A stretch of 35,551 nucleotides of DNA, from assembly GCA_937923465.1 (NCBI GenBank), contig CALDUB010000104.1, positions 1 through 35,551 on the forward strand, in the 5' to 3' direction. Source of the stretch: an uncultured Saprospiraceae bacterium (GTDB lineage: Bacteria > Bacteroidota > Bacteroidia > Chitinophagales > Saprospiraceae). Position numbers and translations under genes: made by a program. The notes under the pieces were generated by a model. That model made no database searches, had not been told where the DNA came from, and worked only from the letters and a program-made list of their open reading frames with translations. The first letter of the stretch is position 1. The number at the start of each line of letters is the position of its first letter. Positions 1 to 35,551 of this stretch are shown one piece after another.

Positions 1-1
1 C

Positions 2-115
2 GTAAAACGGTATGCATCCGGACAAGTTTTGCTTTCTTTAAAAGGATTGCCGACCGGGGTGTATTTGTTGCGTAATCAGTTAGACGGCGAAGTGAGTCGT
101 GTAGTGGTTTACTAA
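2..115 (+). CDS. C-terminal end of a T9SS type A sorting-domain protein (partial, runs off window start)
   Basis: Frame 2 reads VKRYASGQVLLSLKGLPTGVYLLRNQLDGEVSRVVVY*, typical of a Por secretion C-terminal domain. Confidence 0.75.
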   Translation, partial: VKRYASGQVLLSLKGLPTGVYLLRNQLDGEVSRVVVY

Positions 116-161
116 ATAAATCTGTTCTAAAAATAGAAAATCTTAATCTATTCACACGATC

Positions 162-214
162 ATAAGTTGTTAGACACAATTAAATTATTTTTTTTTGAGT
201 GTCTAACAACTTAT
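162..214. terminator. Strong hairpin, likely terminator
   Basis: Perfect 16-bp arms ATAAGTTGTTAGACAC (162-177) and GTGTCTAACAACTTAT (199-214), with a T-rich loop. Confidence 0.6.
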
Positions 215-348
215 CTCTATCTGTAAGAAAAGACATTCTATTTCTCGAAATTAACATCCGCACTCCCTCCCTACTGTTACTGTAAAATATCAAAATAGAT
301 TTCAGCGTAACCCTCTTTTGAGGACACAGCAAAAATATCATTTTTAAT

Positions 349-2271
349 ATGAAACTAATTATTTCCTTAATCTTACTTTTTTCGACTCCCCTACTCTTCG
401 CACAAAATTCTTGGTACGTCAGTCCAACAGGCACTGATGCTCCAGGACATGGTACTACACCGACAGATTGCTTCGCTACCGTCACATATGCCGCAGACAA
501 TGCGATGCAGCCCAGCGACACCTGTTTCGTCCGTGGAGGTACATATGCCAATGCGAGCTACCCTGCTAAGATTTACTATAGTAACGAAACTACCGTCAAA
601 ATTAGTAATCTGGAAGGTTCTAATAGTCAATGGTTTACCTTCAAACCTTATCAAGATGAAAAACCGATATTTAAAGGTAACGGGCGGCAGATTTTTCAGG
701 TCAGAACGAGTTCTCATGTGCGCATAGAAGGATTTGAGGTATTTGGAGAAGTAGATAATATTCCCGTTGACAGCGCTCTGTGGTGGCAATTCGCCTATAG
801 GCTCGATGGCTCTACAGAAACCCTTTGGCGTGAAGACCGAACCCGACCGATTTCTGAAATAGAAACGGAGACTTATCCTGTACTTTCTGATTATGAACGT
901 CCTGATTACTTCAATACTAAAGGACTATTAGTTCAAGCCTCTTCTCACATTGAGGTAATCGGAAATAATGTGCATCATATGCCAGGTACCGGCCTACGCG
1001 TACAAGATTGCGGGTACGTAGATGTCATCGGTAACGAAGTGGCTCACTGTTCTCGGCGTTCTCCTGTAGGGACGCACGGTCTTGTTTTTGATAGTACAAA
1101 TAGTGAAACAACAGGTAACGGCATCAAGTGTCGTATTGAAAAAAATATAGTTCATCACAACTACAATGAGGTTTATTCATGGAACGCCAGTAAAACCTTT
1201 ATCGTACCGCACATCGACGAAGGTAAAGGTATATCCATGCAGCGCAATGACTCTGCCCACGGCTGGACGCACGGTTGGTTTAATATCGAAAACAACATTT
1301 GTTATCGTAATGGATTTAGTGGGATACATAGTAATTACGGCGAGCGTTTTCGCATTATCAATAATACCTGCTATCGCAATGGTTATTCGGAAAAAGGAAA
1401 AAATATAGGTATTAGTCTACAATATACAGACATGGCTATCATACGCAACAATATCAGCTGGGCAGACACAGAATGGGGCGGTTTTGCTATTAGCATAAAC
1501 TCAGATAGTGATGATTTGACGATAAAGAATAATTTGATTTTCGGTATTCTCGACCCAGACGTTGATGCTATTGATGTAAATACGGAAAATCAAGACCCGC
1601 TCTTTACTGATGCTGCTAATTTTGATTTCACATTACAGGAGTTGTCTTACGCCATTGATAAGGCTGACGGTACTGCCCCTATTGATGATAATATAGGTAA
1701 TATGCGTGATGCTACTCCTGATTATGGTGCATTAGAAAGAATGGTCGTATTGCCTGTTGAATTAATGACTTTTTCGGGCAAAACTATTCGTCCGCTTACC
1801 AACGAATTAACTTGGGCAACTGTCTCTGAATTTAATAATGATTATTTTACTTTAGAAAAATCTACAGACGGAAGAACTTGGGATTTTTTGGCAAAAGTAG
1901 ACGGTGCCGGTGATTCGGAAGAATTAATAGAATATAATTTTGCAGATAAAAAGCCTCGTAACGGTAATAATTATTACCGCCTCAGCCAGACAGACTTTGA
2001 CGGAAAGACTGCTTTCTTTAATGTTGTATTATTACATAATGTCAATAATAATTTTGCCGAAAATGTATATCCAAATCCTTTTGCAAAAACACTCTTTATA
2101 AAACAAGCTAAGGCAGAAGTTAAAGTTTTTGATGTATTAGGTAGGGATGTCTCGCAACAGATTGACTTTTCGAAAACAGAAGATAATTCTCGTTTAGATT
2201 TTGGTAATACTAAGAGTGGGGTTTATTTTATCCAGATTGGAGAGAATGTACAACGCGTTTATAAATTGTAG
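349..2271 (+). CDS. Secreted right-handed parallel beta-helix repeat protein with T9SS type A sorting domain
   Basis: Signal peptide MKLIISLILLFSTPLLFAQ; repeated 'I.NNICYRNG / IINNTCYRNG' beta-helix rungs; C-terminal VYPNPFAKTLFIK...GVYFIQIGENVQRVYKL. Confidence 0.85.
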   Translation: MKLIISLILLFSTPLLFAQNSWYVSPTGTDAPGHGTTPTDCFATVTYAADNAMQPSDTCFVRGGTYANASYPAKIYYSNETTVKISNLEGSNSQWFTFKPYQDEKPIFKGNGRQIFQVRTSSHVRIEGFEVFGEVDNIPVDSALWWQFAYRLDGSTETLWREDRTRPISEIETETYPVLSDYERPDYFNTKGLLVQASSHIEVIGNNVHHMPGTGLRVQDCGYVDVIGNEVAHCSRRSPVGTHGLVFDSTNSETTGNGIKCRIEKNIVHHNYNEVYSWNASKTFIVPHIDEGKGISMQRNDSAHGWTHGWFNIENNICYRNGFSGIHSNYGERFRIINNTCYRNGYSEKGKNIGISLQYTDMAIIRNNISWADTEWGGFAISINSDSDDLTIKNNLIFGILDPDVDAIDVNTENQDPLFTDAANFDFTLQELSYAIDKADGTAPIDDNIGNMRDATPDYGALERMVVLPVELMTFSGKTIRPLTNELTWATVSEFNNDYFTLEKSTDGRTWDFLAKVDGAGDSEELIEYNFADKKPRNGNNYYRLSQTDFDGKTAFFNVVLLHNVNNNFAENVYPNPFAKTLFIKQAKAEVKVFDVLGRDVSQQIDFSKTEDNSRLDFGNTKSGVYFIQIGENVQRVYKL

Positions 2272-2281
2272 TAAAACCATT

Positions 2282-2309
2282 TTCTAAGGTCTGGCAAAAT
2301 ACCTTAGAA
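2282..2309. terminator. Hairpin downstream of the beta-helix gene
   Basis: TTCTAAGGT-N10-ACCTTAGAA. Confidence 0.5.
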
Positions 2310-2321
2310 ATTATTTTGCAA

Positions 2322-2355
2322 AAAAAACACGGATGAGATTAAGTTATCATTCGTG
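2322..2355. terminator. Intrinsic terminator
   Basis: AAAAAACACGGATGA...TCATTCGTGTTTTTTT stem followed by a T tract. Confidence 0.65.
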
Positions 2356-2581
2356 TTTTTTTATTCATATTCAAATAATGAATTCGATGAAGATTGTTTT
2401 CTTTCGAGTTTATCATCTCCATTGAAAAAATCACATTTTGCTAACAAAACTACCCATTCTGACAATTATCAAACCTAAAATTAACGCACCTTCCCTATTT
2501 TTACAACATACTATCATGAATAGAATTTGTATGACTCAAAAACAGTCTCTATCATAAATCTAACTATCAAAAATAACTATC

Positions 2582-3817
2582 GTGACTAAAATATTCACCA
2601 TTTTTTTCCTACTCATAACTCTTCACTTACAAGGACAAGAGTTAATCCGCCAGCCGTATTTGCAAGCAGCTTGGGCTGACAGCGTGTCCGTCATGTGGAA
2701 AACCGATGCCGCGGTACAAGAATGCAGCGTTGAATATTCTTATACCGTTGAGAAAAGGTTTTTATTCTTTTGGAAAAAAGAGGTAAAAAAAGTTGAAACG
2801 CAAAAAGGAAACCTGATACCTCATGCAGGACAAATGCTGAACGAAGTAGTGATAAAAGGACTTGCGCCAAATACGAAATATGAATACGAGATTTTTTCCA
2901 ACGGCAAGAAATTAGCAAGCGGAAAAAACTACTACTTTGTAACTGCTCCTGAGAAGAAAGGGGAGAAATTTTCTTTTTACGCATTGGGTGATATTGGTGC
3001 AAAGAAACGACACAGTTTTGCAGGAAAAGCTGCTGACCAAATCGACCAATTAGCAGTACGACCAGATTTTGGATTAGGCTTAGGTGACATTGTCTATCCA
3101 AAAGGAGAAAGTAAAGTATATGACGAGCATCTTTTTCAACCGTTCGAAAAAGTATTTAAGAATATTCCTTTTTATCCAGTATTGGGTAACCATGATTGGT
3201 TGACTACGCCTGACAAAAATTTTGAGAAGGAATGGCGCTTACCTAACAATGAGCATTATTTTGATTTTGAATATAGTAACGCTTATTTTGTAGGTTTGGA
3301 CTCTCGAGATGGGAGTTTTTATGATTTGGACAATCAGACAGCTTGGCTAAAAAATAAATTGGAGTTAGCAAAAGGAAAATATGATTGGATAATCGTTTAC
3401 CTCCACCATAATGGTAAGAGTTGTACCTATAAAAAAGACTACGAACATGTGGTTAAATTGTATGAAGTCTTTGCTGACTACAATGTTGATTTGGTTTTAA
3501 ACGGTCATGCGCATACTTATGAGCGTCTGAAACCTTATGATGGTTTCGGAAATGTGGCTGTCGAAAATGGGCATGATACCTATAAAGATTTGGATAATGC
3601 TTTTGTGTCTGTGACTATCGGCGCAGGAGGAAAGCTCAACAAAAAGTGGAAGCCCGACCACACCGACGAGAAAAACTGCACAGATGGAAGTATCGTCGCA
3701 CATTCCGAGCACGTAGGTTCTTTTTCGGTCATTGAAATAGAAGGTAAAAAAATGAAATTAGTGGGAATTAATTCTTTTACGGGGGAGGTATTTGATGAGT
3801 TTGAGATGGTGAAATAA
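2582..3817 (+). CDS. Purple-acid-phosphatase-like metallophosphoesterase (secreted)
   Basis: GTG start; fibronectin-like N-terminus; metallophosphatase motifs ALGDIGA, GLGDIVY, LGNHDW, LHHNGKS and NGHAHTYER. Confidence 0.85.
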   Translation: MTKIFTIFFLLITLHLQGQELIRQPYLQAAWADSVSVMWKTDAAVQECSVEYSYTVEKRFLFFWKKEVKKVETQKGNLIPHAGQMLNEVVIKGLAPNTKYEYEIFSNGKKLASGKNYYFVTAPEKKGEKFSFYALGDIGAKKRHSFAGKAADQIDQLAVRPDFGLGLGDIVYPKGESKVYDEHLFQPFEKVFKNIPFYPVLGNHDWLTTPDKNFEKEWRLPNNEHYFDFEYSNAYFVGLDSRDGSFYDLDNQTAWLKNKLELAKGKYDWIIVYLHHNGKSCTYKKDYEHVVKLYEVFADYNVDLVLNGHAHTYERLKPYDGFGNVAVENGHDTYKDLDNAFVSVTIGAGGKLNKKWKPDHTDEKNCTDGSIVAHSEHVGSFSVIEIEGKKMKLVGINSFTGEVFDEFEMVK

Positions 3818-3844
3818 GCGATTTGAAAAGAAAAGCTCTTAGTT

Positions 3845-3884
3845 TTTATTTTAAAAGCGTCCAAATGGTCGCTTTTAAAATAAA
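3845..3884. repeat. Long palindrome upstream of KilA-N gene 1, matching the palindrome inside that gene
   Basis: TTTATTTTAAAAGCG-TCCAAATGGT-CGCTTTTAAAATAAA: 15-bp perfect arms plus partly palindromic core. The in-gene counterpart is 4131-4163. Confidence 0.85.
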
Positions 3885-3929
3885 CTCTTTTTTCCTGCGT
3901 TTTTTGTACCTTTCGGACTTCAAAAATAG

Positions 3930-4488
3930 ATGAAGACTATGAAAAAGCAGCAAATTGAAGTTTTAGGTATTTCTGTCAAAATGAAGACTGTGGGCGAAGA
4001 TGATTACATCAGCCTCACAGATATTGCTAAAAGTGAAAGCGGACAACCCGCCAAAGACCTGATACGCAACTGGCTTAAAAACCAACGAACACTACTCTTT
4101 TTAACGGCTTGGGAGAAGGCGCACAACCCTGATTTTAAAAGCGACCAAATGGACGCTTTTAGATTAGAAGCCACTAAACCGCGTTTTAATCCTTCCATAA
4201 AAAGCTATACTGAAATGACAAATGGTCGGTATTATTAGCCGCGCAGGACGATACGGTGCGGGCACTTTCGCACATGTAGAAATTGCTCTTTCCTTTGCTT
4301 ATTGGCTCGAACCGGAGTTCCAAGTTTACTTTCTGAAAGAGTTTAATCGACTAAAGAAAGAAGAGGCTACTTTAATTGAAAATGGTCGCAAATGGGCTTT
4401 TGAGAAGTTGTTGCGCGGTGCAGAAGAATTTACGGCGGTAGCGAAATTTGGCTTGGAGGAAGTTCTGCGAAAGGATGAAGAAGAGTAG
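3930..4488 (+). pseudogene. KilA-N domain protein, split by a frameshift near 4213-4235
   Basis: ORF 3930-4238 (N-terminal half, ...KSYTEMTN) and ORF 4222-4488 (VGIISRAGRYGAGTFAHVEIALSFAYWLEPEFQVYFLKEFNRLKKEE) together align along the intact KilA-N protein at 15786-16358. The halves are in different frames. Confidence 0.8.
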
Positions 4489-4580
4489 ATATTTAATAGA
4501 GATTTTAGATTTAAGACGTTAGACGTTAGATTTCCTTTCTAACTTGTTCATAATTAAATCAGTATAGTTTAGTTGGCTCT

Positions 4581-4743
4581 ACGGTGAAAACTGTGGGTTG
4601 GGTTATTTCTGAAGTTATGTTATGAAAGGGGTCAGGGGTCAGACTGCTCTAACTTACACAACTAATGTACAAGCTAAAGCAGCCTGACCCCTAATATTTA
4701 AACAAATAGACAGAAAAAATTACTAACCCACAGTTTTCATCGT
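4581..4743. repeat. MITE-like or nested inverted-repeat element
   Basis: Outer arms ACGGTGAAAACTGTGGGTT (4581-4599) and AACCCACAGTTTTCATCGT (4725-4743), 18/19 complementary. Inner arms AGGGGTCAGACTGC and GCAGCCTGACCCCT. Confidence 0.65.
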
Positions 4744-4801
4744 GTTGGCGTTTAGTTAAAGCAAACTTTGAAAACCTCTAATCAAAAATTACCTCTCAAG
4801 T

Positions 4802-7800
4802 TTAATCCTTCAAACTCTTCAAAAAAGTAGTCGGCGACATCCCAAACAATTTTTTAAACGAAGTACTAAAGTATTTAGGGTTAGAAAATCCTACCTCATA
4901 AGCGACTTCTTTGACATTAGAATCTCCTTTAGTCAATAGTTGTCGCGCATATTTTAGTCGTGTGTGAATAATGAAATTCTGCGGCGATAAATCTACCATA
5001 TTCTTCAATTTCATGTAGAGTGCTGTGCGCGACATTCCAACCTGACGACACAAATCATGTACACTTAAACTCTCTTCTCTGACTTTTTCTAAGACAAATT
5101 TTTCTAAATCATCGATAAATTCTGCATCACGTTCATTACGGAATTTGGCGGCTGTTTTAACCTCCGTTTGACGCAAGTAGCGTTCTCGCAGTTTTCTTTG
5201 TCGAGCAAGTGTCGCAGTAATTTTAGCTAACAAGAATGGAAAATTTAACGGTTTTTCCATGTAAGCGGCAATGCCTTCTTCTACACTTTCAATTTTATTT
5301 TGGGTACTGTTTAGTACCGTCATCATGAAAACCGGAATGTGATTCATGTTAATATTATCTTTGAGTGCGCGACACATTTCCATTCCGTCCATTTCGGGCA
5401 TTATCATATCGGTCAAAATGAGGTCGGGGAAAAGTTCACCCGCTTTTTCTAAACCTTCGCGTCCGTTTGCTGCTTCAAATACTTGAAAATGGACACCTAA
5501 TCGTTCCGCCAAACTCTTACGGAGTTCATTGTTGTCTTCGACAATGAGAATTTTCGCGTCGCTGAATTCGACAGTTTTTTCCTTTTCCTGTCCTTTTTTA
5601 ACGGCAATTACTTCTTCTGGCTTCGCTTGAAATGCTTCTGGTTTATTGTGCAGCAGCAACGTAAAAGTGGTCCCCTCCCCTTCTATACTCTCAAAATTGA
5701 TACTTCCTTTATCTCGTTCGGTTAGATTTTTCACAATCATCAAGCCGAGACCTGTGCCAGGTAATTGACTGTTTATGGCATTACGCCCCCGGTAAAATCT
5801 TTTGAGAATAGATTTTTGCTGGTCTTCAGGTATACCGATTCCTTTGTCCGCCACGGTAAGTTGGAGTTCGTTTTGATTTTTAGGATGTATTTCGACTGTG
5901 ATTTCGCCGTCTTGCTTTGAGTATTTGACAGCATTAGAAATCAAATTATAGCAAATCTTATCCAAGGCAGTTTTATCGTAATAAAAGTAATCCTCTTGCC
6001 AGCTATTTTCGATTTTGACCTCGATATTTTTCTTGTCTAATAGCGGTTGAAAGTTACCGATAAGTCTTTTCAAATAATCACTAAGTTCGATGGCTTTGAC
6101 TTCGCCAGCTTGATAATGTCCAGAGGTGACTTTGTTAAAATTAAGCAATTGGTCGAAAAGAGTATTTAGACGTTTGACTGTACTCTTAACCTTGCGGTCG
6201 GAGTTCGCACTTTCTCCCTTTTCAGAGGAATTTTCTAAATCAGAAAGGAGTATCGTCAACGGTGTTTTTAATTCATGTGTGATGTTATTGAAAAAAGAAA
6301 TTTGCTCATCGGCATTCTTCTTTTTTATCATAATATTTGACACATAAATCAAACCTGAAATCAAACCGGCAACCAACAAAAAGTAAATAAAATAAGCAAG
6401 CGGCGTCGCATACCAAGGCGCTTTTACTTCAAAAGGGAGAGAAATGGGACTACTATAAACGCCATCGCGATTGGCTGCTCTGACTTTAAATACATAATCA
6501 CCTGGGGAGAGATTGGTAAAATTTACGCTTGTTCCATTCTCAGGTTCTGTCCACACCTCGTTTAATCCTTCCATTTTCCACGAATACAAAACCTTATCCG
6601 CGCCGCTGTGCAGGATACCTGCGTAGCTGATATTAAGGGCATTTTGTTGATAGCTTAATTGAATCTTCTTTTTAGAATTTAGATTAATTTCAGCTTTTTC
6701 ATCATTCAGTACTTTAAAATCTTCTAAGACGATTCGTGGTACTTCACGCTGAGCTTTAATATCTTTCGGATGAAAGATTGTCACCCCTTCCGTCCCGCCG
6801 AAAACCAAACGTCCGTCCGATAATTTTGCGAAACTTCCGAAGTTAAATTCAGTACTTGCTAAGCCGTCATTACGGTCAAAAACTTTAATCTCACGGGCAC
6901 CACTACTCTCTTTTATTTGCACAAGTCCACGTACTGTACTCAACCACATATCATTGCGTTCGCGGTCAAAAAGTAGTCCTTGAACAACATCAGAAGGTAA
7001 ACCATTGGTTAGATTAAAACTTTCGTATTTCTGCTTTTCCTCGTTGTAAAGTAATAAGCCGCCTCCATTTGTAGCCACTGCAGGGTGCCCATTTTTTTGC
7101 TCGCCTAAGGCAGTAACTGTAGTATAAGTCCAGCCATTTTCTCCTGACTCGACACCTTTCACAGTTTCAATTTCATCGTCTAAGATATGATAAACTCCTT
7201 TTTTCCCCCCAACCCAAATACCGCCGCGACTACTTGGAATAATGCTACGTATCTGACTCAAAGGAAAAGACTCCACCTCGCCTGTAGTTGTGATTTTCTG
7301 TAAATCTTCTCGAATACCTCCCAGCCAAATATTACCTTCCTTGTCTTTGGACAAGGCATAAACATGGGCTAAAGGAATACGAACATCTCCGTTTGGTGAA
7401 TATTGTTTATAACTAAAGTCAGACTTTTTGAGCTTGAACGCACCGCGTCCATAGGTACCAACCCACATATATTCATCGTCCTCGGCAAAGGATAAAACAG
7501 GGACAGGGCTGCCGTTTACAGGTAAAGTAAAGTGTTTCCAATCACCCGAACTTGCAAGCTGAACACTAAGCCCCTCCTTTCGTCCAAACCACATGTTGCC
7601 TTCGCTGTCTTCAATGACTGCGCGAACAAAATTTTCAGCTATACTATTGGGGTCATTAATGCGGTGTGTGATTTTAGCAAACGGATTATCGTCTAATTTT
7701 AACTTATTCAAACCATTACCATAGGTCGCCACCCAAAGAATATTTTCTTTGCCAATAATCAAATCATAAATCCCGTTTCCTGATATGGAAGTCGGGTCAT

Positions 7801-8662
7801 TTACGTCATTTGTATAAGCATTGAGCAGGTTAAAATTGGTGTCAATATAGAGCAATCCCGCCCCGTCCGTCGCAAGATAGATATTTCCTTTTTCGTCTGG
7901 CAAAATTTTACTTACTGTAAATTTTTCAGACGAGAAGCCCTTTATGTTGACCTTTTTTATATTTGAAAAATCAGCGGAGAGAGAGAATAAACCATTTTTT
8001 TCCGTACCGACTAAGTAGCCACCACCAAAGGCAAAAACATCTCTTACTGTATAATTAAAATCAGATAGTTTTTGCGGGATTTTTTGTCCACTACTCGGGT
8101 CAAAAATTATTAATCCTTTATTTGTTCCGACAAGTAAAACCTCTTCATCGGAAAGCAAACTCAAGACTTTTTGTTTAGACAAATATTGCTTTAATTGACC
8201 ATTTTCACTGTAAGACCATAACCCGTTAAATCCACCAATCCAAACATTTCCATTTTCCCCTTCTACGACAGAACGCACTAATTCTGGTGAATTTTCTTGC
8301 TCAGGCAAAATAGATATAAATTCATCTCGGTCAGAGTCGTATTGTAATACGGTCTCTTCCGTCCCGATAATTAATTCTCCATTCTTCAGCTCGGTGATAC
8401 TTGTCACTCGATTACGCAAATCAGCGGGCAAACCCCGATGATTATTATAAATATAGGATTTTTGGGAATTGAATCGTAGGACTCCTTCCTCTGTAGCTGC
8501 CCAAATATTACCTGTATTATCCTGTACCAATGCATAAATAATGCTTTGATAAATACCTTCTTTTTCACCTAATCGCACAAATTCAGCGTCTTCTCTTTGA
8601 GCATTTGCAGAAAGAGAAAAAAGGAAAAGAATACTAAAAAAAAGTAATAACTTTTGCAGCAT
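4802..8662 (-). CDS. Hybrid two-component system protein: reg_prop sensor, Y_Y_Y, histidine kinase, response regulator, AraC-type HTH
   Basis: Repeated beta-propeller motifs (GNIWAATEEGVLRF, GLPSDVVQGLLFD), Y_Y_Y domain, HELKTPLT H-box, GTGLGLMIVKNL, ILIVEDNNELRKSL receiver, AraC C-terminus VAYEVGFSNPKYFSTSFKKLFGMSP. Confidence 0.95.
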   Translation of the reverse strand: MLQKLLLFFSILFLFSLSANAQREDAEFVRLGEKEGIYQSIIYALVQDNTGNIWAATEEGVLRFNSQKSYIYNNHRGLPADLRNRVTSITELKNGELIIGTEETVLQYDSDRDEFISILPEQENSPELVRSVVEGENGNVWIGGFNGLWSYSENGQLKQYLSKQKVLSLLSDEEVLLVGTNKGLIIFDPSSGQKIPQKLSDFNYTVRDVFAFGGGYLVGTEKNGLFSLSADFSNIKKVNIKGFSSEKFTVSKILPDEKGNIYLATDGAGLLYIDTNFNLLNAYTNDVNDPTSISGNGIYDLIIGKENILWVATYGNGLNKLKLDDNPFAKITHRINDPNSIAENFVRAVIEDSEGNMWFGRKEGLSVQLASSGDWKHFTLPVNGSPVPVLSFAEDDEYMWVGTYGRGAFKLKKSDFSYKQYSPNGDVRIPLAHVYALSKDKEGNIWLGGIREDLQKITTTGEVESFPLSQIRSIIPSSRGGIWVGGKKGVYHILDDEIETVKGVESGENGWTYTTVTALGEQKNGHPAVATNGGGLLLYNEEKQKYESFNLTNGLPSDVVQGLLFDRERNDMWLSTVRGLVQIKESSGAREIKVFDRNDGLASTEFNFGSFAKLSDGRLVFGGTEGVTIFHPKDIKAQREVPRIVLEDFKVLNDEKAEINLNSKKKIQLSYQQNALNISYAGILHSGADKVLYSWKMEGLNEVWTEPENGTSVNFTNLSPGDYVFKVRAANRDGVYSSPISLPFEVKAPWYATPLAYFIYFLLVAGLISGLIYVSNIMIKKKNADEQISFFNNITHELKTPLTILLSDLENSSEKGESANSDRKVKSTVKRLNTLFDQLLNFNKVTSGHYQAGEVKAIELSDYLKRLIGNFQPLLDKKNIEVKIENSWQEDYFYYDKTALDKICYNLISNAVKYSKQDGEITVEIHPKNQNELQLTVADKGIGIPEDQQKSILKRFYRGRNAINSQLPGTGLGLMIVKNLTERDKGSINFESIEGEGTTFTLLLHNKPEAFQAKPEEVIAVKKGQEKEKTVEFSDAKILIVEDNNELRKSLAERLGVHFQVFEAANGREGLEKAGELFPDLILTDMIMPEMDGMEMCRALKDNINMNHIPVFMMTVLNSTQNKIESVEEGIAAYMEKPLNFPFLLAKITATLARQRKLRERYLRQTEVKTAAKFRNERDAEFIDDLEKFVLEKVREESLSVHDLCRQVGMSRTALYMKLKNMVDLSPQNFIIHTRLKYARQLLTKGDSNVKEVAYEVGFSNPKYFSTSFKKLFGMSPTTFLKSLKD

Positions 8663-8783
8663 AAGTTGTCGCAGAATTATTTAATTAACTATCACTCAGG
8701 CAGTAGAGTAATTCTATCCTGCAATATATAAAAACCTCCGATATATTTTACTACCTCAGCAGAGTCACATCTCTTTTTATAAT

Positions 8784-9244
8784 TTATACACGTCCGTCAA
8801 TCATTTCCACTTCGACAAAAAATACATAAACACCTGTGTTCATTTTTTGACCTTGGAAATTACCATCCCAACCATAAATGGCATCGTTTGCAGGAAAATT
8901 ATACTGTTCATGAAAAATTGCCGAAATCGTACAATCTAATGTGTTTACTTGTGGGTCACATAATCATCTTGAAATGTAGGAACTACACTTTGGTCGGTAT
9001 TATCGGTATTATATGTACCGACAATACCATCAAACAGAAAGCCAAATACCTCTCCGTTATAAGTGTGGTAAAAGTTTGGCTGACAAGTGAATGGAGCAGA
9101 AACGGTGACGGAGGCTTCGGTTTTATCAATACTATAGTCATCGAAGACAGACTTTTTATCTTCCGTCTCAACTGGAAGATAAAACAGTAAGAATGGAAGC
9201 AAGAAAGAACTAAATACCGTTGATTGTCTCATAACTGAAGGCAT
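8784..9244 (-). pseudogene. Decayed T9SS type B / gliding-motility-associated C-terminal protein
   Basis: Minus strand reads ...IFHEQYNFPANDAIYGWDGNFQGQKMNTGVYVFFVEVEMIDGRV* (stop 8784-8786) in a frame different from the upstream ORF 8945-9244 (...VVPTFQDDYVTHK*). No intact ORF spans both. Confidence 0.65.
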
Positions 9245-9709
9245 TCATAATTTGGTCAAAATCGGTCATACTTGTATTGAAATAATACATTCCAAAGTAC
9301 GGTTCGTTTTTGTCCAAAATGGTTCACCTATAGTCATTAGAGGTTAAAAAACTGTCTATTCAAGAAATATCAATGTAAAAAAAGATATTTTCGCCTTATA
9401 ATCTACCAAAATTGAACTATAAATGAACGCCATCAATCATGCAGTCCATATCCTAATAGCTCGCCCCAAGAATAGACATTTGGCTTTTTAACCAAAAAAC
9501 TTACTCCCTGTACCATTGATATACAATAGCAAATCTAACGTGGATTAGCTGCGGAGTGATTGACATACGCGAAACCGTTAATTCGGGATTTCAGGTCGTA
9601 ATTTGCTTTTCCTATCACCCCATAAACGACAACTGATACATCACCAGTTGTGCATTTGCATCAATTTTCGTAGAGAATGCTCCATAGGAATCTATTTTTC
9701 TCGCGTTCC

Positions 9710-11395
9710 TTAATCATTCCCCTTAAAATAATCAATACCTTCACGTAAAGATAAGAACCAACGATTTTCACCTAACTCTTCTATAAATTTCTCTCTCTTC
9801 AAAATATCACGTACAGGTCCAATAGCTCCACACACAAAAAGTGCAATCCCTTTCCCTTCTAAAAATAAATGAATATCGCGCAATGCAGCCATTCCTGTAC
9901 TATCCATATGGTGAATACTTTTAGCATCTAAAATAAGTACCTTTAAAGGTCTTTCCTCTTCATTAATTAAATCCTTTACTCTGTCTTTAAAGAAAGAAGC
10001 ATTAATGAAGAAAAGCTGATTGTCGAAACGGATAATTAAAGCGTTATTTTCTTGTTTCGCACTATCAAAACGGTCAATACTTCGGTAATAAGTCTTCCCC
10101 GGAACTATCCCTAAAACGGCAACATGCGGTGCAGAACTCCGATGCAAAACATTCGCTATCGACAAAATAACACCAGCAATTACGCCTTCTTCTATACCTA
10201 GAGTCAAAGTCGTAAAAAAAGTTGCCATCATCAACATAAACTCCCGACGGTGTTTTTTCCAGAGGTCTATTGCTTTTTCATATTCTATCAAACTGCGAAT
10301 TGCTAAAAGGATAATCGCAGCTAAAATAGCTTTAGGTAAATAATAAAAAATAGGCACAAGAAATAGTAAGGTCAATACCATGAGCGAAAAAGTCACTAAA
10401 GAAGCTATAGTCGTTCTCGCACCAGACTCATTATTTATAGCTGAGCGGGTAAAACTTGCAGATGTCGGCATGGATTGAAAAAATGCCCCGCCGATTTTTG
10501 AAATACCAATGGCAAATAATTCTTGATTGGGTTTTATGGTGTAATCTTGATGCTTAGCGTCAATAGACTTAGCTATTCCGATGCTTTCAATGATTCCAAT
10601 AATCGTTACAGTTAGAACCGTCGGAAATATCTTTTGAAGGGTTTCTATACTAATATCTGGTATTTGAAAAGCAGGTAAACCCTCTGGTACTAGTCCAACA
10701 ATCCTTAAGTCATAGGCAGGTAAATCTAAGAAATAGCTTAATAATGTTCCCAAAATAACAACGATTAAAGCGCCAGGAATTGCCTTGTTAATTTTTTTTA
10801 AAAGAAGCATAATAGCCATTGCGCCTGTACACATGACAACAGATATCCAGTTTGTTTGTCCAAAATTTTGAGTAGCATATCCTATTTTCTCAAACAGATT
10901 GAACTCTCGCGGAATAATGAAGCCCAATAAATCACTCAATTGGGATGCTAAAATGATAAATGCAGCAGCTGAAGTGAAGCCTGCAATGACTGGTTGGGAT
11001 AAAAAATTGACTAAAAATCCCATTTTTAATAAGCCTAATATCATTTGACATAAACCAATAAGTAAGCCTGCAGCAATGGCATAACCAATGAACTCAGTAG
11101 AAAAAGGTTCGACTCCCAAACGACTAATTCCTTCTGCTAAAACTATCGAAGAAACAGCTACTGGTCCAATGGATAATTGACGAGATGTACCAAAAAAAGC
11201 ATATAGCAAGATAGGAATTAAGCCTCCGTAAAGTCCATAAATAGGTGGCAACCCTGCCAAGACAGCATAAGCCATACCTTGTGGAATGAGCATAATACCG
11301 ACCGTTAATCCTGCTATCAAATCAGCCCTAAAAATGCTTTTTGTATAGCTTTTTAGGTCGTTTCGTAGCGGTGAGATGTTTTTTAAGAGACTCAA
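9710..11395 (-). CDS. SulP family anion transporter (SLC26-like) with STAS domain
   Basis: DLIAGLTVGIMLIPQGMAYAVLAGLPPIYGLYGG, multiple transmembrane segments, C-terminal STAS VLILDAKSIHHMDSTGMAAL. Confidence 0.95.
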   Translation of the reverse strand: MSLLKNISPLRNDLKSYTKSIFRADLIAGLTVGIMLIPQGMAYAVLAGLPPIYGLYGGLIPILLYAFFGTSRQLSIGPVAVSSIVLAEGISRLGVEPFSTEFIGYAIAAGLLIGLCQMILGLLKMGFLVNFLSQPVIAGFTSAAAFIILASQLSDLLGFIIPREFNLFEKIGYATQNFGQTNWISVVMCTGAMAIMLLLKKINKAIPGALIVVILGTLLSYFLDLPAYDLRIVGLVPEGLPAFQIPDISIETLQKIFPTVLTVTIIGIIESIGIAKSIDAKHQDYTIKPNQELFAIGISKIGGAFFQSMPTSASFTRSAINNESGARTTIASLVTFSLMVLTLLFLVPIFYYLPKAILAAIILLAIRSLIEYEKAIDLWKKHRREFMLMMATFFTTLTLGIEEGVIAGVILSIANVLHRSSAPHVAVLGIVPGKTYYRSIDRFDSAKQENNALIIRFDNQLFFINASFFKDRVKDLINEEERPLKVLILDAKSIHHMDSTGMAALRDIHLFLEGKGIALFVCGAIGPVRDILKREKFIEELGENRWFLSLREGIDYFKGND

Positions 11396-11489
11396 ATTAT
11401 ATGATTTGCTTGGAAAAATTGCAAGTTACTATTTCAAATTAATAAATATAAAAGAAGTCTTACAAAAGGTGCTTTCAAAGAAAAACAAT

Positions 11490-11522
11490 TTTGTCTAATT
11501 TGATTCTTTTAACTTACCTTTG
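11490..11522 (+). promoter_or_regulatory. Candidate Bacteroidota promoter for the APH-family gene
   Basis: TTTG (11490-11493), 21 nt, TACCTTTG (11515-11522), matching the -33/-7 consensus TTTG/TAnnTTTG. Confidence 0.55.
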
Positions 11523-11552
11523 GTTTCTATCTTTTAAAGCAAAAAAATCAAA

Positions 11553-12581
11553 ATGTCAGACACAAAAGCTGTTCGGAAAGGAGAAGAATTGGATTGGGAT
11601 AAGTTGGAAGCTTATCTAAAAGACCAATTAGATGGCTTGGATGGAAAAATGGCTGTCCAGCAGTTTCATGGTGGTCATGCAAATTTGACCTATTTGATTC
11701 AGTTTGGAGAGAAGGAATTTGTTTTACGTCGTCCGCCTTTTGGAAAAATCGCTCCAGGTGCGCATGATATGAAACGGGAGTATCGGGTCTTGTCAAAGTT
11801 ATACAAATACTTGCCGGAAGCGCCTCGTGCTTATCATTTATGTGAGGACGAGTCTATTGTCGGAGCGCGGTTTGTGTTGATGGAAAGATGCAAAGGAGTG
11901 GTAGTTCGTCGAGAACTTCCAGAGTCTTTTGCCAAAGAAGAAAACATTCATAAACGCTTGACAGATGCCCTGTTGAGAACTACTGCTAGTTTACACTCAG
12001 TAGATGTTGCCGCAGCAGATTTAGAGGCATTAGGAAAACCAGAAGGCTTTGCCGAAAGACAAGTAAGTGGTTGGAATAAACGCTGGAATCTATCCAAAAC
12101 TTGGAAAGTTCAAAATATGGAAGATGTCTATGATGCTTTAAAATCTTCTATTCCTCAGCCACAGGCAGTATCTCTAATTCACAATGATTTAAAATTTGAT
12201 AATTGTCAGTTTCAACCAAACAATCCAGATAAAATTACAGCAATTTTTGATTGGGATATGTGCACAACCGGCGATGCTTTAATTGATTTTGGTGGTTTAT
12301 TGGCTTATTTTCCAGAGCAAACAGTACCTGATATGTTTCAGATGTTGCCTAAAGGAACTTATCCCAATAAGGTGGATATGATTGCGCAGTATTCTGAAAT
12401 GACAGGTTTTAATACAGACCAAATATGGTGGTATGAAGCTTTCGCTTATTGGAAAACAGCGATTATCGTACAGCAGTTGTATAAGCGTTATTCTGACGGG
12501 GCGACGAAAGATGAACGTATGGCGAAGTTTGGGAAAATGGCGGAGATGTTAGGTGGATTTGCTAAGGCGAAATTGCGCTAA
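11553..12581 (+). CDS. Phosphotransferase family protein (APH/ACAD10-like kinase fold)
   Basis: FHGGHANLTYLIQFGEKEFVLRRPPFGKIAPGAHDMKREYRVL; catalytic LIHNDLKFDNCQF; AIFDWDMCTTGDALIDFG. Confidence 0.85.
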   Translation: MSDTKAVRKGEELDWDKLEAYLKDQLDGLDGKMAVQQFHGGHANLTYLIQFGEKEFVLRRPPFGKIAPGAHDMKREYRVLSKLYKYLPEAPRAYHLCEDESIVGARFVLMERCKGVVVRRELPESFAKEENIHKRLTDALLRTTASLHSVDVAAADLEALGKPEGFAERQVSGWNKRWNLSKTWKVQNMEDVYDALKSSIPQPQAVSLIHNDLKFDNCQFQPNNPDKITAIFDWDMCTTGDALIDFGGLLAYFPEQTVPDMFQMLPKGTYPNKVDMIAQYSEMTGFNTDQIWWYEAFAYWKTAIIVQQLYKRYSDGATKDERMAKFGKMAEMLGGFAKAKLR

Positions 12582-12585
12582 TTAG

Positions 12586-12657
12586 AATTTTTCACCGCAA
12601 AGACGGAGAGGCGGGGAGTTTTATCTCTGCGTCTCTCCGTTTTTGCGGTGAAAAATT
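12586..12657. terminator. Large bidirectional hairpin between convergent genes
   Basis: AATTTTTCACCGCAAAGACGGAGAGGCG... pairs with ...GCGTCTCTCCGTTTTTGCGGTGAAAAATT over about 29 bp. Confidence 0.7.
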
Positions 12658-12659
12658 AC

Positions 12660-15647
<2,988 letters not shown>

Positions 15648-15649
15648 TT

Positions 15650-15680
15650 AAAATTTTAAATCCGTCCATTTGGACGGAAT
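15650..15680. repeat. Intergenic palindrome just upstream of the lacZ-like start, matching the palindrome inside KilA-N gene 2
   Basis: TCCGTCCATTTGGACGGA (15661-15678) with 5' flank AATTTTAAA. The KilA-N gene 2 sense strand reads AATTTTAAATCCGTCCAAATGGACGGAATTAG. Confidence 0.85.
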
Positions 15681-15785
15681 AAGAATAAGAGGTAAGAGTA
15701 ATTTCAACGAAAAAGGCTAATGTAGAGAATTTTTGACATCCATTGCATAATCTCTAAGCATCAGAATATCCTGATGTTTAAAAAT

Positions 15786-16358
15786 TTATTCTTCCTCCTG
15801 GACGCGCTTATTCTCGGGTAATTGCCCAGGCATAGTATCTAACATAATTCGCGCATTGTCCACGTAATCTGTAATTTTAGAAATATGCCAAGTTCGATTA
15901 GCTTCTAAACGTTCGAATTCCGATTTTTTCAAACGTTGAAATTCTTTAATCATGTAAACTTGGAAAGGAGGGGACAACCAATATGCAAAATTGAGCGCAA
16001 TATCTTGATGTGCATAAGTACCGCCGCCTTTCCCACGTTTGGAGCGCAAACCTATGGCAGAAGTCTTTTCAACAATTGCTTTTACACTAATATTTTGACT
16101 GCGCTCCGTAGCCTGTAATCTAATTCCGTCCATTTGGACGGATTTAAAATTAGGGTTAGATATTTCTTCCCAAGTTTGAATAAATTGTAGAGTCGCACCA
16201 TTCCGCAGCCAGCTTCTAATCAACTCATCAGTTCGAGTTTCTGATTGTTTGGCAATATCATTTAACGAGATATAATTGTCTTCTCCTATCTCTTCAAAAG
16301 AAATTGCGACGCCTTTTATATTTACAGTTTTCTTATTCTTTGACATTTGCTTTCTCAT
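15786..16358 (-). CDS. KilA-N domain-containing protein
   Basis: DNYISLNDIAK...LIRSWLRNGATLQFIQTWEEISNPNFKSVQMDGIRLQA...KTSAIGLRSKRGKGGGTYAHQDIALNFAYWLSPPFQVYMIKEFQRLK. Confidence 0.9.
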   Translation of the reverse strand: MRKQMSKNKKTVNIKGVAISFEEIGEDNYISLNDIAKQSETRTDELIRSWLRNGATLQFIQTWEEISNPNFKSVQMDGIRLQATERSQNISVKAIVEKTSAIGLRSKRGKGGGTYAHQDIALNFAYWLSPPFQVYMIKEFQRLKKSEFERLEANRTWHISKITDYVDNARIMLDTMPGQLPENKRVQEEE

Positions 16359-16363
16359 TTTTC

Positions 16364-16387
16364 AATTAGGTCTGCACAGACCTAATT
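16364..16387. promoter_or_regulatory. Palindrome immediately upstream of KilA-N gene 2
   Basis: AATTAGGTCTG-CA-CAGACCTAATT: perfect 11-bp arms with a 2-nt centre, 5 nt before the start codon. Confidence 0.65.
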
Positions 16388-16397
16388 AAAATTTTAC

Positions 16398-16473
16398 GTT
16401 CTTTGACAAATCCCCCCACGTTTGCGGTACAAGCAGTGATTGTCCCGTGCAACAGGGGGATTTGTCAAAGAAC
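16398..16473. repeat. Inverted-repeat element GTTCTTTGACAAATCCCCC...GGGGGATTTGTCAAAGAAC
   Basis: Perfect 19-bp arms around a 38-nt loop. A related element lies at 29731-29832. Confidence 0.8.
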
Positions 16474-16533
16474 CAAATTTTATTAGACTCATTTTCCGTA
16501 AAGGTAAATGATTTTCAAGAAATAATATTCAAC

Positions 16534-16575
16534 AAAAAAAGCTACTTTGAAAATTAATCTCAAAGTAGCTTTTTC
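16534..16575. terminator. Intrinsic terminator
   Basis: AAAAAAGCTACTTTGA-loop-TCAAAGTAGCTTTTT. Confidence 0.7.
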
Positions 16576-16603
16576 CTTATTCTTCATCCGAAGACTTATC
16601 TTT

Positions 16604-17392
16604 TCAGCGAAACGAAGGATACAAAAATAAATCCTCCACAACATTCCCTGGGTAAAAATATTCCCAATTTTCCCGCTTATACTGCAAACGATTGGTAATA
16701 ATTTTCAAAACCGACGGATTATTCGCCATACCTAAATGACTCCCACGCACTTCAATATTTTGGTGAATAGAATCTTCCACTTCTTCCATGCAATATTCCC
16801 ACGGTACCACGCCATCTTGTTTAGAATAAATAGAGGTAGTAGGGACAGGTGTAGGTTTCGGCAAGTCAATTAAAAGTTGCGGGTCAACATCTGCCACGCG
16901 TTTACCTCCTGTGATAAGATTGTAAATCCAAGCCACATTATTTGCCTCGCTGATACCTCTAAATGGAGAAGCCAAAGTAATAACTTGACGCACCATATTT
17001 GTCTGCATTTTTGAAAGTTGGCGTGCATATACACCTCCCAAACTCCAACCAATAATACTTACTTTTTTACCGTGCTTCTCATAAATATCACCCAAAGTTT
17101 TTTCTAATTCGTATAGTGCATCTTCCTGCCCTGAATTGCGCCCCAAGTTCCAGCCATAAGATACATACCCCATATTATCTAAATATTTCCGCAGATAAGA
17201 AGTAGACATATCACTCGCTAAAAATCCTGGTAAAACCAATATTGGATGTCCATCTCCACATTCATTATCTACAAAAAATTTGCGATAAGGATAAGAGATA
17301 CCTGTCTCAGCCAAAGCGCGTCCTGCTTCAGTTATTAACCAAAAAAGAGATGGTCTCTTTATTTTCTTATTTTCTTGCTCCATCGAACTCAT
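16604..17392 (-). CDS. Alpha/beta hydrolase (PGAP1/lipase-like)
   Basis: GHPILVLPGFLASDMSTSYLRKYLDNMGY; nucleophile elbow IIGWSLGGVYAR; C-terminal GSHLGMANNPSV with the catalytic-type His. Confidence 0.8.
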   Translation of the reverse strand: MSSMEQENKKIKRPSLFWLITEAGRALAETGISYPYRKFFVDNECGDGHPILVLPGFLASDMSTSYLRKYLDNMGYVSYGWNLGRNSGQEDALYELEKTLGDIYEKHGKKVSIIGWSLGGVYARQLSKMQTNMVRQVITLASPFRGISEANNVAWIYNLITGGKRVADVDPQLLIDLPKPTPVPTTSIYSKQDGVVPWEYCMEEVEDSIHQNIEVRGSHLGMANNPSVLKIITNRLQYKRENWEYFYPGNVVEDLFLYPSFR

Positions 17393-17691
17393 ACGTCATA
17401 TTTATTGATTCTTCCCAAATTTTCAATCATTTCTCCTCTATTCTAACAAAAAATCATACTTTGTGTTTTACTTAAGACGCAATACCCAAATATTTGTTAC
17501 ATTTGATAATCAGTCAAAAATTCCGCCACAATATAGAATAAAACAATAAGATGCTTTATAAATGAATAGAAAAAGTATTAATTTGTTTTCAAATTACCCT
17601 GTTTTTTGTATTCTTGAGGCATAATTTAAAAAGGATACAAGATTAACTTTCCTAACTCTAGTAAAAGAGAGCTTACAAACCACCACCTACT

Positions 17692-20600
17692 ATGCAGAAG
17701 ATTGTTGAGGATAAGAGATTTCAAAAGAAATTGGCTGAGATAGCGGTAGAAATCAATGAACCAATTGAGTCCGTTCAGAAGAAAGCAGAAGAGTATATCA
17801 AGGAACTATATACCGTTCATCATCCTTTGGCAAAAATCGTCGGAGTAGAAGCGGTACAATATATCCTCTCGCGTGGCTACAAAAAAACAATAGACGTCAA
17901 TCCTGACGAATTGCGTAAACTTGCTAAAACTGTCCGCCGTCATCCCGTTGCTTTCGTCATGACTCACAAGACCTACATTGACATGTTTGTACTTGGGATT
18001 GTCTTGGTGCGCCACGGTTTGCCATTGCCACATATTTTTGCGGGTATTAATATGGATTTTTTGGGATTGGGACAACTGGGACGACACAATGGGGTGATTT
18101 TCATTCGTCGCTCCTTCAAAGATAATTTAATTTACAAAGCTGCTTTGCGCCATTTTATCGCCTCTTTGATTAAAGATAAGGGTGACTTTATGTGGGCTAT
18201 CGAAGGGACTAGGTCTCGGACTGGTAAGCTGGTTTGGCCCAAAATGGGTATTCTAAAATATATAAAAGAAGCAGAAGTAGAAGCACGGGCAGATGTAAAA
18301 TACGTTCCCGTGTCAATTGTTTATGATTTGATTCCTGATGTAAAAGAAATGACACAGGAAGGCCGCGGCAAGATGAAGACAAAAGAAAGTCTTGCTTGGT
18401 TTATGAATTATATTCAGAAAATGGGTGATAAATTCGGGCGTATTTCTATACGATTTGGTGAGCCTGTAGCTTCAACTGATAAAAATGCCGCCGTTAATAT
18501 TTATAATTCCAAAACTTCTAAAAACGAAGAAGGCGGAATTTCTCATTTTGCCTTAGAATTATCACATAGTATCAATAAGGTAACGCCAGTAACGACGACT
18601 TCTTTGATTTGTATTTCTCTGTTGAGTAAATTTTCTTTGTCAAAGCGATCGATTGAGAGTGATATTTCTTCACTAATGCTACTCATCGAAAATCAAAAAC
18701 CTGATGCACTCGTCGATAGAGGTCAAGCTATAGGTGAAAGTGTGCAAACTGCGCTCAACTTGCTCCTCCGCGCAGGCATTCTCCAACAAAAAGGAGATAG
18801 TCTCAATGCAAAATATATCATCAATCCAGATAATTACTTGCAGGCAACTTATTACGCCAATATGTCGGTACATCATTTGTATCAACGGGCTTTTATTGAG
18901 TTAGCATTGCTCAAAGTAAAAGATTTAGAACCTAAAAAACGCATTTTAGCATTTTGGAAAGAGATAATGAGCCTACGGGACTTATTCAAATTCGAATTTT
19001 TCTATTCTCGTAAAATACAATTTACGGAAGAGATTGAAGCTAATTTAAATTTCCTATCTACCAATTGGCAAAAAATTCTCACGAACCCAGAAACAGATAT
19101 TACTGCAATCCTAAATAAGCATAATCTATTTATAGCGCCAGCTATTCTACATAGCTATACGGATGCTTACCGTGTCGTCACACAAACACTTTTAAATCAA
19201 GATACCTCTGATTATTTCATCGAAAAGAAGTTTTTAGAAAATTGCCTCTTTACCGGCGAAGAAATGCACTGGCAGGGACGTATTCAACGTATGGAGTCGG
19301 TTTCGTCCTCTTTCTTGCAAAATGGTTTACGTTTGGCAAAACACCGCAATCTCATTCCACATAAAGAGGATGCAAAAAAAGAAGCTATTTCTGCCCTTTT
19401 CGATACTCTCAACGAGATTGGAGTAAATATCAACTACCTACAAGGTATAACTTTAGCCAAACCCCTCCTCGCCTCTCCAATTGTACCTATTGAGCGAGAT
19501 ATCGTACCAGGGAGTAAAACAGAAGGTATTACAGAAGATATCATCAAAGGAGAATCTGGTCCACATATTGGGGCATTTTTCGACCTTGACAGGACTTTGA
19601 TTAAAGGATTTTCAGCAAAAGAATTTTTCCAATCTCGTATGTTGAGTGGAAAAATGAGCCGACAAGAAATTGTTTCGCAATTTGCAGGCGTCATAGTCTA
19701 TGCACGTGGAAAAGGAAACTTTGCGGGTTTGGCAGCAGTGAGTGCCAAAGGAGTCCGCGGAGTCGATGAAAAAGTATTTATTGAGGTTGGAGAGGAAGTT
19801 TATCACAAACATTTGGCGGAAACTATCTTTCCAGAAGCACGTGCCATGGTCGCGGCGCACATGATAAAGGGGCATACTGTAGCGATAGTTTCGGCAGCGA
19901 CCCCTTATCAAGTTAATCCGATTGCGCGCGATTTAGGAATTGCGCACGTCATGTGTACGCGGATGGAAGTTGAAGACGGAAAATTTACGGGAAATATAGT
20001 TGAACCTGCTTGTTGGGGAGAAGGAAAAGCACATGCTGCCCGAGAACTAACCGAAAAGTTTGGTCTTGACTTATCAAAAAGTTATTTTTATACAGACAGT
20101 GCAGAGGATTTGCCACTTTTAGAAATAGTTGGTAATCCCCGTCCAATGAATCCAGATACTAAATTAGCAGCTCTAGCCTTTAAAAATGGCTGGCCTGTCT
20201 ATCGTTTAGACGATGAAACGCGGATAACGACAACCGATATGGTACGAACGGGTCTGGCAGCGGGTTCTCTCCTACCAGCGACTTTGCGTGGCATCATGAA
20301 TGGTCTAATGTCTATGTCTTGGGATGAAGGCATCAATAGTTTGATGTCATCAGTTGGCGATTTGGTGATACAAATGGCAGGTATTCAGTTAGTCGTCAAA
20401 GGCGAAGAAAATCTATGGGCACAACGTCCAGCAGTTTTCCTTTTCAATCACCAGAGTAGTGTTGATATTTTTATTGCTGCAAAATTGATTCGTAAAAATG
20501 CGACAGGAATTGCGAAGAAAGAGCTCAAAATGATGCCAATTATTGGTCAACTCATGCAAGCCGCTGGGGTCATATTTATTGACCGTAAAAATAGAGAAAG

Positions 20601-20946
20601 TGCTATTGCTGCCATGAAACCTGCAGTAGAAGCTTTGAAAGCAGGAACGAGTATTATTATTTTCCCAGAAGGTACGCGAAGTAAAAGTTACCGTATGGGT
20701 AATTTTAAGAAAGGAGCTTTTCACATGGCAATGGAAGCTGGTGTTCCTGTCATTCCTGTGGTCATACGTAATGCGCACGATGCCATGCCTAATGGTACGA
20801 ATGTCTTGCGCGCAACGGCAATCGAGGTAATTGTACATCCAGCTATACCGACTAAAGGTTGGAAGAAGAAGGATTTGAATGGAAAAATAAAGGAGGTGAG
20901 GCAGTTATTTTTGGATGAATTGGGGCAGGTTGAGGTAGAGATATAA
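17692..20946 (+). CDS. Triple fusion: PlsB-like glycerol-3-phosphate acyltransferase, HAD-IB phosphatase, PlsC-like acyltransferase
   Basis: PlsB motifs THKTYIDMFVL, GVIFIRRSFKDN, EGTRSRTGKLVWPKMGIL; HAD motif GAFFDLDRTLIKGFSAKEFF with YTDSAEDLPLLE; PlsC motifs NHQSSVDIFI, IFPEGTRSKS, KKGAFHMA. Confidence 0.9.
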   Translation: MQKIVEDKRFQKKLAEIAVEINEPIESVQKKAEEYIKELYTVHHPLAKIVGVEAVQYILSRGYKKTIDVNPDELRKLAKTVRRHPVAFVMTHKTYIDMFVLGIVLVRHGLPLPHIFAGINMDFLGLGQLGRHNGVIFIRRSFKDNLIYKAALRHFIASLIKDKGDFMWAIEGTRSRTGKLVWPKMGILKYIKEAEVEARADVKYVPVSIVYDLIPDVKEMTQEGRGKMKTKESLAWFMNYIQKMGDKFGRISIRFGEPVASTDKNAAVNIYNSKTSKNEEGGISHFALELSHSINKVTPVTTTSLICISLLSKFSLSKRSIESDISSLMLLIENQKPDALVDRGQAIGESVQTALNLLLRAGILQQKGDSLNAKYIINPDNYLQATYYANMSVHHLYQRAFIELALLKVKDLEPKKRILAFWKEIMSLRDLFKFEFFYSRKIQFTEEIEANLNFLSTNWQKILTNPETDITAILNKHNLFIAPAILHSYTDAYRVVTQTLLNQDTSDYFIEKKFLENCLFTGEEMHWQGRIQRMESVSSSFLQNGLRLAKHRNLIPHKEDAKKEAISALFDTLNEIGVNINYLQGITLAKPLLASPIVPIERDIVPGSKTEGITEDIIKGESGPHIGAFFDLDRTLIKGFSAKEFFQSRMLSGKMSRQEIVSQFAGVIVYARGKGNFAGLAAVSAKGVRGVDEKVFIEVGEEVYHKHLAETIFPEARAMVAAHMIKGHTVAIVSAATPYQVNPIARDLGIAHVMCTRMEVEDGKFTGNIVEPACWGEGKAHAARELTEKFGLDLSKSYFYTDSAEDLPLLEIVGNPRPMNPDTKLAALAFKNGWPVYRLDDETRITTTDMVRTGLAAGSLLPATLRGIMNGLMSMSWDEGINSLMSSVGDLVIQMAGIQLVVKGEENLWAQRPAVFLFNHQSSVDIFIAAKLIRKNATGIAKKELKMMPIIGQLMQAAGVIFIDRKNRESAIAAMKPAVEALKAGTSIIIFPEGTRSKSYRMGNFKKGAFHMAMEAGVPVIPVVIRNAHDAMPNGTNVLRATAIEVIVHPAIPTKGWKKKDLNGKIKEVRQLFLDELGQVEVEI

Positions 20947-20981
20947 GTTGCAGTAGCTTTTAACTGCCAAGCCGAGAAAGA

Positions 20982-21024
20982 AAAAGCTGTACTCCTCAAA
21001 TTCATTTGAAGGGTACAGCTTTTA
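20982..21024. terminator. Bidirectional terminator between convergent genes
   Basis: AAAAGCTGTACTCCTCAAATTCATTTGAAGGGTACAGCTTTT. Confidence 0.7.
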
Positions 21025-21061
21025 ATGTTGGTTGTTCGCCAAATCTTGTGAGATGCTAATT

Positions 21062-22855
21062 TTAACTAAGCTCCTCCAAAAACGCCATCCCAAGCTCCTC
21101 TCCTACTATCTTCACACGTCCTTGCACTTGCGCCGACAACCAATCCAAATCCCCTTTCGCAATTCGCTCAATATGCTCATCTTGAATACTAATCACTACA
21201 TCCGGTTTTGCGGCATGACCTCGACGGATGGAAGCTTTAGCTTTTGTCGTATCAATTTTCCATTGTGCAGCCGCATCGCCCGTAATATCAAAGTTAAAAA
21301 CCCCTTTTACTGTCAATAATTCAGGTTCTTTCTTCAAACGCTTTTTTAGGTTTTCAAAAAAGGCATCCGATTTTTTCGGGTCAGTCTTCCGTGCTTCGCG
21401 ACGTTTGGCATTTTTACCTCTTTTTAAAATTAAGGCTTCCAATTCATTCGCAGCTTCGCGTATATAAATCGAAAATTCGCGGATGTCAGGCATCGTCCTC
21501 GCATCTGAAGTCGAAGTTATCGTCACCAGACCATTGTAACTAAAAATAGTAATAATCAGTCCCATTCCATCAATAATCGGTGCTAAACCCATTATCGACA
21601 ATAATTTATGACCACTCAAATACAGTGGAAATTGTGGACCTGGCACATTCGTAATCGTGCAATTCATGACTGGATTGTGCATTTCTGCCACTTGAAAACG
21701 AGAATAAAGCCTTGCTGCCTGATTCGCAACTCCAAAAGGCACAATTTCAGCCATTTTTGCCAATGTCTTTGCTCCCATCGCAGATTGATAGGTTTTTCCA
21801 CGCACCGTATTTTCGTGAATAACTTCGAGGCGTTCGATTGGGTCCTCAACATTTGTTGCCAACTGCACCAACATCGACGAAATCTGATTATTCATATCAT
21901 CACCACCGCCATCTCGTGTCGAAATAGGCACCATCGCCACTAATGGTTTCGCTGGTAATTTTCCTTTTTCATCCAAATATCGGCGTAGTGCTCCTGCACA
22001 AATGGCCAAAAGTACATCGTTCATCGTCGTACCCATCAGTTTCTTCAAGACCTTAATCCGGTCGAGCGAAAGTATCGCAGAATTCCAAACTCGACGCGAT
22101 GAGCGCAGTCCGTTTAAAATGGTATTAGGTGCAGAAAAAGAAGCCGTCGGCAAATCCGCCTGCTGCACACGCGTCAACATGCCCGCTTTAAAAGAAGCAG
22201 ACAAGGTTTCTGTTAATAATCTTGGAAACTTAAGAGGGTTTTCTGCGAAGCTAAGCGTACTTTTTACCACCATTGAGGCTTCATTCGGTAAAGGCTTCGG
22301 GTTCCAAGGCTCTGGCGTAGGCTCTTCTGGCACCTCTGGCGAGAAGTCAAATAACAAACCTAAAATACCCGCCCCAGCCATGCCGTCAATCGCAACGTGA
22401 TGTATTTTTGAAACAATGGCAACAGAACCTTTGGGAACTTGTGGAACATTATCTATTCCTTCGATAAAAGTAAACGACCATAAAGGACGATTTTGGTTTA
22501 GCGGCTCACTCATGATACGTGCCGCAACAGAACGTAATTCTTTCCAACTACCTGGTTTTGGCAATGCAATATGTTCCATGTGCATGTCCAAATCAAAATT
22601 CGGGTCATCTGCCCAATATGGATAATCGATACTCATCGGCACATAGACGAGGCGTTTGCGCAATTTTGGGATGAGATGAATTCGAGAAGCAATTCTATTT
22701 CTAAACGTTTTATAATCTAAGTCTCCTTCGATGATTAATACACTGCCAATGTGCATCGGTGAGGTTGGCGATTCTGCGTATAAAAAAGCTGCATCTAGAC
22801 CTGAAACGGATTTCAAATCAGGTTGGGTAAAGGATTTCATTAATTCTTCTAGCAT
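21062..22855 (-). CDS. Wax ester synthase/diacylglycerol acyltransferase (WS/DGAT) with C-terminal SCP2-like extension
   Basis: SGLDAAFLYAESPTSPMHIGSV, catalytic HHVAIDGMAG, NDVLLAICAGALRRYL, MNCTITNVPGPQFPLYLSG. C-terminal ~100 aa (GVFNFDITGDAAAQWKIDTTKAKASIRRGHAAKPDVVISIQDEHIERIAKGDLDWLSAQVQGRVKIVGE) resembles SCP2 sterol-carrier domains. Confidence 0.88.
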   Translation of the reverse strand: MLEELMKSFTQPDLKSVSGLDAAFLYAESPTSPMHIGSVLIIEGDLDYKTFRNRIASRIHLIPKLRKRLVYVPMSIDYPYWADDPNFDLDMHMEHIALPKPGSWKELRSVAARIMSEPLNQNRPLWSFTFIEGIDNVPQVPKGSVAIVSKIHHVAIDGMAGAGILGLLFDFSPEVPEEPTPEPWNPKPLPNEASMVVKSTLSFAENPLKFPRLLTETLSASFKAGMLTRVQQADLPTASFSAPNTILNGLRSSRRVWNSAILSLDRIKVLKKLMGTTMNDVLLAICAGALRRYLDEKGKLPAKPLVAMVPISTRDGGGDDMNNQISSMLVQLATNVEDPIERLEVIHENTVRGKTYQSAMGAKTLAKMAEIVPFGVANQAARLYSRFQVAEMHNPVMNCTITNVPGPQFPLYLSGHKLLSIMGLAPIIDGMGLIITIFSYNGLVTITSTSDARTMPDIREFSIYIREAANELEALILKRGKNAKRREARKTDPKKSDAFFENLKKRLKKEPELLTVKGVFNFDITGDAAAQWKIDTTKAKASIRRGHAAKPDVVISIQDEHIERIAKGDLDWLSAQVQGRVKIVGEELGMAFLEELS

Positions 22856-23025
22856 GTCTGGAAATTGATTTTTATAAGAATCTTGATAACTTAAGATTAT
22901 CTACACAAGTTTCTAACGTAGAATTGAAAACCAAAGTTAACAAAAATCTAACTCACTATGCGTTCAGGGAATTAGTAAAAATAATCACCCAAATCTGACG
23001 AGGTAATTTTTTTCTAAAAAACGCT

Positions 23026-24600
23026 CTAAGAACTACAAGAAAGCATGGAACATCCAACTTTATGCCGTGCCCATTCAGGGCGCTTCACAAACCATTTTTC
23101 TGCTTCTTTTTGCTCTGCATAAGGCATTTTTAACAAGGAGTATAATTCTTCTACAATCGAAAAATCTCCTTTATCAGCAGCATCAATTGCCAACTGTGCC
23201 ATGTAGTTACGCAATACATATTTAGGGTTCGATTTATTCATTTTTACGCGACGCTCTTCGTCTGGTTGCTCCTCTTTTTGTAAGCGTTTTAAATAAAGCC
23301 CAAACCACTTTTTCCAAGCTTCTAAAACAACACCTTTCAATTCTTCTGGTTGGTAAAAAGCATCTTTAACCGGATTTAGGAATTCTGCGTTCTCCTCTAT
23401 TTTCATATCACGAGGTACATTGGCTAAGTTTCTAAAGAAAATAGTCATATCCGTCTCTGTCTGATGTAATACTTCTTGTAATCGACCAATCAAATTACCG
23501 TCTCCTTCATCACTTAGCACCAATCCCAACTTATCTTTCATCATCTGAAGAGATTGCTTTTGGTAATTAACTTTGTAACGCTCCAAAATACTTTCGAGAG
23601 GTTTTACCTCATTAATTAAGGGATAAAGTGCATTTGCCAATTGGAAGAGATTCCATAAAGCTACCTGCGGCTGTTGTCCATAACGATAACGCTTTGCTCC
23701 TCTATCCGTTGTATTTGGTGTCCAACCATGGTCGTAACCTTCTAACCAACCATATGGTCCATAATCAATCGTTATTCCATGAATAGACATATTGTCCGTA
23801 TTCATCACACCATGTACAAAACCTACGCGTTGCCAATGAATAACCATGTCCAAGGTGCGTTGCGCCACCTCACTAAAAAACTGTAAATATCCTTCTACTC
23901 CTTTTTCTTTTATGTCTGGAAAATGAGTTTCAATTGTATAATCCACCAGTTTTTGCATAGTCTCCACTTCTTGACGCGAAGCGAATATCTGAAAACTACC
24001 AAATCGAATAAATGAAGGCGCCACTCGACATACGACAGCTCCTTTTTCATAAGCAGAATTTCCATCATAAAGCATATCTCTCAGCACTTGGTCACCTGTC
24101 AACATCAATGACAAAGAACGAGAAGTCGGTACCCCCAAATGATACATGGCTTCACTACATAAATGTTCGCGAACCGAAGAACGTAAAACCGCTAATCCAT
24201 CTGCATTCCGGGAATAAGGCGTCGCACCTGCCCCTTTCAACTGCAAAGACCAACGTTTGTCTTCATGGATAATTTCTGTCAAGTTAATTGCTCGTCCATC
24301 TCCCAATTGCCCCGCCCAATTTCCAAACTGATGTCCACCATAACACATCGCATAAGGCGCTGTACCTTCCAATACTTTCCTGCCAGAAAATGCTTCTAAA
24401 AAAGACTTTGTAGTTATATCCGCTTTAGAAAGTCCAACAAGCTCTGCTACTTCTTCAGAAGCGTGAACTAGCTGTGGGTCAGACGGATTTCTTGGCGTCA
24501 CAAACGAAAATGCAGACTCATGTACCTGTCGTCGAGTATTGTTCTTATCTGGGTCAGCAGGTAAGATTTTATTGAAAGTATCTTTGATATTGAGATTCAT
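23026..24600 (-). CDS. selO: SelO/YdiU family pseudokinase AMPylase
   Basis: ETAPYAMCYGGHQFGNWAGQLGDGRA, LQLKGAGATPYSRNADGLAVLRSSVREHL, HGVMNTDNMSIHG, C-terminal SMLSCSS. The ORF track extends to 24789, but MNLNIKDTF at 24600 is the likely start. Confidence 0.92.
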   Translation of the reverse strand: MNLNIKDTFNKILPADPDKNNTRRQVHESAFSFVTPRNPSDPQLVHASEEVAELVGLSKADITTKSFLEAFSGRKVLEGTAPYAMCYGGHQFGNWAGQLGDGRAINLTEIIHEDKRWSLQLKGAGATPYSRNADGLAVLRSSVREHLCSEAMYHLGVPTSRSLSLMLTGDQVLRDMLYDGNSAYEKGAVVCRVAPSFIRFGSFQIFASRQEVETMQKLVDYTIETHFPDIKEKGVEGYLQFFSEVAQRTLDMVIHWQRVGFVHGVMNTDNMSIHGITIDYGPYGWLEGYDHGWTPNTTDRGAKRYRYGQQPQVALWNLFQLANALYPLINEVKPLESILERYKVNYQKQSLQMMKDKLGLVLSDEGDGNLIGRLQEVLHQTETDMTIFFRNLANVPRDMKIEENAEFLNPVKDAFYQPEELKGVVLEAWKKWFGLYLKRLQKEEQPDEERRVKMNKSNPKYVLRNYMAQLAIDAADKGDFSIVEELYSLLKMPYAEQKEAEKWFVKRPEWARHKVGCSMLSCSS

Positions 24601-24648
24601 ATTTTCTTTTTTTTTCGTTCGGAAAAAATTTATAAAAAACAAGCGAAT

Positions 24649-24807
24649 AGACTTTATGAATGAGGTTGAGTGAGATTTAAGCGCCGCTATTTTATTCTTA
24701 GTTTTCTTTTTAAAGAAGGATAATTGTTGATACTTTGACTGATTTAAAAGGGAAAATAAGGACAAAAGAGCAAGTTTAAAGCCGCTCAAATCTCATTCAT
24801 AAAGTCT
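24649..24807. repeat. MITE-like inverted-repeat element
   Basis: Left arm AGACTTTATGAATGAG[GTTGAGTGAG]ATTTAAGCGCC; right arm, reverse complemented, AGACTTTATGAATGAGATTTGAGCGGC. Confidence 0.65.
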
Positions 24808-24875
24808 AATGTAACTTACATCACAAAAAAACAAAAGTAGGCGTTTTATCTTTGGCATCAAATAAACAAACGCAC

Positions 24876-25970
24876 ATGCAAATTGTGAAACAAAAAACCA
24901 ATTACATTTTTTTCGGATTATTTATCTCCTTCTTTTTATTTGATTGCAATTATGCCTCAGATGAAAAGAAACAAGTGGAGCAAGCGGATAGTTCGTCAAT
25001 AAATACTTTGAGTGAATTATCGCCAGATTCGATTCGGGCAAAAGGGCTAATCAGTATTCTTGAGGCAAAAACAATTTTAGAGCAAGACTCCACTGTTGTT
25101 TTATTTGAACTTAGCAAAAAAGTAAATTACAAATCTGGTCATTTGCCAAATGCATTATCAGTATGGCGACCTGATTATGAAGCAAAATCAGATTTGACCT
25201 ATGGTGGGATGCGTGCGACGAAAGGGGAAATAGAGTTTTTCCTAAGTAAAAAAGGAGTTCGTCCTTCTGATAAGATTATTCTTTACGATACTAAAGGAAG
25301 TTGTGATGCTTTGCGTTTAGCTTGGATTTTGCAGGTATATGGACATGAAGACGTGCAAGTGATAAATGGAGGGAAAATTGCTTGGGAAAAAGCGGGTTAT
25401 AAATTGACCAAAAAAGTTCCAACTGTCGCCGAGCCAACTAAGTATCAATTTATCAAACAACCAAAAGATACAACTATTGTTAGTTTGGAAGAAGTTAAAA
25501 TGGCAATTAATGACTCCACTATAATCATTCTCGACACACGTGAACCAGAGGAACATTTAGGTCAACCCTATATTGCAAAAGGTAAACTGAATGCTTGGAA
25601 AAAAGGTGCTTTTACTTATGGGTGTATACCTTCGGCAGTGCATTTAAATTGGTCAGATGCCACTAATCTAGAAGGCGACCATCGCTTTAAATGTCTTAAA
25701 GACCTGAAACATAACTTTATTAAAGCAGGTATTACACCTGATAAAGAAATCTTGGTATATTGTCAATCAGGCGTGCGTTCGGCCCATACTTGTTATGTTT
25801 TAAGAGAAATCTTAGGCTATCCAAATGTCCGAAACTACGACGGTTCTTGGATTGAATGGAGCTATAATTATGTGATGAATGAAAATGTGCCGATAGAGCG
25901 GCATACAAATGAGAAAGAGCATCAAAGTATGTTTGCTCAATTAAAAAACGAAATAGAAAGTAAAAAATAA
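24876..25970 (+). CDS. Double-rhodanese sulfurtransferase, probable lipoprotein
   Basis: N-terminal hydrophobic segment ending FLFDCNYAS (lipobox-like); two rhodanese domains; active loop VYCQSGVRSAHTCYVL. ATG 24876 preferred over TTG 24852. Confidence 0.85.
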   Translation: MQIVKQKTNYIFFGLFISFFLFDCNYASDEKKQVEQADSSSINTLSELSPDSIRAKGLISILEAKTILEQDSTVVLFELSKKVNYKSGHLPNALSVWRPDYEAKSDLTYGGMRATKGEIEFFLSKKGVRPSDKIILYDTKGSCDALRLAWILQVYGHEDVQVINGGKIAWEKAGYKLTKKVPTVAEPTKYQFIKQPKDTTIVSLEEVKMAINDSTIIILDTREPEEHLGQPYIAKGKLNAWKKGAFTYGCIPSAVHLNWSDATNLEGDHRFKCLKDLKHNFIKAGITPDKEILVYCQSGVRSAHTCYVLREILGYPNVRNYDGSWIEWSYNYVMNENVPIERHTNEKEHQSMFAQLKNEIESKK

Positions 25971-25975
25971 ATCGA

Positions 25976-26998
25976 ATGGAAAAGTATTGGGACATTTTTG
26001 TAAACGGATACACAGGTTACGCGAACTACCTATGGAATGATATCACAAATCCAAGTTGGAATTCTTATTTCTATTGGTTGATTTTGGTTTCTGTTGCATT
26101 TTTTATTTTAGAGGTCGTCTTACCTTGGCGTAAAGGACAGTCAGTCCTGCGCAAGGACTTTTTTATGGATGCATTTTATATGTTTTTCAAGTTCTTCCTT
26201 TTCTCTTTAGTTGTTTACAATGCGGCTTCAGATGTTATTGTAAATCTGTTTAATGACGGTATTCAAGCCATGTCAGGCATGAATTTGCAGGCAAATAACC
26301 CATTAAATACCCTGCCCTACTGGGCAATTTTGGCAACGGGTTTTCTAGTCAGAGACTTTGTACAATGGTGGATACACCGCCTTTTGCACAAAAGTCCTAC
26401 TCTGTGGGAATTTCACAAAGTACACCACTCTGTAGAACAGATGGGCTTTGCTGCACACCTCCGTTACCACTGGATGGAAAATATAGTTTATCGCTCTTTA
26501 GAGTACATTCCTTTGGCGCTTTTAGGTATAGGTTTATATGATTTCTTTGTCATTCATATCTTCACTCTAGCTTGGGGACACTTCAATCATTCAAACATCA
26601 CGGTCAAAGGCTGGGTTACTGGCGGTATCGTTGGTTTCTTGGTAGGAATCATCTTTTCTAATGGTTTGTTAGATATCACTTTCCTTCAATCAGAAAATTT
26701 GATTCAACAAGTAGGAATTATTCTCGCAGCTACAGCGATTGGTGCTCTTGCATTAGGTCCTGTGATGCGTAAGTTATTCAATAGTCCTGAAATGCATATT
26801 TGGCACCATGCTTATGATTTACCAAAAGAAAGACAAACTGGGGTAAATTTCGGTTTAACACTCGCTATTTGGGATTATATTTTTGGAACGGCTTATGTGC
26901 CACATGACGGACGTGATATTCGCTTGGGCTTTCCAGGTATTGAGGAGTTTCCAGAGGATTTCGTTCATCAAAACACCCATGGGTTTGGGAAGAAGTAA
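25976..26998 (+). CDS. Sterol desaturase / fatty acid hydroxylase superfamily membrane protein
   Basis: Histidine clusters HRLLHKSPTLWEFHKVHHS and HIWHHAYDLPKERQTGVNFG; multiple transmembrane segments. Confidence 0.88.
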   Translation: MEKYWDIFVNGYTGYANYLWNDITNPSWNSYFYWLILVSVAFFILEVVLPWRKGQSVLRKDFFMDAFYMFFKFFLFSLVVYNAASDVIVNLFNDGIQAMSGMNLQANNPLNTLPYWAILATGFLVRDFVQWWIHRLLHKSPTLWEFHKVHHSVEQMGFAAHLRYHWMENIVYRSLEYIPLALLGIGLYDFFVIHIFTLAWGHFNHSNITVKGWVTGGIVGFLVGIIFSNGLLDITFLQSENLIQQVGIILAATAIGALALGPVMRKLFNSPEMHIWHHAYDLPKERQTGVNFGLTLAIWDYIFGTAYVPHDGRDIRLGFPGIEEFPEDFVHQNTHGFGKK

Positions 26999-27028
26999 AT
27001 AACACCTGATATGCCATATCTAACATTT

Positions 27029-27181
27029 TAGACTTTGGACAAAAGATATTGGACGTTAGATACAAGACAAACTACGCCAAATGCAGTAAAAGTCACCTAC
27101 TTAATATTACTGCTTATCAAGGTAAAACGATTAATGAATTTTACGTTTATTCAAGTCTAACATCTTATGTCCAAAGTCTAA
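27029..27181. repeat. MITE-like element, copy A
   Basis: TTAGACTTTGGACAAAAGATATTGGACGTTAGA...TCTAACATCTTATGTCCAAAGTCTAA; internal GCAGTAAAAGTCACCTACTTAA shared with copy B at 35018-35173. Confidence 0.75.
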
Positions 27182-27207
27182 TTACATTAGGAAACAAACA
27201 AAACGAC

Positions 27208-28512
27208 ATGAAAAAAATAGGAATTCACGAACTATTTGCCAAAGACAAAACCGAGGCAGAAAAAAAACTATATGGTGCATCTGCCAATCGTCGCGGCTTC
27301 TTAAAAAAAAGTGCAATCGTGGCAATGGGTACCATGCTTGGCGCAAAAGTAGTCTTTGGTAAAAGCTATCCTTCTGGGCTTATTCCCGCAGGATTAGCAG
27401 ACAGTGAAAACTTATTCTCTATACCTGGTAAACATCCAGGACTTGTTATACTCAATGACCGTCCTATCAATGCAGAAACCCCTCCCTTTTTGCTGGATGA
27501 TAAAATCACACCATCTGATAAATTATTTGTCAGAAATAATGGTATTCCACCTCAGGAAAACAGTATCGACATCAATAGTTGGACGCTTACTATCGAAGGC
27601 GAATCGGCTAAACAGTCAAAAACATATACTATCGCAGATTTAAAGTCAAAATTCAAAAATTATACTTATCAATTAACACTCGAATGTGGCGGAAATGGTC
27701 GCAGTGAGTTCAATCCTCCAGCAAAGGGAAACCAATGGTCAACGGGCGCAGTTGGATGTCCAGAGTGGACAGGTGTCCGCTTAAAAGATGTTCTCAATGA
27801 TGTTGGCGTCAAAAGCGATGCGGTTTATGTTGGTTATTACGGCAAGGATACGCATCTCAGTGGAGATGCTGAAAAAGTTGTAATTTCACGCGGTGTTCCT
27901 ATGGAAAAAGCCCTGAAAGACGAGAGTTTGATTGCTTGGGCTATGAATGGTGAAGATATTCCATTGCTTAATGGTCATCCTTTGCGTTTGGTTTTTGGTG
28001 GTTATCCCGCTTCTTGTTCTGGTAAGTGGTTACATAAGATTGTCATCAGAAATAAAGTCCACGACGGACCCAAAATGACAGGTCAGTCTTATCGTGTTCC
28101 TTGTAAGCCAGTCGCTCCAGGTACAAAAGTTCCAAATGAGGAAATGTGCATTATCGAGGCAATGCCTGTGAAATCACTGATTACTTTTCCAAAAACTGGT
28201 GCAAGTATTAAAAAAAGTCAAAAACTGCCGATACGCGGACACGCATGGACTAGCGACGCAGAAATTAAAGAAGTCCACTACTCTATCGACTTTGGTGCGA
28301 CATGGCAACTTTGTCAATTAGAAACTGCCGCGAATATGAATGCTTGGCAACATTTCAATGCAAACATTAGCTTTCCTGAGTCAGGTTATTACGAAGTTTG
28401 GGCAAAAGCGACAGACAGTAATGGCAAGTCACAACCAATGTTACTTCCAGGTTGGAATCCTCGTGGTTATTTGAATAATGCTTGTCATCGTATTGCGATA
28501 AAAGTGAGTTAG
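27208..28512 (+). CDS. Molybdopterin-dependent sulfite oxidase/dehydrogenase (SorA-like), Tat-exported
   Basis: Tat-like signal SANRRGFLKKSAIVAMGTMLGAKVVFG; LTLECGGNGRSEFNPPAKGNQWSTGAVGCPEWTGVRLKDVL; HPLRLVFGGYPASCSGKWL. ATG at 27208; the ORF-track extension upstream lies within a repeat. Confidence 0.9.
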   Translation: MKKIGIHELFAKDKTEAEKKLYGASANRRGFLKKSAIVAMGTMLGAKVVFGKSYPSGLIPAGLADSENLFSIPGKHPGLVILNDRPINAETPPFLLDDKITPSDKLFVRNNGIPPQENSIDINSWTLTIEGESAKQSKTYTIADLKSKFKNYTYQLTLECGGNGRSEFNPPAKGNQWSTGAVGCPEWTGVRLKDVLNDVGVKSDAVYVGYYGKDTHLSGDAEKVVISRGVPMEKALKDESLIAWAMNGEDIPLLNGHPLRLVFGGYPASCSGKWLHKIVIRNKVHDGPKMTGQSYRVPCKPVAPGTKVPNEEMCIIEAMPVKSLITFPKTGASIKKSQKLPIRGHAWTSDAEIKEVHYSIDFGATWQLCQLETAANMNAWQHFNANISFPESGYYEVWAKATDSNGKSQPMLLPGWNPRGYLNNACHRIAIKVS

Positions 28513-28566
28513 GAGTTAGACTTTAGATATTAGACGCTCTTTAGTGAGACGTCTAAATACAGAACT

Positions 28567-29127
28567 ATGAAAAATCAACAGAATAAAAATTTAGAAACTT
28601 TCTTTGCTGCCAATCAGAGATACCTTTTCAAATTTATCGTCAACCTTGTGCTGATAAGTTGTATTGGTGTTTTTATGTATGGTCTCTTTGGAAATAGTAT
28701 GGCTGATATTTTTAATCAGCCAGAGGTTGTTTCGGAGGAAGTGCAAAAGAAAAATCGTCAAAAAAGAAAAGCTTCCGAAGCTGCGATAGCAGCTGATGAC
28801 TTTGACAGAGTTGAAAATGGAATACACTTACAGACTGGTTTTGTTTATGCAGAAGGATTCGACGTCGTCCGAGGTACTTGTACCGCTTGTCACTCTGCTA
28901 AGTTAGTTACTCAAAATCGAGCAACAAGAGACGGTTGGAAAGATATGATACGCTGGATGCAAGCAACACAAGGATTGTGGCAGTTGGGTAAAAATGAACC
29001 AATCATACTAGATTACTTGGCAAAGCATTATGCACCAGAGGAAGTTGTTCGTCGTCCAGGTTTAGATATTGAGGCGATTGAGTGGTATATATTGGATATT
29101 TCAGAGGAGAATATTGCTCAAAAGTAA
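28567..29127 (+). CDS. Membrane-anchored cytochrome c (SorB-like sulfite dehydrogenase subunit)
   Basis: Haem motif CTACHS; N-terminal transmembrane segment; directly downstream of the sulfite oxidase gene. Confidence 0.8.
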   Translation: MKNQQNKNLETFFAANQRYLFKFIVNLVLISCIGVFMYGLFGNSMADIFNQPEVVSEEVQKKNRQKRKASEAAIAADDFDRVENGIHLQTGFVYAEGFDVVRGTCTACHSAKLVTQNRATRDGWKDMIRWMQATQGLWQLGKNEPIILDYLAKHYAPEEVVRRPGLDIEAIEWYILDISEENIAQK

Positions 29128-29237
29128 ATTACCCCTTTGTGATACTTATCACTTATAGCTTCTCTCCTATTTTGTAGTTTTGCATCAAGTTAATTTGTAA
29201 TAACTCGACTACCTTTTCTACTCTAAACAATAATAAT

Positions 29238-29516
29238 ATGGAACTAGCTACAATAATAAAAGAACAATCTCCGTCTATCGTCGATGTCCGCCAAGGCTTT
29301 GAATGTCTATTTGGCAAAGCAGAAGGTGCAATTAATATCCCTCTGGGCGAAGTACCAAATCGCTTGGAAGAATTTAAGGCAATGAAAAAACCCATCGTAG
29401 TTTACTGTCGAAGTGGTAATCGAAGTGGACAAGCCATGAAGTTCTTGAAAGCTAATGGTGTTAATGAAGTTTACAATGGCGGTAGCGTCGGAGATGTGAA
29501 GAGTCTTCAGAAATAA
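29238..29516 (+). CDS. Single-domain rhodanese-like protein
   Basis: SIVDVRQGFECLFGKAEGAINIPLGEV...IVVYCRSGNRSGQAMKFLKANG. Confidence 0.9.
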   Translation: MELATIIKEQSPSIVDVRQGFECLFGKAEGAINIPLGEVPNRLEEFKAMKKPIVVYCRSGNRSGQAMKFLKANGVNEVYNGGSVGDVKSLQK

Positions 29517-29547
29517 CTGATTAGAAAGGAAATATTAGTTTTCAATT

Positions 29548-29584
29548 AGTCATGCTTAGATATATTCTAAGCATGACTTTTTTG
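29548..29584 (+). terminator. Intrinsic terminator of the sulfur operon
   Basis: AGTCATGCTTAGATATATTCTAAGCATGACT followed by TTTTT. Confidence 0.8.
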
Positions 29585-29633
29585 TGCTCTCCCCCTACTC
29601 TGTTCAATATTAGAGTAAAATATACAATACAGA

Positions 29634-29657
29634 TTTTTACAGAAGTTTCTGTAAAAA
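29634..29657. promoter_or_regulatory. Perfect palindrome upstream of parA
   Basis: TTTTTACAGA-AGTT-TCTGTAAAAA, 10-bp arms. Confidence 0.7.
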
Positions 29658-29730
29658 AAAAGAATAATCATTTTTTTGCTGTAAAATTATTTATTTTGCT
29701 GTAAAAATCTACCTTTGCAAAAAATAATTC

Positions 29731-29832
29731 GTTCTTTGATAAATCCCTAGACGAAGGAAAATTGAAAGCGACCAAAGGAAGCGTTAATTTTGGTTTTCAT
29801 TTGTCATGTTTCACGGGATTTATGAAATAACC
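29731..29832. repeat. Inverted-repeat element upstream of parA, related to 16398-16473
   Basis: GTTCTTTGATAAATCCC (from 29731) and GGGATTTATGAAATAAC (from 29815), 15/17 complementary. Confidence 0.6.
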
Positions 29833-29845
29833 AAATAATCATACT

Positions 29846-30487
29846 ATGGTAATTGCAGTAACTAATCTAAAAGGTGGTGTTGGTAAAACAACTGTAACCA
29901 CAAATCTTGCCGTCAGCTTTACGCAGCTTGGAAAAGACGTTTGTATTGTAGATACAGACCTTGGTCAACAATCCAGTATGGAATGGTCAGGCAATCGTTC
30001 GGAAGACCGTGTGCGCATACCCGTCTTTGGGGTGAGCATAAAGCAACTAAATAAGGAAGTTGCCGATTTGGCAAAACGATTCGATATTGTTTTAATTGAT
30101 GGAACTCCTCAATTATCCGAGTTAGCTGATAGAACTATCCTTGCTTCAGACCTTTTGGTTATTCCATTGACTCCTTCGATTTATGATTTCCGAGGTTTTG
30201 AAAATTTCTTGGTTCGGTTTGAACAAGTAAAAGGATTGAAAGAAGCGAGTGGTGGTATGGTCAGAGCTTTTATCTTATTAAATAGGGTAGTGCCGAATAC
30301 AAAGGTGAGTAAAGATATTGAGGACGCAGTAAAAGAGTATGAGGTAGAAGTACTGAATACAAAGCTCGCTAATCGGATTGCTTATGTCGATACTGCGACT
30401 AATGGTACTGGAGTCTTGGAATACAAAGACCCAAAAGCAAAAGCAGAGATGAAAAGCTTGACAGAAGAGTTATTGAAAAATATTTAA
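29846..30487 (+). CDS. parA: ParA/Soj family partition ATPase
   Basis: Deviant Walker A NLKGGVGKTTVTTNLA; VDTDLGQQSSM; IDGTPQLSELADRTI. Confidence 0.93.
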   Translation: MVIAVTNLKGGVGKTTVTTNLAVSFTQLGKDVCIVDTDLGQQSSMEWSGNRSEDRVRIPVFGVSIKQLNKEVADLAKRFDIVLIDGTPQLSELADRTILASDLLVIPLTPSIYDFRGFENFLVRFEQVKGLKEASGGMVRAFILLNRVVPNTKVSKDIEDAVKEYEVEVLNTKLANRIAYVDTATNGTGVLEYKDPKAKAEMKSLTEELLKNI

Positions 30488-30548
30488 TAATAAAGAAAAC
30501 TACAGAAGTTTACAGATAAAACTGTAATACTCTTTAAACATACAGAAA

Positions 30549-30836
30549 ATGGCAGAGAGAAAAAAAATTTCAGCACGTAAAAAAGTAAGTGTAGAAGACC
30601 AAGAAAGAATGTTGGCTGCACTACAACAAAAAGACGAGGAAGTAAAAAAAGTAGTTCCGACTAAAAAAGAGGTGAAAGTAAAACCTGCTAAAGTATCTAA
30701 GAAGACACAAAGGGTGACTGTAGATTTTCCGCAAGAAATGTACGAGCAAATGAAAGAGGAAACTCAAATGAATGGTCAGACGCTGAGAGGTTTTGTTGTG
30801 TCTCTGGTGAGAAAGCATTTATCAAATAGAGAATAG
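30549..30836 (+). CDS. Small basic protein with C-terminal ribbon-helix-helix-like region, probable partition partner
   Basis: Lys-rich N-terminus, then RVTVDFPQEMYEQMKEETQMNGQTLRGFVVSLVRKHL. Immediately follows parA. Confidence 0.65.
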   Translation: MAERKKISARKKVSVEDQERMLAALQQKDEEVKKVVPTKKEVKVKPAKVSKKTQRVTVDFPQEMYEQMKEETQMNGQTLRGFVVSLVRKHLSNRE

Positions 30837-31087
30837 CAGAGTAAATAATCAGTAAATTTCTTTACTCTTCTGTAAAGATAAAGAGAAATAAAGATAAGTC
30901 TGTAAAAAACAAATACTCTATTCCTCTTGCGCTTGTTCTCTTTTAATTTGAGATTGAATATTTCAGTTTAAAGACATTTTCAGCTCATTAAAACGTTTTT
31001 GAAATTAAAAACTACAACTTATTCGATTTGGGTGACTCTGTTTCTTAAATCGTCTTATTTTTAATAATCAAAAACAGATATCCTCTG

Positions 31088-31155
31088 TAATAATCAGTAG
31101 GAGTAATGATTCTTCTGTAAAAATCATTAAATTTCATTTCTTCTACTGATTATTC
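31088..31155. repeat. Nested inverted repeat in the replication region
   Basis: AATAATCAGTAG (31089) / CTACTGATTATT (31143), enclosing TAATGATT / AATCATTA. Confidence 0.6.
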
Positions 31156-31421
31156 TGTGAAACTTTTCTACTCCAAAACACATACTGTAGCTTCTTTTTC
31201 TTTTCTAAAAAGAGAACTCATATTCCTTTATTTTCCTCTCCCAAAATAAATCCTCCAAAAAATGCGCAGTCGAAGAATAGCTTCCTTGAGTTTAGCCTAA
31301 TTAGAGATTTGAATCTTTCATTAAATTTCTGTAAAAGTCTTGAATAAACATCAAAATTCAAGATAAAAGCGTATCTTTCATTAGTTTTCTTTAAAAATAC
31401 AGACTATAATCTAAATCTTAT

Positions 31422-31514
31422 GCATCCTAAATTGGTTGCCTTTCAAATTTACTTTATATCCTTTTTTGCATTGGAAAAAGTACTCATCTAGAAAAAGCAA
31501 CCGATTTAGGATGC
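31422..31514. repeat. Pair of inverted iterons
   Basis: GCATCCTAAATTGGTTGCC (31422-31440) and AGCAACCGATTTAGGATGC (31496-31514). Confidence 0.75.
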
Positions 31515-31540
31515 TTTTATCATTGATATGGTCTTCATTT

Positions 31541-31610
31541 TTATAAAATAAAAAGAATCAACACCAACACAATATTGTACCGCCCCATGTTGTTGATTCT
31601 AATTTTATAA
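31541..31610. repeat. Inverted repeat between the iteron pair and the main array
   Basis: TTATAAAATAAAAAGAATCAACA ... TGTTGATTCTAATTTTATAA. Confidence 0.6.
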
Positions 31611-31667
31611 AAGGATTCTAATTAGACCTCCATAATCTTCTGTAAATCAAACAGTTACGAGGGTAAA

Positions 31668-31953
31668 GGTAACCAATTTAGGACAAAAGGTAACTTTTTT
31701 GGGAATCAAGGCAACCAATTTAGGAGATAAAGCAACTTTTTTAGGAGTATAGGCAACCATTTTAGGAAGATATTAGAGGATAAGTACAAAAGCAACTGTT
31801 TTAGGAAGATATTCACCCAATTTAGTTACCTTTACTGCCATAAACGACCCTAAAAGCAACTTAATTGGGAAATAATGTCCTATTTTAGTTGCAATTAGAC
31901 CTAAACATACCATTTTAGTTACCGTTCGTGTTATTCACCCTAAAACGGTTGCC
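31668..31953. repeat. Iteron array, probable replication origin of a Rep_3-type replicon
   Basis: RGYAACYNNTTTRGGA units at 31668, 31689, 31710, 31731 and 31752 (exact 21-bp spacing), then 31791 and 31855; inverted copies at 31816, 31878, 31909 and 31939. Confidence 0.9.
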
Positions 31954-31968
31954 TTTTAAAAGAATATT

Positions 31969-33429
31969 ATGTCAGCAAAGTCAAGGATAGTCAGACGTAG
32001 TAGAAAGAAGGGAAGAGGAGAAACTATAAAATTAGTCGTCAAGTCAAATGAACTGGTCGAGGCTCGCTACATGTTTGATGTGTGGGAAACCAGATTTTTC
32101 CTATCCTTGATTGCAATGATAGATAAAAATGATGATGATGAAAAAATTTACCGTCTCTGGTTTAAGGATATAAAGACCAATTTTAAACTTAAGTCGAATC
32201 AATCATACAGTTATCTTCGGGAAGCAGCTCAAAGTATGGCTAGTAAGAGTGTTTACATTGGTTGGATGAATGATGAATTTCGACGTGGACGAATGCACCG
32301 AATTATCCGGTTTGTGGACTTTTTGGAAAAAGGACAAGAAGGGAAGAAAGGAGCTGGACAACAAGAGTACGTTGATGTTTCAATCGATAAAGATATTAAG
32401 CCGTATTTATTGGACATTAAGAAGAACTATGACCCCAAAACTACGAGATATACTTCCTATGACCTGCGAAATGTCATAAAATTGAAATCCTATGGGATGC
32501 GTATTTATGAGTTATTAAAACAATTCGAATACGCGGGTTCTCGGACGATTGCTGTGCAAGATTTGAAGGATATGTTTGAAATAACGAATGAATATCCCCG
32601 GTTTTCTAACTTTTATCAGAAAGTAATTAAGGTTTCTGTAGATAGTATCAACAAGTATACTGATTTGCGCATACCGAGCGTAGAAAAAATAAAGCAGGGT
32701 AGGAGAGTGGCTGCATTGCGCTTCATTATTGAGAGTAAATCGGACAAAGAAGTCTCGGTTTTAATGGGAGAACGTGATTTAGAATTGTTTGACCATGTCG
32801 AAGATGCTGCAGCAGAACCAGTCGAAAAATACACACCGTCGGATATCTTATTCAATGAATATGAAGAGGTTGTTGTCCGGTCTTTCGGAGTTACTCCTTC
32901 TACATTTATCAAGATGCTAAATAGTGGAAAGTATACCAAAGAGGCTATTGAACAAGCGATTTCCGTTACCCGTCGCGCCAAATATCAGCAACAAATCAAG
33001 TCAAATGTCGCTGGATTCTTCATAAAAGCATTAAAAGAGGGCTTTACGGATGTGAAAGAGGAGTCGAAAAAGAAACAAAGTCGAGAAAAACAAAGGGATG
33101 CTGTTTTAAAAGAATTGCGAAAACTGAAAGAGCAACTATCTACTGAAATTAATAACCGCATTCGGGAGATTACAGAGAAAGATAAAAAAATCACCTTACA
33201 AGTCATAAAAACTATCCGAGAGGACGCTTTGACAGGAGGAATTGTGATTAAAAAGGAAGAAGAACTGGGGCGTATTTTAGAAATCGAGGATTTTAGAAAG
33301 GATGGACAACTGCGTGTCATGGTGATAACAGGGATTGTAGCACAACAAAAAGCTCATTTTGAAGATATTTATGATAAGTTAAATCCTAAGATTAAGCAAC
33401 TGTCTAAGCAGTTTGATGAAATGGTTTAA
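31969..33429 (+). CDS. Rep_3/RepB-family replication initiator protein
   Basis: VVKSNELVEARYMFDVWETRFFLSLIAMID...; LKSYGMRIYELLKQFE; two-winged-helix Rep_3 architecture; directly downstream of iterons. Confidence 0.88.
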   Translation: MSAKSRIVRRSRKKGRGETIKLVVKSNELVEARYMFDVWETRFFLSLIAMIDKNDDDEKIYRLWFKDIKTNFKLKSNQSYSYLREAAQSMASKSVYIGWMNDEFRRGRMHRIIRFVDFLEKGQEGKKGAGQQEYVDVSIDKDIKPYLLDIKKNYDPKTTRYTSYDLRNVIKLKSYGMRIYELLKQFEYAGSRTIAVQDLKDMFEITNEYPRFSNFYQKVIKVSVDSINKYTDLRIPSVEKIKQGRRVAALRFIIESKSDKEVSVLMGERDLELFDHVEDAAAEPVEKYTPSDILFNEYEEVVVRSFGVTPSTFIKMLNSGKYTKEAIEQAISVTRRAKYQQQIKSNVAGFFIKALKEGFTDVKEESKKKQSREKQRDAVLKELRKLKEQLSTEINNRIREITEKDKKITLQVIKTIREDALTGGIVIKKEEELGRILEIEDFRKDGQLRVMVITGIVAQQKAHFEDIYDKLNPKIKQLSKQFDEMV

Positions 33430-33521
33430 ATGAAACTTACAGATTTTTACTGAAATATCTGTAAGTTTCTGTAAAGTTAATGACAATAACTCTTCAGTTG
33501 CGTCATTGAAAAGATTAATAC

Positions 33522-34943
33522 ATGGATATTGTCACATTATTAAGGCAAAAATTAGGAACAGAAAAGGTTCTAAGTTCAACTCAAATCCGCGACCGATACG
33601 TACATATTTGGCGGATGGGTATACCTCTTTATGCAAAGGCCGTTGTTTTACCAAATAGTACAGAGGATGTTGCTGATATTATGAAAATCTGCCATGCAAA
33701 TAATCAGCCCGTAGTCGTTCATGGAGGATTAACGAATTTAGTAGGTGGAACAGAGACACAAGCCAAAGAAGTCGTTATTTCTTTAGAAAAAATGAATGTC
33801 ATCGAAGAGGTAGATGAAAAAAGCCGGACGATGACGGTGCAGGCAGGTGTCGTTTTAGAGAATGCACAACTTGCAGCGAAAGAGAAAAATCTATTATTTC
33901 CTTTAAATTTTGGAGCAAAAGGTTCTGCACAAGTAGGTGGCATTATTTCTACAAATGCAGGCGGTCTGAAGGTTTTTCGCTACGGGATGACGCGTAATTT
34001 GGTTCTAGGTTTAGAAGCCGTATTAGCTGACGGAACTATCATATCTTCTCTTAAAAAAATCATTAAAGACAACTCTGGTTACGATTTAAAACAGTTATTT
34101 ATAGGTTCAGAAGGGACTTTGGGTATAGTGACAAAAGCTGTTTTGAAATTAGTAGAAGCACCGAAAAGCAGAACGAGTGCTTTTGTCGCTTTTGATGAAT
34201 ATGACAGAGTAGTTGACTTTTTGAAATACATGGATGCTGGTTTGGCAGGAACGCTGAGTAGTTTTGAATTGATATGGCAAGAAACCTATAAAGCTATGAC
34301 TTCGCCGCCGGCGAGTGTGAAACCACCCTTACCACAACACTATAAGTATTACGTTTTGTTGGAAGGATTGGGCAGTCATCAAGTAAATGACCAAGCGCGT
34401 TTGCAGGAATTATTGGAAGTTGCTTTTGAAAATGAAATGATTTTGGATGCTGCTGTAGCGGATGGCGCCGCAGATCTGAAATGGTTTTGGACCATTAGAG
34501 AAGATGTTCATGTTGTCAAGAAACAAGCAAATAACGACCACCATTTTGATATTAGCCTGCCAATAGCACTGATAGGACAAACGATTGCTGAAATAACGGA
34601 AAGTCTCCAACAAATCTCTGGAGTAGAACGAATTTTTCCTTTTGGGCATATCGCGGATGGTAATATTCATTTTATTATTGGTAAAAAAGACACTAGTACA
34701 GATTTGCGAAACCGGATAAATCAAGCAGTTTATCAGCCATTAAAAGCATTGGGAGGGTCTGTCTCTGCGGAACATGGCATTGGCTTAGATAAAAAGCAAT
34801 ATTTGTCCTATTGTCGAACCGAAGAAGAAATTAATTTGATGCGGACTTTGAAATTAGCTTTGGATTCTAAAAGTATTTTGAATCGGGGGAAGGTGATTGA
34901 TACGGAATTACGAATTACGAATTACGAAGTACGACCGTTCTAA
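33522..34943 (+). CDS. FAD-linked oxidase (GlcD/D-lactate dehydrogenase-like)
   Basis: VVVHGGLTNLVGGTE, GSAQVGGIISTNAGGLKVFRYG, GSEGTLGIVTKAVLKL, FPFGHIADGNIHFII, SAEHGIGLDKKQYL, LNRGKVID. Confidence 0.93.
   Translation: MDIVTLLRQKLGTEKVLSSTQIRDRYVHIWRMGIPLYAKAVVLPNSTEDVADIMKICHANNQPVVVHGGLTNLVGGTETQAKEVVISLEKMNVIEEVDEKSRTMTVQAGVVLENAQLAAKEKNLLFPLNFGAKGSAQVGGIISTNAGGLKVFRYGMTRNLVLGLEAVLADGTIISSLKKIIKDNSGYDLKQLFIGSEGTLGIVTKAVLKLVEAPKSRTSAFVAFDEYDRVVDFLKYMDAGLAGTLSSFELIWQETYKAMTSPPASVKPPLPQHYKYYVLLEGLGSHQVNDQARLQELLEVAFENEMILDAAVADGAADLKWFWTIREDVHVVKKQANNDHHFDISLPIALIGQTIAEITESLQQISGVERIFPFGHIADGNIHFIIGKKDTSTDLRNRINQAVYQPLKALGGSVSAEHGIGLDKKQYLSYCRTEEEINLMRTLKLALDSKSILNRGKVIDTELRITNYEVRPF
34905..34935 (+). 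repeat. Short tandem heptamer-type repeat (GAATTAC)n overlapping the end of the FAD oxidase gene
   Basis: ACGGAATTACGAATTACGAATTACGAAGTACG; encodes the tail ELRITNYEVR. An inverse version lies at 35330-35400. Confidence 0.7.
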
Positions 34944-35017
34944 CTTGTGCGGAGAACTTATGCTCAAACTTAGTTTGAATGGATTGCACGGAAAATTATC
35001 TCCGATTATCTTTGATA

Positions 35018-35173
35018 TTGGACTTTGGACGAAAGATGTTGGACGTTAGACTTTAGACAAAACAATCAAAATGTAGTAAAAGTCACTTATTTAAGCGTTT
35101 GATTTTTAAAGTAATACGTTTGATTTTACATATGTTTGAGTTTAAGGTCTAATATCTTCTGTCCAAAGTCCAA
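35018..35173. repeat. MITE-like element, copy B
   Basis: ATTGGACTTTGGACGAAAGATGTTGGACGTTAGA...TCTAATATCTTCTGTCCAAAGTCCAAT; internal GTAGTAAAAGTCACTTATTTAA. Confidence 0.75.
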
Positions 35174-35214
35174 TTTGATGGTATCCCTTTCATATATTTT
35201 CATAGTTTAAAATA

Positions 35215-35294
35215 GGTATCGGGCACTAACTTTTGTTTACTATTACGCTAAATCTTGATTTTAGAACTCTTTTTTAGGCAAAGTGACCGATACC
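35215..35294. repeat. Short inverted-repeat element
   Basis: GGTATCGGGCACT (35215-35227) and AGTGACCGATACC (35282-35294). Confidence 0.5.
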
Positions 35295-35398
35295 GACCTG
35301 AGTAATTACTCCCTTTCTAATATAATTTTTCGTAAATCGTACTTCCGCATTTTCGTCCAAGTCAGAGCTGTCGTACTTCGTAAATCGTACTTCGTAAA

Positions 35399-35551
35399 TC
35401 ACCTCTCCTCATACTTCAAAAACTGCTTCAAAGCAGATTGCAATTTATCCCGTTCCTCTTTCCCTATCAATAACATAAAAGGCTCATAACCTGTATGATA
35501 GTCATGTGTAGTCATTTTCCAATAGGACAAGCCTAGGAGAGGAGTCTGACG
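35399..35551 (-). CDS. C-terminal end of an unidentified protein (partial, runs off window end)
   Basis: Minus strand open from the window end: RQTPLLGLSYWKMTTHDYHTGYEPFMLLIGKEERDKLQSALKQFLKYEER*. Confidence 0.5.
   Translation of the reverse strand, partial: RQTPLLGLSYWKMTTHDYHTGYEPFMLLIGKEERDKLQSALKQFLKYEER

What the first reader, a model, noticed from the sequence alone, without database searches (positions are those of the whole stretch)
15650..16142. Second KilA-N gene shows the same pairing with a different arm sequence, and the partner site sits at the beta-galactosidase start
KilA-N gene 2 encodes NPNFKSVQMDGIRLQ over AATTTTAAATCCGTCCAAATGGACGGAATTAG (palindrome 16125-16142). The intergenic copy at 15650-15680 reads AATTTTAAATCCGTCCATTTGGACGGAATAAG, differing in the centre (AA versus TT) and one flank base. 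It lies about 17-34 bp upstream of the lacZ-like ATG. The arms (TCCGTCCA) differ from those of gene 1 (AAAAGCGWCCA), yet each gene matches its own nearby site. This apparent co-variation between two paralogues is hard to explain by chance. By memory of canonical KilA-N sequences (NPNFNPVEFDGIR...), the motif is at a conserved domain position and is not an insertion, unlike Rickettsia-type palindromic insertions.
Basis: partly seen in the sequence, partly recalled or inferred. Interest (0 to 1): 0.88.

Follow-up and report, generated by a model that had tools for sequence, protein, structure and literature searches.

The report
Regulator genes encode their own target
Bacterial and phage genes for KilA-N-type DNA-binding proteins carry, inside the codons of the DNA-binding domain, a gene-specific palindrome that changes in step with the protein's recognition helix, so each gene seems to contain the DNA site its own protein reads.

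Summary
In KilA-N gene 2 the 18-bp palindrome (16125-16142) and its intergenic copy (15661-15678) are identical and are the only two such sites in the 5.75-Mb genome. Eight of 11 KilA-N genes in this genome carry a different palindrome at the same codons. Over 255 KilA-N genes from many phyla and phages, 235 (92%) do. It is centred on one codon boundary, far exceeds synonymous recodings, and is kept by paired changes (98 arm sequences). ORF6N and Bro-N genes, P1-type kilA and E. coli K-12 dinD show the same; TetR genes do not. Arm sequence tracks a few residues at the start of the HTH recognition helix, in register with base position, outside the palindrome-coded residues. Best reading: each protein recognises the palindrome inside its own gene, a portable self-recognition site for feedback or for self-exemption like the aba element of BstA. 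PADLOC lists these families as defence candidates. Flanking sites match their own gene's arms in 9 of 14 cases (about 1.5 expected). The lacZ link looks incidental: other loci also carry copies just past the KilA-N stop codon. Binding and function are inferred, not tested.

The parts
15786..16358 (-). KilA-N gene 2 (190-aa ORF; the Met at 16346 gives 186 aa)
   Evidence: ORF list; PF04383 E 4.6e-20; PADLOC PDC-S22 E 6.5e-55 over residues 1-159
16121..16146 (.). Internal palindrome of gene 2, within the codons of FKSVQMDGIR; 18-bp core 16125-16142
   Evidence: same codon position in 235 of 255 genes
15659..15680 (.). Downstream copy with the same core, about 108 bp past the KilA-N stop and 17 bp upstream of the lacZ-like ATG
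   Evidence: the only other copy in the genome
16360..16391 (.). Palindrome just upstream of the gene 2 start codon, with different arms (TTAGGTCTG)
16212..16235 (-). Codons of recognition-helix residues RTDELIRS (model columns 37-44), the positions that track the arms in the family
   Evidence: helix 33-45 in the AF2 model of L158
12660..15644 (-). lacZ-like (beta-galactosidase) ORF, 994 aa; probably only a neighbour
3930..4488 (+). KilA-N gene 1, broken by a frameshift (ORFs 3930-4238 and 4222-4488); intact relative in the sister genome G001
   Evidence: L048
4136..4161 (.). Internal palindrome of gene 1, TAAAAGCGACCAAATGGACGCTTTTA
3845..3884 (.). Upstream palindrome of gene 1 with the same arms, 46 bp before the ATG

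Best explanation
The palindrome is the DNA target of the protein encoded by the gene it sits in. The KilA-N protein, probably as a dimer, reads the two half-sites with the start of its HTH second helix. The outer TTTTAA/TTAAAA and the central GAATTC are shared, and six inner bases per arm give each paralogue its own address. Because the site lies within the codons of the DNA-binding domain it travels with the gene whatever promoter the gene lands behind, and extra copies may sit in the promoter or just past the gene. The most likely use is self-limitation: the bound protein blocks transcription of its own gene by roadblock or by looping to a promoter copy. Shown by sequence: the palindrome, its covariation and its link to the recognition helix. 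Inferred: binding (about 0.8), and feedback as the main role (about 0.45).
For: One spike of palindromicity in the whole domain, centred on one codon boundary in 183 of 189 genes. Variable pairs are complementary far above their marginals: 0.75-0.93 versus 0.26-0.53, with all four pair types at d=7; 0.866 versus 0.425 +/- 0.014 on shuffling. With overall identity matched and the commonest arm family left out, sharing arms goes with sharing residues at columns 40 and 43 (difference about 0.5, elsewhere at most 0.27), which are outside the palindrome-coded columns 63-78. Residue-to-base links run in order: column 44 with d4, 43 with d5-6, 40 with d5-7, 39 with d7, 38 with d6 and d8 (83 representatives under 70% identity). 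Helix residues rank the true arms at median 0.13 versus 0.44 for permuted helices, using only partners at most 62% identical. Flank sites match own arms in 9 of 14 cases. The promoter site of L335, which lacks an internal palindrome, fits its helix (rank 4 of 84). Hybrid half-sites exist (L285, L286, L288). The TetR control is flat.
Against: No binding, expression or defence assay exists. Only a minority of genes have a promoter copy (about 27 palindromes of any kind among 255 genes). Some promoter palindromes carry arms of another lineage (L310, L071, L112, L091). The helix rule does not predict the arms of the window's gene 2 (rank 65 of 84) and is modest for L016, L020, L371 and L379. Genes are related, so shuffles overstate significance. 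Classical operators lie in promoters.
Confidence: 0.62

Rival explanations
1. Self-immunity: the family members are phage-defence proteins and the palindrome, bound by the protein, marks the DNA that carries the gene as exempt, as the aba element does for BstA. Phages carrying free palindromes would be exempt too.
For: PADLOC places these families among its defence candidates: PDC-S22, S05, S13, S04. BstA, with a KilA-N-like domain, has a DNA-based, variant-specific element inside its own gene (PMC8585504). 27 viral records with free palindromes have no PF04383 match, and 17 of 21 distinct free sites carry an arm known from a KilA-N gene. Cognate copies past the stop codon (L304, L333, L344, gene 2) fit poorly with promoter control.
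Against: aba is not a palindrome and overlaps the gene start. Candidates are unproven, and deletion of a PDC-S04 gene showed no defence effect in one strain (PMC12409345). Viral records may be fragments. Many of the genes sampled are chromosomal.
Confidence: 0.3
2. A hairpin in the mRNA is what is selected.
For: Arms of up to 16 bp would fold; in P1 kilA they leave a 4-base loop.
Against: Among distinct sites, mismatches are A.C (40) rather than G.U (12) on the sense strand, the reverse of what RNA pairing tolerates. Copies share arm sequence, not just pairing. Arms track the recognition helix. An antisense RNA is not excluded.
Confidence: 0.06
3. A mobile palindromic element (RPE- or REP-like), or a cruciform used in DNA mobility, has settled in these genes.
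For: Very similar genes occur across phyla; free copies exist in phage contigs.
Against: No insertion relative to other family members in the alignment; gene-specific arms, not one repeat; sites are rare genome-wide; the helix-arm link is left unexplained.
Confidence: 0.06
4. The intergenic copy is an operator through which KilA-N gene 2 controls lacZ.
For: It lies 17-34 bp before the lacZ-like ATG.
Against: It also lies just past the KilA-N stop, as in other loci (L184, L304, L333, L344); nothing seen ties lacZ to the family.
Confidence: 0.1

Closest known systems
BstA and its aba element (prophage BTP1; Owen et al. 2021, PMC8585504)
   Same: KilA-N-like protein whose own gene holds a short DNA element, acting as DNA and specific to each variant
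   Different: aba is 63 bp across the start codon with CCCGCC direct repeats, not a palindrome in the domain codons; known in one family
Operators inside coding sequences, such as lacO2 in lacZ (general knowledge)
   Same: Palindromic protein-binding site in codons, able to act by looping or roadblock
   Different: Single cases; not in the regulator's own domain codons, and not kept by covariation across families
Bro-N network of phage and satellite proteins (KilA-N, Bro-N, ORF6N; PMC10111431)
   Same: The genes studied here belong to these domain families
   Different: No embedded palindromes found described in the papers searched
PADLOC candidates PDC-S22, S05, S13, S04
   Same: Profile matches down to E 1.9e-133
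   Different: Candidates only; nothing on a self-encoded site was found
Rickettsia palindromic elements (general knowledge)
   Same: Palindromes inside coding sequence
   Different: Those are insertions of a shared repeat; here there is no insertion and arms are gene-specific

Membership tests
KilA-N domain (PF04383) | Score over Pfam cut-off | tested here: met
   Gene 2: 71.9 bits, cut-off 23.8
PADLOC PDC-S22 | Profile match | tested here: met
   E 6.5e-55 for gene 2 over 161 of 281 profile positions; 1.9e-133 for L158
PADLOC PDC-S22 | Anti-phage activity | not testable with these tools
   Needs a phage assay
BstA/aba system | DNA element inside own gene, specific to each variant | tested here: inconclusive
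   Palindrome in own gene with gene-specific arms that track the protein; functional specificity not tested
BstA/aba system | aba sequence over the start codon with terminal CCCGCC direct repeats | tested here: not met
   Our site is about 200 bp inside the gene and is a palindrome
BstA/aba system | BstA protein homology over both domains | not tested
   BstA sequence was not compared
Intragenic autoregulatory operator | Protein binds the site | not testable with these tools
   Inferred from helix-arm covariation
Intragenic autoregulatory operator | Binding lowers expression of the gene | not testable with these tools
   Needs a reporter assay
Palindromic insertion element (RPE/REP-like) | Insertion relative to homologues, one shared repeat | tested here: not met
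   No insertion; 98 distinct arms

The most novel reading that the evidence does not exclude
A whole group of mobile regulator or defence genes (KilA-N, ORF6N, Bro-N) carries its protein's recognition site within the codons of its DNA-binding domain, so that gene, target and specificity move as one unit, and the sequences alone let one read out the protein-DNA recognition code. Free copies in phages would be stolen passes.
Probability: 0.45. Interest if true: 0.96.

Novelty: new variant of a known kind. Interest (0 to 1): 0.9.

Why it matters
KilA-N, ORF6N and Bro-N genes are very common in phages, satellites and bacteria, and their targets are largely unknown. If each gene displays its own target, many specificities can be read from sequence and tested at once, including in E. 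coli K-12 dinD and phage P1 kilA. It would also suggest how candidate defence proteins spare their own DNA, or limit themselves after horizontal transfer.

Tried and rejected
The first skeleton pattern had the wrong spacing (5 N) and gave 0 viral hits, which serves as a spacing control; with 6 N there were 67. mRNA hairpin: rejected on mismatch types. Mobile palindrome insertion: rejected, no insertion. Lineage-specific quirk: rejected, many phyla. ORF6N was meant as a negative control and turned out positive; TetR was then used and is negative. HK97 roi, in which I saw no KilA-N domain, shows no strong palindrome. Fold search against the PDB gave no E below 0.001 (best DdrC 2.3e-3, Mbp1 DNA-binding domain 0.49), so contact residues could not be placed on a solved complex. 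Papers searched: no report of these palindromes, but most subscription papers are not held, and a half-remembered report of a phage Roi protein binding its own gene could not be found.

Full report
1. The observation. The two sites are present as described. The 18-bp core TCCGTCCATTTGGACGGA occurs on the + strand at 15661-15678 and 16125-16142 and nowhere else in the 5.75-Mb genome (pattern TNCGTCCANNTGGACGNA; reversed control pattern 0). Gene 2 is on the minus strand (15786-16358); its copy lies about 108 bp past its stop codon and 17 bp before the lacZ-like ATG. Gene 1 has an internal palindrome (4136-4161) and a matching one upstream (3845-3884).

2. The genome. Twelve PF04383 matches make 11 genes. 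Eight have a palindrome at the same codons, each with its own arms. Two of the three without (C7, C198) have one just upstream of the gene instead. A relaxed pattern in this and the sister genome found 11 exact places by my count; nearly all are in a KilA-N gene or next to its start.

3. The family. Loci were collected by conserved peptides away from the site and by Pfam profile. Palindromicity along the domain has one spike, at the E of FNxxEFxxIK: mean 10.85, about 1.6 elsewhere. In 183 of 189 genes the centre is exactly between the E and F codons. In the enlarged set 235 of 255 genes score 7 or more. The form is TTT AAW nnn nnS GAA|TTC Snn nnn WTT AAA, up to 32 bp perfect. Synonymous recoding gives mean score 2.36 against 11.07 observed. 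Inner pairs covary strongly, and the amino-acid covariation at these positions (such as N..I against K..F) follows from it.

4. Breadth. P1 kilA and most relatives examined have their best palindrome in one loop before GRGGGT, with differing arms (Emek weak, IME1369_02 second best, L459 not seen). ORF6N genes: spike 8.95 against a median of 1.66. Bro-N genes: 7.06 and 4.84 at two neighbouring positions. E. coli K-12 dinD: TGACCATTTCGAGGAGATCCTCGATATGGTCA, score 11.5, next in gene 5.0. TetR genes: no column above 2.8, no gene at 10 or more.

5. DNA or RNA. Mismatches in 130 distinct sites are A.C 40, G.T 12, against an RNA hairpin of the sense strand. The fixed even centre fits a dimer site. 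Codon constraint may contribute to the asymmetry, and an antisense RNA is not excluded.

6. Who reads it. Independent support: among identity-matched pairs without the largest arm family, sharing arms goes with sharing residues at columns 40 and 43 (0.51, 0.52) and 38-39 (0.27). The best predicting windows start at columns 36-39 (3.55 of 6 bases against baseline 2.22). Mutual information runs in register along the helix: 44-d4, 43-d5/6, 40-d5/6/7, 39-d7, 38-d6/8. K43 goes with GGTC or GGTG (15 of 18), Q43 often with CATC (8 of 17), and FFIS with TTATGGC. These columns lie in helix 33-45 of the AF2 model (mean pLDDT 93.2); the palindrome codes helix 66-75. Relatedness is only partly controlled, and the rule fails for the window's own gene 2, whose centre (CCAAATGG) differs from most of the training set.

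7. Flank and free sites. A second, smaller peak lies 20-75 bp before the start codon. Of 14 comparable flank sites 9 match the own arms (permuted mean 1.5). In L310, L071, L112 and L091 the promoter site has another lineage's arms while the helix fits the internal site, which suggests cross-control between family members. The skeleton TTTTAA-N6-CGAATTCG-N6-TTAAAA found 67 viral contigs and 15 sites in 249 genomes, all in 11 genomes that carry KilA-N. Of 86 counted matches 55 are inside KilA-N ORFs; the rest are mostly palindromic too, though the pattern did not ask for it. Twenty-seven viral records with free sites have no KilA-N match.

8. Function. PADLOC calls these families PDC-S22, S05, S13 and S04. 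BstA and aba give a precedent for a DNA element inside the gene that silences the gene's own product in a variant-specific way. Two roles fit: portable feedback control, or self-immunity. Promoter copies favour the first; copies past the gene and free phage copies favour the second. Both need the same first step, self-recognition.

9. Verdict. Observation confirmed; cognate pairing supported; lacZ role unsupported; the larger pattern appears undescribed in the papers that could be searched.

Noticed in passing
window 16403-16477: Inverted repeat GTTCTTTGACAAATCCCCC / GGGGGATTTGTCAAAGAAC upstream of gene 2; similar hairpins occur in L016 near 6112 and 9267, so it may be a genome repeat.
   Followed up: no
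window 3930-4488: KilA-N gene 1 is frameshifted, yet its internal and upstream palindromes remain; the sister genome has an intact copy (L048).
   Followed up: partly
L558:3261-4085 (E. coli K-12 dinD): SOS gene dinD has a strong palindrome at aa 63 besides its upstream LexA-box-like palindrome.
   Followed up: partly
L310, L071, L112, L091 promoters: Promoter palindromes carry the arms of other KilA-N lineages, as if one member controlled another.
   Followed up: partly
L262:9856-9887 and other viral loci: Free palindromes in phage contigs without KilA-N; some appear to lie within coding sequence.
   Followed up: partly
L019:2166-2232 and 2894-2950: Two long near-identical hairpins downstream of the C480 KilA-N gene, possibly ends of a small mobile element.
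   Followed up: no
model m7afe02a55ab9 (L158 protein): Best PDB fold match is Deinococcus DdrC (E 2.3e-3, TM about 0.3), a DNA-damage DNA-binding dimer.
   Followed up: no
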